Of a stretch of 64,000 nt of DNA, positions 1-64,000 are shown one piece after another (within the stretch, counting starts at the first letter, position 1; every line of letters begins with the position of its first letter). The DNA lies in the NCBI RefSeq assembly GCF_945873775.1, contig NZ_CAMCEC010000007.1:51296-115295 (forward strand), in the 5' to 3' direction. The notes beneath the pieces were generated by a model, which was given only the letters and a program-made list of their open reading frames with translations, did not search any database and was not told the DNA's origin. Source of the DNA: an uncultured Treponema sp. (lineage in GTDB: Bacteria; Spirochaetota; Spirochaetia; Treponematales; Treponemataceae). A program made the translations under genes and the position numbers.

Positions 1-1
1 C

Positions 2-1738
2 AAGCATGAAATTTTTCCGCTTTTAACGCCATTGAGAACTGACACAGATGTTTTTCCTCATGTAGGCGCGCTTTGCCTGACCGCGGCATTTCTTCTTGAG
101 CCAATGGAAGGAGTAAGAAAAATCAAGAATGCGCTTTCAACCTCGCAAGAATCAGATATTGTTGCACTGGTTCAAATTCCGTCAGCAATAAACAGAATTG
201 TGTGGCTTCCGTCTTCAGGAGGAACAAAGCAGTTTGCGCTTATTGACGACATAATCCGGCTTTACGGAACAAAACTTTTTCCGGGCTACAAAGTTCAGGA
301 AACAATGCTGTTCAAAATAGCACGAGACGCGGATTTTGCAGTAAACGAAGATTCCGGGGAACATTTTATTCAGGCGATGGAAGAAGTTCTTGAAAAACGC
401 CAGTCTTCATTCGCGGTAAGAATGACTTACGATTTTGCAAGTGAAAAGCTTTTAAAATTTTTAAAGCAGCATCTAAATCTTTCAAATGAAGATGTTTACG
501 AAGCCTGCGGAATTCTTGACCCTTCATCTTTGGACGAGCTTTTTAACATTGAAGGCGCGGAAAAATACATTTATCCTGAATGGGAGCATTTCTTTCCTAA
601 TTCGCTTCCGGAAGAAGAAACTTACTGGAATGTTTTCAGACAGCAGGATATTCTTTTAAATGTTCCTTACGAAAGTTACGAGCCGGTTGTAAACTTTATA
701 CATCAGGCGGCGCACGATGAGCAGGTTCTTGCAATAAAAATGACTTTGTACAGAACAGGCAGCAATAGTCCGATTGTAAAAGCATTAAAAGAAGCGGCTC
801 AAAACGGAAAGCAAGTTACAGTTTTTGTTGAGCTTAAAGCCCGCTTTGATGAAAAACGAAATATTTCCTGGGCAGAAGAACTTGAAAAAGCCGGCGCAAT
901 TGTTGTCTACGGAATTGTAAATTTAAAAGTCCACGCAAAAATCTGCCTTGTTGTAAGACGTGAAAGCGACGGAATCCGGCGTTATGCGCACATAGGAACT
1001 GGAAACTACAATCCAAAAACCGCAAAACTTTACCAAGATTTGTCCGTTTTTACAACAAACCACGAGCTTGTAAACGACGCAACTTTGTTCTTCAATGTAA
1101 TTTCTGGATACAGCGCGCTTCAGACAATGCATCATCTTTACATGGCGCCAGTAACTTTAAAAAGCCGCCTTCTTGAGCTTATCGAACGTGAAATTCAGCA
1201 AAGCACAAAAGAAACTCCGGGGCACATTGTCGCCAAAATGAACAGCCTTTGCCATCCGCAGATAATCGAAGCGCTTTACAAAGCAAGCAATGCCGGTGTA
1301 AAAATAGAACTCAACATCCGCGGAATCTGCACGCTAGTTCCCGGAGTAAAAGGAATGAGCGAAAACATAAAAGTTGTAAGCATTGTTGACAGATACCTTG
1401 AGCATTCAAGAATTTTTTACTTCCAGAATGGCGGCTCTGAAGAAATTTATTTAAGCAGCGCAGACTGGATGGAAAGAAATCTTGACAAGCGAATTGAACT
1501 CATGTTCCCTGTTTCTGACAAAAAAGTCTTTAAAACAGTCAAAGAGATTTTGTTTTTATATTTTCAAGACAACACGCACAGCCACGTTTTGCAAAAAACA
1601 GGTCTTTGGAAACAACTTTCTCCAGAAAAAAATGAGCAGGCAGTCCGTGTTCAGGAAGTTCTTTATAAAAAATACAAAAAAAAAACTGATATAAAAAAGA
1701 ACACGCCACGCGCAGAATTTACTGTACGCCGCAAATAA
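2..1738 (+). CDS. ppk1: Polyphosphate kinase 1 (5' end outside the window)
   Basis: Frame is open to the window edge (KHEIFPLLTPLRTDTD...). PPK1 motifs such as VPYESYEPVVNFIHQAAHDEQVLAIKMTLYRTG and HAKICLVVRRE...YAHIGTGNYNPKTAKLYQDLSVFT. Confidence 0.95.
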   Translation, partial: KHEIFPLLTPLRTDTDVFPHVGALCLTAAFLLEPMEGVRKIKNALSTSQESDIVALVQIPSAINRIVWLPSSGGTKQFALIDDIIRLYGTKLFPGYKVQETMLFKIARDADFAVNEDSGEHFIQAMEEVLEKRQSSFAVRMTYDFASEKLLKFLKQHLNLSNEDVYEACGILDPSSLDELFNIEGAEKYIYPEWEHFFPNSLPEEETYWNVFRQQDILLNVPYESYEPVVNFIHQAAHDEQVLAIKMTLYRTGSNSPIVKALKEAAQNGKQVTVFVELKARFDEKRNISWAEELEKAGAIVVYGIVNLKVHAKICLVVRRESDGIRRYAHIGTGNYNPKTAKLYQDLSVFTTNHELVNDATLFFNVISGYSALQTMHHLYMAPVTLKSRLLELIEREIQQSTKETPGHIVAKMNSLCHPQIIEALYKASNAGVKIELNIRGICTLVPGVKGMSENIKVVSIVDRYLEHSRIFYFQNGGSEEIYLSSADWMERNLDKRIELMFPVSDKKVFKTVKEILFLYFQDNTHSHVLQKTGLWKQLSPEKNEQAVRVQEVLYKKYKKKTDIKKNTPRAEFTVRRK

Positions 1739-1767
1739 AAAAATATCGCTTTGATTTGAAATTATTT

Positions 1768-1829
1768 TGTCTTTCCCGCACTTGATGCGGGAATCTGTTG
1801 TAAAATTTCAATAGATTATCGTAATGACA
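1768..1829. repeat. Dispersed inverted-repeat element, about 62 bp (TGTC(T)TT...AATGACA)
   Basis: Hairpin TTCCCGCA-CTTGA-TGCGGGAA, then CTGTTGTAAAATTTCAATAGATTATC, which is shared with the element at 61273-61374. Confidence 0.8.
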
Positions 1830-1871
1830 TTAAACTATAAAACTAGAAATTTGTACTAATACTAAAAGCAT

Positions 1872-1904
1872 AAAGGCTGCCCAGTTTTTGGACAGCCTTT
1901 TTTA
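1872..1904. terminator. Bidirectional intrinsic terminator between ppk1 and infA
   Basis: AAGGCTGCCCAGTTTTTGGACAGCCTTTTTT between convergent genes. Confidence 0.8.
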
Positions 1905-1918
1905 CATTTTTAACAAAC

Positions 1919-2140
1919 TTATCTTTCGCGGAAAATAATACGACCGCGGTTCAAATCATAAGGCGAAAGCTCTACTTTTACACTGTCGCCAGGAACAATA
2001 CGGATATAGTGCTTGCGCATCTTTCCGCTAAGATGTCCCAAAATAATATGGCCATTTTTTAATTCAACACGGAACATTGTGTTAGGCAATGCTTCTTTTA
2101 CAATTCCTTCAACTTCTATAGCCTCGTCTTTACTAGCCAC
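1919..2140 (-). CDS. infA: Translation initiation factor IF-1
   Basis: [76 protein letters not shown] start after GGAGGAATT. Confidence 0.95.
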
Positions 2141-2167
2141 AATTCCTCCAAAAAAATGTTTGCCTTT

Positions 2168-2196
2168 TTGACAAAATATTCGTATACTATTATGAA
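2168..2196 (+). promoter_or_regulatory. Predicted sigma70-type promoter for the dksA-like gene
   Basis: TTGACA-17 nt-TATGAA. Confidence 0.5.
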
Positions 2197-2217
2197 CAAA
2201 ACATTTAAGACTGTCAA
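2189..2217 (-). promoter_or_regulatory. Predicted sigma70-type promoter for infA
   Basis: TTGACA-17 nt-CATAAT on the minus strand. Confidence 0.6.
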
Positions 2218-2262
2218 CATCAAACATTGAAATCAAAGGCAGTTTTACAGGGGAAGGCTCAA

Positions 2263-2619
2263 ATGAAAAAAGAATTTGTAGATAAACAGAAAAAAAAGTT
2301 GATCGCAGAAAGAAATGAAATCCTTGATTCGCTCGCAGGACGCAATGAACAGCTTACAAAGCTTGTTGACACATTGGAATCCGGCGACGATGTAGATATT
2401 GCGTCTGACACAATTGACAGAACTCTTCTTAACTCGCTTGGAGAAGCTGACCAGCGCAGGCTTACAATGATTGACAGAGCCTTGGACAGAATCCGGCAGG
2501 AAACTTACGGACAGTGCTTGTCATGCGGAAAACAAATTCCAGAAGCCCGCCTTGAAGCTCTTCCTTATGCAGTTCTTTGCGTAGAGTGCCAGGCAAAAGA
2601 AGAGCGCAAAAACCGCTAG
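2263..2619 (+). CDS. TraR/DksA family C4 zinc-finger protein
   Basis: C-terminal [31 protein letters not shown] at 2263 preceded by GGGGAAGG. Confidence 0.85.
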
Positions 2620-3458
2620 CAAATTTTCTGAGTTTTTAAAGATCCGTCTTCATAGTACGAAAGTTCTGTGTAGCCGGATTTTTTTATGTACTCAACAGCC
2701 TCATCAAACCACCAGTCAATTCCAGCAGCTGAATGCGCATCAGAAGTTATTGTAACAGGAACATTTCTCTCTTTTAAAAGCGACAAAAAATATGGCGAAG
2801 GATATGGAAGAGTCATTCCGCTTCTCAAAATTCCGCCTGTATTCACTTCAACACAAACTCCAGCCTTTGCCGCTGACTTTGCAACTTCCTTAAGTTCGTT
2901 TTTGTACCACTGCGAATTTTCATCAAAAAGATTTCTTCCGCCTAAATTCTGCTTTCTAATCAAATCCGCATGGCCCAAAAAAGTAAACGAAAATTTTTCA
3001 AGCATTTCGCGTTCCAAAGAAAAATATTCCTGAACCGCTTTCTTCACATTTCCGCCAAAACATTCTTTTATTTTTTTGCAAACTGAATCCTGGCTTCCGT
3101 CAGCTTCAAAAAATCCTTTTTTCCCGGGAACAAAATGCACAGAGCCAATCAAAAAATCAGGGTTAAACTTTTCATAATTCTTAAAATCTGGATTGCAAAC
3201 TCCCGCAATATAGTCAGCCTCAAAGCCTGCATAAATTTTTATTTTGCCGGAATATTTTTCCTTCAGACGCAAAATTTCTTTTATATATCCTTCGTGGGAA
3301 TTGGACGGAATGTGCCAGTCGCTTGAAAACGGATACATTGAATGGCTTGAAAATCCTAAAATGTCTATTTTTTTTTCTATTGCGGATTCAACCATTTCTT
3401 CAGGAGTGTTTTTTCCGTCACAAAAAGTTGAGTGAGTGTGAAAATTTGATTTTATCAT
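2616..3458 (-). CDS. PHP-domain histidinol-phosphatase (HisJ/HisK type)
   Basis: FHTHSTFCDGKNTPEEM, GSVHFVPG, LGHADLIRK, EVNTGG, ITSDAHSA. Confidence 0.8.
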   Translation of the reverse strand: MIKSNFHTHSTFCDGKNTPEEMVESAIEKKIDILGFSSHSMYPFSSDWHIPSNSHEGYIKEILRLKEKYSGKIKIYAGFEADYIAGVCNPDFKNYEKFNPDFLIGSVHFVPGKKGFFEADGSQDSVCKKIKECFGGNVKKAVQEYFSLEREMLEKFSFTFLGHADLIRKQNLGGRNLFDENSQWYKNELKEVAKSAAKAGVCVEVNTGGILRSGMTLPYPSPYFLSLLKERNVPVTITSDAHSAAGIDWWFDEAVEYIKKSGYTELSYYEDGSLKTQKIC

Positions 3459-3472
3459 AAAATATTCCGTTT

Positions 3473-4708
3473 TTATGAATTAGAATGCAAAATTTCTATA
3501 ACTTTGCCCAAAACTACAGACGGCTTCTGCGGCTTAACAAGATAGCTTCTTGCGCCCAGAGAAAGAGCCTGCATTACAACTTCTTTTGCAGCTGCCTTTG
3601 AATAAACAATAACTGGAATCTGCAAGCCTTTCCGCTGAAAATTCTTTAGAACATTGATTCCGTCCATATCCGGCAAATACAAATCCATGATAACGGCATC
3701 GTATTCTTTTCCAGTCGAAAGGGAATCAAAAAAAGCGCCGGCTGTTTCAAAAAGCTCAGTTTCACCGCTTACAGAAGAAAAAGTATTTTGCAGAAGCTTG
3801 CGCACGACAATGTCATCGTCAATAACCGCAATCCGCATCATGCTTCCAAAATTTCCTTCAAGTTCGCTTTTAGAATCAATAAATCCCAACGCAGATTCTT
3901 CGGCAGGCTTGTCAGAAATCAGAACTTTGTCATAAAGGAATTCCTTGATATTGTAATTTGAATCTTGGTCAACCATAAATCCCACGATAGATTCAATGTC
4001 GTTTGAAACTTGTATTCCAAAATATTCAGGATGCCCCTTTACAAGTTCCTTTGTAAAAACATCATTCGTCAGGATTTTTATATATTTGTTTGGGATTCTT
4101 CCTTCCGCGGAAATATTGTCAATCAAAAGCTCAAGGTTCATGCCGTCAACAAAACTAAGCTGAATATTTGTCAGCATAAGAATAACCTTGGGAACATTTA
4201 TTTTGTAATGCTCAATAAGTTCCGCAAGCCTGTATTTTAAAAGCATAAGTTTTTCACGGTTAAGTCCAAACGCAACTTCAATAAAAATCAGGCTTCCGTT
4301 CAAATGGACATCAAGAATGCAAGGCGTTTTGTCCATTGAAAATTCAATTTGAAGAATTTTTCCAACAGCCTCAAAGAAAACTTCAAATTTAATTGGCTTG
4401 GAAAAATATTTTACTACATTATATTCAACAAGATTCGCAATTTTTGAGCGTTCGATTACAGGACCTGTAATTATTATGGGAATTTTGCGTGCATTCGGAT
4501 CAACGCTCTTTTTTTCCAAAAGGTGCATCACATCTTCAGAAAGTCCGTCTTCCGCCTCAATGATTATCAAATTGGGCAGCAGAGTTATCATTTTTGTATA
4601 GGCTTCTCTACTAGAAACTGACTCAAGCGAAATTTGCTCAGTTGAAAATTTGTCATGCAAAAAACCGCCGAATAAAGAAGAGCAGTCTATAAGAAGTACC
4701 GATTTCAT
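3473..4708 (-). CDS. Two-receiver response regulator (degenerate N-terminal REC, STAS-like middle, intact C-terminal REC)
   Basis: C-terminal IAVIDDDIVVRKLLQ...VIMDLYLPDMDG...VYSKA...LVKPQ; N-terminal LLIDCSS...LIIIEAEDG...KYFSKPI. Confidence 0.75.
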   Translation of the reverse strand: MKSVLLIDCSSLFGGFLHDKFSTEQISLESVSSREAYTKMITLLPNLIIIEAEDGLSEDVMHLLEKKSVDPNARKIPIIITGPVIERSKIANLVEYNVVKYFSKPIKFEVFFEAVGKILQIEFSMDKTPCILDVHLNGSLIFIEVAFGLNREKLMLLKYRLAELIEHYKINVPKVILMLTNIQLSFVDGMNLELLIDNISAEGRIPNKYIKILTNDVFTKELVKGHPEYFGIQVSNDIESIVGFMVDQDSNYNIKEFLYDKVLISDKPAEESALGFIDSKSELEGNFGSMMRIAVIDDDIVVRKLLQNTFSSVSGETELFETAGAFFDSLSTGKEYDAVIMDLYLPDMDGINVLKNFQRKGLQIPVIVYSKAAAKEVVMQALSLGARSYLVKPQKPSVVLGKVIEILHSNS

Positions 4709-4787
4709 AATATACATAATACTTCATAAATTGTATAATTTCAATTATAAACACAGTTTAGAAACCAGCTTAATTCACGGAGAAAAA

Positions 4788-5366
4788 ATGAAAAAAACAG
4801 TAGTTCTTTTGGCAAATGGATTTGAAGAAATAGAAGCACTTTCGCCGGCAGATTATCTTCGCAGGGCAGGAGCTGAAGTCATAATCGCAGCAACCGGAAC
4901 TTCCTCTAGAAATGTTGAAGGCGCGCATAAAATTCTTGTAACTGCCGACATGACGCTGGACACATATTTTTCAACTGAAAAAGAGCTGCCGGATGCGGTG
5001 GTTATTCCAGGCGGAATGCCCGGCGCAAAAAATATAAGCGAATGCGCAAAAGCAATGGAATTTATAAATCAGATGTTCAAGGCAAAAAAACTTGTTGCGG
5101 CAATTTGCGCTTCTCCGGCTGTTGTTCTTGGCAAAACTGAAATTCTAAACGGAAAAAACTGGACTTGCTACCCAGAAATGCAAAAAAGTCTTTCCGCAGA
5201 AATTCAGAAAAACCACAAAATTCAGCCAGTTGTTACAGATGAAAATTTAATAACAGGAAGAGGCCCAGGAACTGCCGAGCAATTTTCAATGGAAATTGTA
5301 AGAATTTTATTTAGCGAAGAAACAAAAGCAAAAATTATGGAAGCCTCTGTTCAAAGAAAATGCTAA
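4788..5366 (+). CDS. DJ-1/PfpI family protein
   Basis: VVLLANGFEEIEALSPADYLRRAGAEVIIA...VVIPGGMPGA...VAAICASPAVVLG...GRGPGTAEQFS. Confidence 0.9.
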   Translation: MKKTVVLLANGFEEIEALSPADYLRRAGAEVIIAATGTSSRNVEGAHKILVTADMTLDTYFSTEKELPDAVVIPGGMPGAKNISECAKAMEFINQMFKAKKLVAAICASPAVVLGKTEILNGKNWTCYPEMQKSLSAEIQKNHKIQPVVTDENLITGRGPGTAEQFSMEIVRILFSEETKAKIMEASVQRKC

Positions 5367-5367
5367 G

Positions 5368-6150
5368 CTAATTTGCATTCTGATGAGTCTGAAAAACACC
5401 GCTGTTGAAATTTCCGCTTGAATTCAACTTAAAAGAAAATCCATTGTACATTGTAAGAAATTCTGTGCGGTTTTTAACATCGAGCATTTTGTAAAGCTCA
5501 ACCATGCGGGCTTTTACTGTGCTTTCGGAAACATCATGGAGAAAGGCGATTTTGCTGTATTTTTTTCCTTCCAAAACTGAAGACAAAAATTCAATGTCGC
5601 GAGGAGAACATTCTGTGTCTTCAAGAATTTTTATCCGCTTAACTGATTCCGCCTTTTTTAAAATCGGATAAAGAACTGCAAAAGCAACAAAGCCCATGTA
5701 AACGGCTCCGGCAATATGCGCAAGAGAAAGCAAAAAAACAAGAGAGCCGGATCTAAAAAACTGCGTTGTCAAAGAAACCACAGGAAGAATCATAAAAACA
5801 CAAGTCTTAATACTTCTGTAGCTTTTGAAAAAATTAGAAAAGTTCAAAAACAAAAATGAAAGTCCAAGACACAAAATGCCCAAAATATTTCCGTTGTCGA
5901 AAAAATTTCCTATTCCGTAGCAATAAAAAAGAACAGAATAGCAGCGAAAATCCAAAGAATCAAAACAAAGTCGTAAAAAAAGAAGAAATGCAATAATATT
6001 TATGGCAATTCTAATAAATTTTCTTATGTCGTCAAGATTTTGTGAATCATCAGTAAAAAACTGAAACAAACTCACAATCAGGCAAAATGCCGTAATTGTA
6101 GCTCCAATCCGACCTAAAATTTCCCATAGTTTTTTTTCATCAAAATCCAT
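5368..6150 (-). CDS. LuxR-type HTH regulator with multi-pass membrane N-terminus
   Basis: C-terminal EFLSSVLEGKKYSKIAFLHDVSESTVKARMVELYKMLDVKNRTEFLTMY; hydrophobic N-terminal segments. Confidence 0.7.
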   Translation of the reverse strand: MDFDEKKLWEILGRIGATITAFCLIVSLFQFFTDDSQNLDDIRKFIRIAINIIAFLLFLRLCFDSLDFRCYSVLFYCYGIGNFFDNGNILGILCLGLSFLFLNFSNFFKSYRSIKTCVFMILPVVSLTTQFFRSGSLVFLLSLAHIAGAVYMGFVAFAVLYPILKKAESVKRIKILEDTECSPRDIEFLSSVLEGKKYSKIAFLHDVSESTVKARMVELYKMLDVKNRTEFLTMYNGFSFKLNSSGNFNSGVFQTHQNAN

Positions 6151-6166
6151 TTTTGTTTCTGCGGAT

Positions 6167-6712
6167 TCATTTTAAGTCCCTTGATTCCGCCAAGACTTTT
6201 GTAATCTCTCCTATATAAATTGTATGAAAATCATTTTTTCTATAAAACTGATTACAAAATTTCTCTTCCACAAATTTAAATGAATCTAGTTCCTGCGAAT
6301 AAAGTTTTTGGCAAAACAAGACAAGCCGAGCCTGCTTTATCCAAGGAGTTCCATTCATATATTCAACATCAAGTTTTGTCGCACGGAATTTATCTTCGTT
6401 GCGTCCTGAATGGCAACCACAGTAGTCAAGAGCAGTCTTATATCTTTCAGGAAGAAAACTCAACGAAAAACTATCCGTTTCATCTATAATTTCCTTTGTA
6501 TATCTTGAAGGACGAATATAAACTGTCGCCACATTTTTGTTCCAAAGAACTCCAAGCCCGCCCCAGTTCGCTGTCATTGTATTCGGTCGGCCAGTAATAA
6601 TGCTTCCGTCATCTGAAACTTTTTTTGTGCAAGCCGTAATCAGCATCTGATCTTTTCCAATCAGCTTGAACGGATTATCTAAAATCGCCTCTGGCTTTAT
6701 AACTTTCAACAT
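6167..6712 (-). CDS. Flavin reductase-like (FMN-binding split-barrel) protein
   Basis: ITACTKKVSDDGSIITGRPNTMTANWGGLGVLWNKNVATVYIRPSRYTKEIIDETDSFSLSFLPERYK. Confidence 0.75.
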   Translation of the reverse strand: MLKVIKPEAILDNPFKLIGKDQMLITACTKKVSDDGSIITGRPNTMTANWGGLGVLWNKNVATVYIRPSRYTKEIIDETDSFSLSFLPERYKTALDYCGCHSGRNEDKFRATKLDVEYMNGTPWIKQARLVLFCQKLYSQELDSFKFVEEKFCNQFYRKNDFHTIYIGEITKVLAESRDLK

Positions 6713-6772
6713 AAATTTTCCACTCCCATAAAAAGTCAAGATTAAAACTTCAGTTTTAGGATTGACCTTTTA

Positions 6773-6873
6773 AGTTGTTTCGCAACGAAGTGAGAAACAA
6801 CTGATAATAAGAAAGTTTGCAATGCAAACTTTTAAAGATAAAAACAGACGCTATTTTCGGCTGTTTTTATCTT
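6773..6873. repeat. Cluster of three consecutive palindromes
   Basis: AGTTGTTTC...GAAACAACT (6773-6802); AAAGTTTGCAATGCAAACTTT (6812-6832); AAGATAAAAACAG...CTGTTTTTATCTT (6835-6873). Confidence 0.75.
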
Positions 6874-6917
6874 ACCTCCTTTTAAAAATTCGGCTTTGCT
6901 ATTTTACAGTTTTAAAA

Positions 6918-6952
6918 TAAAAAAAGCCGGTCTGAACTTATCAAACCGACTT
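6918..6952 (-). terminator. Terminator downstream of tRNA-Ala
   Basis: Minus strand AAGTCGGTTTGATAAGTTCAGACCGGCTTTTTTT. Confidence 0.7.
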
Positions 6953-6963
6953 CCACTCAAATT

Positions 6964-7037
<74 letters not shown>

Positions 7038-7172
7038 TTAAATATTTTTGAATTTTACCAAAAAACAATAACAAGGTCAAGACATCACAAAGAAAGTATT
7101 CCAAATGGATTTAAAAACTTCCCTTAGGAACACTTTCTTTAGTGGCGTTTGATTTCTTGCAAAAAGTTTTTT

Positions 7173-7817
7173 TTAAACTGACCTGATGTCTTTTATTTCA
7201 GCATTGTTAGCTTCAAGCAAAGACTTCAATTCCGCTTCAGAAATATTCGAAACTTTTACGGTAACAGTTCTATGCTTAGAGTCGCTGGCATCAGAAGTTA
7301 CAAGCGAAACAATGTTTCCGTTTTTTTCTGCAATAGCCGCGGCAAGTTTTGCAAGCTCGCCTGGAATTTCATTTACAACTGCGACTGCGCGCACTCCAGG
7401 AGTTCTTGTGTTGAACATATCAATAAAAGTCGCAAACAAATCAGATTCAGTTACAACACCAACAAGAAGATTTTCCTTTACAACCGGAAGGCAACTGATT
7501 CCGTAGTCATTCATAAGCCGGGCAGCTTCTTCAACTGTCTGGTTTGCAGTAGTTGTCTTTACGGATTTCACCATTGTTTTTTCAACAGAAAGCTTGCTTA
7601 ATAAATATCCAAGCTCAAACATATCAAGGCTAGTTGCCGCGCTAGGAGAAGCTTTTGCTAAGTCTGTGTTTGTAATAATTCCAACAAGCGCGCCGCTTCG
7701 GTCAACAACGGGAAGCTTTTTAATTTTGTTTCTGCTCATTGTTTCCTTTGCTTCAAGAACAGAAGCCTCCGGTCCGATTGTTATAGGATTTTCAGTCATT
7801 ACATCTTTTACTAGCAT
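7173..7817 (-). CDS. CBS-domain-pair protein with ACT-like C-terminus (AcuB-like)
   Basis: MLVKDVMTENPITIGPEASVLEAKETMSRNKIKKLPVVDRSGALVGIITNTDL; second CBS GISCLPVVKENLLVGVVTESDLF; C-terminal VNEIPGELAKLAAAIAEKNGNIVSLVT. Confidence 0.85.
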   Translation of the reverse strand: MLVKDVMTENPITIGPEASVLEAKETMSRNKIKKLPVVDRSGALVGIITNTDLAKASPSAATSLDMFELGYLLSKLSVEKTMVKSVKTTTANQTVEEAARLMNDYGISCLPVVKENLLVGVVTESDLFATFIDMFNTRTPGVRAVAVVNEIPGELAKLAAAIAEKNGNIVSLVTSDASDSKHRTVTVKVSNISEAELKSLLEANNAEIKDIRSV

Positions 7818-7819
7818 AA

Positions 7820-8530
7820 TCAGCCTCCTAAATACGCAGATTTTACTGCACTGTCTTTTATCAAGTCTTGAGCGTTTCCGCTTTTTGAAATTACGCCTGT
7901 TTCAAGTATATATGCGCGGTTGGCAATTGACAATGCCTTGTATGCGTTCTGCTCAACCAAAAGAATTGTTGTTCCTGCCGAACTGATTTTTTCAATAATG
8001 CTGAAAATTTCATCAACAAGAATCGGAGCAAGTCCCATGCTCGGCTCATCAAGCAAAAGAAGCGACGGCTTTGACATAAGCGCGCGGGCCATTGCAAGCA
8101 TCTGCTGTTCACCGCCGGAAAGTGTTCCAGAAATTTGTCCTATTCTTTCTTTTAAACGCGGAAAAAGCTCAAAGCACCATTCCATGTCAGTTTTAATTGC
8201 ATCTTTGTCTTTGCGTGAATAAGCTCCCATTTCAAGGTTTTCTTTTACGCTCATATTTGCAAAAACCCTGCGCCCTTCCGGAACTTGAATAAGCCCAAGC
8301 TGAACAATTTTATCCGCGCTCATATTTGTTATGTCTTTTCCTTCAAATTTTATTGTTCCGCTTGCCTTTTTTACAAGGTTGCTGATTGAATGAAGCGTTG
8401 TGGTTTTCCCAGCTCCGTTTGAGCCAATGAGCGTAATGACTTCGCCTTTTTCAACATTGAAGGAAATTCCTTTCAGCGCCTTGATTGCTCCGTAAGAAAC
8501 AACAAGATTTTCAACTTCAAGCATGCTCAT
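7820..8530 (-). CDS. livF: Branched-chain amino-acid ABC transporter ATP-binding protein
   Basis: Walker A GSNGAGKTT, LSGGEQQMLAMARALMSKPSLLLLDEPSMGLAP. Confidence 0.93.
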   Translation of the reverse strand: MSMLEVENLVVSYGAIKALKGISFNVEKGEVITLIGSNGAGKTTTLHSISNLVKKASGTIKFEGKDITNMSADKIVQLGLIQVPEGRRVFANMSVKENLEMGAYSRKDKDAIKTDMEWCFELFPRLKERIGQISGTLSGGEQQMLAMARALMSKPSLLLLDEPSMGLAPILVDEIFSIIEKISSAGTTILLVEQNAYKALSIANRAYILETGVISKSGNAQDLIKDSAVKSAYLGG

Positions 8531-9342
8531 TTTTTCCCTCCAACATCTTCATAGCCAGAACCAAGGTACGCTTTTATAACTTCTTCATTTGACTGAATTT
8601 CCGCAGGAAGCCCGGAAGCAATTACACGTCCGTAGTTTAAAACCATAAGCCGCTCGCAAATTCCCATGACAAGTTTCATATCGTGTTCAATCAAAAGAAC
8701 TGTAAGATTAAATTTTTTGCGGATAAATGAAATAAGCTCCATAAGTTCTTCAGTTTCCTGGCCGTTCATTCCAGCCGCAGGCTCATCAAGCAAAAGAAGC
8801 TTTGGATTAGAAGCAAGCGCGCGGCAAATTTCAAGCTTACGCTGCTCACCGTAAGGCAAGTTGTGCGCAAGTTCATTTTTCTTAGAATCAAGATGAAAAA
8901 TAGAAAGCAAAAGCTCTGTTTTTTCCTGCATGATTTTTTCATCGTTGCGGAATTTTTTAGTCCTGAGCAAAACATCAATCGGCGTAACGGTTCTAGTCTG
9001 ATGAAGCGCGATTTTTATATTTTCCGCAGCAGTCAAATGTCCAAAAAGCCTGATGTTCTGAAAAGTGCGGGCAATTCCAATCCTGTTCAACTGGGCAGGC
9101 GATTTTCCGCTTACAACTTGAATGTTTCCGTCGCGTCCAACAAATGTAATTGTTCCAGAAGTCGGCTTGTAAATTCCAGAAAGCATATTGAAAACTGTTG
9201 TTTTTCCGGCTCCGTTCGGACCAATAAGTCCAATCAGCTCGCCCTGATAAAGCTCAAGGTCAAAATCACTTACCGCGCGCAAACCGCCAAAAACAATTGA
9301 AATATCCTTTGCACGAAGAAGAAGCTCTTTGTTTTCGCTCAT
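8527..9342 (-). CDS. livG: Branched-chain amino-acid ABC transporter ATP-binding protein
   Basis: GPNGAGKTTVFNMLSGIYKPTSG...IARTFQNIRLF...LLLDEPAAGMN. Confidence 0.93.
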   Translation of the reverse strand: MSENKELLLRAKDISIVFGGLRAVSDFDLELYQGELIGLIGPNGAGKTTVFNMLSGIYKPTSGTITFVGRDGNIQVVSGKSPAQLNRIGIARTFQNIRLFGHLTAAENIKIALHQTRTVTPIDVLLRTKKFRNDEKIMQEKTELLLSIFHLDSKKNELAHNLPYGEQRKLEICRALASNPKLLLLDEPAAGMNGQETEELMELISFIRKKFNLTVLLIEHDMKLVMGICERLMVLNYGRVIASGLPAEIQSNEEVIKAYLGSGYEDVGGKK

Positions 9343-10355
9343 TTTCTTCCTCCTTGCTTTTTAAACAATCTGGCAAAAAATCCAGGAATTCCATCGTATA
9401 CTTTTATAAAGCTCAATTCTTTCGTTCCAAGAAGTCCCTGCGGACGGAAAAGCATTACAAAAATCAAAACAACAGGATAAATAAGCAAACGGTAATCGCG
9501 CAAGAATCTAAGCGCTTCCTGAAGAATTGTAAGAACAAATGCCGCAAGAATTCCGCCGGTTATGCTTCCCATTCCGCCCAAAACAACAAAAATCAAATCG
9601 TTAATTGAATTGTTAAAAGAAGCCAAATCCGGTTTTATAAATCCAATAAACGGAGCATAAAGCGCGCCGCCAATTCCTGCAATAAACGAAGCGATTACAA
9701 AGCCCGTCATTTTATAGCGGAAAACTCCAATTCCATTGCTGTTTGCCGCAACCTCATCTTCGCGGACTGCAAGAATTGCTCTTCCATAAGTTGAACGCAA
9801 AAAATTCTGAAGAAGAACAACAATCACAACAAGCGAGCCAATTACCGCAAGATAAGAAATTGCCGCGCTGTGGTCAAGTGAAGTTGTAAAAATCGTGCTG
9901 AACTGTTTTCCGTTCGGACCGCCTGTTATAGACTTTAAATTTATAAGGCAAACTCTGATAATTTCACCAAACGCAAGTGTTACAATCGCAAGGTAGTCGC
10001 CTTCAAGCTTAAGTGTAGGAAATCCAATCAAGAATCCCAAAAAAGCCGCAATAAGTCCGCCAAGCAAAATGCTCACAGGCAAAGGAATTCCGGCTTCTGT
10101 AAGAATAATAACTGAATATGCTCCAAGCGCCTGAAATCCGGCTTGCCCCAAAGAAAGCTGACCTGTAATTCCGCAGATAACATTTACGCTAATTGCCATG
10201 ATTGCATTTACACCGGCAAGAGTTATAATCTGAGCAGTGTAGGCATCTATCAAAGGCATTCCAAGCGGCAAATCCATAAGAACCGCAGGAACTGCAATGC
10301 AGACAAAGGCAATAACAAAAAGAATTATCGTATTTCTGGTAAATTTGTCTTTCAT
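9339..10355 (-). CDS. livM: Branched-chain amino-acid ABC transporter permease
   Basis: GQLSLGQAGFQALGAY, LAIVTLAFGEIIRV, TGGPNG, GIGGALYAPFIGFI. Confidence 0.92.
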   Translation of the reverse strand: MKDKFTRNTIILFVIAFVCIAVPAVLMDLPLGMPLIDAYTAQIITLAGVNAIMAISVNVICGITGQLSLGQAGFQALGAYSVIILTEAGIPLPVSILLGGLIAAFLGFLIGFPTLKLEGDYLAIVTLAFGEIIRVCLINLKSITGGPNGKQFSTIFTTSLDHSAAISYLAVIGSLVVIVVLLQNFLRSTYGRAILAVREDEVAANSNGIGVFRYKMTGFVIASFIAGIGGALYAPFIGFIKPDLASFNNSINDLIFVVLGGMGSITGGILAAFVLTILQEALRFLRDYRLLIYPVVLIFVMLFRPQGLLGTKELSFIKVYDGIPGFFARLFKKQGGRK

Positions 10356-10365
10356 TCCGCCGCTC

Positions 10366-11268
10366 CTAAACTTTTACAACTTCTTTTTTACCAAGCAAAC
10401 CTGCCGGCTTAACAAGAAGAATTACAATCAAAATGCAGTAAGAAATTGCATCGGCATACTGTGAAGAAATATAAGCCTTGGTCATAGTTTCCGCAATTCC
10501 AAGAATAACACCGCCAACCATCGCGCCAGGAATAGAGCCAATTCCGCCTAAAACAGCCGCAACAAACGCCTTGAGTCCTGGAATATATCCCATAAACGGA
10601 TCTACTTGCGGATAGGCAGTCGCATACAAAACTCCGCCCGCTCCAGCAAGAACTGAACCTATTACGAATGTAATTGCAATTGTTCTATTTACGTTTACGC
10701 CCATAAGACTTGCGGCTCCAAGGTCGTAGCTTACAGCGCGCATAGCACGTCCGGTTTTTGTATAATTGATTATATAATTCAAAATAACCATTAAAACTGC
10801 TGAAGAAATAATTACAATCAGCTGAATATTGCTTATCTGCACTGAACCAAATGTAAAGAACTTTGTTTCCATTGTCGGAAACTGGCGCGGATTCGGTCCT
10901 ACAAAAGGAAGCACACGCATAGCATTTTGAAGAATCAGCTCAACCGCAATCGCCGTAATAAGAGAATTTAAACGCGGCGCAGTTCTCAAAGGTCTGTAGG
11001 CACAACGTTCAATTGCAAGGCTCAAAACTGCGCAAACAACCATCGCACCCAAAAACGCAAGAACAAGTCCAAGCGGAGTCGGACCTGTAGCAGTCAAAAC
11101 AAAGTATCCTGTATAAGCTCCAATCATCATAACATCGCCATGGGCAAAGTTGATGAGCTTTACTATTCCATATACCATTGTATACCCAAGAGCAATCAAG
11201 GCATATATGCTGCCCAAAGAAAGCCCGTTGACAAGTTGCTTAAAAAAAGTATCCAACGTATCCTCCAA
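10366..11268 (-). CDS. livH: Branched-chain amino-acid ABC transporter permease
   Basis: LVNGLSLGSIYALIALGYTMVYGIVKLINFAHGDVMMIGAY. Confidence 0.92.
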   Translation of the reverse strand: MEDTLDTFFKQLVNGLSLGSIYALIALGYTMVYGIVKLINFAHGDVMMIGAYTGYFVLTATGPTPLGLVLAFLGAMVVCAVLSLAIERCAYRPLRTAPRLNSLITAIAVELILQNAMRVLPFVGPNPRQFPTMETKFFTFGSVQISNIQLIVIISSAVLMVILNYIINYTKTGRAMRAVSYDLGAASLMGVNVNRTIAITFVIGSVLAGAGGVLYATAYPQVDPFMGYIPGLKAFVAAVLGGIGSIPGAMVGGVILGIAETMTKAYISSQYADAISYCILIVILLVKPAGLLGKKEVVKV

Positions 11269-11305
11269 GAAAAAAATCCTACTGATTTTACTATAAATTC
11301 ATAAA

Positions 11306-11343
11306 AATAAAAAGGGGCGTTCCTCAATTACGAAGAACACCCC
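11306..11343 (-). terminator. Intra-operon terminator/attenuator between livJ-like gene and livH
   Basis: Minus strand GGGGTGTTCTTCGTAATTGAGGAACGCCCCTTTTTATTTTT. Confidence 0.75.
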
Positions 11344-11377
11344 ATTGTGTTAGAATAGTAAAAACTTAATTTATTCG

Positions 11378-12520
11378 CTATTTGCTAATATCAACTGTAG
11401 CCGCATAAGCTGTAGAAAGTTTTCCGTTTTCTTTTACAAGCTTAATCATTACAGCTGATTTTACAGGATTGCGTTTTTCATCGAACACAATGTGTCCTGT
11501 TACATAGTTTCCGTCAGTCTTTTCAAATGCGTTGCGGATTTTTGCAATATCTGTAGTTGTTCCAGATTTTTCCATTGCATCCTTGAGCATATAAACGCTG
11601 TCGTATCCAAGAGCGGCAAAAGAGTTTGGAGATTTTCCATATTTTGCCTTGAATGAATTTACGAATTTCTGAACAGCAGGACTGTCTGAATCTTCCGCAT
11701 AGTGATTTGAATAATATCCGTTAAGAACTTCATCGCCTGCATTGCCTGTAAGTCCGTCCCATCCGTCCGCACCTACGATTGGAGTATTGATGCCCTGAGC
11801 ACGAAGCTGCTTTGCAATAAGAGCAACTGTGCCATAATAGTCCGGAAGATAAACTACATCAGGCTTTGCTGACTTTATTTTTGTAAGCTGAGCATTAAAA
11901 TCCTTGTCGCCAGTGTTATAAGATTCCTTTGCAACAACCTTTCCGCCCAAAGAAGTATATTCTGCAACAAAGTTTTCCATAAGGCCTACAGAATAGTCAT
12001 TTCCGATGTCATAAAGAACAGCAGCATTTTTTGTGTTAAGATTTGAAAATGCAAATTTTCCGCCGACTTTTCCCTGGAACGGATCGATAAAGCAAGTGCG
12101 GAAAATGTAGTTTCCTGCGTCAGTTATTGCAGGAGCTGTCGCAGCAGGAGCAATCTGAATTACTTTCTGTGCCTGAGCCTGTTTTGTAATTGCAATTGTA
12201 CATCCAGAAGTAAGAGAGCCGATTATGATGCGGACTCTGTCTCTGGTAACAAGTTTTTTATATGCGTTTACTGATTTTGCAGCGTCGCCTTCATCATCTT
12301 CGCAGATAAACTGAACCTGCTGACCGTTAATTCCTCCAGCCGCATTGATTTCAGAAACGGCAAGGTCGATTCCATTTTTACATTCAACGCCATAAACTGC
12401 AACTGCGCCAGAAAGAGGTGCAACTCCGCCGATTTTTACAGTTTTTCCTTTTGGAGCTGCAAAAGCAACGGCAGAAAAAGCCATTGCGCCCAAAACTAAT
12501 GCTTTTGAAAATTTACTCAT
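11378..12520 (-). CDS. livJ: Branched-chain amino-acid ABC transporter substrate-binding protein
   Basis: MSKFSKALVLGAMAFSAVAFA signal peptide; VKIGGVAPLSGAVAVYGVECKNGIDLAVSEINAAGGINGQQV. Confidence 0.9.
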   Translation of the reverse strand: MSKFSKALVLGAMAFSAVAFAAPKGKTVKIGGVAPLSGAVAVYGVECKNGIDLAVSEINAAGGINGQQVQFICEDDEGDAAKSVNAYKKLVTRDRVRIIIGSLTSGCTIAITKQAQAQKVIQIAPAATAPAITDAGNYIFRTCFIDPFQGKVGGKFAFSNLNTKNAAVLYDIGNDYSVGLMENFVAEYTSLGGKVVAKESYNTGDKDFNAQLTKIKSAKPDVVYLPDYYGTVALIAKQLRAQGINTPIVGADGWDGLTGNAGDEVLNGYYSNHYAEDSDSPAVQKFVNSFKAKYGKSPNSFAALGYDSVYMLKDAMEKSGTTTDIAKIRNAFEKTDGNYVTGHIVFDEKRNPVKSAVMIKLVKENGKLSTAYAATVDISK

Positions 12521-12632
12521 AAATCCTCCTGCAGAACTTTTGCATATTAAAAATGCAAGTTTCCGCATCTATCATTTATGAAGCAATTCTATACAATTGT
12601 TAAAATTTAGTAAACAAGAATTTTAAATATAT

Positions 12633-12669
12633 TTAAAAAAATACAGCCGCCCTTAAAAAAAGGACGGCT
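12633..12669 (-). terminator. Intrinsic terminator at the end of the translation-gene superoperon
   Basis: Minus strand AGCCGTCCTTTTTTTAAGGGCGGCTGTATTTTTTT. Confidence 0.8.
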
Positions 12670-12691
12670 TTGAAGCTGAATGCAAATAAAA

Positions 12692-12940
12692 TTATGCTTC
12701 AGCAGGTGCTTCTGTTTCAGCGGCAGGAGCGGCTTCTGCAGCAGCTTTTTTAGCAAGTTTTGCTTCTGCCTGAGCTTTGTTTTTAAGAGCAGCCTTACAG
12801 AACTTGCAAATCTTAACTTTTTTTCCGTCTATTTCCTGATCATACAAAGTCTTAATCTGCTGTTTTCCACAAACAGGACAAACTCCGCGACCATGATTAG
12901 GATCTTTACGGATTCCAGTTCCACGATGAGCTTTAGACAT
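12692..12940 (-). CDS. Small zinc-ribbon protein with Ala/Glu-rich tail, downstream of rplQ
   Basis: 82 aa; CPVCGKQQ...KICKFCKAAL then KAAAEAAPAAETEAPAEA. Confidence 0.7.
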   Translation of the reverse strand: MSKAHRGTGIRKDPNHGRGVCPVCGKQQIKTLYDQEIDGKKVKICKFCKAALKNKAQAEAKLAKKAAAEAAPAAETEAPAEA

Positions 12941-12950
12941 TGCTTACTCC

Positions 12951-13382
12951 TTATGCGTCAGCTTTTTCAGCTTTTTTTGCAGACTTTTTAGCGGCTTTTT
13001 CTTCTTCAGCGGAAGAATCTGGCAGCTTGTAGTCAACCAATTCAAAAATTACAGTGTCTGCCGCATCACCCTGGCGGAATCCAAGTTTAAGGATGCGTGT
13101 GTAACCGCCGTTGCGTTCCTTCATGCGAGGTCCGATTTCTGTAAAAAGCTTGTTCAGAATCTTCTCATCAGCAATAAATTTAGCAACAGTTCTTCTGTTA
13201 TGAACAGAATCAACTTTTGCACGTGTAATTAATTTTTCTGCGGCTTTGCGTACTTCTTTAGCCTTAGCTTCTGTTGTAGTAATGCGCTCATATCTAAAAA
13301 GCGAAGTTACCATGTTGCGAGTCATTGCGCGGCGATGGGCTGTTGTACGTGAAAGCGGATTAAATCCATTTCTGTGGTTCAT
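12951..13382 (-). CDS. rplQ: 50S ribosomal protein L17
   Basis: [56 protein letters not shown]. Confidence 0.97.
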
Positions 13383-14425
13383 TCGTTTTCGTCCTTATGT
13401 TTACCTAAGTCAACATCTTTAAGGTGGCTATAATCAGTCATTCCAAGAGTCAAGCCATGCTCTTCAAGTTTTGCTTTGATTTCTTCAAGGCTCTTTTTTC
13501 CGAAGTTGCGAGTTTTTGTAATGTCGTCTTCAGTTTTCTTGGTCAACTCACCAATTGTTCTAATGTTTGCATTCTTAAGACAGTTTGAACTGCGAACAGA
13601 AAGCTCAAGCTCTTCTACCGAAGTATTAAGAAGCTGGCGAATCTTTTCGTCCCCTTCATCAAGCTCATCGCTGCCAGAATACTCGCTTTCATTAAAGTTT
13701 ACAAAAATAGCAAAATAATCTTTAGCAATCTTTGCAGCTTCTGCAAGCGCATCTTCTGGAGTAATCGAACCATCAGTCCAAATCTCAAGAATCAGTTTAT
13801 CATAGTCGTTTCGCTGTCCTACACGGCAAGGTTCAATTGAATACTTAACCTTTGGCACAGGTGTAAAGATACAGTCCATTGCAATTGTACCAACAATTTC
13901 AATGTAATGCTCATTTACTTCAGCAGGAACATAACCTCTTCCAAGATCAACCTGAAACTCAATCTCAAGGTGTGCGCCTTCCATCATGGTAAAGATTTCA
14001 AGATCTTTAGACATAATTTCAAGCTGACCTTCTTTTGCCAAGTCATCACTTTTTACAGTGCCAGGTCCTTTGAATTCATAGAAGAAAGTTTCCTGCTCAA
14101 CGTCCCGCGGCAGGCGCAAACGAATCTGTTTCAAACTGTTCAAAACTTCCAAAGTATCTTCTGAAATATTTGGAATTGTCTCGAACTCGCTGGAAATTAC
14201 ATGAGGAACACCGTCTGCATCATAAGAAGTAATACGCACTGAAGAAATTGCATATCCCTGAATTGAAGAAAGAAGTACACGGCGGAGTGTGTTTCCAACT
14301 GTTGTACCAAATCCTGGCTCAAATGGATACGCAGTGAACTTTCCGTAATTCGGATTGTTCTCCAGATGTTCAAATATAATTCCCTTTGGTTTCTTAAAAC
14401 CCTTAAGCAGATTTTTGCGAGCCAA
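13379..14425 (-). CDS. rpoA: DNA-directed RNA polymerase subunit alpha
   Basis: [32 protein letters not shown]-terminal [45 protein letters not shown]. Confidence 0.98.
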
Positions 14426-14518
14426 TCTGAACTCCTTATTTATCCCGAAAAACTGAAAAGCCAGAATTCCGGGCTTGCATTATCATTAACCGGCACATAA
14501 AAGAACCGGTTATCGTCA

Positions 14519-14902
14519 TTACATGCGGCGTGTCTTGCGCGGGCGGCATCCGTTATGAGGAATCGGAGTAATATCAGAAATTGATTTTACCTTGAGTCCC
14601 AATGTACCAAGAACACGTATTGCGTTTTCACGGCCCATTCCAGGTCCCTTTACAAATACATGAACTTCACGCAAACCATAGCTTGCCGCACGCTGAACAG
14701 CAGTTTCTGCTACAGACTGTGCTACAAATGGAGTAGATTTTTTTGCTCCTCTAAATCCCAAACCGCCAGAAGAAGCCCAAGCGATTGCGTTTCCTCTTAA
14801 GTCTGTGATTGTAACAATAGTGTTGTTGAAAGTAGCCTGAATGTAGATATTACCTTCAAAAACGCTTTTTTTCTCTTTTCTCTTTTTTACAGTTGTTGCC
14901 AT
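14519..14902 (-). CDS. rpsK: 30S ribosomal protein S11
   Basis: [44 protein letters not shown]. Confidence 0.98.
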
Positions 14903-14914
14903 CTGTTACCTCGC

Positions 14915-15283
14915 TTAAGCCTTCTTCTTGTTAGCAACGGTCTTTTTCTTACCTTTGCGTGTACGAGAATTGGTGCGTGTGCGCTGACCGCGGCAAGGAA
15001 GTCCCTTACGGTGGCGAAGTCCACGATAGCTTCCAATATCCATAAGACGTTTAATGTTAAGACCGATTTCAGAGCGAAGACGTCCTTCAGTCTTAAAATT
15101 CTCATCAATATATTTACGGAGCTTTGTAAGATCATCTTCTGAAAGATCATTCAAATGTGCATGAGGATCTACATTTGTAGCTTCGCAAATCTTATTAGCT
15201 GATGAACGGCCAATACCATATACGTATGTCAATGCGATATTGACATGTTTGTTTGGGAGATCAACACCCGCAATACGTGCCAT
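14915..15283 (-). CDS. rpsM: 30S ribosomal protein S13
   Basis: [34 protein letters not shown]...[25 protein letters not shown]. Confidence 0.98.
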
Positions 15284-15293
15284 CAGTTACTCC

Positions 15294-15407
15294 TCAGCCC
15301 TGTCTCTGTTTATGCTTTGGGTTTTCACAGATAATGCGGATAATTCCGTTTCTCTTGATTACCTTGCATTTGTCGCAGATGGGCTTTACGCTGGTTCGTA
15401 CTTTCAT
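15294..15407 (-). CDS. rpmJ: 50S ribosomal protein L36 (not in the ORF track)
   Basis: [37 protein letters not shown], 37 aa, translated by hand. Confidence 0.96.
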
Positions 15408-15563
15408 AAAAGTCCCCTTGGAAAACATGTATACACCGAATCATGGCAATCCGAAGTGAAATTTCTACACCATGGATTACAATCCGATGCACTGCCGTAA
15501 AAAACAGCAGTGCAATAATATAACATAATTTTCCTAACTTAATCTAGTCCTAATCACGAAATT

Positions 15564-16898
15564 TTACAAATTGCGCGATTTTAATCCCTTCTTTGTAAGT
15601 CCGTCATGGTGATGCATTTTAAGAAGAGCCTCAACCTGAGCCATAGTATCAATATCAACACCGACCAAAATCAGCAACGAAGTACCGCCCATCAACATAG
15701 AAATTGATGCAGGGAACTTAAATAAAATTTGAATCAGTGTAGGAAGCAAAGCAATTGCAGCAAGATACAGTGAGCCAGGAAGAATCAGACGGTTCAAAAC
15801 CTTCTGAAGATATTCCTCAGTCTTGTCAGTTCTGATTCCAGGAATGGAACCACCGTTTTCACGGATATTCTTAGCGATTTCAGTGGGGTTCAGGGTTACC
15901 TGAGTGTAGAAGTATGCAAAGAATACAATCAACAACACTTCGATGAAATTATACCAAAAACCAAGTGGATTCAAAACTGCCGCAACCTTCATAAGCCAGG
16001 TAGCTTTTGTTGAAAGGCTGTTTGCAATCTGAAGAGGGAAAGTCAAGAATGCAGAAGCAAAAATGATTGGAATGACTCCCGACGGATTGATTTTAAAAGG
16101 AATGTAAGTGCTCTGTCCGCCATACATTTTGCGTCCAACAACGCGTTTTGCATAATGAACAGGAATTTTGCGCTCACCAGACTGCTCAAATACAACAAGT
16201 CCGATAATAGCAAGAAACAGGAACACTGCGACAACAACGAAAACAACATTTATGTCTTCATTGCGCACACCTCTAATCAATTCATAGACAGCACTTGGAA
16301 GACGTGCGACGATACCAGCAAAGATAATCATTGAAATACCGTTGCCAATACCACGCGCAGTAATCTGATTGCCCATCCAAACTGTAATCATAGAACCTGT
16401 GGTTACAGTAAGAATAGCAAGAAGATTAAAATAGACCTTGTTATCAAAAATAATCGCCCCAGGAATCTGCTGGTTGATGGAATCAGCATAAACTGTAATG
16501 GCCATAGACTGAATCAGACAAACGATAATTGTTCCGACACGAGTCCAGCCCTGCACTTTCTGCTGACCGCCTTCTTCCTGCGCAATTCTCTTGAGCGATG
16601 GGAAAATAACAAGCGCGAGCTGCATGATAATCTGTGTAGAAATGTAAGGCATTACACCAAGCATGAACACTGAAAATCTTTCAAATGCACCGCCCGCAAA
16701 AAAGTCCATGTAACTGGCAAACGCACTTTCTGCGCCACTAGCAAGATTGTCAAAATACTGCAAAAGCAATGTGGCATTGATGCCTGGAATAGTAAGAACA
16801 CTTCCCAAGCGGAAAACAGCAAGAATGAGCAATGTAAAAAGAAGCTTTGAACGCAATTCTTTTACTTTGAACATATTTACAACTGGATTGTTTGCCAT
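15564..16898 (-). CDS. secY: Preprotein translocase subunit SecY
   Basis: LGVMPYISTQIIMQLALVIFPSLKRIAQEEGGQQK; YGGQSTYIPFKINPSGVIPIIFASAFL. Confidence 0.97.
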   Translation of the reverse strand: MANNPVVNMFKVKELRSKLLFTLLILAVFRLGSVLTIPGINATLLLQYFDNLASGAESAFASYMDFFAGGAFERFSVFMLGVMPYISTQIIMQLALVIFPSLKRIAQEEGGQQKVQGWTRVGTIIVCLIQSMAITVYADSINQQIPGAIIFDNKVYFNLLAILTVTTGSMITVWMGNQITARGIGNGISMIIFAGIVARLPSAVYELIRGVRNEDINVVFVVVAVFLFLAIIGLVVFEQSGERKIPVHYAKRVVGRKMYGGQSTYIPFKINPSGVIPIIFASAFLTFPLQIANSLSTKATWLMKVAAVLNPLGFWYNFIEVLLIVFFAYFYTQVTLNPTEIAKNIRENGGSIPGIRTDKTEEYLQKVLNRLILPGSLYLAAIALLPTLIQILFKFPASISMLMGGTSLLILVGVDIDTMAQVEALLKMHHHDGLTKKGLKSRNL

Positions 16899-16913
16899 TT
16901 AGTCACTCCACGT

Positions 16914-17387
16914 TTATTTTGCTTTCGCAGACTTTTCAGCAATCACCTTTACTGATCCGCCAGCTTTTTCAATCTTTTCTTTGGCACTTGCAGAAATTTT
17001 TTCAACTTCTACAGTGAGTTTCTTGGAAATTTCACCGTTTCCGAGAACTTTAATTCCGTCAACGATTTTTCCAACCAAACCTTTTTCCTTCAAAGATGTG
17101 CGGTTCACGGTTTCGCCGTCAGCAAATTTTGCCTCAAGGTCAACCAAATTGATGATTGCAAATTCCTTTTTGAAAGGTGAATTTGAAAATCCGCGCTGAG
17201 CAATACGACGATACAAAGGCATCTGTCCGCCTTCGAATCCAACGTATGGTGTTCCTTTTCCTGAGCGCGACTGCTGACCTTTGTTTCCTTTTCCAGCTGT
17301 TGTTCCAAGACCAGAAGAAGATCCGCGGCCTACACGCTTAGGTTTTTTATTTGCACCCTCTGGTGCTCTTAAAGTAAAGTCAGCCAT
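16914..17387 (-). CDS. rplO: 50S ribosomal protein L15
   Basis: KKPKRVGRGSSSGLGTTAGKGNKGQQSRSG...FEGGQMPLYRRIAQRGF. Confidence 0.97.
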   Translation of the reverse strand: MADFTLRAPEGANKKPKRVGRGSSSGLGTTAGKGNKGQQSRSGKGTPYVGFEGGQMPLYRRIAQRGFSNSPFKKEFAIINLVDLEAKFADGETVNRTSLKEKGLVGKIVDGIKVLGNGEISKKLTVEVEKISASAKEKIEKAGGSVKVIAEKSAKAK

Positions 17388-17569
17388 TAGTTAATTTCCT
17401 CTACTTTTACCAAGTGAGAAACTGCAGCAGCCATGCCTCTTATAGAAGCAGTGTCTTCATGTTCCACACTGGAATTGATTTTTTTAAGGCCAAGGCTACG
17501 AACAGTCGCTCTTTTTTCAGGCTTCTGTCCAATAACACTTCTAACAAGGGTAATACGTATCTTTGCCAT
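17387..17569 (-). CDS. rpmD: 50S ribosomal protein L30
   Basis: [46 protein letters not shown]. Confidence 0.95.
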
Positions 17570-17571
17570 AA

Positions 17572-18084
17572 TCAGCCCCACATTTCCTTGAGAGTCTTTC
17601 CGCGACTCTGTGCTACAGCACGTGCGTCCATAAGATTTGCAACTGCGTCAAATGTAGCACGAACAACATTTACAGATGTGCGGGAACCCTGAGATTTTGA
17701 AATAACGTCAGTTACTCCAGCTGCATCCAAAACTGCACGAACAGGACCGCCGGCAATAATACCAGTACCAGGACAAGCCGGCTTAAGCAATACAGCAGAA
17801 CTCTTATACTTTCCGATCATTTCATGTGGAATTGTTCCATTCTTGAGCGGAAGAGTAATAAGATTTGCTCTTGCTTTTTCAAGGCTCTTTCTGATAGCTT
17901 CGGTAACATCGTTAGCCTTTCCAAATCCAAAGCCGATGCGTCCTTTCTTGTCGCCAACTACAGTCAATGCCGAGAAAGACATTCTGCGTCCACCTTTTAC
18001 AGTTTTTGCAGTGCGGTTAAGCTTTACAAGTTTTTCTACAAATTCGTCAGCAGGCTTTTTTTCATAGTTTTTCTGGTGTTCCAT
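17572..18084 (-). CDS. rpsE: 30S ribosomal protein S5
   Basis: [48 protein letters not shown]. Confidence 0.97.
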
Positions 18085-18092
18085 AGCCTCTC

Positions 18093-18455
18093 CTAGAATA
18101 CAATCCCGGCAGAGCGGGTAGCGTCAGCAAGGGCTTTTACAACACCATGGTAAAGGTAACCGTTACGGTCAAACACTACTTTTGTAATGTTCTTTTCCTT
18201 GAGGCGTGAACCCAAAGCTTCTCCAAGTTTTGTTGCGCTTTCGACATTTGCCTTAAGCGTAATAAAATCCTTTTCAAGAGTTGAGATGGCGGCAAGAGTT
18301 CTGCCTTCATCATCATTAATTACCTGTGCATAAAGGTTACGGCCGCTTTTATACACTGTCAAGCGAGGGCGTTCTGCAGTTCCGTAAACAGACTTACGAA
18401 TGTGAATCTTTCTATGCAGGCGCTTTCTGTTTTTATCACTAAGTTTCTTGAACAT
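18093..18455 (-). CDS. rplR: 50S ribosomal protein L18
   Basis: [33 protein letters not shown]...[28 protein letters not shown]. Confidence 0.97.
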
Positions 18456-18466
18456 ATCAATTCACC

Positions 18467-19009
18467 TTATTTTACGCCGGTCTTACCGACTTTACGTCTG
18501 ATAACTTCGTTGTCATAGCGTATACCTTTTCCTTTGTAAGGCTCAGGCTTGCGCAATTTGCGAATCTGTGCGCTGAATTCACCAACCTGCTGCTTGTCAA
18601 TTCCAGAAATAGTAAGCTTTCCGTCTTTGTCAGCAGTTACAGTAAGTCCTTCAGGAATAACAGCAACGAACTCAGAAGAATATCCAAGGTTCATTATAAT
18701 TGTTTTTCCCTGAACTTCAGCACGATAACCAACACCTGTAATTATAAGTGTCTTAGAGAAGCCCTGTGTTACTCCCACAACCATGTTGTGAATGAGATTG
18801 CGGTACAAACCGTGACATGCGCTTGCAGCCTTTGTCTCATTTGCAGGATTAACAATAACTTCGGCGCCTTTTACTTCAACATTTACAAGACCGTTAATAT
18901 CCTGCTTAAGCTCGCCTTTTGGACCTTTTACAGTAACCAAGTTAGGAGCAACAGTAACAGTAACGCCTGCTGGAATAGCAACAGGAAGTTTTCCAATCTT
19001 AGATGCCAT
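18467..19009 (-). CDS. rplF: 50S ribosomal protein L6
   Basis: MASKIGKLPVAIPAGVTVTVAPNLVTVKGPKGEL...PEPYKGKGIRYDNEVIRRKVGKTG. Confidence 0.97.
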   Translation of the reverse strand: MASKIGKLPVAIPAGVTVTVAPNLVTVKGPKGELKQDINGLVNVEVKGAEVIVNPANETKAASACHGLYRNLIHNMVVGVTQGFSKTLIITGVGYRAEVQGKTIIMNLGYSSEFVAVIPEGLTVTADKDGKLTISGIDKQQVGEFSAQIRKLRKPEPYKGKGIRYDNEVIRRKVGKTGVK

Positions 19010-19021
19010 TTCTTCCTCCTA

Positions 19022-19423
19022 TTACCATACTTTGCAGATCAACTCGCCGCCGACCATCTTTTCAGAAGCCTTTTTGCCAGTTGTAACACCGCTTGATGTT
19101 GAAACGATTAAAGTGCCGTATCCGTTGTAAACGCTAGGCAATTCTCTGTAGCCAGAATAAGCACGGCGACCTGGTGTAGAAATTTTCTTCATGCCGTGAA
19201 TAACTGACTTGTTGAAGTCGTCATATTTCAAAAAGATACGGATAACAGTGTGTCCGTTGTCATCCTGAACTTTTTTGAAATTCTTAATATATCCTTCTGT
19301 TTTAAGGATCTTTACAATTTCCAGTTTCATCTTAGAAGTAGGAACATCTACTTTTTCATGACCGGCTCTTGCCGCGTTCTGGACTTTTGCAAGCATATCT
19401 GCTATTGGGTCTGAAGCTGCCAT
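19022..19423 (-). CDS. rpsH: 30S ribosomal protein S8
   Basis: [45 protein letters not shown]...[17 protein letters not shown]. Confidence 0.97.
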
Positions 19424-19441
19424 TTCTATAATCTCCTGTCA

Positions 19442-19627
19442 CTACCAAGATGATTTTGTGACGCCCGGTAAAAGGCCTTCACTTGCTAATTTGCGGAAGC
19501 AGATACGACAAATCTTGAACTTACGCAAATATCCATGTGGACGACCGCAAATCTGGCACCTATTATATCTACGAGTAGCATATTTTGGTGTGCGGCTTGC
19601 CTTGATAATCATTGATTTCTTAGCCAT
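19442..19627 (-). CDS. rpsN: 30S ribosomal protein S14, zinc-binding type
   Basis: [61 protein letters not shown]. Confidence 0.97.
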
Positions 19628-19638
19628 GAACTTCTTCC

Positions 19639-20190
19639 TTATTTCCTAAACGGCATTCCAAACTTGGTCAACAGGGCGCGAGCCTCATTGTCTGTGCGTG
19701 CGCTTGTAACAATGCTGATGTTCATACCGGCAATCTTAACGATTTTATCGAAATCAATTTCCGGGAAGATAATCTGTTCTGTAATACCAAGAGAGAAATT
19801 TCCATGTCCATCAAAACCAGTAGCTTTGATTCCGCGGAAATCCTTTACACGAGGAAGAGCAACATTGATAAGACGATCGAGGAATTCATACATGATGTTT
19901 CCACGAAGAGTTACCATTGCTCCTACTTCATTGCCTTCACGAAGTTTGAAGTTTGCAATACTTTTCTTAGCTCTTGTTTTAACAGCTTTCTGGCCGGTAA
20001 TCTGAGTGAGATCTGTAACTGCAGCATCAAGAAGTTTCTTATTCGTGAGAGCTTCGCCAACACCCATGCTTACGACAACTTTTTTTACTGCCGGAATCTG
20101 CATTACGGATGTGTATCCAAGCTCCTTAAAGAGCTCTGGAGCGATTTTTTCCTTATAGACTTTCTTAAGCCGTGGTACGTAATTTTCCAT
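19639..20190 (-). CDS. rplE: 50S ribosomal protein L5
   Basis: [47 protein letters not shown]. Confidence 0.97.
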
Positions 20191-20510
20191 TACAGTGCTT
20201 CTCCACACTTGCGGCAAACACGAGTTTTCTTGTCGCCATCAAGTTTATATCCTGCTCTGACAGGGCGTCCGCATTTTTTACATACGAGCGCTACATTTGA
20301 TATGTCCAGAGGTGCTTCGATTTCAGCAATTCCGCCTGCATCCTGCTGGGACTTCCTCTTTATTGCTTTCTTTACAATATTGCAACCGCTTACAATAACA
20401 CGTCCTTTGTTATTCTTTTCAAATACACGGACGATTGTTCCGCGCTTGCCCTTGTCTTTTCCAGCAATGATTTCAACGTTATCATTCTTATGGATCTTGT
20501 ATTTATGCTG
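20190..20510 (-). CDS. rplX: 50S ribosomal protein L24
   Basis: [46 protein letters not shown]. Confidence 0.96.
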
Positions 20511-20527
20511 CATACTGTCCAAGCTCC

Positions 20528-20896
20528 TTAGAGAACTTCCGGAGCAAGCGATATGATCTTCATAAAGTCCATATCACGAAGCTCGCGAGCTACAGGTCCA
20601 AAAATACGTTTTCCCTTTGGATTCTTGTCTGCATCGATAAGAACGCAAGCGTTGTCATCAAAGCGGATATATGTTCCATCTGGACGGCGGTATTCTTTTG
20701 CCACACGGACAATTACAGCCTTCTGTACTGAACCTTCTTTAATTGTAGATGTAGGAATCGCTTCCTTTACAGCTACCACAACAATGTCACCAATACCTGC
20801 ATAGCGGCGGTGTGAGCCACCTAAAACCTTAATGCACTGAACCAATTTAGCTCCGGAGTTATCGGCAACAACCATTTTTGATTGCATCTGAAGCAT
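20528..20896 (-). CDS. rplN: 50S ribosomal protein L14
   Basis: [48 protein letters not shown]. Confidence 0.98.
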
Positions 20897-20911
20897 AATC
20901 TTACTCCTGCC

Positions 20912-21184
20912 TTATTTGGCTCTCTCGATTATTGTATCGAGACGCCAGCATTTTTCTTTGCTGATCGGACTGCATTCTACGATGCGAACTGTGTCTCCAA
21001 TATGAGCCTCGTTCTTTTCATCGTGGGCCTTGCATTTCTTGGTCCGTGTAACATATTTCTTGTAAAGGCGGTCCATTTTTTTCTTATCAATAGAAACAAC
21101 GATAGTCTTGTCCATCTTGTCGCTAGTGACGATACCTACGAATGAACGTTTTGCACCTTTTTTCTGCACATTCTGTTCTTCCAC
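20912..21184 (-). CDS. rpsQ: 30S ribosomal protein S17
   Basis: RSFVGIVTSDKMDKTIVVSIDKKKMDRLYKKYVTRTKKCKAHDEKNEAHIGDTVRIVECSPISKEKCWRL. Confidence 0.97.
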   Translation of the reverse strand: MEEQNVQKKGAKRSFVGIVTSDKMDKTIVVSIDKKKMDRLYKKYVTRTKKCKAHDEKNEAHIGDTVRIVECSPISKEKCWRLDTIIERAK

Positions 21185-21194
21185 GGGTCAGCTC

Positions 21195-21437
21195 CTAGTT
21201 TTTTGCAGCAATAGCTTCAGCAGCAGCTGCTCTGAATTTTGCCAGATCCTGCTGATGAATAAGCGTATTAAGGCGGGCAATTTCATGGCGCATTGTACGC
21301 TTCTGCATTGGATTATCTACATGGCCAATTACGCTCTGAAAGCGAAAGTCCATGTACTGTTTTTTAAGTTCATTGCGCTTTGCAACGAGTTCATCATAAG
21401 AAAGATCTTTATCCTTTTTTTTCTTTGAATCAGCCAT
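21195..21437 (-). CDS. rpmC: 50S ribosomal protein L29
   Basis: [48 protein letters not shown]. Confidence 0.93.
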
Positions 21438-21447
21438 TTCTTACTCC

Positions 21448-21864
21448 TTACTCGACTGTTGGGCGGAATGCCACTTTTGTTTTAATTGGAAGTTTGCTTG
21501 CAGCAAGATGCATTGCTTTTTCAGCGAGCTTTTTGTCTACTCCGCCAACTTCAAATAAAATCATACCAGGTTTAATAACAGCGGCCCAGAATTCAGGCGC
21601 GCCCTTACCTTTTCCCATACGAGTGTCAGCCGGCTTCTTAGAAACTGGCTTGTCTGGGAAAACGCGTGTCCAAAGATTACCCTGACGGTTAATGCAACGG
21701 TTAATAGCAACACGAGCAGCTTCAATATGCTTTGCATTCAACCAAACCGGCTCCATTGCAACAAGCGCTATATCACCAAAATCAACATAGTTAATACGTG
21801 TAGCATTGCCTGTTGGACGGCCACGCTGAACTTTGCGGTGCGCAACTCTTTTAGGACTAAGCAT
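21448..21864 (-). CDS. rplP: 50S ribosomal protein L16
   Basis: [56 protein letters not shown]. Confidence 0.97.
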
Positions 21865-22609
21865 TTTCTACTTTTCCTCCCTCAGCTTTTGGGGAACGAG
21901 CAGACTTACGGTCGCCATTAGAGCGGTCGCGGCGAGGCTTTCTTACAATATCACCTGCATCCTCGTTCTGCTCACGTCCGTAATTCATTCCGTTGTAGAC
22001 CCATACTTTAATGCCGATCTTACCATAAGTAGTAAGAGCTTCATAAGTACCATAATCGATGTCAGCACGAAGAGTATGAAGAGGAACGCGTCCTTCCTTA
22101 AGCTCTTCTGAACGTGTCATATCAGCTCCGCCAAGACGACCAGAGATACGGATTTTTATACCCTGAGCTCCGCCCTTCATAGCGTTTGAAGCAGACTGCT
22201 TGAGAGCCTTGCGGAAAGAACCGCGGCCAGCAAGCTGACGGCCTACATTCTGCGCAATAAGAGAAGCATTGATTTCAGGACGTTTGATTTCCTTAATCTT
22301 AATCTGGACTTTCTTTGTCAGCTGCTTCTGAATATCTGCGCTGATTTTTTCAATAGTAGCGCCTTTAACACCAATAATAACACCCGGGCGTGCTGTGTGA
22401 ATTACAATAGTAACACGCTGCGGATGACGAACAATTTCAATTTCAGCAATATCTGCGTTCTTGCATTCAGGAAGAGAGCCAACAAGCTTGCGGATTTTCA
22501 TATCTTCCAAGAACAAGTCTGCATATTCACGAGAATCTGCATACCAACGAGACTGCCAAGTTTTGTTTACACCAAGGCGTAAACCGATAGGATTAACTTT
22601 CTGACCCAC
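21857..22609 (-). CDS. rpsC: 30S ribosomal protein S3 (GTG start likely)
   Basis: [43 protein letters not shown]. Confidence 0.96.
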
Positions 22610-22610
22610 T

Positions 22611-22967
22611 TTATTTTCCCGCCTTTTCGTCAACTACAACAGTGATATGACACATCCGCTTCAAGAGCTGATCAGCACGTCCGCGTCCACGGAACCATAC
22701 TCTTTTAAGTCTTGGACCTTCGTCAATACGAATTTCCTTAATGTAGAGCATATCTTCATCAAGTTGCTTATTCTTATTGAGAGCATTCGCTACTGCAGAT
22801 TTTAATGTTCCGCTGATAAGACGAGCGCCTTTCTGCGGCATTACATCAAGAATAGCCATAGCTTCAGAGCAAGACTTAGTCTTTACAACATTAGCTACAG
22901 GGCGAACCTTTGTAGGAGATGCAATGAGAAATTTAGTTGTGGCTACATAACCTTTCTTTTCAGCCAT
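22611..22967 (-). CDS. rplV: 50S ribosomal protein L22
   Basis: [48 protein letters not shown]. Confidence 0.96.
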
Positions 22968-22981
22968 AATATCCACTCCTA

Positions 22982-23266
22982 TTATTTACCAGCTGATTTG
23001 TCTGAACCGCCATGTCCCTTGAATGTGCGTGTTGCAGCAAACTCACCAAGCTTGTGGCCTACCAAGTTTTCTGTAATATACACAGGAATCCATGACTTAC
23101 CGTTGTGCACTGAAATAGTATTTCCTACCATTTCAGGGATGATTGTCGAGCAGCGGGAATAAGTTTTAATCATTTTCTTATCAGCTGCTGATGCTTTGTT
23201 CATTTCTAAAACCTTTTTGTAAAGAGATTTCTCTATAAAAGGTCCTTTCTTAACTGATCTTGACAC
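22982..23266 (-). CDS. rpsS: 30S ribosomal protein S19
   Basis: [23 protein letters not shown]...[48 protein letters not shown]. Confidence 0.98.
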
Positions 23267-23280
23267 GATTAACTCCTACC

Positions 23281-24105
23281 CTACTTCTTGCGGCGACTAA
23301 TAATGAAACGACTAGATGTCTTTCTCTTATTGCGTGTTTTGTAACCACGGCAAGGCTGTCCCCAAGGAGTAACTGGCTGATGTCCTTTTCCAGCGCCTTC
23401 ACCACCACCAAGCGGATGATCAACAGGGTTCATTGCCATACCACGTACAGTCGGGCGAATACCACGCCATCTGTTGCGTCCAGCTTTACCAAGCTTAGTG
23501 TTCATGCGGTCTTCATTTCCAACAATACCGATTGTTGCATAGCACTTTCTGTGAATACGGCGAAGCTCTCCAGAAGGAAGCTTTATAGTTACGTAATCAC
23601 CTTCTTTTGCAGCAACAAGAGCACCTGTTCCAGCAGAGCGAACAAGCTGTCCGCCACGGCCAAGAGTAAGCTCAATATTGTGTACAGTGAATCCAATCGG
23701 AATAACATCCAGTGGAAGAGCATTAGCTACAGTAGGAGCTGCGTTTTCACCAGACATAATTTTCTGTCCAACTGTAAGACCTTTTGGAGCAATGATGTAG
23801 CGTTTTTCACCATCAGCATAAGCAATCAAAGCAATGTTTGCGCTGCGGAATGGATCGTATTCAATTGTCTTTACAGTTCCAGGAATACCATGCTTATCGC
23901 GTCTAAAATCGATTTCACGGTATTTTCTTTTATGACCGCCGCCCTGATGACGTACAGAAATACGTCCGCCTGCGCCACGACCAGCTTTTGATTTGCGGCC
24001 ATGAGTCAAGCTTTTTTCGGGTTTATCGGCTGTCAATTCTTCGCGAACCAAGTCAACACGGCCGCGTGTACCTTTTGAATAAGGCTTGTATATCTTAAGA
24101 GCCAT
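23281..24105 (-). CDS. rplB: 50S ribosomal protein L2
   Basis: [16 protein letters not shown]...[25 protein letters not shown]...[16 protein letters not shown]-type motif ([16 protein letters not shown]). Confidence 0.98.
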
Positions 24106-24134
24106 ATGGTTCCCCTTACTTACAGTTTAAAGGC

Positions 24135-24419
24135 TTAAACACCTTCAAACACCTTGATTGTTTCGCCAGCAGCAAGCTTTACGATTGCTTTTTTGTAGCC
24201 AGCAGTTCTTCCAGGTCTTCCGCGAAGACGCTTGATTTTTCCTTTTACATTGATAGTCTTGCAGTCTTCAACATTTACATTGAAAAGCTTGCGTACAGCT
24301 TCTTTAATCTGAAACTTTGTAGCTGCAGGGTCAACAATAAAAGTATATTTATTCTGTTCACGGAGTGCTGTTGCTTTTTCAGAAAGAACAGGTTTAATAA
24401 GAACATCATTGAATGTCAT
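24135..24419 (-). CDS. rplW: 50S ribosomal protein L23
   Basis: VLIKPVLSEKATALREQNKYTFIVDPAATKFQIKEAVRKLFNVNVEDCKTINVKGK. Confidence 0.97.
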   Translation of the reverse strand: MTFNDVLIKPVLSEKATALREQNKYTFIVDPAATKFQIKEAVRKLFNVNVEDCKTINVKGKIKRLRGRPGRTAGYKKAIVKLAAGETIKVFEGV

Positions 24420-25057
24420 TATTTTGCCTCCTTGTCTTCAGCATAGAAATCAGAAAGATTTTTTGCAGCACCTTCAAGCATGATGATTTTTCTTCCGTAG
24501 AAGAGATCATGCGCACGAAGACGGTTGTAAGAGAGGAAATAAACATTCGGAAGGTTTCTTCCAGCCTGCTTGATTTTCGCATCGTCATCTTTAAGAAGAA
24601 TAACAGTGCGCTCGTCTTTTACAAAGTTCTTAAGGATTTTTACCAAGTCCTTTGTCTTTCCGCTTTCAATAGTAAAATCTTCAACAACAGTAAGTCTGTC
24701 TGCCTGAGCCTGAAGACTCAAGATAGACTTCATTGCGAGACGTTTTTCTTTCTTTGGAATTGCATAGCTGTAATCACGTGGTTTTGGTCCAAAAATTGTA
24801 CCGCCGCCAACTGTAATTGGAGACTTTTTATCACCACGACGTGCATTACCAGTTCCCTTCTGCTTGTAAGGTTTAGCATTGCTGCCATGAACTTCTGCAC
24901 GTGTTTTTGTACATGCTGTTCCAACACGTTTATTTGCTAATTCGTTAGTGATGGCATAGTAAATAACATCTTCGTTAATTGGAAGTCCGAAAATTTTGTC
25001 ATCAAGATTGATAGTCCTGAGTTCTTTGCCATCGATTGAATAGACTTTCTTTTCCAT
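24419..25057 (-). CDS. rplD: 50S ribosomal protein L4
   Basis: AEVHGSNAKPYKQKGTGNARRGDKKSPITVGGGTIFGPKPRDYSYAIPKKEKRLAMKS. Confidence 0.96.
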   Translation of the reverse strand: MEKKVYSIDGKELRTINLDDKIFGLPINEDVIYYAITNELANKRVGTACTKTRAEVHGSNAKPYKQKGTGNARRGDKKSPITVGGGTIFGPKPRDYSYAIPKKEKRLAMKSILSLQAQADRLTVVEDFTIESGKTKDLVKILKNFVKDERTVILLKDDDAKIKQAGRNLPNVYFLSYNRLRAHDLFYGRKIIMLEGAAKNLSDFYAEDKEAK

Positions 25058-25071
25058 ACTATTCCTCGACC

Positions 25072-25692
25072 TTATTTCTTAACCGCAGCCTTAACGATAA
25101 GAGTACAGTTTCTTACACCAGGAACTGCACCACGAACCATCAAAACATTGAGCTCAGGGTCAACTTTCACAACCTTGAGGTTTTGTACTGTAACGCGATC
25201 AAACCCCATGCGGCCAGGCATCTTAACATTTTTAAGACAATGTCCCGGAGTTGTACAGCATCCAGTGCCGCCAGCTTCACGATGGAATTTTGAACCGTGT
25301 GTAGCACGTCCGCCGTGGAAGCCCCATCTCTTCATTACACCCTGAAAACCTTTACCTTTTGAGGTAGCAGTTACGTCGATGAAACGAACCTTTTCAAACA
25401 ATTCTACACCAATCTGGTCGCCAACTTTAACTTCACCTTCAAAATCTCTGAATTCTTTAAGATGACGTTTTGGTGTAATGTTCTCTGGAAACTGCTTTGC
25501 GTATGGCTTTGTAATCTTGTGAGGCTTCAAATCCTCAAGTCCAAGGACAACAGCTTCATAGCCGCACTTTTCCTGTGTCTTTGTAGCAACAACAGTGTTT
25601 GGCTCGACGCGGATCACGGTTACTGGTGTCAGATTGCCGTTTTCATCGAAAACCTGTGTCATTCCTACTTTTTTTGCTATCAGACCTTTCAT
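25072..25692 (-). CDS. rplC: 50S ribosomal protein L3
   Basis: MKGLIAKKVGMTQVFDENGNLTPVTVIRVEPN...GKGFQGVMKRWGFHGGRATHGSKFHREAGG. Confidence 0.97.
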   Translation of the reverse strand: MKGLIAKKVGMTQVFDENGNLTPVTVIRVEPNTVVATKTQEKCGYEAVVLGLEDLKPHKITKPYAKQFPENITPKRHLKEFRDFEGEVKVGDQIGVELFEKVRFIDVTATSKGKGFQGVMKRWGFHGGRATHGSKFHREAGGTGCCTTPGHCLKNVKMPGRMGFDRVTVQNLKVVKVDPELNVLMVRGAVPGVRNCTLIVKAAVKK

Positions 25693-25773
25693 CTGAATCT
25701 CCTAAACTTGGCCGCCATCCCCGATCCAAGGGGACCGTTACCTTTATTTTACAGAAACCGGATTTTATTCCGA

Positions 25774-26082
25774 TTACTGCTTGATTTCTACATCAACACC
25801 TGCTGGAAGCTCAAGTTTCATCAAAGAATCCATTACTTCTGAGCTTGGTTCAAAAATGTCAATAAGGCGTTTGTGAGTTCTCATCTCAAACTGTTCACGT
25901 GACTTCTTGTTAACGAAAGGTGAACGGAGAACAGTAACTTTATTGATTCTTGTTGGAAGCGGGATTGGTCCTGAAACCTTTGCTCCTGCCTTCTGAACCT
26001 GCTGCACGATGTCTTTTGCGCTCTGATCGATAAGAGCTACGTCAAAAGCACGAAGTCTTACACGAATCTTGCCATTTGCCAT
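25774..26082 (-). CDS. rpsJ: 30S ribosomal protein S10
   Basis: [76 protein letters not shown]. Confidence 0.98.
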
Positions 26083-26130
26083 GATATTCTCCAAATAGGG
26101 CAGAAAGCTAAGCCTTCTGCCCTTCAATAA

Positions 26131-27318
26131 CTATTCGATAATCTTTGTTACCTGTCCAGAAGCGATTGTGCGTCCGCCTTCACGGATAGCAAGCTTAAGA
26201 CCTTCATCCATAGCGATTGGGTGAATAAGTTCACCGATGATCTTAACGTTGTCGCCAGGTTTTACCATGTCTGTTCCAGGTTCAAGTTCAACAGTACCAG
26301 TAATATCTGTTGTTCTGAAGTAGAACTGTGGGCGGTAGCCTGTGAAGAATGGGCTGTGGCGTCCACCTTCTTCCTTTGAAAGAACGTAGATTTGAGCCTC
26401 GAACTTTGTGTGTGGGTGGATGCTTCCCGGAGCAGCAAGAACCTGTCCGCGGATAACATCTTTCTTTTCAACACCACGAAGAAGAATACCAGCGTTGTCA
26501 CCAGCCATACCTTCGTTAAGAGTCTTGTTGAACATTTCGATTCCAGTTACAGTAGAAGACTGTGTTGGGCGGATACCAACGATTTCAACAGCATCACCCA
26601 TGTGGATAACACCGCGCTCGATACGTCCAGTAACAACAGTACCACGTCCTGTGATTGTGAAGATGTCCTCAATTGGCATCAAGAATGGCTTCTGGTCATC
26701 GCGAACTGGATCATCAAACCATGTGTCCATAGCTGTAAGAAGCTCTTCGATGCATTTTGTGTTTTCTGGGTTATCAGATTCGTTCAAAGCCTTAAATGCA
26801 GATCCCTGGATAATTGGTGTGTCCTCAGAGAAGCCGTATCCTTTGAGAGTTTCTTTTACTTCGTCAACAACGAGCATAAGAAGATCTGGATCGTCAACAA
26901 GGTCAACCTTGTTAAGGAATACGATAATCTTTGGTACACCAACCTGACGAGCAAGAAGAAGGTGCTCTTTTGTCTGTGGCATAACTGAATCTGGAGCAGA
27001 AACAACGAGGATAGCTCCATCCATCTGAGCAGCACCAGTAATCATGTTCTTGATGTAGTCAGCATGTCCTGGGCAGTCAATATGTGCATAGTGACGCTTG
27101 TCAGACTGATACTCAAGGTGGCGGCTGTTGATAGTAATACCACGAGCCTTTTCCTCTGGCGCATTGTCGATTTCATCGTACTTCAAGAGCTTATCACCGT
27201 ATTTTTTTGCACAATAAGCAGTGATAGCAGCAGAAAGTGTAGTCTTACCATGGTCAACGTGACCGATAGTACCAACGTTCATGTGAGGTTTAGTTCTGTT
27301 GAACTCTTCCTTTGCCAT
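26131..27318 (-). CDS. tuf: Elongation factor Tu
   Basis: [33 protein letters not shown]...[26 protein letters not shown]. Confidence 0.99.
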
Positions 27319-27900
27319 GATTTTCTCCTTGCCTTGCAGTGTTTTACTGCGGCATTATGTTGTATTTTATGTGTTGCACTTTAAGCCAGAAAATATGCCT
27401 CTTAAAAAGCAGACAATATTTTCGCATACACACTTGACCAATTTAACTAGGACGATTCTATACGTGAATGGACAACATCAAAAATTCTGTTTCATCTATT
27501 CGAAGCAGCTGGCCTTTTCCACCTAGCATCATCCGGGCTGACGATTGGTTTGGAATTCAGAACCTTTTTTTAGCTGAAACAAACTGCGGGAGCAATTCTT
27601 TCAGCCAGTCAGAAGCCTGAACACGCAACCGTTTAATAGAAAGTCTCAACGAAACTTTCTGCACATTCAGGGTGTGAAACTCTACAGCCGCACTGCGGAA
27701 GTTTTACGATTTTCACCAGACAGCTAAAACTGTCCGTCCGACTATCAAACACTCTGTCTGCAAAAATGCAGAATACGCCTTATAAAGGCATAAATGTTCT
27801 GTATTTATATACTTTTTTCAAAAAAGAATCAAGGGGCTAAAACTTTTATTTGGAAAATAATTGAAAATATATTTACTAAATTCAAATTTTTAAAAGACAT

Positions 27901-27930
27901 AAAAAAACCGCCTTGGAAAAACCAAAGCGG
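27901..27930 (-). terminator. Intrinsic terminator downstream of rpsG
   Basis: Minus strand GCCGCTTTGGTTTTTCCAAGGCGGTTTTTT. Confidence 0.85.
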
Positions 27931-27950
27931 CTGTTCTGAAAAAGCAAGAA

Positions 27951-28421
27951 CTACCAGCGGTAATGAGCAAAAGCCTTGTTTGCCTCTGCCATTTTGTGTG
28001 TGTCTTCCTTCTTCTTATAAGCAGAACCTGTGTTGTTGAAAGCATCGAAGATTTCAGCAGCAAGAGTTTCAGCCATTCCGTGTCCGTTGCGTGAGCGGGC
28101 AGCGTTAATCATCCATCTCATTCCAAGAGCTTCGCGGCGTGCGTCACGAATTTCAATAGGAACCTGATATGTAGCTCCACCAACACGGCGGCTTTTTACT
28201 TCCACCATTGGCTTTACATTTTCCAAAGCCTTAAGGAACACTTCAAGAGGATCCTTGTCAGTCTTTGTTTTCAATTTGTCCAAAGCATCATAAACGATTT
28301 TCTGGCAAATCTGTTTTTTCCCATCAAGCATCATGCGTGTTACAAATTTTGAAATAACTACGCTGTTGTATCTTTCGTCTGGCATAACCGGACGGTTAAC
28401 TGATTTCTTATGTCTTCCCAT
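27951..28421 (-). CDS. rpsG: 30S ribosomal protein S7
   Basis: MGRHKKSVNRPVMPDERYNSVVISKFVTRMMLDGKKQICQKIVYDAL. Confidence 0.97.
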   Translation of the reverse strand: MGRHKKSVNRPVMPDERYNSVVISKFVTRMMLDGKKQICQKIVYDALDKLKTKTDKDPLEVFLKALENVKPMVEVKSRRVGGATYQVPIEIRDARREALGMRWMINAARSRNGHGMAETLAAEIFDAFNNTGSAYKKKEDTHKMAEANKAFAHYRW

Positions 28422-28436
28422 AGTATTAACCTCCTA

Positions 28437-28811
28437 TTATGCCTTTGGTTTTTTAGCGCCGTATTTTGAACGGGCTCTTTTGCGTCCGTCAACGCCAAGA
28501 GTATCTTTTGTACCGCGGATAATGTGGTAGCGTACACCAGGAAGATCCTTTACACGTCCACCGCGAACAAGTACAACTGAGTGTTCCTGCAAGTTGTGTC
28601 CAATTCCTGGAATATATGCAGTAACTTCGATTCCATTTGACAAGCGAACACGAGCAATCTTACGAAGAGCTGAGTTCGGTTTTTTTGGAGTCATTGTCAT
28701 AACACGTGTGCAAACACCACGTTTCTGCGGACAAGACTGAAGTGCGGGGGCCTTAGTTCTTTTTGCAGAAGACTGACGTCCTTTACGAATTAATTGGTTT
28801 ATTGTAGGCAT
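28437..28811 (-). CDS. rpsL: 30S ribosomal protein S12
   Basis: [13 protein letters not shown]...[55 protein letters not shown]. Confidence 0.98.
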
Positions 28812-28873
28812 CGCCTATTCTCCTATATTATTGCCGAGCAGCACCTCGGACAGAATAACAAAATAAGTATCTA

Positions 28874-28903
28874 ATTTTACAGAATTCAAACTTGTTTCGT
28901 CAA
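28874..28903 (-). promoter_or_regulatory. Predicted promoter for rpsL-rpsG
   Basis: TTGACG-18 nt-TAAAAT between rpoC and rpsL. Confidence 0.5.
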
Positions 28904-28917
28904 GGGAATTTTGCTAA

Positions 28918-28951
28918 AGTCGCTAGAAAAAGTTTAATTTTCCTAGCGACT
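28918..28951 (-). terminator. Hairpin at 3' end of rpoC (weak terminator or processing site)
   Basis: AGTCGCTAGGAAAATTAAACTTTTTCTAGCGACT; poor U-tract. Confidence 0.5.
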
Positions 28952-28959
28952 GGCAATTT

Positions 28960-31900
28960 TTAATCCTCGTCCGATGCAGAATCCATTGCAGGAACAACTG
29001 CGGCTTCTTCTGCTTCCTTCATTTCAAGCATACGCTGCTCAAGGATTTCCTTCATCTTGGCATCCAAGTCGGCGCTTGAATTGTCTGAAAGCTTAACATT
29101 ATTATACTGGCGTATTCCTGTACCAGCAGGAATTCTGTGTCCAATAATAATGTTTTCCTTAAGACCATGAAGATTGTCTACAGAACCTGCAATTGCGGCG
29201 TTTGTAAGAACACGGGTTGTTTCCTGGAATGAACAAGCTGAAATGAACGAATCAGCGGCAAGAGCAGCTTTTGTAATTCCTTGGAACATAGGACAAGCAA
29301 CGGCTGGCTGTCCTCCTTCCGCAACAACTCTGTCGTTTTCTTCACGGAATGTGTACTTGTCAACCTGCTGGCCGTAGATAAATCTTGTGTCGCCAACTTT
29401 GATGATTTCAACTTTCTTAAGCATCTGGCGGATAATAGTTCCAATATGCTTGTCGTTAATATCTACGCCCTGAGCGCGGTAAACAGACTGAATTTCATCC
29501 ATAAGGAAGTTCTGAAGGCGGTCTTCACCAAGAACAGAAAGAACATCGTGCGCGTCTACTGCTCCATCGCAAAGCTTTTCTCCAGCTTCAACCTTATCGC
29601 CATCACGAACAAGAAGACGCTTAACCATAGGAACAAGGTGGCTGTGTTCTTTTCCGTATTCGTCAACAACAATAACAGTTCTTTTGCCTTTTACAATCTT
29701 GTCGAATTTTACAGTTCCAGTAATCTTTGCTATTACAGCAGGATTCTTTGGCTTGCGTGCTTCGAAAAGCTCAGAAACGCGAGGAAGACCAAGGGTAATA
29801 TCGTTCGCCTTTGCAGCGTCTTTTGCCATTTTTGCAAGAGTTGTTCCGGCTTCAACCTTTCCCTTGTCCTTAATGTCGTTGCTCAAAATAGCGCCAACCG
29901 GCATGTGGTAGCTTCCAAGCTCGTTTCCGTCTTCGTCCGTAATGATAATACGAGGCTGCTTTACATCAAGGTGAAGATCTGAAATGCGGCGTTCAACAGC
30001 TCCAGTCTGAATATCAGTTTTTGTTTCAAGAGTTACGCCGTCAATAATATCTTCATAATGAATGTAGCCGGAAACTTCCGCAATAATAGGTTCGCTATAA
30101 GGATCGAATTCACCTACAGGCTCACCGGCTTTTGCAATGCAAGAAGCTTCTGTGAATTTTGCGTATACAGTTGAACCGTTGGAAATTTCAACTTTCTGGT
30201 CATTGCTTGTAAGGTAAATCACATTGTCTTTTATGATAATGCGTCCTCCGTCAGAAGCAAGAACTTCCTGTCCTTTGTGCTTTAAAATCGGATTATCCTT
30301 GCGGACATAAGCTCCGTCTTCAACAATAACTTCATCGGAAGAATCAAAAGCATAAGACTTGAACAGTTTTGTAACAATCATTGAGCCACGGCGTGTAAAG
30401 AGCCAGTCGCCATTTTTTGAAACAACGTGAGTTCCCTCAAGGCTTTTGATGTAAACATCGTATTTCATTGCAATGTGGTTGTCTTTCTGTCCACCTTCCG
30501 CAGCACCACCAGTATGGAATGTACGAAGTGTAAGCTGTGTACCCGGCTGACCGATTGACTGGGCCGCAATAGTTCCAACTGCTTCACCGATTTCAACAAT
30601 CTTGTTGCGAGCAAGGTCTTTTCCGTAGCATTTTACGCAAATTCCGTGTTTGCTTTCGCAAGTAAGAACTGTGCGAAGCTTAACTTTTTCAACTCCAGCC
30701 TTGTCAATTTTTTCAGCAAGGCTTTCATCTATATACTGGTTTACATCGCAAAGAAGCTCGCCGGAAACAGGGTCAATTACGCGTTCAATTGTATAATGAC
30801 CTGCAATGCGCTTTGCCAAAGGAACAGTAACAGTGTCTCCGTCCTTTATTGCAGCATAGTCAATTCCGTTGATTGTTCCACAGTCTTCTTCATTTACAAC
30901 AACATCCTGAGCGACATCTACAAGACGGCGTGTCATGTAACCAGCATCGGCAGTCTTCAAAGCTGTATCAGACAAACCTTTGCGCGCACCGTTTGTTGAA
31001 ATAAAGAACTCAATAACTGAAAGTCCTTCCTTGAAGTTTGCGCGAATTGGAAGCTCAATGATGTCTCCGTTAGGCTTCTGCATAAGTCCACGCATTGCCG
31101 CCAGCTGGGAAATCTGCTTTTTAGAACCACGGGCACCAGATGTAGCCATCATATAGATAGTATTGAATCCGTCCTTGTGCTTTGCAAGGTTGTCCATCAT
31201 GAGGTTTGTAAGCTTTTCGTTTGTGTTTTCCCAAACTGTAACAGACTTGTTGTAGCGTTCGTCAGCTGTAATAGCACCGCTGTTCCACTGGCCTACAATT
31301 TTTTCAACTTCCTTGTTTGCTTCTGCAACCATAGCTTCTTTTTCTTCTGGAACAAGAATATCGTCCATTGAAAGAGTTGCGCCGTAGAATGTAGCGTTTT
31401 TATATCCGCAGGCTTTAATCGCATCAAGCATCTGGATTGTAAGCCAGCCGCGGTCAATCGCATAAAGGCTCGGAAGGATTTTTCTAAGCTTGTAGTCTTC
31501 AAGCGGAGTTTCTCTATTGTAGATTTTGTCAATCTGCTTTCTAAGGGAAGCATCTTCGATAACTTTATCCAATGTTTCCGCATCAAAAGTTTCAAACTGA
31601 TATTTTTCTTCAATAAGGCTCTTTATTCGCTTGTCGCTTGTCTGCTCGTTGTGGTAAACACTTTCAATCATTTTCTTGAGCTTTTTGTCGCCAAGCTGCT
31701 CGTTGTAGAAGTCAACTTCGTCCGGCATTGACTCATTGAAAGCCATGCGTCCGGCAGATGTAAGAATGTACTTGCTGTCAGGCTCTTTGTCGTTGTTTAC
31801 GCACTTGTTGAGAATATTTTTGTGAACCTTGATTTCCGCCTGCCATTCAATTGCTCCGCTAGAAGCCGCAAGACGAACTTCATCCGCGCTAGAGAAAAAT

Positions 31901-33444
31901 TTTCCTGTGCCTTTTGCATTCGGCTTTATAGAAGTCATGTAGTAAATTCCCAAAACCATGTCCTGAGAAGGAGCTACAATCGTGTTGCCGTTTGCCGGGT
32001 CAAGAAGGTTGCGGGCAGAAAGCATAAGTGTCCAGCATTCCATCTGCGCAGCCTGAGTAAGAGGCACGTGGATAGCCATCTGGTCGCCGTCGAAGTCAGC
32101 GTTAAACGCTTTACAAGCCAAAGGATGAAGCTTCAATGCTTTTCCCGGAACAAGAACCGGCTCAAATGCCTGAATTCCCAAGCGGTGCAATGTAGGAGCG
32201 CGGTTAAGCATTACAGGATGCTCGCGGACAACTTCATCAAGGATTGCAAAAACTTCTGTAGATTCGCTTTCTACAAGTGAACGTGCCTTTTTAATATTGA
32301 AGACAACGCCCTTGTCAACAAGTTTCTTCATTATAAACGGCTTGAAAAGCTCCAATGCCATTTTTTCAGGAAGACCGCACTGCCAAAGCTTAAGCTCTGG
32401 ACCTACAACGATTACAGAACGTCCAGAATAGTCTACGCGTTTTCCAAGCAAATTCTGGCGGAAACGTCCCTGCTTTCCTTTAAGCATATCGCTGATTGAT
32501 TTAAGCGGACGGTTTGCGGCTCCTTTTAGAACACGCTGCTTGCGCTTAGAGTTATCAAACAATGAGTCAACTGCTTCCTGAAGCATACGCTTTTCGTTGC
32601 GGATAATAATATCCGGCGCAGACAAAGACTGAAGCTTCTTCAAACGGTTGTTGCGGTTGATTACACGGCGGTAAAGGTCATTCAAGTCGGAAGTCGCAAA
32701 ACGTCCTCCGTCAAGCTGAACCATAGGACGCAAATCCGGCGGAATAACCGGAATAACATCCAGAATCATCCAAGAAGCCTTGTTTTCTGAAGTGCGGAAA
32801 TTTTCTACAATTTCAATTCTCTTCAAAAGACGTTTGTCGCTCTTTGGACCTTTTTCAATCATTTTTGCACGGAGCTCGGCTGCAAGAGCATCAAGATCAA
32901 GGTTTTCAAGCAAAGTTTTAATTGCCTCTGCTCCCATTCCCGCTGTAAATGCTCCGCCATAACGTTCCTGCGCTTCAAGATATTCATCTTCTGTCAAAAG
33001 CTGATTTTTCTTTAAATCTGTGTCGCCCGGCTCAATTACAATATACTTTTCATAATAAAGAATTGAACGGAGAGCAGCCACCTGCAAATCAAGCAAAAGT
33101 CCCATGCGGCTAGGAACTGAATGGTAATACCAAATGTGGCTGACAGGAGCTGCCAAGTCAATGTGTCCAGTACGTTCACGGCGGACTTTAAAGTGTGTAA
33201 CTTCAACTCCACAACGGTCGCAAACAACGCCTTTATAGCGGATTGACTTGAATTTTCCGCAGTAACATTCCCATTCCTTTGTTGTACCAAAGATGCGCTC
33301 GCAGAAAAGTCCGTCCCTTTCCGGGCGAAGAGTGCGGTAATTTATAGTTTCCGGCTTTTTTACTTCACCGTAAGACCATGAACGGATATTTTCCGGGGAA
33401 GCAAGTTTAATTTTAAGGCTTGTGAAATCCTGAATATCACGCAT
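28960..33444 (-). CDS. rpoC: DNA-directed RNA polymerase subunit beta'
   Basis: [69 protein letters not shown]. Confidence 0.99.
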
Positions 33445-36400
33445 TTTCGTTCTCCTTGTCAAAACCAGCGCCTACTTTGTCAATAAGCTCCTGATCACGC
33501 TCTGTAAGGGCAATCTGCTTGCCTTTGTCATCATAAATAGTAAAGTCCAACGCAAGTCCGCGAAGTTCCTGAACCAAAACATTGAATGATTCCGGCACTC
33601 CGATTGGAGCTGTTGGCTCACCCTTGACAATCGACTCGTAAACTTTAGAACGTCCGTTCATGTCATCAGATTTGATTGTCATCATTTCCTGCAATGTATT
33701 TGCAGCGCCATAAGCCTCAAGCGCCCAAACTTCCATTTCTCCAAGACGCTGACCACCAAACTGGGCTTTTCCTCCCAACGGCTGCTGAGTAACAAGAGAA
33801 TAAGGTCCTGTTGAACGCGCGTGCATCTTGTCGTCAACCAAGTGGTGAAGCTTCATAAAGTATATAACGCCAACGAAAATTGGATTCAAGAAAGGCTCGC
33901 CTGTAAATCCGTCGTGCACAATCTGCTTGCAGTCCGGCGAAAGTCCAGCCTGAACAAGTTTTTCCGCAATCTGCTCCTGGCTAGGTGTCTGGAATGCAGG
34001 CGAATTGTACCATTCATTCAAAACAAGACCAGCTCTTCCAAGCTCAGATTCCATAATCTGTCCAATATTCATGCGCGAAGGAACACCAAGAGGATTCAAG
34101 CAAACATCAAGCGGAGTACCGTCCTCAAGGTAAGGCATGTCTTCAACAGGAAGAATGCGGGCAACAACACCTTTGTTTCCGTGGCGTCCGGCCATCTTAT
34201 CACCAACAACAAGCTTGCGTTTGTCTGCAATAATAACTTTTACCTGCTCATCTACGCCAGGCTGAAGCTCATCGCCTTCACTTCTCTTAAGGCGCTGAAT
34301 GTCAATTACAACGCCCTGAACTCCATGAGGAAGCTTGAGTGAAGAATCGCGGACTTCTTTTGCCTTTTCACCGAAAATAGAATTCAAAAGCTTGAATTCC
34401 GGTGTAGTTTCAGTTTCGCTCTTTGGAGTAACTTTTCCAACAAGAATATCTCCAGAGCGGACTTTTGCGCCGATGCGTACAATTCCTTCAGAGTCAAGAT
34501 TGTCAAGAATTTTTTCTGAAGTGTTTGGAATATCACGTGTAATGCGCTCAGGTCCAAGCTTTGTCTCGCGGATTTCAGTCTGGAACTCGTGGATATGAAC
34601 AGAAGTATACATATCCTCTTTTACAACGCGCTGGCTGATAAGAACAGCATCCTCATAGTTGTATCCGTTCCACGGAACAAATCCAACAAGAATATTACGT
34701 CCCAAAGCAAGCTCGCCATTGAATGTAGCAGGACCGTCTGCAATGACTCCGCCGGCTTCAACGTGCTCGCCAACCTGAACTGTAGGACGCTGATGGTTTA
34801 CAGTATCGCTATTTGTCTTCTGATATTTAAGCAACGGATATTCATCAAATACATCGCCTTTGACTCCATCCGGCTTGATTTTAATAAGATCGCTTTCAAC
34901 CCACTTTACAGTTCCGGCACGGCGGGCTTTTGTAAGAACGCCAGAATCGTAAGCTGTCTTCTGCTCCATTCCAGTGCCAACATGAGGAGGCTCTGGGAAC
35001 AAAAGCGGAACAGCCTGACGCTGCATGTTACAACCCATCAACGCGCGGTTAGCATCGTCATGCTCAAGGAACGGAACAAGAGAAGCTGAAACAGAAATTA
35101 CCTGGCGCGGAGAAACGTCCATGTACTGAATGTCTTTTGGCGAGCGGCTTGTGTAGTCTCCACGGTGGCGGCAAGAAACCAAGTCTGTAGGGAACGAGCC
35201 ATCTGCCTTCATTCCTTCTGTAACCTGACCAACGTAGTATTTATCTTCATCCATTGGATCAAGATATTCAACTTCATTTGTAGCCTTTCCGTTTACAACC
35301 TTGCGGTAAGGCTCTTCAAGGAAGCCGTATTCATTTACGCGGGTAAAAATCGCAAGAGAAACAATAAGACCGATGTTCGGACCTTCAGGAGTTTCAATAG
35401 GACACATTCGTCCATAATGAGTGTAGTGAACATCGCGGACTTCAAAGCCTGCTCTGTCGCGTGAAAGACCACCCGGTCCCAATGCGTTAAGACGGCGTTT
35501 GTGAGTAAGCTCTGCAAGCGGATTACACTGATCCATGAACTGTGAAAGCTGGCTTGAACCAAAAAACTCACGGATAGAAGAAATAATCGGCTTTATAGAA
35601 ATCAAGTCGCCCGGCTTAAGGGTTTCTGTTTCCTTTAAGTTCATGCGGTCCTTTGCAATGCGCTCCATGCGTGCAAAAGCTGTCTTAAACTGATTTGTAA
35701 GAAGCTCGCCAACAGAACGAACACGGCGGCGTCCCAAGTGGTCAATGTCATCAAGAGGCTCATCGCCAATGTAAACTTCTATAAGATGCTTCATTGTGTT
35801 GATGATGTCGTCTTTTGTAAGTGTTACATCTTCAACAGGCTCTTTATAGTCAAATTTCTTGTTAAGCTTGTAGCGTCCAACACGTCCCAAGTCGTAGCGG
35901 CGCACACTAAAGAACATAGTTGTAAGGTCGCGTTCTGCAGCTTCAACTGTAATTGGTTCGCCCGGCATTAAGACAGCGTAAACTTTTGAAAGGCACTCTT
36001 CCTTTGTAGGCTCATCTGCTGTAGAAGAACCTTCCTTGGAGAATACAATTTCTTCACGCTCAAAACAGTTCACGATCATTTCGCTATCCAAAGAAGGATT
36101 TTTTTCCTCTTTGTCATCAGGGCGTTTTTTCATGTTGAACTTTATTACGTTGATTTCCTTGATTCCATTTGAAACAAGGTCGTCAATATCATGCGGATGA
36201 AGCTTGTCGCCTGCGCGGAACAATTTCTTTTCTTCGCCAGTTTCTTCATCTTTTACGATTACCGGCTTTCCAAGAACTCTTCCTGAAAGCTCGTCGCGTT
36301 TTTCTGAATCTGAAGGAATTTTTACGTCTTCTGTAACATAGAAGCAGTTTATGATTTCTTCGCGAGTTGAATATCCAAGCGCGCGGAGGAAAATTGTTCC

Positions 36401-36994
36401 CAAGATTTTTTTCTTGCGGTCAATTTTTGCGTAAATAAGCTCTTTTTTCTGGTCGATTTCAAATTCAAGCCAAGAACCGCGGTAAGGAATTATGCGGCTA
36501 GACAAAACGCCCTTGTCGCGCTGAAAAATAACTCCAGGCGAACGGTGAATCTGGCTTACAACAACGCGTTCTGCGCCATTGATAACAAAAGTTCCTCTGT
36601 CTGTCATAAGAGGAACATCGCCCATGTAAATATCTTTTTGGAGAATAGCTCCAGTTTCTTTAAAATTAAGATTGATGCGGGCCTTTAATGGAACTGCGTA
36701 AGAAACACCTTTTTTCTTGCATTCCTGCTCTGTGAATTTCATGCCGGCATAGTCAAGCTCATAAAATTCGTATTCAAGCGACATATCGCCAGCCGGGCTT
36801 TCAATAGGGAAAGTTGAAGTGAAAACTTCCTGAAGTCCTTGGTTTAAAAGCGGCTCGCCTTTTTCAATTCTGTCTTTTTGGATGAATTCTTCGTAGGAAG
36901 AAAGCTGAATGTCGATAAGATTAGGAAGCTCCATGAAATCCTGGATGTCTTTTCCTATGTACTGGCGAACAATTTTCTTGCTCTTTGCGAACAT
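33437..36994 (-). CDS. rpoB: DNA-directed RNA polymerase subunit beta
   Basis: [62 protein letters not shown]. Confidence 0.99.
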
Positions 36995-37141
36995 CAAATA
37001 CCTCTTTAGGGGTTATGAACTGGTACGCCCAGACCGCTACAAGCAAAGACTTTGCTCAGCACGAGAAAAAGCGCCCTATCGGAAATCTCTGTCCCGGCAG
37101 ATTTATTTTTATTTTAAAGCCAACCTGCAGGCTCTTTTGAC

Positions 37142-37179
37142 AACAAAAGCCTCAGGAAAAGAAAAATCTTTCCCTGAAG
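37142..37179 (-). promoter_or_regulatory. Attenuator-like hairpin between rplL and rpoB
   Basis: Minus strand CTTCAGGGAAAGATTTTTCTTTTCCTGAGGCTTTTGTTG; 13-pair stem (with G-U) and an imperfect U-tract. Confidence 0.6.
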
Positions 37180-37234
37180 CTAGAGTTCAAGTTTTATAAA
37201 TGTCTTGAAGAAAAACAATCAAGCATCTGCCAGA

Positions 37235-37609
37235 TTATTTCTTGCTAACTTTTCCACCAGCAGCAGTGATGTCAGCGATGAGCTTGTCAGCATCAGCCTT
37301 AGATACACCCTCTTTAACAACCTGAGGAGCACCAGTAACGATTGCCATTGCTTCCTTAAGACCAAGACCTGTTGCAGCCTTAACAGCCTTAATAACATCC
37401 ATTTTCTTTGCTGGATCAATAGATTCAAGAGTAACAGTAAATTCTGTCTGCTCTTCTTCAGCTGCCGCTGCTGGACCTGCTGCTACTGCTACAGGTGCTG
37501 CTGCAGAAACACCGAATTTTTCTTCCATTGCTTTTACGAGATCAGCTGCCTGCTGAACTGTCATGTTTGCAATTGCTTCAAGAATTTCATCATTTGTAAG
37601 AGCTGCCAT
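37235..37609 (-). CDS. rplL: 50S ribosomal protein L7/L12
   Basis: [58 protein letters not shown]. Confidence 0.97.
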
Positions 37610-37777
37610 ATTGTCTTCTCCGTAATCAAATATGATTAGTAAAATTTCCGTGCAGATAAAAACAAACTGTTTCTAAGCCCTGCATCGGTTTGTCTGCGGA
37701 CAGTCGACAGCTATGAAGCCTGACCGCAGGGAAAAATTCCGCTCTGGGCATTGCAAAAAGCTTTTGCCCTACTGAAT

Positions 37778-38374
37778 TTATTCAGCTGCTGGAGCTGGAG
37801 CTGCTTCGGCTGCTGGAGCCTCTGCCGCAGGAGCTGCCTCTTCCGCCTTTGGAGCAGCAGAAGCCGGACCTTCTTTTTCCAGTTTTTCAACATATGCTTG
37901 CAATGTTCCAGCAAGTTTTCTTGCAGGTCCATTGATTGCAGACATAAGCATTGCGATGAGCTGTTTCTTTCCAGGGAGTTTTGCAAACGCCTCGATTTTT
38001 GCAGCATCATAAAGCTCGTCTTCTACCCAAGCGCCTTTTACAACGAGGGCTGGAGCTTCTTTCGCAAAGTCAAACAAAACTTTTGCAGACTCGTTAGCCT
38101 CTTCCTTGATCATGGCAATAGCCGTTGGTCCAGAAAGATACTGAGCAACTGCATCATTCTTCATTTCGTCAAAAGCTACACGCGCAAAGTTATTCTTGAT
38201 AACCTTGAACTGTGAATTCTTTTCACGCAAAGAATGGCGGAGCTTTGAAATCTGCTCAACAGTAAGTCCTCTGTATTCAACAAAGATAAAATCTTTATAT
38301 TCACTAAGAACTTTCTTTGCTTCTTCAATAGCCTGTGCTTTGCTAGGCTGAATCTTTTTTGCCAAAATAGCCAT
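37778..38374 (-). CDS. rplJ: 50S ribosomal protein L10
   Basis: EYKDFIFVEYRGLTVEQISKLRHSLREKNSQFKVIKNNFARVAF. Confidence 0.95.
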   Translation of the reverse strand: MAILAKKIQPSKAQAIEEAKKVLSEYKDFIFVEYRGLTVEQISKLRHSLREKNSQFKVIKNNFARVAFDEMKNDAVAQYLSGPTAIAMIKEEANESAKVLFDFAKEAPALVVKGAWVEDELYDAAKIEAFAKLPGKKQLIAMLMSAINGPARKLAGTLQAYVEKLEKEGPASAAPKAEEAAPAAEAPAAEAAPAPAAE

Positions 38375-39051
38375 TATTCTGCCTCCTTAAAGTCAATCCA
38401 AACACCAGGTCCCATTGAAGAGCTGATCGAAACAGAACGTACAAATCCGATTTTTGCATCAGCTGGCTTTTTGCGCTCAAGTTCTGTGAGGAAAACTTTT
38501 ACGTTTTCAGCAGTGTCCTTTGAATCCATGGAAACTTTTCCAACAGGAATATGAACAACACCAGTCTTGTCTGCGCGGAATTCTGTGCGTCCCTTTTTGA
38601 GTTCAGCAACAGCTTGCGCAATGTTCGGTGTTACAGTTCCTGTCTTAGGGTTAGGCATAAGACCTTTGCGACCCAAAACCATACCAAGACGACCAACGTC
38701 CTTCATCATGTCTGGAGTAGCAACTGCAACATCAAAATCAAGCCAGCCGCCCTTTACTTTTTCAATGTACTCTGTACCTGCGTAAGTTGCGCCTGCATCA
38801 AGAGCTTCCTTTACACGGTCATCTTTACAGAAAACAAGAACGCGCTTTTCAGCAGTAAACTGATGCGGGAATACAAGAGTATCACGTACAGTCTGGTTTT
38901 TTTCCAGCTTAAGGGAAACTGAAAGTTCAACTGTTTCATCGAACTTTACATAGTGAAGATCTTTTACAAGCTGGCAAGCTTCTGAAATTCCATAAGCCTT
39001 TGCCGGATCATACTTCTTCAATGATTCGCGGTATTTCTTTCCGTGCTTCAT
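38374..39051 (-). CDS. rplA: 50S ribosomal protein L1
   Basis: [47 protein letters not shown]...GRLGMVLGRKGLMPNPKTGTVT. Confidence 0.97.
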   Translation of the reverse strand: MKHGKKYRESLKKYDPAKAYGISEACQLVKDLHYVKFDETVELSVSLKLEKNQTVRDTLVFPHQFTAEKRVLVFCKDDRVKEALDAGATYAGTEYIEKVKGGWLDFDVAVATPDMMKDVGRLGMVLGRKGLMPNPKTGTVTPNIAQAVAELKKGRTEFRADKTGVVHIPVGKVSMDSKDTAENVKVFLTELERKKPADAKIGFVRSVSISSSMGPGVWIDFKEAE

Positions 39052-39485
39052 TATTCAGCCTCCACTTCTACGCCCATACTGCGAGCAGTACCAGCGATGA
39101 TTTTCTTAGCAGCCTCAATGTCGTTTGCGTTAAGATCAGGAAGTTTCTGTTTTGCAATTTCTTCAAGAGACGCTTTTGAAAGTTTTCCAACTTTGTTGCG
39201 AAGCGGATTTCCAGAGCCTTTCTGGATTCCAACAGCCTTTTTAATAAGAACAGCTGCAGGAGGAGTCTTGAGAATAAATGTGTAAGATTTGTCCTGATAG
39301 ACAGTGATGACTACAGGGATAATAAGTCCCTTTTCCATGCTCTTTGTGCGGTCATTGAATTCCTGAACGAACTTAGGCGCAGAAACTCCATGAGGTCCAA
39401 GAGCCGGTCCAATAGGTGGAGCTGGTGTAGCAGCGCCGGCAGGGCACTGAAGTTTAATGACAGCTGTAACCTTTTTTGTGGCCAT
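39051..39485 (-). CDS. rplK: 50S ribosomal protein L11
   Basis: [42 protein letters not shown]. Confidence 0.97.
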
Positions 39486-39605
39486 AATGTATCTCCTTAC
39501 ATTGGTGGTGGGTATCAGATTTTCTGAACCCTAGCGAAATGCCTATGTCCAACGGACTTGCACTTCTCCCAAAATTAAGAAAAAAGCATTCATTGCGAAT
39601 GCAAA

Positions 39606-39634
39606 ATTCTATCAAACATCAGAACCAGTTTCAA
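39606..39634 (-). promoter_or_regulatory. Predicted promoter for rplKAJL-rpoBC
   Basis: TTGAAA-17 nt-TAGAAT in the nusG-rplK gap. Confidence 0.55.
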
Positions 39635-39682
39635 AAAAATGCTGTTTGAAACCGGCATAAAAGTTAAACTGCAAAAAGCAAT

Positions 39683-40240
39683 TTATATTTTTTCAACTTG
39701 AAGAACATCAACTTCTACAGGAGTTGCTCTTCCAAAAATCTGAACATTAACACGGAGCTTGTTCTTTTCTGTATTTATATCTTCGATAGCACCGCTGAAA
39801 GTTGCAAAAGGACCTTCTGTAATTTTTACAGTTTCGCCAACTTCAAAATTCTGCTTAATGCGAACCAGCTTTTCACCTTTAAGTTCGCCAGCCATCTGAA
39901 GAATATTTTTTGCTTCATCTGTGGAAATTGGACGAGGCTTTTCAGAAGGCTTAACACCAACAAAGCCAGTTACACCCTGAACACGGCGGATTAGAGAGCA
40001 GGTATTCTTCCAGCCAATCTGCGGAAGATCCATTTCAATCATAATGTAGCCAGGAAGAATCAAGTTATTGCGGACGTGTTTTTTTCCATTTGAAATTTCA
40101 ACAACTTCTTCCATTGGAACTTTTACTTGAAAAACAATATTTGAATCAAGTTTCTGCTCTGTGAGCATAGTTGCCAATGTTCTTTGAATTTTCTGTTCGT
40201 AGCCTGAATAAGTCTGAAGAATATACCAGCTTCTTGCCAT
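39683..40240 (-). CDS. nusG: Transcription termination/antitermination protein NusG
   Basis: MARSWYILQTYSGYEQKIQRTL...GYIMIEMDL...FEVGETVKITEGPFATFSGAIEDINTEKNKLRVNVQIFGRATPVEVD. Confidence 0.97.
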   Translation of the reverse strand: MARSWYILQTYSGYEQKIQRTLATMLTEQKLDSNIVFQVKVPMEEVVEISNGKKHVRNNLILPGYIMIEMDLPQIGWKNTCSLIRRVQGVTGFVGVKPSEKPRPISTDEAKNILQMAGELKGEKLVRIKQNFEVGETVKITEGPFATFSGAIEDINTEKNKLRVNVQIFGRATPVEVDVLQVEKI

Positions 40241-40249
40241 TTGATTCCC

Positions 40250-40435
40250 CTAGAATACGAGGCGGAGGCCTTCTGTAAACAACCAGTCAAGAAGACCAAG
40301 AATCAATGCAACAATAATTGTAGAGATGAAAACAACCTTTGTAGAAGAAAGAACGTCGCTACGTGTAGGCCAAGTTACTTTTCTAAGCTCTCCGGCACAT
40401 TCTTTAAAAAACTGAAAAATCTTTTTCATTTTCAT
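40250..40435 (-). CDS. secE: Preprotein translocase subunit SecE
   Basis: MKMKKIFQFFKECAGELRKVTWPTRSDVLSSTKVVFISTIIVALILGLLDWLFTEGLRLVF. Confidence 0.95.
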   Translation of the reverse strand: MKMKKIFQFFKECAGELRKVTWPTRSDVLSSTKVVFISTIIVALILGLLDWLFTEGLRLVF

Positions 40436-40454
40436 CCTCGTCTTTTGTAATTAA

Positions 40455-40527
40455 CAGGCCAGGCAGGACTCGAACCCGCGACAACCGGTTTTGGAGACCG
40501 GGACTCTACCAACTGAGCTACTGACCT
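40455..40527 (-). tRNA. tRNA-Trp (anticodon CCA)
   Basis: AGGTCAGTAGCTCAGTTGGTAGAGTCCCGGTCTCCAAAACCGGTTGTCGCGGGTTCGAGTCCTGCCTGGCCT. Confidence 0.95.
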
Positions 40528-40564
40528 AAAATATATTCAGCCTCCATAAAAGAAGGCATATATT

Positions 40565-40741
40565 TTATTTAGCTTTTGTTTCCTTATGAAGGATTTCTTT
40601 GCGGCAGAACGGGCAGTACTTGTTCTTTTCAAGTTTGCCAGTGATATTCTTGCGGTTTTTGTATGTTGTGTAATTTTTACGTTTGCATTCTGTGCACTGC
40701 AATGCAATGATTTCTACGGCTGACTTTTTCTTGCTTGCCAT
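40565..40741 (-). CDS. rpmG: 50S ribosomal protein L33, zinc type (not in the ORF track)
   Basis: [58 protein letters not shown], translated by hand. Confidence 0.96.
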
Positions 40742-40772
40742 AATATTTGCTCCTCTGTTTTTCTAATCTTAT

Positions 40773-40845
40773 AGCTCCCGAGCGGAATCGGACCGCTGAC
40801 CTCATCGTTACCAACGATGTGCTCTACCGACTGAGCTACAAGAGC
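40773..40845 (-). tRNA. tRNA-Thr (anticodon GGT)
   Basis: GCTCTTGTAGCTCAGTCGGTAGAGCACATCGTTGGTAACGATGAGGTCAGCGGTCCGATTCCGCTCGGGAGC. Confidence 0.95.
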
Positions 40846-40884
40846 ATAGGGATAATATTCCCCTGAAAAATAGTATGTTTTGGA

Positions 40885-40913
40885 AATATAACTTAATAGA
40901 AAAAATATGTCAA
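40885..40913 (-). promoter_or_regulatory. Predicted promoter for tRNA-Thr-rpmG-tRNA-Trp-secE-nusG
   Basis: TTGACA-17 nt-TATATT. Confidence 0.7.
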
Positions 40914-40981
40914 TAAGAGATTCTTGAATTTGTTGAAATTCAAATAAGATTTTTAGAACAATAGGCTGAATTCTGAAAAAA

Positions 40982-41009
40982 GATTGTCGTATCAAGTACG
41001 ACAATGACA
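40982..41009 (+). repeat. Dispersed palindromic unit (single hairpin)
   Basis: GATTGTCGTA-TCAAG-TACGACAATGACA. Confidence 0.85.
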
Positions 41010-41044
41010 GTTAAAACTTATTGTCCAGTGATGCAAAAACCCGA

Positions 41045-41908
41045 CTACGAGCGGCATTCCTGCGTAAAGGTTGTATGCGGAGGAACAGACTTTGTAATCC
41101 AAGTATTTCCGCCTATTACGCAGCCTTCTCCAATGACGGTGTTTCCGCCTAGAATCGTGGCATTGGCGTAAATTGTAACGTTGTCTTCTATTGTTGGGTG
41201 GCGTTTTTTGTTCATAAGCTCCTTTTTTACGCTCAAAGCTCCCAGCGTAACGCCTTGGTAAATCTTTACATTGTTGCCGATAATGCAGCTTTCGCCGATT
41301 ACAACACCAGTTCCATGGTCAATAAAAAAACTTTCGCCTATTTTGGCACCCGGATTTATATCAATTCCAGTATGGCTGTGCGCGTACTCGCTCATTATGC
41401 GCGGAATAACAGGAACTCCGTTTTCAGTAAGAAAATGCGCAATCCTATAAACTGAAATCGCTTCAAGGCACGGATACGAAACTATTACTTCCTCACTGGA
41501 CTTTGCAGCCGGATCTCCAGCATTGGCAGCCTGAACATCAAGCCCGATTTTTCTGCGGATTTCTGGAATTTCCTCAATAAGCGCGAGAGAAGCCTTTTCC
41601 GCAAGGTTAAAACAGTGAGAAAGCTCCACTTTGTCGTTCTGGACAACAAAAGAAAGGGCTTTTTTAATTTCGCGGGTAAGCATTGAAACTATGCGGTTCA
41701 CACGCTCGCCTGTAACAAACCTCAATGTAAGCGAATCAATTTCTTCCGCAACCCTGTAGCCTGGAAAAATCAAGCACTGAATGTCCTTTAGAACCGTTAT
41801 GACATTTTCCCTGTTTGGAAACTTCATGGCTTCATCAAGGTTGATTCCTCCGTACTTTTGGTAAGACTCAAGTATTTTTTCTACGGCAGTGTCAATTGTC
41901 GCGCTCAT
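41045..41908 (-). CDS. cysE: Serine O-acetyltransferase
   Basis: Left-handed beta-helix repeats GIDINPGAKIGESFFIDHGTGVVIGESCIIGNNVKIYQGVTLGA; EYAHSHTGIDI. Confidence 0.9.
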   Translation of the reverse strand: MSATIDTAVEKILESYQKYGGINLDEAMKFPNRENVITVLKDIQCLIFPGYRVAEEIDSLTLRFVTGERVNRIVSMLTREIKKALSFVVQNDKVELSHCFNLAEKASLALIEEIPEIRRKIGLDVQAANAGDPAAKSSEEVIVSYPCLEAISVYRIAHFLTENGVPVIPRIMSEYAHSHTGIDINPGAKIGESFFIDHGTGVVIGESCIIGNNVKIYQGVTLGALSVKKELMNKKRHPTIEDNVTIYANATILGGNTVIGEGCVIGGNTWITKSVPPHTTFTQECRS

Positions 41909-41944
41909 AAGACCTCGCTTTTAATTTTCCGCAAAGCAAACTGG

Positions 41945-42451
41945 CTAGCTCCAGTACTTTTTGCCCCAGTTTTCAAAATTCCATTCATCGGAATATTCAT
42001 TGCATTCATAGTCAATGTAATATAAAAGTCCATTCTGTACAATAAAATTTGTAGGATAATAATCAATATTAAGGTGAAGCGGATAAAGTTTGCGGCACAT
42101 TTCTTCTACTTGGGCGATGTATTCGGGTTTTACAAGATTTTCCTTGGCAAGCTGCTCGATTGTAGAACCGTCAATATATTCCTTTAAAATACGTTCGTTT
42201 TGAACATCATGCGCAATCATAAGCGGAATTCTTATGCCGGCATTTTTCAGCCGCTCGTAATCGTTAAGTTCCGCCATTATCTTGTTGCCAAACTGATAAT
42301 AGCTGCACGGCTCGTGGTGAATCTGCTTGAGAACAAAAAAACTTCCGCCACAAGAAGCAAGATACGAATATCCGCCCTTGCCTTTGCCCAAAAGCTTTTC
42401 AAGTTGATAATCCTTTCCGTTTAATGAAATACACGAATTAAGTTCAAGCAT
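41945..42451 (-). CDS. Minimal kinase-like protein
   Basis: GKGKGGYSYLA glycine loop, FVLKQI lysine, HLNIDYYPTNFIV catalytic-loop-like, YYIDYE DFG-like; 168 aa. Confidence 0.7.
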   Translation of the reverse strand: MLELNSCISLNGKDYQLEKLLGKGKGGYSYLASCGGSFFVLKQIHHEPCSYYQFGNKIMAELNDYERLKNAGIRIPLMIAHDVQNERILKEYIDGSTIEQLAKENLVKPEYIAQVEEMCRKLYPLHLNIDYYPTNFIVQNGLLYYIDYECNEYSDEWNFENWGKKYWS

Positions 42452-42550
42452 AAAGTCTCTCTCTCCTTTTGGTTCTATTTTAGGTTTTGTAATTAGCCCA
42501 GAATACCGAGTTTTGTGTTTATTGCCATTATCGAGCTCAACTGTATAATC

Positions 42551-43930
42551 CTAGTTCTTCGCTGTACGCACAACACGGAAACCATAATTGTCGTAGCCTA
42601 AATCTGGGCGCAAACTATTCCGCTTATAAACAGAACAGGAGTCCGCACCAATGACATAACAACCACTACGACTCACGCGGTTAGAACCCGACAATGCACC
42701 AGTAGAAGATGTACTGCCTGATATGCTACTGTTCCAATCCCAGCACCATTCATATACATTGCCGCTCATGTCGTATAGCCCCAACTCGTTTGCTTGTTTT
42801 GTCTTTACTTCATGAGTTCCTTTGGTGCCTGCTTCTGCTGAATTATCCGTGTACCAAGCAACGTCATCAATTGTATCACTTCCTGCATAAATATACTGTG
42901 TGCCGCTTAGTCCGTTTCCGCCGCGTGCCGCATATTCCCATTCAACTTCTGTAGGTAGTCGGTAACCGTTTGCACCAAAGTTACATGTTGCAGCATCCCA
43001 AGTAACATTATTGCCTGAGCTTGAACTTGGCACATTTCCCCACTCATCAGAATTTGTAGAACCGTTTATCGAATAACAAGGCGTAAGTCCTTCTTCTATT
43101 GAACGCTTGTTGCAGTAAACAATTGCGTTATACCAGATTATTCTGCCAATCGGATTGTTATCCGAAGTTCCAATTGCAGTTGCCAAACTACTTGGAAGAC
43201 TTCCTATTACAGTCTCGTATTCTCCCCGCGTAACTTCATGGTCGCAAATATAAAAATTGCTTATAGTTACAGCTCTTCCATCAATAAATACTTCGCTATT
43301 TGGAGCTGCTTCTGTTATTGTTGCGCCTTCTACAAACACAAAGCCGTCTGTAGACCACTTTGCATAAAGTGTAACATCGTTTTTTTCAAATACATTAATA
43401 GAAGCATTATTGTAAACTGGGTCGCTGTCTATGCTGGTCGCCCAGCCTTGAAATGTAGAGCCGTCTTTTGTAAATAAATTTTCTGAAAGGGATTGGGAAG
43501 TTCCGTAAGTAAAAATTTGAGAAGACATTGTTCCAGTTCCGCCGTTCGAATCAAAAGTTACAGTAAATTTATCATGAAGCGTTACAGTGCAAGGAGAAGT
43601 TTCTCCAGCAACAACTGTTACTTCTGAATCTCCAAGGCCAGACAAAACATTATTTTTATAAGCCTTGACTTCAACCGTGTAAGTTTCTGGGCTGACTTCT
43701 AAAAACTCCAGTACCCCCCCCGAAGAACCGGTTTCACTCTGAATAACATCTTCATTTAACAAAAGTTCTACTATATAAATATCAGCTTTTGTACTGGAAC
43801 TAATTTCACGTCCGCCGCCCGGCAAGGCAACACGAATTGAGCCGCCCTTTTCAGAGCCGCCGCTCACGTTCACGCAGGACGCAGCCACAAATAAAAACGC
43901 AAATAAAGCCGGAACAATAAATTTCTTCAT
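42551..43930 (-). CDS. Lipoprotein with InlB-type repeat and C-terminal SUMF1/FGE-sulfatase domain; candidate DGR variable protein
   Basis: MKKFIVPALFAFLFVAASC lipobox; VTFDSNGGTGTMSSQIFTYGTSQSL...FQGWATSIDSDPVY; GYRLPTEVEWEYAARGG...LGLYDMSGNVYEWCWDW...GFRVVRTAKN. Confidence 0.85.
   Translation of the reverse strand: MKKFIVPALFAFLFVAASCVNVSGGSEKGGSIRVALPGGGREISSSTKADIYIVELLLNEDVIQSETGSSGGVLEFLEVSPETYTVEVKAYKNNVLSGLGDSEVTVVAGETSPCTVTLHDKFTVTFDSNGGTGTMSSQIFTYGTSQSLSENLFTKDGSTFQGWATSIDSDPVYNNASINVFEKNDVTLYAKWSTDGFVFVEGATITEAAPNSEVFIDGRAVTISNFYICDHEVTRGEYETVIGSLPSSLATAIGTSDNNPIGRIIWYNAIVYCNKRSIEEGLTPCYSINGSTNSDEWGNVPSSSSGNNVTWDAATCNFGANGYRLPTEVEWEYAARGGNGLSGTQYIYAGSDTIDDVAWYTDNSAEAGTKGTHEVKTKQANELGLYDMSGNVYEWCWDWNSSISGSTSSTGALSGSNRVSRSGCYVIGADSCSVYKRNSLRPDLGYDNYGFRVVRTAKN
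42584..42673 (-). other. Candidate DGR-type variable region at the 3' end of the lipoprotein gene
   Basis: SRSGCYVIGADSCSVYKRNSLRPDLGYDNY: 24 of 30 codons end in C or T; followed by GFRVVRTAKN-stop. Confidence 0.45.
43714..43721 (-). repeat. Homopolymer G8 (coding strand) within the lipoprotein gene
   Basis: Coding TCTTCGGGGGGGGTACTGGAG. Confidence 0.98.
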
Positions 43931-43963
43931 AAAAGACCTCCAATCAAAATGTATACGTTTAAA

Positions 43964-44099
43964 GATTGTCGGATTGAATCCGACAATGACAAAGGCACGG
44001 GACTGATAAAACAAATCCAGCAATGACAATTTTCCTAACATTTTCATGCCATTATCAAACTTGGATTTTTCTGTCATTCCCGCGCTTGACGCGGGAATC
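43964..44099. repeat. Cluster of dispersed palindromic units in the 5' leader of the lipoprotein gene
   Basis: GATTGTCGGATTGAATCCGACAATGACA (43964-43991) and TGTCATTCCCGCGCTTGACGCGGGAATC (44072-44099), with a partial AATCCAGCAATGACA between. Confidence 0.85.
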
Positions 44100-44470
44100 T
44101 CTGTTATAACCAACTTTCCTAGAATCTAAATTAAATTATACTGAATAAATTTCAAAAAACAACTTTTTGGCGAAAATTTATTGAGAATTTTTGTTTTGTT
44201 GACTTAGTGAAGTTAGCTTAAAACATGGGAATTTTCCTTAAGTAAATACGTTATTTTTCATTGAAAAATAGACTATTTGCTTAGCAACAAATTCGTGCGG
44301 TTTGTCATGATTTAGGGCGGACTGCATGAATAACAAACCGAGACTTCTTTTACAAAAAAACAAAAAATTATTTAAAGCTCCTTGTCATGTGCCATGACTT
44401 GTAAAACTATTCTAAAAAGTAACGAAAATTATTATTTCAAACTGATTGTTTTCAAACAGTAGAAAATTTA

Positions 44471-44479
44471 CCCCCCCCC
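44471..44479. repeat. Homopolymer C9 tract in a long intergenic region
   Basis: AATTTACCCCCCCCCTGTCAT. Confidence 0.98.
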
Positions 44480-44774
44480 TGTCATAAAATTTGTATAAAT
44501 GACAAGGGTTTTCTATTATCTATCTATTCAATTTTTAGCGTTTAAGTCCGGCGACAGTCTGCATGAACAGTCACCAAGCACATAAAATTCTTTAACACTA
44601 CGCAAATACAGGACGTTTCTTTTCCTTGCTTCAACATTCCGTCCGAATGCTCTTCATTCCATTGTCCTTCTTCGTCAAGCACAGGATTTTCAAATGCCCT
44701 GCACAACAGGATTTACCTTGTCTATTTTAAAACTCTGTCTTTAAAATCAAAGCATTCTATGATACAATTGCATT

Positions 44775-45926
44775 ATGCAGATTATTCCAGTAGCGAGCGG
44801 CAAAGGCGGCGTTGGAAAAAGCCTTTTAAGCGCAAACCTTGCAATTGCCCTAGGTCAGGCAGGCAAAAAAGTTCTTCTCATTGACTTGGATTTGGGAGCT
44901 TCGAACCTTCATCTTGTAATAGGCCATCCTAATCCAAAAGCAGGAATCGGCACATTTCTTACAGGTGAAAGCAAGTTTGAAGACATAATTTGCCCGACAG
45001 ACTACGACAATGTAAGTTTTATTGCAGGCGACTCTGAAATTCCGGGGCTTACTTCTCTCAAAGTCAGCCAGAAAAACGAGCTTATAAAAAGTTTCAATAA
45101 ACAGGAATTTAAATTCGACTATCTTATTCTGGACTTGGGAGCGGGAACTCATCTTACAATTCTTGATATGTTCCTTCTTTCTCCGCAGGGAATTGTTGTT
45201 ACAGCTCCGACCGTTACCGCCACACTGAACGGCTATCTTTTCCTTAAGAATGTAATGTTCCGCATGATGTACAACACTTTCAAAAAAGGAAGCGCAGGCT
45301 ACAAATATCTTGAATCCCTAAAAAAAGATTCACTTTCGCTCCAGAGGCTTTATATTCCAAAACTTGTTGAAATTCTTGAAAAAGAAGATCCAGAAGAAAC
45401 TGCATTGTTCAAAAAGCGCATAAATGAATTCCATCCACGGCTCGTTCTTAATATGATAGACGACCCAAAGGATGCAGACAGAGCGCAAAGAATCCGACGT
45501 TCATGCCAGCAGTATCTGGATTTGGACTTGGATCATCTTGGCGTAATTTACCGCGACACTTTGCAGGACAAAGCTCTTTCTTCAAGGCTGCCGGTCATTG
45601 TCTACAAGCCGCAGTCAATTATAGGCCAGGCAATCTACAGAATCGCGGAAAAAATAATTCAGTCTGAAACTTTAAAGTTCGACGACAGCTACGACATAAC
45701 TCAGGCTTCGGACACTTCATTTGAAATTGCCACGGAAGAAGCAAACGATGACTTTGGACAAAAAATGGCTTACATAGAAGAACTTGCTGGAACTGGCGCG
45801 CTTACTGCCGGGGAACTTGCGGAAACTTTAAAGCAACAGCAATACGAGCTTACAAGGCTAAAAAACGAAAACAATCTATTAAAGAAAAAACTTCTGGAAG
45901 CAGCGGCAAAAGGCTTCAAGGTGTAA
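44775..45926 (+). CDS. MinD/ParA (FlhG-like) P-loop ATPase
   Basis: IIPVASGKGGVGKSLLSANLAIALGQAGKKVLLIDLDLGASNLH...YLILDLGAGTHLTILDMF. Confidence 0.85.
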   Translation: MQIIPVASGKGGVGKSLLSANLAIALGQAGKKVLLIDLDLGASNLHLVIGHPNPKAGIGTFLTGESKFEDIICPTDYDNVSFIAGDSEIPGLTSLKVSQKNELIKSFNKQEFKFDYLILDLGAGTHLTILDMFLLSPQGIVVTAPTVTATLNGYLFLKNVMFRMMYNTFKKGSAGYKYLESLKKDSLSLQRLYIPKLVEILEKEDPEETALFKKRINEFHPRLVLNMIDDPKDADRAQRIRRSCQQYLDLDLDHLGVIYRDTLQDKALSSRLPVIVYKPQSIIGQAIYRIAEKIIQSETLKFDDSYDITQASDTSFEIATEEANDDFGQKMAYIEELAGTGALTAGELAETLKQQQYELTRLKNENNLLKKKLLEAAAKGFKV

Positions 45927-45932
45927 AACAAA

Positions 45933-46934
45933 ATGCTAAATTCTCTTTTATATATAAAATATCCGTCTTGGATTCACCCGGAGCTTTTTCCCGGAGTTCC
46001 ACTTTTGGGGCTTGTGCGCTGGTACGGTCTTATGTACATAATTGCCTTTGGAACAGCTTTTTATATTCTGCGGAAAATTCAGCGTGAAGGCGCATTGGAC
46101 ACGCCGGATTCAAAGACAACAGAAGACGACATTTTTAGCTTTATTGCATTCGGAATCATTTTTCTTTTGGCAGGCGCGCGGATTTTTTCAACGCTCGTAT
46201 ACGACACTTCAGGGCTTTACTGGAAAAAGCCTTGGCTGATTTTTTGGCCGTTCGACACAGTTACAAAAAGATTCACTGGGCTTGCGGGAATGTCCTACCA
46301 CGGCGGATTTCTTGGCGGACTTATAGGAATGCTAATCTGGTGCAAAAAACATAAAAAGCCTGCTTTAAAATGGATTGACGCAATGGCAGTTGCAATTCCG
46401 CTTGGCTACACTTTCGGGCGAATCGGAAACTTTATGAACGGCGAGCTTTACGGCAGAATAACAAAAGCTCCTTGGGGAATTGTTTTTCCACGTGCAGAAA
46501 CTTTTTCTTCAAGTTTGGACTGGGTAAAGGAATTCGCTTCTTCAATAGGAATGTCTCTTGACGGAACAAGGCTTGTAAATCTTCCGCGGCATCCAAGCCA
46601 GCTTTACGAGGCGCTTTTTGAAGGACTTTTGCTTTTTGTTCTTATCTGGTGCTTGCGGAAGAAAAAACCGTTCGACGGATTCCTTACAGCCTGCTACACA
46701 ATTGGCTACGGATTTGTGAGATTTTTTATAGAATATTTCCGCGAGCCTGACGCAGACATTGGCTACAGAATTTCCGCAACAAAAGACGCTGCAATTTATA
46801 CAAACACTTCTCTATTAAATCTTAGCACAGGACAAATTTTCTGCCTTATGATGATTGCAGGCGGAACACTCATGATTTTTATCCTTGCAATGCTGAACAA
46901 AAAAAATGACGGAAATAGAAAAGCACTACAATAA
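45933..46934 (+). CDS. lgt: Prolipoprotein diacylglyceryl transferase
   Basis: RWYGLMYIIAFGTAF, GMSYHGGFLGGLIG, GRIGNFMNGELYGRITKAPWGIVFPRAE, RHPSQLYEALFEG. Confidence 0.95.
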   Translation: MLNSLLYIKYPSWIHPELFPGVPLLGLVRWYGLMYIIAFGTAFYILRKIQREGALDTPDSKTTEDDIFSFIAFGIIFLLAGARIFSTLVYDTSGLYWKKPWLIFWPFDTVTKRFTGLAGMSYHGGFLGGLIGMLIWCKKHKKPALKWIDAMAVAIPLGYTFGRIGNFMNGELYGRITKAPWGIVFPRAETFSSSLDWVKEFASSIGMSLDGTRLVNLPRHPSQLYEALFEGLLLFVLIWCLRKKKPFDGFLTACYTIGYGFVRFFIEYFREPDADIGYRISATKDAAIYTNTSLLNLSTGQIFCLMMIAGGTLMIFILAMLNKKNDGNRKALQ

Positions 46935-47682
46935 ACACAAAGAAGAAAACAGGCTTTTGACACGGCACGGAAAAGTTGAATTCACTGTCGCAATGAAATA
47001 CATCCACGATTTTCTTCCTGCGCAAAACAAGCAGTTTTTTAAGATTGCAGATATTGGAGCCGGAACAGGAAGATATTCAGTTGCGCTTGCAAAAGAAGGC
47101 TTTGATGTTACAGCGGTGGAGCTTGTAAAGCACAATCTTGAAATACTTGAATCTAAACATGAGCGCGTAAAGTGCTGGCCGGGAAATGCGCTTGACCTTA
47201 GCTTTTTACCAGATGAAACTTTTGACGCGACAATTCTTTTTGGGCCGCTTTATCATCTTCATAAGGAAGAAGAAAAACTTACGGCTCTAAAGGAAGCGCG
47301 CAGAATAACAAAAAAAGGCGGAATAATTTTTGCCGCATATCTTTTAAATGAATACAGCATCCTTTCATATTGCTTTTCTCAAAACAGAATTCTTGAGCTT
47401 ATAAAAAGCGGAAATGTTTCTAAAGATTTTCACATCGTGCCAAAAGAAAACGAACTTTACGATTATGTACGCCTAGAAGATATTGACCGGCTGAATAATT
47501 TAAGCGGACTAAAGCGGATAAAAGTATTTTCTCCAGACGGACCTGCAGATTTTATGCGCAAAGAGCTGAACGCAATGTCAGAAGAAACTTTTGAAAAATT
47601 CATTGAATACCAGATTTGCAATGCGGAACGCCCAGAGCTTTTAGGCGCAGGCTCCCACATTGTAGATATTTTGGAAAATTGA
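46906..47682 (+). CDS. Class I SAM-dependent methyltransferase
   Basis: FKIADIGAGTGRYSVALAKEGFDVTAVELVKHNLEIL...FDATILFGPLYHL. Confidence 0.88.
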   Translation: MTEIEKHYNKHKEENRLLTRHGKVEFTVAMKYIHDFLPAQNKQFFKIADIGAGTGRYSVALAKEGFDVTAVELVKHNLEILESKHERVKCWPGNALDLSFLPDETFDATILFGPLYHLHKEEEKLTALKEARRITKKGGIIFAAYLLNEYSILSYCFSQNRILELIKSGNVSKDFHIVPKENELYDYVRLEDIDRLNNLSGLKRIKVFSPDGPADFMRKELNAMSEETFEKFIEYQICNAERPELLGAGSHIVDILEN

Positions 47683-47700
47683 AAACAGATTTAGCAGGAA

Positions 47701-47794
47701 ATTATCCAGTCAAGCTGGATAATGACATAACATAATTCCTGTGCAGTACGCTGCAAGGCAAACATTAACACAGGAATCTAACAGGGATAATGAC
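47701..47794. repeat. Dispersed palindromic element(s)
   Basis: ATTATCCAG-TCAAG-CTGGATAATGACA, then ATTCCTGTG...CACAGGAATCTAACAGGGATAATGACA. Confidence 0.75.
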
Positions 47795-47820
47795 ACCCGC
47801 TACGAAGATAGCAAAAAATA

Positions 47821-48993
47821 TCAGTGATGGAAAAGTCTGATTCCTGTGAACGCCATAACCATATTATATTTATCGCAGGTTTCAATAACATTGTCATCAC
47901 GAATTGAGCCGCCCGGTTGAGCTATGACTTTTACTCCGCTTCTATGAGCACGTTCAATGTTATCTCCAAACGGGAAGAAAGCATCGCTGCCCACTGCGAC
48001 ATCAGTATTTTTTGCAATCCAAGCTTTGCGCTCTTCACGTGTGAACACATCAGGCTTTTCAGCAAAGAAATTCTGCCACGTTCCTTCCGCAAGAACATCG
48101 TCATAGTCATCGCTTGTATAAACATCGATTGTGTTGTCGCGGTCGGCTCTTTTTATATCAGCCTTGAATTTCAAATTTAAAACCTGAGGACTCTGTCTAA
48201 GCCACCACTTGTCAGCCTTGTCGCCAGCAAGACGTGTGCAGTGAATGCGACTTTGCTGTCCGGCTCCAATTCCAATTGCCTGTCCGTCCTTTACATAGCA
48301 GACGCTATTGGACTGAGTATATTTCAAGATAATCAGGGAAATCAAAAGATTGTCGCGCTCTTCTTTTGTGAGAGTTTTATTTTTTGTTACAATGTTTTTT
48401 AAGCAGTCGTCATCAAGTTTTATAAAGTTGTGCCCCTGTTCAAAAGTTACGCCAAACACTTGCTTTTTTTCTATTTCAGCTGGAACATAATTTTCATCAA
48501 TCTGAAGAACACAATATCCGCCTTTTTTCTTTGCCTTGAGAATTTCAAGAGCATCGTCATCATAGCCCGGAGCAATTATTCCGTCAGAAACTTCCTTTTT
48601 TATTAAAAGAGCAGTCGCCTTGTCGCACTTGTCGCTAAGAGCAATAAAGTCTCCAAACGAAGACATTCTGTCTGCACCGCGGGCTCTTGCATAAGCACAC
48701 GCCAAAGGAGTAAGCTCAACATCATCAGTGTAATAAATTTGCTTAAGAGTGCTGCTCAGAGGACGGCCAACCGCAGCTCCAGCAGGAGAAACGTGCTTAA
48801 AAGATGTTGCCGCAGGAAGTCCGGTTGCTTCTTTTAATTCCTTTACAAGCTGCCAGCCGTTAAGAGCATCGAGCAAGTTTATATATCCAGGTTTTCCATT
48901 TATAACAGTTACAGGAAGCTCGCCGTTCTCCATGTAAACTCTAGCCGGCTTTTGGTTTGGATTGCAACCATATTTCAATTCAAGTTCTTTCAT
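47821..48993 (-). CDS. Stand-alone AICAR formyltransferase (PurH C-terminal-type domain only)
   Basis: MKELELKYGCNPNQKPARVYM...ATSFKHVSPAGAAVG...YTQSNSVCYVKDGQAIGIGAGQQSRIHCTRLA...AHRSGVKVIAQPGGSIRDDNVIE. Confidence 0.9.
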   Translation of the reverse strand: MKELELKYGCNPNQKPARVYMENGELPVTVINGKPGYINLLDALNGWQLVKELKEATGLPAATSFKHVSPAGAAVGRPLSSTLKQIYYTDDVELTPLACAYARARGADRMSSFGDFIALSDKCDKATALLIKKEVSDGIIAPGYDDDALEILKAKKKGGYCVLQIDENYVPAEIEKKQVFGVTFEQGHNFIKLDDDCLKNIVTKNKTLTKEERDNLLISLIILKYTQSNSVCYVKDGQAIGIGAGQQSRIHCTRLAGDKADKWWLRQSPQVLNLKFKADIKRADRDNTIDVYTSDDYDDVLAEGTWQNFFAEKPDVFTREERKAWIAKNTDVAVGSDAFFPFGDNIERAHRSGVKVIAQPGGSIRDDNVIETCDKYNMVMAFTGIRLFHH

Positions 48994-49024
48994 ATTAAAC
49001 TCCAAAATTATTTAGTTTCTTAAC

Positions 49025-49093
49025 TGTCATTCTCGTGCTTGACACGGGAATCTTGTACAGAATATTGATTATCCAGTCAAGCCGGATAATGAC
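49025..49093. repeat. Dispersed two-hairpin inverted-repeat element, about 69 bp
   Basis: TGTCATTCTCGTG-CTTGA-CACGGGAATC...GATTATCCAG-TCAAG-CCGGATAATGAC. Confidence 0.85.
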
Positions 49094-49135
49094 GTAAAAT
49101 TACAAAACTTGACATTCAAATTTTTTTAGAAACTT

Positions 49136-50431
49136 TTATTTTTTATGTCTTCTGTCAAGCTCGTTGTAAACATCCTGCCAAGTTACGCCTTCTTTGTACA
49201 TGAGGACGCTTGCAAAATAAAGAAGATCAGCGGCTTCCCAGATTACTTCGTCTTTTCCTTCCGCTTCTGTAAGCTCTTCTGCTTCTTCCATTATTTTTTC
49301 GCGCACACGCTTGTCATTTAAAGTCGCAGTGTAGCTGCCCGGACGCGGATTTGCAAATCGTTCTGCAATTGTTCCGTAAAGACGTTCCATGCTGCTTTTT
49401 TCATCAGCCTCGCTAGAAAAACAGTTAAAGCTTCCTGTGTGGCAAACTCCTCCGTGCGGAATAACGGTCGCAAGAATTGTGTCCCTGTCGCAGTCAGCTC
49501 TCATTTTTACAAGCTCAAGGAAATGCCCGGAAGTTTCGCCTTTTGTCCAAAGAGTATTTCTTGTGCGGCTAAAGAAAGTAAGTTTTCCAAGCACAAAAGT
49601 TTTTTCCAAAGCTTCCTTGTTTGAATAGCCCATCATAAGAACTTCACCGGCTGGACTTTGGGCAATAACCGGAACCATTCCATTTGTCTTTTCCCAGTCG
49701 ATGCAGTTTATAAAGCTTTCCTTAAGATTTACAGCTCCAGTATACAAAGCCATTCCAAGCTGAACATCGCAATGAAGTTTTTCAAGCTGAACAATCTGCT
49801 CAAGGGAATTTACTCCGCCGGCAGCAACAACACGGCATTTTACAGAATCACGCAGCTGCTTTACCATCTCCATATCTGTTCCCTGCATACAGCCTTCTTT
49901 TTCCACGCAAGTAAACAAAAGCTCAGATGCGTATTTTTCAGCTTCACGTGCGCCTTCAATCAAAGAAATGTCAGCAGTTTCGGCCCAGCCTTTTACTGCG
50001 ATTTTTCCATTGATTGCATCCACGGAAATTATAATGCGCTGTTTTCCAATTGAAGAAGCAAGCTCGTCAAGGAATTCTGTGTTAAGAATTGAGCCGCCGT
50101 TTTTTCTGTCAAGATTCCAAGCCGCAGAGCCGATTATAACTTTTTCAGCTCCAAGAGAAATAAGCTCGCGTGCTTTTTTTACGGTTCTGATTCCGCCGCC
50201 AACACGGACATTTCCCTTGCGCAAAAGAGACTTTAAAAGCTCCGTGTTTGCAGTATTTCCCTTTTCGTCAGTATTTCCCAAAGCCGCATCCAAATCTATA
50301 ACTGCGACTTCGCCATATTTATTGAATTCTGAAATCAATGAGTCGGCATCATCACGCTGAAGAACAAGGTCTTTTCCGTTTTTCAACTGAACAACATGGC
50401 CGCCTTTTAAATCTATAGAAGAAATTACCAT
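49136..50431 (-). CDS. Fused HisA-HisI-HisE
   Basis: HisA-like SSIDLKGGHVVQL...VAVIDLDAALG...VRVGGGIRT; HisI-like EVLMMGYSNKEALEKTFVLGKLTFFSRTRNTLWTKGETSGHFLELV..CDRDTIL..VCHTGSFNCF; HisE-like KIMEEAEELTEAEGKDEVIWEAADLLYFASVLM. Confidence 0.88.
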   Translation of the reverse strand: MVISSIDLKGGHVVQLKNGKDLVLQRDDADSLISEFNKYGEVAVIDLDAALGNTDEKGNTANTELLKSLLRKGNVRVGGGIRTVKKARELISLGAEKVIIGSAAWNLDRKNGGSILNTEFLDELASSIGKQRIIISVDAINGKIAVKGWAETADISLIEGAREAEKYASELLFTCVEKEGCMQGTDMEMVKQLRDSVKCRVVAAGGVNSLEQIVQLEKLHCDVQLGMALYTGAVNLKESFINCIDWEKTNGMVPVIAQSPAGEVLMMGYSNKEALEKTFVLGKLTFFSRTRNTLWTKGETSGHFLELVKMRADCDRDTILATVIPHGGVCHTGSFNCFSSEADEKSSMERLYGTIAERFANPRPGSYTATLNDKRVREKIMEEAEELTEAEGKDEVIWEAADLLYFASVLMYKEGVTWQDVYNELDRRHKK

Positions 50432-50460
50432 GCGCTGATTTTACCAAAAAAAAAAGACTG

Positions 50461-51798
50461 TTACAATGATGAAAAAACAATGTTTCCGTTGAAAAAAGTT
50501 GTCTTTATAAAGCCAAAAAGTTTTTTCCCTTCAAGCGGCGTAAATTTTCCTTTGCTTGCGAATTTTTGGCCGCGCACAGTCCACTGCTTTTCCAAGTCAA
50601 CAAGAACAAGGTTCGCGGCAAATCCTTCTTTTAAAAGCCCTTCATTTTTTAAGCCAAGAATTTTTGCTGGGTTCGCGCTCATAAGCTCGGAAAGTTTTTT
50701 TAAGCTCATTCCGTGTTCTTTTACGAGCATTGTATAGCAAGCCGAAAATGCAGTTTCAAGTCCGCTGAATCCCGGGCTGCCGTTTTTCTTGTCCAAGGCT
50801 GTATGCGGCGCGTGGTCGGTTGCAATGCAGTTTGCAGTTCCGTCTTTTAAAGCCTGAATTAAAGCAAGCCTGTCATTTTCTGAACGCAACGGCGGATTTA
50901 CAATATTAAAAATGCCGGGAGCTTTTTCTCCGTTCATAAAAATATGATGCGGTGTAATCTCAAAAGTTACGTCAATTCCTCCCTTGCGCGCCTTTTTTGC
51001 GGCCTCTACACAAGCGGCAGTGCTTACATGGCAAAGGTGAATATGGCAGCCGGCATCTTTTGCAAGCCTAAGATTTCTAAAAGTCGCAGTATCTTCTGCG
51101 CAAGCCAAAAGCGAATCGGCTTTTCTTAAATTATTTGCGGCTTCTTTTTTTTCAGCAGGCGAAGCATTTTCTTTTGAAAGAAGCTCCAATGCTGCTTTTC
51201 TAAACGGACGCGCGCTTTCTGCTAAAAAAGGATCTTCGCAGTGGCACGAAACAACAATATTTTTCTTAGCGGCAATTTTCATCGCTTCAAGCATAACGGA
51301 GCTATTGCAAACTTCTTTTCCGTCTTCGCTTATAACTGGAACTTTTTTTGCGTCAAGAGATTCAAGGTGGCTTATAGTTTTTCCGTCGAAATCCTTGGTA
51401 ATTGAAACAGCCTGAATTGTTCTGCACCGCCCGAATTCAAAGGCCTTTTTGTTATTAAGTTCCGCTTGTTTCTGGCTTGAAACTACAGGATTTGTATTCG
51501 GCATAAGAACACAAGTGGAAAAACCTCCAGCAGCCGCAGCCGCAGAACCAGTTTCAATGTCCTCTTTTTGAGTAAGCCCTGGATCTCTAAAATGCGAATG
51601 CATATCAATGAATGAAGGCAAAACACAAAGTCCTTTTGCGTCGAACTTAGAAATAGAATCATCATTTAAAAGTTTTTTTAGAGAAACTTTGTCTGGAAAT
51701 GATTTTATTTTTCCGTCAGCTAAAAAAACTGCGGTATTTTTTTTATCAATATTGGCATCAACAAGCCGGGCATTAAAAATCAAAACTGCATTTTGCAT
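50461..51798 (-). CDS. pyrC: Dihydroorotase
   Basis: LPSFIDMHSHFRDPGLTQKEDIETGSAAAAAGGFSTCVLMPNTNPV...CIATDHAPH...GFSGLETAFSACY. Confidence 0.92.
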   Translation of the reverse strand: MQNAVLIFNARLVDANIDKKNTAVFLADGKIKSFPDKVSLKKLLNDDSISKFDAKGLCVLPSFIDMHSHFRDPGLTQKEDIETGSAAAAAGGFSTCVLMPNTNPVVSSQKQAELNNKKAFEFGRCRTIQAVSITKDFDGKTISHLESLDAKKVPVISEDGKEVCNSSVMLEAMKIAAKKNIVVSCHCEDPFLAESARPFRKAALELLSKENASPAEKKEAANNLRKADSLLACAEDTATFRNLRLAKDAGCHIHLCHVSTAACVEAAKKARKGGIDVTFEITPHHIFMNGEKAPGIFNIVNPPLRSENDRLALIQALKDGTANCIATDHAPHTALDKKNGSPGFSGLETAFSACYTMLVKEHGMSLKKLSELMSANPAKILGLKNEGLLKEGFAANLVLVDLEKQWTVRGQKFASKGKFTPLEGKKLFGFIKTTFFNGNIVFSSL

Positions 51799-51846
51799 AG
51801 ACTCATTATAAAATGAATCCATGCAAACTACAAGATTGAATTAATA

Positions 51847-52007
51847 ATTGCCGCATCAAGTGCGGCAATGACAGGCTTTGTGCAAATTATAAAATTGAAC
51901 ATTAACGTCATTGCCGGGCTTGCCCCTGCAATTTTTCTGAAAGAAACTCGGTTAACAATTTCTGAACAATTGTAATTTGGATTATCAGGTCAAGCTTGAT
52001 AATGACA
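51847..52007. repeat. Dispersed palindromic unit plus adjacent 102-bp two-hairpin element
   Basis: ATTGCCGCA-TCAAG-TGCGGCAATGACA (51847-51873); CGTCATTGCCGGGCTTGCCCCTGCAATTTTTCTGAAAGAAACTCGGTT...GGATTATCAGG-TCAAG-CTTGATAATGACA (51906-52007). Confidence 0.88.
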
Positions 52008-52019
52008 GCAATCAATTTA

Positions 52020-54485
52020 TTATCCAATGCTACGGAATTTTCTGTTGAAGTCTTCTATTTCTGCCCCGGAAATCGGCTTGGAATAATAGTAGCCCTGAAT
52101 ATAGTCGCAGTGGAAAGTCTTAAGCTTTTCATTCTGCCACTGATGCTCAACACCTTCAACAGTAAGCTTCATTGCAAGCGAATGAACAAGACGCACAATG
52201 TTCTTTATAAAGTCGCCTTTTTCGTTTGAAAGATAATTGTCCACAAGCGACTTGTCGATTTTTACAACATTAATCGGCAGGAACGTAAGATAGCTAAGAG
52301 AAGAATATCCAGTTCCAAAGTCGTCCAAGGCAAGAGAAATTCCGCGCTTTACAAATTCATTCAAAAGTTTTGAAACTGCTTCCTTATTTGAAATAAACAG
52401 GCTTTCTGTAATTTCAATGCAGATAAGTTCTGGCGGAATATTATAACGTTTCAAAAGCTCTTCAAGAAAATCAACATAATGAATATCCGAAACTTGGCTG
52501 TAGGAATAATTTATTGAAACTTTGTACAAAGGGATTCCGTGCTCACGCCATTCAGCCATCTGCCTTACAACTTTTTCTGTAAGGATTCTGTCAATTTTTA
52601 TAATCTGTCCAGTTTCTTCTGCAATCGGAATAAACTGCGCCGGAGAAACTTTGCTGTTCTTGAGCCTCATAAGAGCTTCGTACCCGTGGATTTCTCCAGT
52701 TTCAACATCAATCTGCGGCTGGTACGCAACCCAAATTCCGTCGTTTGCAATAGCATCGTCAAGGATTCTTGAAATGCGGTTGTTTTCAAATATACGGTCG
52801 CGCATTTTTTCGTTAAAGAAAACAGTCTTGTTCTTGCCGGAATTTTTTGCACGGTAAAGCGCAATGTCCGCATTTTGAATCATATTTTCCATTTCATCAT
52901 CAGAAGAATTTACAATTCCAAAGCTAGACTGAATATGGATTTTATTTTCGGCATAGTTAATCGGACTTTCAAAAATTGTTCTAAGCTCCTGAATTTCTAT
53001 GGAATCTTCATTCAGCTGCTTTTCAAGATAAAGCACAAGGAATTCATCTCCGCCGAACCGCGAAACAAAAATGTCTCTTCCGGCAGAATAAGCCTTGAGC
53101 CTTGAAGAAATTGTCTTTAAAACAATGTCGCCGCAAGCATGGGAATAAAAGTCATTTATGTTTTTAAAATCGTCAATATCAAAAAGAACAAGCGAAAACT
53201 TTTTTCCAGACTTCTGAATATCGTTGAACACAGCCTGCGCCTTGAATCTGTTCGGCAAATCTGTAAGCGAATCGTGTCCAAGCATATATTCCATTTTTAA
53301 GTTTGAACAACGAAGCTCGTGCGAATTTTTTACTTCAGCAATTATAAGAATCAAAGAAACCGCAATGAAAATAAAAAGCGAAACAGCGACTCCGATTATT
53401 CCAAACAAAATTCCGCGGCTGTTTTTTTGCATCTGATCCTGAATATTTACAAACACGGAATTCAGCGGAAAAGCGGAAGCCTTTAAGTTGCGCTCTTCAA
53501 TTACCTTGTAGTCAAAGATAAATTTTTCGTCTTTTATCCTTTGGAACGGAACATATTTTTCACCGTCAATAATATCAAGAGCCATTTTTGCGGCAAGAGC
53601 GCCGGCTTTTTCGTAGTCAACCATTTTTCCGCCAAGAAAACCGAATCCCACACCGTTCGCATTGTGGCTAAACACAGGCGCGGAAGTGTTCTTTACAATG
53701 AAGTCCGACTGCTCTTCCATGGAATATTTTTTGCCGCTGGAATCTTGTGAAGCTCCCAAATAAAACACAATAGTTTTGTCATCCAATGCGGAAAGCTGCT
53801 CGGCAATCTGCGCTTTTGTAAATGCGGAAGTATCAATTCCTGAAAGCTCTACATTCGGAATCCTTTCACCGGCGTTTATAAAAATATTGTAGTTTTCGTA
53901 ACCAGCATCGGTCTTGTCATAAATGGCGACATAATGCTCTGCGGAAGGGAAAAGCTTTCTTGCAAGTGAAATTGTATCTGACAAAAATCTTGTTGTGGCA
54001 ATTCCCCAGAAATTCTTTTTTTCGTAAAGACGCTCTGCCCTGATGTTGCTTTCTATGCAAAAGAACACAATTGGAATTCCTGAGAAAAGCGTATCGTAGT
54101 TGCGCTCAACAAAGTTGCATGAATTATTTCCGCTTACAAGAACAGCATCAAATTTTTTGTTCTGCTGCAAAAATTCAACACGTTCCTTTAAAAATTCTGG
54201 AAGCGTTTTATCATAAAAATCATCTGGCTCAAAATATTCAACATCGACATTTATGTTGTTCTTTAGGAATACATTTCTTATTCCTTTTTCCTGAAGATCA
54301 ACAACATAAGAGTTCGGCATTGAACTTAGAAAAAGAACATTCGCCCTTGGATTTTTTAGCTTAGTACTTATAAGCGCAGAAGACAAACGGTTTTTATATA
54401 GAAAGAAACAGAGCGAAAGAACACTGCTCAAAAGAAGAAAAGACGCAATGCCCATCAGAATAGAAAAAGATCTTTTTTTTGCCAT
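52020..54485 (-). CDS. Membrane GGDEF-EAL protein with periplasmic ABC-substrate-binding-like sensor domain
   Basis: RFGGDEFLVLY; GYEALMRLKNSKVSPAQFIPIAEETGQI; DDFGTGYSSLSYL; N-terminal NVLFLSSMPNSYVVDLQEKGIRNVF...FDAVLVSGNNSCNFVER between two TM segments. Confidence 0.9.
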   Translation of the reverse strand: MAKKRSFSILMGIASFLLLSSVLSLCFFLYKNRLSSALISTKLKNPRANVLFLSSMPNSYVVDLQEKGIRNVFLKNNINVDVEYFEPDDFYDKTLPEFLKERVEFLQQNKKFDAVLVSGNNSCNFVERNYDTLFSGIPIVFFCIESNIRAERLYEKKNFWGIATTRFLSDTISLARKLFPSAEHYVAIYDKTDAGYENYNIFINAGERIPNVELSGIDTSAFTKAQIAEQLSALDDKTIVFYLGASQDSSGKKYSMEEQSDFIVKNTSAPVFSHNANGVGFGFLGGKMVDYEKAGALAAKMALDIIDGEKYVPFQRIKDEKFIFDYKVIEERNLKASAFPLNSVFVNIQDQMQKNSRGILFGIIGVAVSLFIFIAVSLILIIAEVKNSHELRCSNLKMEYMLGHDSLTDLPNRFKAQAVFNDIQKSGKKFSLVLFDIDDFKNINDFYSHACGDIVLKTISSRLKAYSAGRDIFVSRFGGDEFLVLYLEKQLNEDSIEIQELRTIFESPINYAENKIHIQSSFGIVNSSDDEMENMIQNADIALYRAKNSGKNKTVFFNEKMRDRIFENNRISRILDDAIANDGIWVAYQPQIDVETGEIHGYEALMRLKNSKVSPAQFIPIAEETGQIIKIDRILTEKVVRQMAEWREHGIPLYKVSINYSYSQVSDIHYVDFLEELLKRYNIPPELICIEITESLFISNKEAVSKLLNEFVKRGISLALDDFGTGYSSLSYLTFLPINVVKIDKSLVDNYLSNEKGDFIKNIVRLVHSLAMKLTVEGVEHQWQNEKLKTFHCDYIQGYYYSKPISGAEIEDFNRKFRSIG

Positions 54486-54634
54486 AACACTGCCTCCATA
54501 AAAAGCCAAAGTAAAATCTTACTTTAGAATAGCTTTTTAAGCCGCTTTTACGGTTTGGATAAACCCTAAATGAAAAACGGCAGTCGATATGCAATTTTGC
54601 AATGCAAATTTGCAAACTAGTTATACATAGCTAA

Positions 54635-54663
54635 ATTATAGACCACATAAATTGTTTTTTCAA
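54635..54663 (-). promoter_or_regulatory. Predicted promoter for the GGDEF-EAL gene
   Basis: TTGAAA-17 nt-TATAAT on the minus strand. Confidence 0.7.
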
Positions 54664-54669
54664 CAGCTA

Positions 54670-54678
54670 CCCCCCCCC
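54670..54678 (-). repeat. Homopolymer G9 (minus strand) 6 nt upstream of the predicted -35
   Basis: Minus strand GTGGGGGGGGGTAGCTGTTGAAAAAACAATTTATGTGGTCTATAAT. Confidence 0.95.
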
Positions 54679-54731
54679 ACGAAGATTTTTTTAACAAAAA
54701 CAGCTGAATTTTTGCATTTTAAGGCAGAAAT

Positions 54732-56543
54732 TTACAATAAAATTTTTATTAAGTCCGCTCTTCCAGCCTGAATCAATGCTTCTTTTACAAACTGGGCATT
54801 TTCTTTTTTGTTAAACTGAAGCAATGCGCGCTGAAGCCTTCGTTCGTGTCCACCGCGGGCAACATAGACTTCCTTAAAGCTTCCATCTGAATTTTTTTCA
54901 TGCGGATTCAGTCCTGTATAATACATGCAAGTTGCAAGGCTTCCCGGTGTTGGATAAAAATCCTGAACTTGGTCTGGAACAAAGCCAGTTTTCTTTAAAT
55001 AAAGGGCGGTTTCAATTGCCTCTGGAATTCCAGCTCCCGGATGCCCCGCAATATAATAAGGAACGAGATACTGCTTAAGTCCAAGCTTCCTGTTTGCCTT
55101 TGCGTATTCCGCAGAAAATTTTTCATAGACGGCGTGAGTGCTTTTGCACATAAGGGCAAGAACTTTGTCGCTGACGTGCTCGGGAGCAACTTTAAGCTGC
55201 CCGGAAACATGATGCTTGCAAAGCTCATACAAAAATGCCTTGTCTTTATCAAGCATAAGATAGTCAAATCGTATTCCGCTTCTTATAAAAACCTTTTTTA
55301 CATTCGGAAGTGAACGAAGCTTTTTTAAAAGCTCTATGTAATCTTTGTGGTCGGCTTTTACATTCGGGCACGGAGAAACTCCAAGGCAATCTCGGTTTTT
55401 GCACGCGCCGTTTTTTTTCTGAAACTCACAGGCATCGCTTCTGAAATTTGCAGTAGGGCCTCCAACATCATGAATGTATCCTTTAAAGTCAGAATCCTGC
55501 GTCATTTTTTTTGCTTCTGACAAAAGGCTTTCGTGGCTTCTGGCTTGAATGCGCCGCCCCTGATGAAAAGTTATCGCGCAAAAACTGCAAGCCCCAAAAC
55601 ATCCTCGGCAGCTCGTAAGACTAAATTTCACTTCGGAAAGAGCAGGAATCCCTTTTTTTCCATTTGAAGCAGCAACGTCATACATCGGATGCCACTTGCG
55701 TTCAAAAGGCAGCTCATAAATCGAATCAAATTCAGCTTGCGAAAGAGGAAACGCAGCTTTTTCCTGAATTACAAAACGGCTTTCAGAAGGCTCGGCAAGA
55801 ACGCTTCCGTTTATTGCGTCTGTATTTTCTTCCTGAATTTTATATGACAAGGCAAACTTGGCTTTGCTTTCCGGCGTGTTTTTGCTTATCTCTTCAAATG
55901 AAGGAAGCATTATAGCGTCAGCGGGAACTTCATCTTTTTTGCCAGTGAACCAGCAAGTTCCTCTTACGCCACGGATTTTACGCGCGTAAATTCCTTTATC
56001 AAGCTGAGATGCAATTTCAAGAAGAGCTTTTTCGCCCATTCCGTAAATAAGAAGGTCGGCTTTTGAATCCAAAAGAACAGAATGCTTTACTGTGTTTGAC
56101 CAGTAGTCATAATGGGCTGTGCGGCGCAGGCTTGCTTCAATTCCGCCGACAATCACATTTACGCCCTTGTATGCTTCGCGGATTTTTGCCACATACTGAA
56201 TTACAGCTCTGTCCGGGCGATGGCCTTTTTCGCCTCCGTGGGAATAAGAATCTTCCGAACGAGGCTTGTTGTTCGCAGTATAATTTGAAACCATGCTGTC
56301 CATTGCGCCTGCTGTTACAAGAAACGCAAGACGAGGCTGCCCAAGAACTTTAAAGCTTTCCGCAGATTTCCAGTCCGGCTGGCACAAAATTCCTACAGAA
56401 TATCCGCGGGATTCCAAAAGCCGTCCCAAAAGAGCCGCTGCAAAAGACGTATGGTCAACGTAAGCGTCCCCGGAAACAAAAACAAAATCAAGCTGACCTA
56501 TTCCGCGCTCCTCAAGGTCTTTTCTGCAAACTGGCAAAAACAT
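54732..56543 (-). CDS. YgiQ-family radical SAM protein
   Basis: SCRGCFGACSFCAITFHQGRRIQARSHESLL; IEASLRRTAHYDYWSNTVKHSVLLDSKADLLIYGMGEKAL; FYPTPGSLATCMYYTGLNP. Confidence 0.92.
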   Translation of the reverse strand: MFLPVCRKDLEERGIGQLDFVFVSGDAYVDHTSFAAALLGRLLESRGYSVGILCQPDWKSAESFKVLGQPRLAFLVTAGAMDSMVSNYTANNKPRSEDSYSHGGEKGHRPDRAVIQYVAKIREAYKGVNVIVGGIEASLRRTAHYDYWSNTVKHSVLLDSKADLLIYGMGEKALLEIASQLDKGIYARKIRGVRGTCWFTGKKDEVPADAIMLPSFEEISKNTPESKAKFALSYKIQEENTDAINGSVLAEPSESRFVIQEKAAFPLSQAEFDSIYELPFERKWHPMYDVAASNGKKGIPALSEVKFSLTSCRGCFGACSFCAITFHQGRRIQARSHESLLSEAKKMTQDSDFKGYIHDVGGPTANFRSDACEFQKKNGACKNRDCLGVSPCPNVKADHKDYIELLKKLRSLPNVKKVFIRSGIRFDYLMLDKDKAFLYELCKHHVSGQLKVAPEHVSDKVLALMCKSTHAVYEKFSAEYAKANRKLGLKQYLVPYYIAGHPGAGIPEAIETALYLKKTGFVPDQVQDFYPTPGSLATCMYYTGLNPHEKNSDGSFKEVYVARGGHERRLQRALLQFNKKENAQFVKEALIQAGRADLIKILL

Positions 56544-56550
56544 TGTTCTG

Positions 56551-56811
56551 TTACGCAAGCCGCTGAACTGATTCTGCTGAAGAAAAATCAATCAGAAGAT
56601 TAGGAACATAAAGATCTTCATCAAGAGAATCCCAGTGAATTCCTATTCCATTTCCGCTAAGCTCATAATTATCAAGTTCCAGTTTTGCAGCATTGTCAAG
56701 TTTCGGAAAATAGGCTTTAGGCACTGAAAGCTGTCTTCCATCAACAAGTGAAATCCAAATATTAGAATCATCAAACCAAACCGATTTTGCCCTAGCATTT
56801 TGTTTAAGCAT
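56551..56811 (-). CDS. DUF2442-type small protein
   Basis: ARAKSVWFDDSNIWISLVDGRQLSVPKAYFPKLDNAAKLELDNYELSGNGIGIHWDSLDEDLYVPNLL. Confidence 0.8.
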   Translation of the reverse strand: MLKQNARAKSVWFDDSNIWISLVDGRQLSVPKAYFPKLDNAAKLELDNYELSGNGIGIHWDSLDEDLYVPNLLIDFSSAESVQRLA

Positions 56812-57054
56812 ACTTCTACTATACTTTAGTTTTTGGTTAAAATCCATAATTTTAAAGCAAAAATACTTCAGCATTATTACTCGAATTTTTAGGCTGATTA
56901 ACAATTAATCAGTTATAGGAATTTTCTATAGCTCAATATAAAAAAACAGTATAAATAAACCTATTGAAGCAATAGGAAATAATCAGTATTGTTCCATTGT
57001 CGCGCGGAAAAAAACACTTGCTTACATTTCATTGACTTTTTATTGGAGGAAAAC

Positions 57055-58044
57055 ATGGCAAACAAAAAACAACTTGTTCTTGACGCACTTAACAACAAAC
57101 CAACTGAACGTGTTCCAGTGGGATTCTGGTTTCATTATACAAAAAACGAAATGCTCCCGGTTTCAGAAAATCCGGAGATGAGAAAGGAAAACTTGGACGG
57201 ACACAAAAAATTCGTTCAGGAATTCAAGCCGGACTTTGTAAAACTTATGAGCGACGGATATTTTTTTGAGCCAAAGACAGCAAAGTTTCTTCACAATGTA
57301 AAATCCGCAAAAGAGCTTTACGAGCTAAAGCCGGTTTCTAAAGACGACAGCTGGATTACAGAACAGGTTTCGCTTGTAAAGGAACTTACTTCTTCGTTTG
57401 GAAATGAAGTTCTTACTTTTTACAACATTTTTGCTCCGGCAACAGCATTTAAATGGAGCGTTGAAGGCGCAGACAAAAAACTTGCCCAATTTATAAAAGA
57501 AGACAAATATGCAGTTCTTTATGCTCTAAGCGTAATCGCAAAAAATACGCAGGCAGTTGCAGAAGCCGTAATAAGCGAAGGCAAGGCGGACGGAATTTAT
57601 CTTAGCGTGCAGACAATTCAAGACGCTTTTGTAGGACCTGACTTGTACGCGGAAATAATTTCCCCGTCGGAACTTTTTGTGCTGAATGCCGCAATTGGCG
57701 CAGGCGGAAAAAATATTCTGCACGTATGCGGCTACGAGGGAGCAAGAAACAACCTTTCTCTGTTCAAAAATTATCCTGCAAATGCCGTAAACTTTGCTTC
57801 TGTTGTTGAAGGAGTTTCGCTTGCAGAAGCAAAAAAGATTTTCGGCGGAAAAACAATAATCGGCGGATTCGCAAACACAACAGATGGAATTCTTTTCAGC
57901 GGAACAAAAGAAGAAATTCAGGCTGAAACAAAACGGCTTTTAAAAGATTCAGGGCGCACAGGAATAATTCTTGGAGCGGACTGCACAATTCCGCGCGGCA
58001 CAGATTTGCAGCATCTTGAATGGATACGCGAAGCCGCAGAGTAA
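57055..58044 (+). CDS. Uroporphyrinogen-decarboxylase-superfamily protein, likely zinc-dependent methyltransferase (MtaA/CmuA-like)
   Basis: ALNNKPTERVPVGFWFHY; ILHVCGYEGARNN and GADCTIPRGTDLQHLEWIREA give an H-x-C-Xn-C pattern. GGAGG upstream of ATG 57055. Confidence 0.75.
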   Translation: MANKKQLVLDALNNKPTERVPVGFWFHYTKNEMLPVSENPEMRKENLDGHKKFVQEFKPDFVKLMSDGYFFEPKTAKFLHNVKSAKELYELKPVSKDDSWITEQVSLVKELTSSFGNEVLTFYNIFAPATAFKWSVEGADKKLAQFIKEDKYAVLYALSVIAKNTQAVAEAVISEGKADGIYLSVQTIQDAFVGPDLYAEIISPSELFVLNAAIGAGGKNILHVCGYEGARNNLSLFKNYPANAVNFASVVEGVSLAEAKKIFGGKTIIGGFANTTDGILFSGTKEEIQAETKRLLKDSGRTGIILGADCTIPRGTDLQHLEWIREAAE

Positions 58045-58061
58045 AAAAATATACACAATGC

Positions 58062-58109
58062 GATTCCCGGTGCGAATCCAGCAATGACAAGGGGCAAACC
58101 CGATAATGA
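58062..58109. repeat. Degenerate dispersed palindromic element
   Basis: GATTCCCGGTGCGAATCCAGCAATGACAAGGGGCAAACCCGATAATGAG. Confidence 0.5.
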
Positions 58110-58134
58110 GCAAAAAAACTAAACGAGGTGAATT

Positions 58135-58959
58135 ATGAAAAAGACAATTTTAGCATTTATTGCGTTGGCAGCAATTCTTCCGCTTTCGGCAAAACCAAAA
58201 AAGTCAGACGGAAAAGTTCAGAAAATCCGTGTAGCTCACACAAACTATTATGTTCCTTATGATTTTGTAAACGACAAAGGCGAATCGGACGGATTTGAAG
58301 TCGCAGTTCTAAAAGAAATTGACAAGCTTCTTCCGCAGTATGAATTTGAATATTTTCCAACTTCCGACGATGACCTTTTGATTGGAGTTCTTCAGGGAAA
58401 ATATGATGTGGGAACAAAAGGCGTTTGGATTACAGAAGAGCGCAAGAAAAAATATATTTTTCCGCAGAACCCAATTGCGGCAAGCATCATTGGAATTGTA
58501 ATCAGAAAAGACACAGCGGACAAAATAACGGACATGAAGTCATTTGCAAAGTATTCAGGAAAACTTGTTCCAATAGGACCTTCAAATGCGCAGTACAATA
58601 TAATCGATGAATACAACAAGCAAAATCCCGACGCTCAAGTAAAACTTGTGGCAGGAGATCAGTTTGAAGCAGCGGACGGTTATGTTTGGGTTGTGGAAGG
58701 AAGATACGATGCCCGGGTAGACATAAAGCTTTCGTTCCAGAACAACATTGAAAAAGAAGGCGCACCTTACGCAAAATACAAGGACAAACTTTCTTATGTT
58801 CCGTACAAGGCGATTCCAACCTGGCCGCTTTTCAACAGAAAAAATCAGGCACTTGCAAACGCTTATGACGAAGCAATAAAAACACTCAAGGAAAACGGTA
58901 CGCTCGAAAAACTTTCGCAAAAGTATTTTGGTGAGGACATTTTTTCCTTTGTAGAATAA
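58135..58959 (+). CDS. Amino-acid ABC transporter substrate-binding protein
   Basis: Signal peptide MKKTILAFIALAAILPLSA; IRVAHTNYYVPYDFVNDKGESDGFEVAVLKEIDKLLPQYEFEYFPTS. Confidence 0.88.
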   Translation: MKKTILAFIALAAILPLSAKPKKSDGKVQKIRVAHTNYYVPYDFVNDKGESDGFEVAVLKEIDKLLPQYEFEYFPTSDDDLLIGVLQGKYDVGTKGVWITEERKKKYIFPQNPIAASIIGIVIRKDTADKITDMKSFAKYSGKLVPIGPSNAQYNIIDEYNKQNPDAQVKLVAGDQFEAADGYVWVVEGRYDARVDIKLSFQNNIEKEGAPYAKYKDKLSYVPYKAIPTWPLFNRKNQALANAYDEAIKTLKENGTLEKLSQKYFGEDIFSFVE

Positions 58960-58993
58960 AAATGATAAAAAAATGGAGTTGCCCTAAATGCAA

Positions 58994-59021
58994 GATTGCC
59001 GTATCAAGTACGGCAATGACA
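58994..59021 (+). repeat. Dispersed palindromic unit inside the ABC transporter operon
   Basis: GATTGCCGTA-TCAAG-TACGGCAATGACA between substrate-binding and permease genes. Confidence 0.88.
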
Positions 59022-59073
59022 ACTTGAACTTGCTGGATAACTTCTATAAAAATTTTGGGAGCACCGTAAAAAT

Positions 59074-59775
59074 ATGGACAGACCATTTTATCCTGAAAAA
59101 ATTCTTGAGCTTATTCCAGTTCTTTTGCCTTACCTGTTGGTAACTTTTAGAATTATCGCGGGAACAGTTTTGACTGGACTTTTCATAGGATTTTTTCTTG
59201 CAAAAGGAATGCTTTCTTCCCACAATGCGCCAAGGAAAATTTCTTCCTTTATAATAAACGCATTCAGATGCACGCCTTCAATTGTAATGCTGTTTGTAGT
59301 TTTTTACGGGCTCCCAAATTTATTCTGGGCAATATTCAAGGTTGACATAAACAGCTGGGGAAAATCGTTTTATGTAATTCTTGCGCTGGGACTTTTGTTT
59401 TCAGCAAGCGCGGCTGAAATAATGAGGGCAAGCTACTTAAGCGTTCCAAAAGGACAAAGGGAAGCCGCATTGACTTCCGGGCTTACGGAATTTCAAACTT
59501 TCAGGCGGATAGTTTTTCCGCAGGCATTCGCAGTGTCGCTTCCGAATCTTGGAAACAGTTTGATTGCGCTTTTAAAGGAAGGCTCGCTCGCATACACAAT
59601 CGGACTTGTAGACGTAATGGGAAAAGGCAACCTTTTTATCAGCATGAATTTTGGAGCTTATGCTGTGGAAACTTACACGGCTCTTGCGCTTATTTACTGG
59701 ACGCTCACAATTTCAATTGAGCAGATTTTCGGCAGGCTGGAAAAACATTTTTCACGCGGAAGAAAAACTTTTTAA
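59074..59775 (+). CDS. Amino-acid ABC transporter permease
   Basis: FIINAFRCTPSIVMLFVVFYGLP; SAAEIMRASYLSVPKGQREAALTSGLTEFQTFRRIVFPQAFAVSLPNLGN. Confidence 0.9.
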   Translation: MDRPFYPEKILELIPVLLPYLLVTFRIIAGTVLTGLFIGFFLAKGMLSSHNAPRKISSFIINAFRCTPSIVMLFVVFYGLPNLFWAIFKVDINSWGKSFYVILALGLLFSASAAEIMRASYLSVPKGQREAALTSGLTEFQTFRRIVFPQAFAVSLPNLGNSLIALLKEGSLAYTIGLVDVMGKGNLFISMNFGAYAVETYTALALIYWTLTISIEQIFGRLEKHFSRGRKTF

Positions 59776-59787
59776 CAGGGAGAACTT

Positions 59788-60519
59788 ATGTTTGACATAG
59801 AATTTTTCTTTAGAACATTTTTACTTTCTTTTAAAGCTCTTCCTGTTACGTTAAAAATAACCGCCGTAGCTTTTGCTGCCGGAACTGCGCTTGGATTTTT
59901 AATTGCTCTTTGCAGAATACACAAAGTAAAAGTCCTTTCACAGATTTGCGCATTTTTTGTTTCGTTTATACGCGGAACTCCAGTTGTTCTTCAGATTCTT
60001 GTTGTTTATTCAATAATTCCATCGCTTTTAAATTCAGTTTTTAAAAACGCCGGAAGCTCAATCGATGTGTTCAAGATAAATCCAATTGTCTACGCTTACA
60101 TTGTATTTTCACTGAACAACACAGCGATTCTTTCTGAAGTATTCCGTTCAGCCCTGCTCACAGTCAGCAAAGGACAATTTGAAGCCGGAATTACGTGCGG
60201 ACTTACAAGCTGCCAAACTTACAGAAGAATTATAATTCCGCAGGCACTGGAAAGCGCGCTCCCGAACATTTGCAATGCTACCGTGAATCTTATAAAAAAT
60301 ACTTCGCTTGCATTTATGATGACTGTAAAAGACATTACAGCGGTTGCAAGAATTGAAGCTTCCTATGGCTACAATTATATCGAATCTTACCTTGATATTT
60401 TTGTAATCTACATAATCGTATGTTCTATAGTCCAGCAAATTTTCAGGCTGACGGAAAAGAAAGTTTCAGTTTATAGAACAGGAAAACCCGCGCTAAAATT
60501 GGAAGGTGAAAAATGCTGA
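59788..60519 (+). CDS. Amino-acid ABC transporter permease
   Basis: [73 protein letters not shown]. Confidence 0.9.
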
Positions 60520-61265
60520 AAGTAAAAAATGTGCACAAGTCATTTGGAGAAAACGAAATATTAAAGGGCGTTGACTTGACAGTTGAAAAAGGAGACGTTG
60601 TTGTAATTCTCGGACCTTCCGGCTCTGGAAAAACAACTTTTTTGCGCTGCCTTGATTTTCTTGAAACTGCGGACAAAGGCGAAATGGAATTTGATGAAAT
60701 ACATACAAGCCTTTCTCATCCGCATAAAAAAACAGTTCTTCAAGTGCGCCGGAAAACTGGTTTTGTTTTTCAGAACTACAATCTTTTTAACAACAAAACT
60801 GCGCTTGAAAACGTAATGGAAGGTCTTGTTACCGCAAGAAAAATTCCAAAGGAAACAGCCAGAAAAACTGCAGAAGAAGCCCTTTTAAAAGTCGGACTTT
60901 TGGAACGCAAGGATTTTTATCCGTCTCAGCTTTCTGGAGGACAGCAGCAGCGTGTTGGAATTGCGCGGGCTATTGCAGCAAATCCTGATGTCGTTCTTTT
61001 TGACGAGCCTACATCCGCTCTTGACCCAGAGCTTGTTGGAGAAGTTCTGGGCGTTATAAAAAAACTTGCAAAGGAAGGAAATACAATGATTGTTGTTACG
61101 CACGAAATGAGCTTTGCGGAAGATGTGGCGACTCAAGTTGTTTTCATGGACGGCGGAGTTGTTGTAGAAAAAGGCACGAGCGCGCAGATTTTTCAGCATC
61201 CAAAAGAAGAGCGCACAAAGAAATTTCTTCAGCGTGTGTTAAAGCCAATTGAATATATAATTTAA
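60513..61265 (+). CDS. Amino-acid ABC transporter ATP-binding protein
   Basis: [58 protein letters not shown]. Confidence 0.94.
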
Positions 61266-61272
61266 ATTCAAA

Positions 61273-61374
61273 TGTAATTCCTGTGCAGCGATACAGGAAT
61301 CTGTTATAAAACTTCAATAGATTATCAACCGAGTTTCTTTCAGAAACATCGCAGGGTCAAGCCCGATAATGACA
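61273..61374. repeat. Dispersed 102-bp two-hairpin inverted-repeat element
   Basis: TGTAATTCCTGTGCAGCGATACAGGAATCTGTTATAAAACTTCAATAGATTATCAACCGAGTTTCTTTCAGAAACATCGCAGGG-TCAAG-CCCGATAATGACA. Confidence 0.88.
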
Positions 61375-61397
61375 ATAAAAAAATCAGGCAGGAAAAA

Positions 61398-62570
61398 ATG
61401 GCGTTATCAATAGAAACGAAATGCATTCACTTGGAAAACGAGGACAATTGTAAAAACCACTACGGCGCGGTAAGTTTTCCGATTTATCAGACAGCAACTT
61501 ATGCGCATCCGGGAGCAGGAAAAAGCACTGGCTTTGATTATTCTCGGCTGCAAAATCCAACCCGTGAGCAGCTTGAAAAAACTGTCGCTTCTCTTGAAAA
61601 CGGAATTGATGCGTTTGCACTTTCAAGCGGAATGGCAGCGATAAGTCTTTTGATGGAGTTTTTTTCTCCGGGCGACAATTTGATTGTGGATTCTGATCTT
61701 TACGGCGGAAGCATAAGACTGTTCGACAATGTTTCAGCAAAAAATGGAATTGAATTCACCCGCACAGAATTCAGCAAAGTTCGCAATGAAAACGGAATTG
61801 AAAATTTAATCACAAAAAACACAAAGGCTCTTTATGTGGAAACTCCCACAAATCCGATGATGAATGTTTCGGACATTTTGCTTCTTTCTAAAATTGCAAA
61901 AAAGCACGGACTTCTTTTGATTGTAGACAACACATTTCTTTCGCCATATTTTCAAAATCCGCTTAACCTTGGCGCAGACATCGTAATTCACAGCGGAACA
62001 AAATATCTTGGCGGACACAACGACACGCTTGCAGGATTTGTTGTCACAAACAGAACTGACATTCAGGAAAAACTGCGGTTTCTTATAAAGACAACTGGAG
62101 CTGGACTTGCGCCGTTTGACTGCTGGCTTATTTTGCGCGGAATAAAAACTTTGGCTGTAAGAATGGAGCGCGCTCAGGAAAACGCATTTAAAATTGCAAA
62201 CTGGCTAAAAGAAAGTCCGCTTGTTGAGCGTGTAATTTATCCGGGCTTTTCTGAGCATCCGGGACACGAAATAATGAAAAAACAGGCAAGAGGATTCGGC
62301 GCAATGATTACATTCCAAGTCAAGTCGCAAAAACTCGCGCTTTCAATTCTGGAAAAAGTTTCGCTTATTCGTTATGCTGAAAGTCTTGGCGGCGTTGAAA
62401 CTTTAATAACTTATCCTGCAACTCAAACGCATGCTGATGTTCCGGAAGAGCTTAGAATAAAAAACGGAATCACAAATGCAACATTGAGGCTTTCCGTTGG
62501 AATTGAAAACTGCGATGACCTTATAAAAGAATTTGAGCGGGTATTTTCACAGGCGCAAAAAGAGGAATAG
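61398..62570 (+). CDS. Trans-sulfuration-family PLP enzyme (cystathionine gamma-synthase/lyase or methionine gamma-lyase type)
   Basis: ETKCIHLENEDNCKNHYGAVSFPIYQTATYAHPG...YSRLQNPTREQLEKTVASLENG...DIVIHSGTKYLGGHNDTLAG. Confidence 0.9.
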   Translation: MALSIETKCIHLENEDNCKNHYGAVSFPIYQTATYAHPGAGKSTGFDYSRLQNPTREQLEKTVASLENGIDAFALSSGMAAISLLMEFFSPGDNLIVDSDLYGGSIRLFDNVSAKNGIEFTRTEFSKVRNENGIENLITKNTKALYVETPTNPMMNVSDILLLSKIAKKHGLLLIVDNTFLSPYFQNPLNLGADIVIHSGTKYLGGHNDTLAGFVVTNRTDIQEKLRFLIKTTGAGLAPFDCWLILRGIKTLAVRMERAQENAFKIANWLKESPLVERVIYPGFSEHPGHEIMKKQARGFGAMITFQVKSQKLALSILEKVSLIRYAESLGGVETLITYPATQTHADVPEELRIKNGITNATLRLSVGIENCDDLIKEFERVFSQAQKEE

Positions 62571-62576
62571 AATTTT

Positions 62577-63752
62577 ATGGAACAGAATCTTGACTTTGAC
62601 ACAATCGTTGACAGAAAAAATACAGACTGCCTAAAATACGACTTTGCAGTTCGGCGCGGACTTCCAGAAGATGTGCTTCCGCTTTGGGTTGCCGACATGG
62701 ACTTTAAAACTTCAAGCTGCATAATCGATGAGCTTAAAAAAGTTTGCGAGCATGGAATTTTTGGATACACAGAAACTCAAACTGAATACTTTAACGCGGT
62801 TGCTAGCTGGATGCAAAATCAGCACAACTGGAAAGTTCAGGAAGAATGGCTTATAAAAACACCGGGCGTTGTGTTTGCTCTTGCAATGGCGGTAAAAGCC
62901 TTCACGCAAAAAGGAGACGCCGTTATTTTGCAGCTGCCAGTTTACTATCCGTTTATGGAAGTAATCCGCGACAACGAAAGAAAAGTTGTAAGCAGCGATC
63001 TTGTTCTGGGCAACGACAACCGCTACCAAATTGACTTTGCCGACTTTGAAAATAAAATAATTCAAAACAACGTAAAATTATTTTTTTTGTGCAGCCCGCA
63101 TAATCCTGTGGGAAGAGTCTGGAGCAAGGAAGAGCTTTTACAGCTTGGAGAAATTTGCCTTCGCCACAAAGTAATTGTTGTAAGCGATGAAATTCACAAC
63201 GACTTTATTTTTGAAGGACAGCACAATGTGTTCGCTTCATTAAACGAAGAACTTGCAAATATAACAGTAACTTGCACTTCACCAAGTAAAACTTTCAATC
63301 TTGCGGGAACGCTTATTTCAAATATTTTTATTTCAAATCCTGAGCTTAGAAAAAAATTTCAAAAACAAGTTGACGCTGCTGGAATAAGCCAGCTGAGCGT
63401 GTTCGGAATAAAGGCTTGCCAGGCAGCATACCAGCACGGGCTTGAATGGTTCACTTCTGTAAAAAAATATATAAAGGCAAACATTGATTTTATTGAAGAG
63501 TTCACGCAAAAAAATCTTTCTGACGTAAAAATGATTAAACACGAAGGAACTTATCTTGCCTGGCTTGACTTCCGCGGAACTGGAGTTAATGTGCAGGAAC
63601 TTGAAGACTTGATTATCAACAAAGCAAAACTTTGGCTTGACAGCGGAAAAATTTTCGGAACATCAGGAAACGGATTTCAGCGGATAAATGCCGCCTGCCC
63701 GCGCAAAACACTTGAAGAAGCAATGAAAAGAATTCAAAAGGCGCTGAAATAA
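62577..63752 (+). CDS. MalY/PatB-type aminotransferase (cystathionine beta-lyase)
   Basis: FDTIVDRKNTDCLKYDFAVRRGLPEDVLPLWVADMDFKTSSCI...CSPHNPVGRVWSKEEL...VVSDEIHNDFIF...CTSPSKTFNLAG. Confidence 0.9.
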   Translation: MEQNLDFDTIVDRKNTDCLKYDFAVRRGLPEDVLPLWVADMDFKTSSCIIDELKKVCEHGIFGYTETQTEYFNAVASWMQNQHNWKVQEEWLIKTPGVVFALAMAVKAFTQKGDAVILQLPVYYPFMEVIRDNERKVVSSDLVLGNDNRYQIDFADFENKIIQNNVKLFFLCSPHNPVGRVWSKEELLQLGEICLRHKVIVVSDEIHNDFIFEGQHNVFASLNEELANITVTCTSPSKTFNLAGTLISNIFISNPELRKKFQKQVDAAGISQLSVFGIKACQAAYQHGLEWFTSVKKYIKANIDFIEEFTQKNLSDVKMIKHEGTYLAWLDFRGTGVNVQELEDLIINKAKLWLDSGKIFGTSGNGFQRINAACPRKTLEEAMKRIQKALK

Positions 63753-63758
63753 ATTTTG

Positions 63759-63787
63759 TTGAAAAAGTTGAACAGTGATTTTATAAT
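63759..63787 (+). promoter_or_regulatory. Predicted promoter of the terminal small lipoprotein gene
   Basis: TTGAAA-17 nt-TATAAT, six nt before ATG 63794. Confidence 0.65.
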
Positions 63788-63793
63788 TATTGC

Positions 63794-63962
63794 ATGAAAC
63801 ATTTTAAATTATTTTCTTCACTCAAAGCTGTTGTTTGCATTGCCGCCTTATGGGGGGCTGTGCAGCTGCTCTGGTTTAGACGGAATTTTTTCAGATGACG
63901 AAGATGATAGCAGCTCAAAGGAATCTTCATTTGCAGGAAAATACACAGATAGTGTACAATAA
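63794..63962 (+). pseudogene. Short lipoprotein-like ORF interrupted at a G6 tract (phase-off, pseudogene or assembly error)
   Basis: Frame 0 gives MKHFKLFSSLKAVVCIAALWGAVQLLWFRRNFFR-stop. Removing one G from 63852-63857 gives MKHFKLFSSLKAVVCIAALWGLCSCSGLDGIFSDDEDDSSSKESSFAGKYTDSVQ-stop. Confidence 0.55.
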
Positions 63963-64000
63963 AGTTCGCAATTTGGGGTAGAAAAAAGCCATTGAAAATT

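Follow-up and report, generated by a model that had tools for sequence, protein, structure and literature searches.

A TvpA-family lipoprotein gene of an uncultured Treponema is not a target of the retroelements found in its genome and has very probably been diversified by recombination

The window analysed here, a stretch of 64,000 nucleotides from an uncultured Treponema sp., carries a gene for a TvpA-family lipoprotein of the ordinary kind, which is not a target of either of the two diversity-generating retroelements (DGRs) found in the genome. Every test of a DGR target that was made failed, except for the presence of reverse transcriptases in the genome, and we consider it very probable that this is a non-targeted member of the family whose diversity has arisen by recombination. 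The features of the gene to which the text refers are the following.

42551..43930, minus strand: lipoprotein gene, 459 aa, with its ATG at 43928-43930
43874..43930, minus strand: signal peptide with lipobox, MKKFIVPALFAFLFVAAS-C, recognised by reading the sequence rather than with a signal-peptide program
43714..43721, minus strand: run of 8 G within the lipoprotein reading frame (coordinates computed)
43358..43567, minus strand: Flg_new (Listeria-Bacteroides repeat) domain, PF09479, E 7.7e-13
42566..43276, minus strand: FGE-sulfatase / C-type-lectin-fold domain, PF03781, E 5.6e-34; closest solved relative TvpA
42496..43216, minus strand: block of divergence from the close relative L081, with an 89% patch inside it at 42873-42990
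42584..42673, minus strand: 30-codon segment, corresponding in position to the variable region of TvpA; template not found

The order of the elements in the protein is a lipobox (VAASC, within MKKFIVPALFAFLFVAASC, read from the letters and not by a predictor), the Flg_new repeat and a C-terminal FGE/C-type-lectin-fold domain; a TTG-started open reading frame reaching 44113 is a mechanical extension of the same gene. As the original prediction had described, the minus-strand frame ends in SRSGCYVIGADSCSVYKRNSLRPDLGYDNY-GFRVVRTAKN-stop (42551-42673). The predicted TvpA-like, FGE-fold lipoprotein was likewise borne out by the lipobox, the FGE-sulfatase domain and the PDB comparison, in which the top match is TvpA of T. 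denticola (2Y3C, E 5.3e-44). The alignment spans the whole domain (query 7-240 of 246) and passes through the segment, and because of this sequence match we take the fold as settled. The two proteins have in common that they are lipoproteins with a C-terminal FGE/C-type-lectin-fold domain, the Flg_new repeat being an extra feature of the window protein. The domain is probably used for ligand binding rather than catalysis, and the lipoprotein is predicted to be exposed at the cell surface. Named relatives include T. bryantii and Treponema MAGs from ruminants, which suggests a gut or rumen treponeme.

The proposal that the segment is a DGR variable region was examined by searching for its template, under the rule that each template position carries either the base of the target or an A. 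BLASTN of 42551-42690 against the genome (a 49-contig draft, completeness 99.88%) did not find a second copy, and the near-identical non-coding repeat expected under the proposal was also absent by the same-base-or-A search, which, run over the whole genome with two 60-base halves and at most three mismatches, returned only the gene itself. When the latter search was extended, again with at most three mismatches, to 199 congeners and 293 genomes of the order, two sets that overlap in part, just poly-A-like runs were recovered, which were matched by a reversed control pattern as well. A template elsewhere in the genome, the genus or the order was therefore rejected, as nothing beyond such runs was found. 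In addition, no template was found with the same 3' end as the segment, the place of a conserved 3' initiation site (IMH).

The genome does contain reverse transcriptases, two by the RVT_1 model, each beside its own template and both on contigs other than that of the window; the original prediction was thus right that the window holds none. The DGR on contig C17 (L029, 38000-52728) consists of an HRDC protein, an AAC-rich template and then the reverse transcriptase. In T. denticola, DGRs are accompanied by an HRDC accessory gene and have multiple targets at scattered sites (PMC4891356), and the C17 system is a complete DGR of the T. denticola type, with reverse transcriptase, template and HRDC protein. 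BLASTN with its template detected targets on C17 itself and remote ones on C1 (150346-150490) and C27 (31402-31552), which served as an internal positive control for DGR behaviour. Specifically, the C1 target has 21/51 A sites changed and 1/94 other bases, and the target at C17:49707 has 24/52 A sites and 4/104 others changed; on C27 the figures are 25/52 and 14/104, with three gap columns, and the target at C17:44507 keeps 97% of the non-A sites and 55% of the A sites. In fold, and in having the variable region at the C-terminus, these targets resemble the window gene; the best of them match the template at 96-99% of the non-A sites with 41-47% of the A sites changed, whereas the window gene has no match. 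As to the remote-target idea, a DGR with remote FGE targets is indeed present in this genome, but those targets are other genes. A row of FGE-fold target genes adjoins the C17 DGR, and several further FGE genes there, which agree poorly with the template, resemble targets that have decayed.

The second DGR, on C36 (L030, ~6397-9792), has its reverse transcriptase beside phage-like genes and its own template, from which its target differs at 15/25 A positions (one of them a missing base) and at 0 other bases. The variable region of this target is thereby one base shorter than the template, which would imply either a frame shift in the target gene or an assembly error. The C17 DGR also occurs in the genome of the close relative (G223), where 159/165 bases of the template are unchanged. 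We also observed that the target at C1:150346 and its counterpart at C35:37979 of G223 (L032 and L101) are identical at 52/52 template-A sites while their upstream flanks differ by 10%; conservation is thus higher in the variable region than around it, so either retargeting has not taken place since the two genomes diverged or the region was transferred recently.

Direct comparison of the segment with the two templates of the genome, by an A-tolerant alignment score, gave a clear separation from a true target. The score against the chromosomal template was 25 (shuffles 17.7 +/- 2.7, P 0.01), compared with 214 for the true C1 target, and the segment was rejected as a target of that DGR; we attribute the small excess over the shuffles to the shared descent of the protein family. 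Against the phage-like C36 template the score was 16, at the level of the shuffles (17.0), and this candidate was rejected too.

The codon pattern from which adenine mutagenesis had been proposed does not discriminate either. The count given in the original prediction, 24 of 30 codons ending in C or T, is correct (T17, C7, G4, A2), but when codons for the same residues are drawn from the remainder of the gene, 21.2 pyrimidine endings are expected and P(>=24) is 0.12. Eleven of the 30 residues can be encoded only with a pyrimidine ending, and one only with a purine ending. Residue content and codon usage thus account for the endings, so that the pattern is not a DGR signature. Moreover, in the two genuine variable regions inspected in the genome, the final C was kept at 17/17 template AAC codons in each, unlike the mixture of 17 T and 7 C in the segment. 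The departure from the RxGGSW-type core, also put forward as a sign of mutagenesis, is real, but such departures are frequent among homologues, which show RGGNY and RGGAY and, in a C17 paralogue, CGGGF.

How the gene varies could be followed in the one close relative available, the locus L081 of G223, which is a MAG. The DNA flanking the gene is 97-98% identical on one side and 89-97% on the other, and the protein identity falls from 94% in the N-terminal part to 51% in the FGE domain outside the segment and 20% in the segment, returning to 89% in the tail. At the DNA level, identity drops abruptly near 43230 and recovers near 42490, just ahead of the next gene. The whole FGE module of ~0.7 kb is thus different between conserved flanks, at all bases, with indels and not only at adenines. 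Confinement of the differences to adenine-derived positions, as expected of a DGR target, is not the case against this one relative: the closest syntenic homologue differs at non-adenine positions across the entire module. To judge from the sequence, the difference from L081 is a block replacement or mosaic exchange and not adenine mutagenesis.

Other FGE loci were compared between the same two genomes. At a second locus, C22:1508-2065 (L026) against C24 of G223 (L111), a block difference is again present between flanks that are 93-97% identical, and the G223 version of this gene has 68% DNA identity to the FGE module of the window. The C2 and C4 FGE loci, by comparison, are 94-98% identical. 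We propose that the C-terminal module was exchanged as a unit between close relatives, most likely through homologous recombination in which FGE alleles or paralogues were the partners, and that the odd residues of the 30-codon segment belong to this ordinary divergence. We infer recombination rather than see it directly, because a donor of either module was not found in the two genomes.

Two further observations concern these loci. A dispersed hairpin-forming repeat of ~70-90 bp, its copies 88-97% identical, lies downstream of the FGE gene of the relative (L081 ~4230-4330); the genome under study (G000) has copies at several places, at C14:20451 (near the C14 FGE gene), C3:51669, C18:243 and C22:39392. 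This repeat might offer homology for exchange. Furthermore, directly after the run of 8 G, L081 has one base fewer (~3200) and its reading frame is broken there; the run is a possible phase-variable tract, or the difference may be an error of the MAG.

An alternative history would have the gene derive from a TvpA-like DGR target which has lost its own template and reverse transcriptase, its variable region having drifted since. Strains of T. denticola without a core DGR do retain target genes, and some of these are excessively mutated (PMC4891356); the segment lies exactly at the variable region of TvpA, with its varied residues largely where homologues vary. We nevertheless regard this origin as unlikely: non-adenine substitutions have altered residues that most homologues conserve, namely RGGSW and the L preceding GFR, the gene of the relative differs as a whole module, and at <=3 mismatches neither the 199 congeners nor the 293 genomes of the order hold a fitting template. 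It is far less probable still that the gene is a live remote target with its template missing from the assembly. The 49 contigs of the draft and the existence of remote targets in this genome would leave room for it, but the high completeness, the finding of two reverse transcriptases only, each with its own non-matching template, and the mixed T and C third positions, where two genuine targets show C only, speak against it. Least probable of all is a catalytic formylglycine-generating enzyme, the two core cysteines of which have a catalytic role: the window protein shares the PF03781 domain with sulfatase-modifying FGE / SUMF1 enzymes well above the cut-off, but its best enzyme match (1.5e-16) is far weaker than that to TvpA (5e-44), in an alignment with a bacterial FGE the first core cysteine is matched by Ile and the second by Cys, and none of the NCBIfam enzyme models scores above its own cut-off.

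In conclusion, it does not suffice for calling a DGR target that a gene has a TvpA-like fold, that the segment is C-terminal and that many of its codons end in a pyrimidine. TvpA itself is served by a template repeat and varies at adenines only (PMC4891356), whereas the gene of the window varies block-wise and its template was not found; as proteins, true targets look like a non-target of the same genome, and the template test alone separates them. We suggest, tentatively, that the FGE-fold lipoproteins of this treponeme may vary along two routes in parallel: DGR mutagenesis would act at some loci, and at others, the gene described here among them, the entire binding module would be swapped between conserved flanks. 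If module exchange holds in more strains, it would represent a second way for treponemes to vary the same surface fold.

Follow-up and report, generated by a model that had tools for sequence, protein, structure and literature searches.

The G9 locus and the question it raises

Can a homopolymeric G tract lying just upstream of a promoter tune, in a heritable way, the dose of an enzyme that handles the second messenger c-di-GMP? The question is raised by a run of nine Gs (G9; 54670..54678 on the minus strand, read 54678-54670) that precedes a gene for a GGDEF-EAL protein of 821 aa (52020..54485, minus strand, ATG at 54485; open reading frame and domain search) in the 64,000-nt stretch of DNA from a gut Treponema that we analysed as a whole, hereafter the window. 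The first-pass annotation of this stretch had proposed heritable switching of the c-di-GMP signal, which is probably too strong a word, because changes by degrees are to be expected from a tract that lies outside the core promoter. The reading that we favour, at a probability of roughly 45%, is that the G9 is a slippage-prone simple sequence repeat which would tune, and not flip, the GGDEF-EAL promoter.

Anatomy of the tract, the promoter and the gene

On the minus strand the order is A7-TCTTCGT-G9-TAGCTG-TTGAAA-17 nt-TATAAT, with TAGCTG (54669-54664) between the tract and the -35 element TTGAAA (54658..54663), and the -10 element TATAAT (54635..54640) after the 17-nt spacer. In a promoter scan of the 4.3 kb around it, TTGAAA-17-TATAAT was the top sigma70-like site (11/12), with a predicted transcription start site (TSS) at ~54628. 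Sequence, promoter scan and domain search thus agree with the arrangement given in the first-pass annotation, and its placing of the tract at the position of an UP element is borne out as well: the G9 is a homopolymer that stands next to a sigma70-type -35 at a gap of 6 nt and, counted from the predicted TSS, occupies ~ -50 to -42, where contacts of the RNA polymerase alpha-CTD with UP elements fall. Further 5', the A/T blocks A5 (54713-54709), T5 (54700-54696) and A7 (54692-54686), together spanning 54686..54713 on the same strand or ~ -85 to -58, are possible UP-like A-boxes, candidates by analogy with Helicobacter pylori sabA (PMC4081817). That the TSS and the promoter activity are predictions weakens the case for tuning. 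The layout of porA and tp0126, with poly-G between -35 and -10, is absent at the GGDEF-EAL promoter, where the tract lies outside the core. Placing the G9 within the spacer of some other promoter was tried and rejected, the only possible upstream hexamers giving a spacer of 19-22 nt and a poor -10, and a fold test for a DNA hairpin around the tract gave no signal (z=-0.4).

The protein encoded downstream matches EAL (E=4e-66), GGDEF (E=4e-31) and ABC_sub_bind (E=8e-7); the ABC_sub_bind-like region lies between two hydrophobic segments and is followed by the GGDEF and then the EAL domain, so that this part of the membrane-bound protein is probably a periplasmic sensor. The catalytic motifs of both domains are intact in the translation (GGDEF, EALMRL, DDFGTGYSS, IDKS, EGVE, QGYY), and the inhibitory RxxD I-site is absent at its usual place. 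Next upstream, in the same orientation, is a gene for a YgiQ-type radical SAM protein (54732..56591, minus; open reading frame and domain search), which ends ~53 nt before the tract.

The tract exceeds chance expectation

The window has 5 matches to G8, where 0.16 would be expected, and none of 100 shuffles reached this number. By a first-order Markov estimate for the window, G/C runs of at least 8 showed a roughly twenty-fold excess (3 seen, ~0.17 expected), whereas A/T runs of at least 8 were in deficit (14 seen, ~38 expected). The G9 is a simple repeat beyond chance length at a putative regulatory site. Genome-wide counts, obtained from pattern searches and fetched stretches, gave ~60 tracts of G8 or longer in 2.59 Mb. 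Promoters scoring at least 11/12 occur at 4.7e-5 per strand-base, so that any one tract would be followed by such a promoter within 15 nt with p ~7e-4; two such tract-promoter pairs were seen, at the GGDEF-EAL gene and at a gene for a methyl-accepting chemotaxis protein (MCP), against ~0.04 expected by a simple estimate uncorrected for intergenic enrichment.

These counts bear on the first alternative, that the G9 is a slippage-prone run which is simply tolerated in front of a strong constitutive promoter and whose length may vary with no useful effect on transcription. We consider this somewhat unlikely. Many G tracts of the genome do stand at sites without an obvious promoter role, as this explanation would have it; on the other side, the lack of any excess of A/T runs in the window argues against a general tolerance of long runs. 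The comparison with related species, given below, bears on it in both directions.

A second G9 of the window (44471-44479, minus strand) precedes a weaker promoter-like site, TTGAAA-16-AATAAT (10/12), by 15 nt and a lipoprotein-like open reading frame by 357 nt.

Conservation of the tract in related species

The locus is kept in two sister species, G084 (MAG S8M_St_45; L115) and G238, which is probably T. succinifaciens (DSM 2489), each species, like our own genome (G000), being represented by one assembly. In the order G000, G084 and G238, the tract has 9, 9 and 10 Gs, the -35 hexamer reads TTGAAA, TTGAAA and TTGTAA, and the A-run upstream of the tract is A7, A7 and A8; the -10 hexamer and the 17-nt spacer are the same in all three. 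Bases have changed on either side of the tract, which argues that the run has outlived its flanks, and this retention of tract and promoter amid changed flanking bases favours the tuning reading. The distance from tract to -35 is 6, 6 and 3 nt and that from A-box to -35 is 22, 22 and 18 nt, so no fixed geometry is conserved, which weakens the tuning reading, and the differing spacing between tract and promoter is also what a tolerated run would be expected to show. A flanking inverted repeat with a compensatory change between G000 and G084 was considered and dropped, being missing in G238.

The same layout is found at the gene of a dCache MCP, a chemotaxis receptor, the only other place in the genome where a G tract closely precedes a consensus promoter: a G10 stands 15 nt before TTGACA-16-TATAAT. 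Across the same three species this tract has 10, 10 and 8 Gs and lies 15, 15 and 12 nt upstream of the promoter, and the sequence upstream of it is unrelated in G238. The recurrence of the layout in three species, with that flank replaced, again favours tuning. Together, the persistence of the GGDEF-EAL tract between diverged flanks and the existence of a second signalling gene with a replaced upstream flank exceed what neutral decay would lead one to expect, and this counts against a merely tolerated run. Beyond the three-species clade, the strict pattern of a tract followed by a consensus promoter was found in only two other genomes among 196 Treponema genomes, with 0 matches for the reversed control. 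This rarity favours tuning too, and the restriction of a tract at the GGDEF-EAL position to one clade of three species is in keeping with a bystander.

More distant GGDEF-EAL homologues (33-61% identity) weaken the tuning reading: in 26 of 28 the upstream stretch scanned (up to 500 nt) has no G run of at least 7, and in the remaining two, from the species G077 and G060 (L094, L095), the homologous gene has a G9 at its ribosome-binding site (GGTGGGGGGGGGTATTTTATG, directly before the start codon region). Slippage at that place would affect the site itself or its spacing, a suggestive arrangement, although both genomes are rich in G9 tracts and the location may therefore be due to chance. Contig 7 of G060 starts with a run of over 30 Gs that probably arose as an artefact of sequencing and that inflates the poly-G counts for G060.

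Length variation of poly-G tracts in the clade

Comparison of G000 with G084 gave 19 pairs of orthologous tracts (flank score at least 200, tracts of at least 8 in both searches), of which 6 differ in length, and at one promoter with the tract in its spacer the three species share hexamers and flanks but have G8, G10 and G9. Poly-G tracts thus appear to change length in this clade, with a residual possibility of assembly error for G000 and G084 because both are draft assemblies. Of 17 tracts of at least eight Gs that were tested in T. pallidum, 76% were length-variable (PMC7864442). Slippage in both settings favours the tuning reading, which is weakened by the GGDEF-EAL tract itself having the same length in the nearest sister G084 (9 and 9, one assembly per species).

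Within coding sequence, a tract near the start of a gene for a 597-aa probable outer-membrane protein has G8 in our genome (L037 2032) and G9 in the sister species (L235 496), a change that would shift the reading frame there.

Precedents and proposed mechanism

The nearest precedent is sabA of H. pylori, in which a T-tract beside the -35 shifts the axial alignment of core promoter and A-boxes, and thereby the binding of the RNA polymerase alpha subunit, with graded output; A- and C-tracts placed there likewise changed output (PMC4081817). The GGDEF-EAL promoter matches it in parts and order, with a homopolymer directly upstream of a sigma70-type -35 and putative A-boxes further up, which would likewise make a dial on the promoter of a single gene, and that such a homopolymer acts as a rheostat in sabA favours the same at the GGDEF-EAL gene (PMC4081817). 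The two systems differ in that sabA has a T (or A) tract and encodes an adhesin, with the effect of length demonstrated, whereas here a G tract and a signalling enzyme are known from sequence.

By this likeness sabA is a closer precedent than the tpr genes of T. pallidum, to which the first-pass annotation had compared the locus. The comparison holds for the idea, since tprE/G/J/L and tp0126 belong to the same genus and have promoter-associated poly-G of similar length, but not for the geometry: in tprL transcription starts 4 nt downstream of the poly-G, which overlaps part of the -10, and in tp0126 the poly-G is in the -35/-10 spacer (PMC7864442), so that these tracts lie at the start site or -10 or in the spacer, not upstream of the -35, and the genes encode outer-membrane proteins. 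Nor is a phase-variable c-di-GMP enzyme a new idea. It is already known from Clostridioides difficile, whose c-di-GMP phosphodiesterases pdcB and pdcC are phase-variable through site-specific promoter inversion (PMC9286219; reviewed in PMC11868660); heritable, reversible variation of such an enzyme would in both cases coordinate many traits, whereas the means differ, inversion of promoter DNA there and repeat slippage here.

In the mechanism we propose, slippage would add or remove single Gs at the G9, and the altered count would change the distance, the rotation and the local DNA shape between the core promoter and the putative A-boxes upstream. The changed alignment may in turn modify the contact of the RNA polymerase alpha-CTD and, as for the sabA T-tract, promoter strength. 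The transcript would then traverse a structured leader of the TD-1 type extending as far as the ribosome-binding site; this leader would add a second level of regulation, probably of translation. The output would be the dose of a c-di-GMP-handling enzyme with complete EAL motifs, with a presumed effect on c-di-GMP.

A TD-1-type leader between promoter and gene

While the tract, promoter and gene described in the first-pass annotation all stand, it overlooked this leader, which occupies 54494..54621 on the minus strand, in the 5' UTR, up to the Shine-Dalgarno GGAGG. The leader aligns to the full length of the TD-1 motif (RF03155) and ends at the Shine-Dalgarno, but its middle hairpin exceeds the consensus length and its score of 28.7 bits is below the Rfam gathering score of 64.5 bits, as are those of the other TD-1 elements of the genome (best 58.9). 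The leader was left out of a genus model (R1) made from 11 further Treponema TD-1 elements, with which it scored 55.1 bits (E=1.2e-7); its counterparts in G084 and G238 scored 49-50 bits. The fold z-score of the leader is -2.5. The leader starts ~7 nt past the predicted TSS, which fits the promoter assignment. Only tRNAs reached the Rfam thresholds in the window, and the leader matched TD-1 alone, so no c-di-GMP riboswitch was found in it.

Control could also reside mainly in this leader, acting on translation or mRNA stability in response to a signal, with the G tract a minor element. In all three species the stretch from promoter to ribosome-binding site holds a clear TD-1 homologue, and TD-1 elements are numerous in Treponema, where they precede many unrelated genes and end, as here, at the Shine-Dalgarno (L180-L199). 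A leader layer and a tract layer are compatible with each other, and we regard dominance of the leader as quite improbable.

Some TD-1 elements occur in tandem (for example in G043, at 1384415 and 1384569), and a further conserved hairpin lies 5' of many of them (AAAACTTTGCCTAAAATAGCGTCAAAGTTTT). The window holds another, strong TD-1-type element at 6724-6841 (minus strand), which scores 115 bits with the genus model and goes unreported at the Rfam gathering threshold.

The weakest alternative follows Neisseria meningitidis nadA, where a repeat upstream of the core promoter likewise changes the spacing of upstream elements, although it is a tetranucleotide TAAA repeat and acts via operators of the NadR repressor and IHF (PMC2791445). 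That the G tract sets the spacing between operators of a repressor or bending protein on either side, with an effect depending on regulator and signal, is favoured by the nadA case and by the hexamers that flank A-box and tract in G084 (CAGTTG/CAACTG) and G000 (CAGCTG/TAGCTG). It is very improbable all the same, because this pair does not recur in G238 (CAGCTG/ATATTG) and the locus has no known regulator or operator.

Tuning of the promoter by tract length remains our preferred reading. The tract, the promoter-like elements, the leader, the gene and their conservation in three species can be read directly from the sequences, and the observation has proved sound, with more support than when it was first made: it is conserved, it has a counterpart at an MCP gene, and it is set in a tract-rich genus. 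If the tract works in this way, control by slippage would extend to the second messenger and the chemotaxis of commensal relatives of T. pallidum, in a genus whose poly-G phase variation is known mainly from the genetically hard-to-study surface proteins of that species, and would bring heritable behavioural diversity without a change of surface antigens. More broadly, we can envisage, as a doubtful generalisation, that in the gut treponemes of the T. succinifaciens group slippage of G tracts upstream of the -35 sets the dose of signalling proteins heritably and by degrees, acting on a c-di-GMP enzyme and on a chemotaxis receptor in place of surface antigens, with the TD-1 layer beneath at the c-di-GMP gene; individual commensal cells would then differ in their motility and chemotaxis settings.

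Poly-G promoters of the spacer class across the genus

A separate class of promoters, TTGACA-N-G7+-TANNAT, has the tract inside the spacer, which is the arrangement of tp0126 and porA. It was found in 30 of 98 Treponema genomes at more than 80 sites, with zero matches in the reversed control. Tracts of G8-G10 in TTGACA...TANNAT promoters stand mostly before lipoprotein-like genes across the genus, and the spacers of 14-17 nt suggest switching of the tp0126/porA type. These promoters offer many testable cases outside the pathogen. Our own genome has the class at other genes, mainly lipoprotein-like ones whose products begin with the leader MRKFAKISAVL and its relatives, and also at a second MCP gene, where a G9 inside the -35/-10 spacer is identical in G238 (the two MCP genes being L033 2079 and L039 1986). 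Its sites there include L041 2017, L042 2013, L048 2055, L056 1972, L057 1994, L058 1975, L063 991, L077 2020 and L035 3279.

Two further kinds of tract were seen in the same genome. A G8 at 43714-43721 of the window (minus strand) falls within the coding region of a secreted SUMF/lipoprotein-like open reading frame (42551-44113), and in-frame tracts of this type recur in many similar reading frames (L032, L038, L044, L047, L073, L076). A repeated genomic element, GCAAGAATGCAGGCTA...G8-TAGTGGAATGG, carries a G8-G9 tract in several copies (L036, L040, L043, L074, L075, L078).
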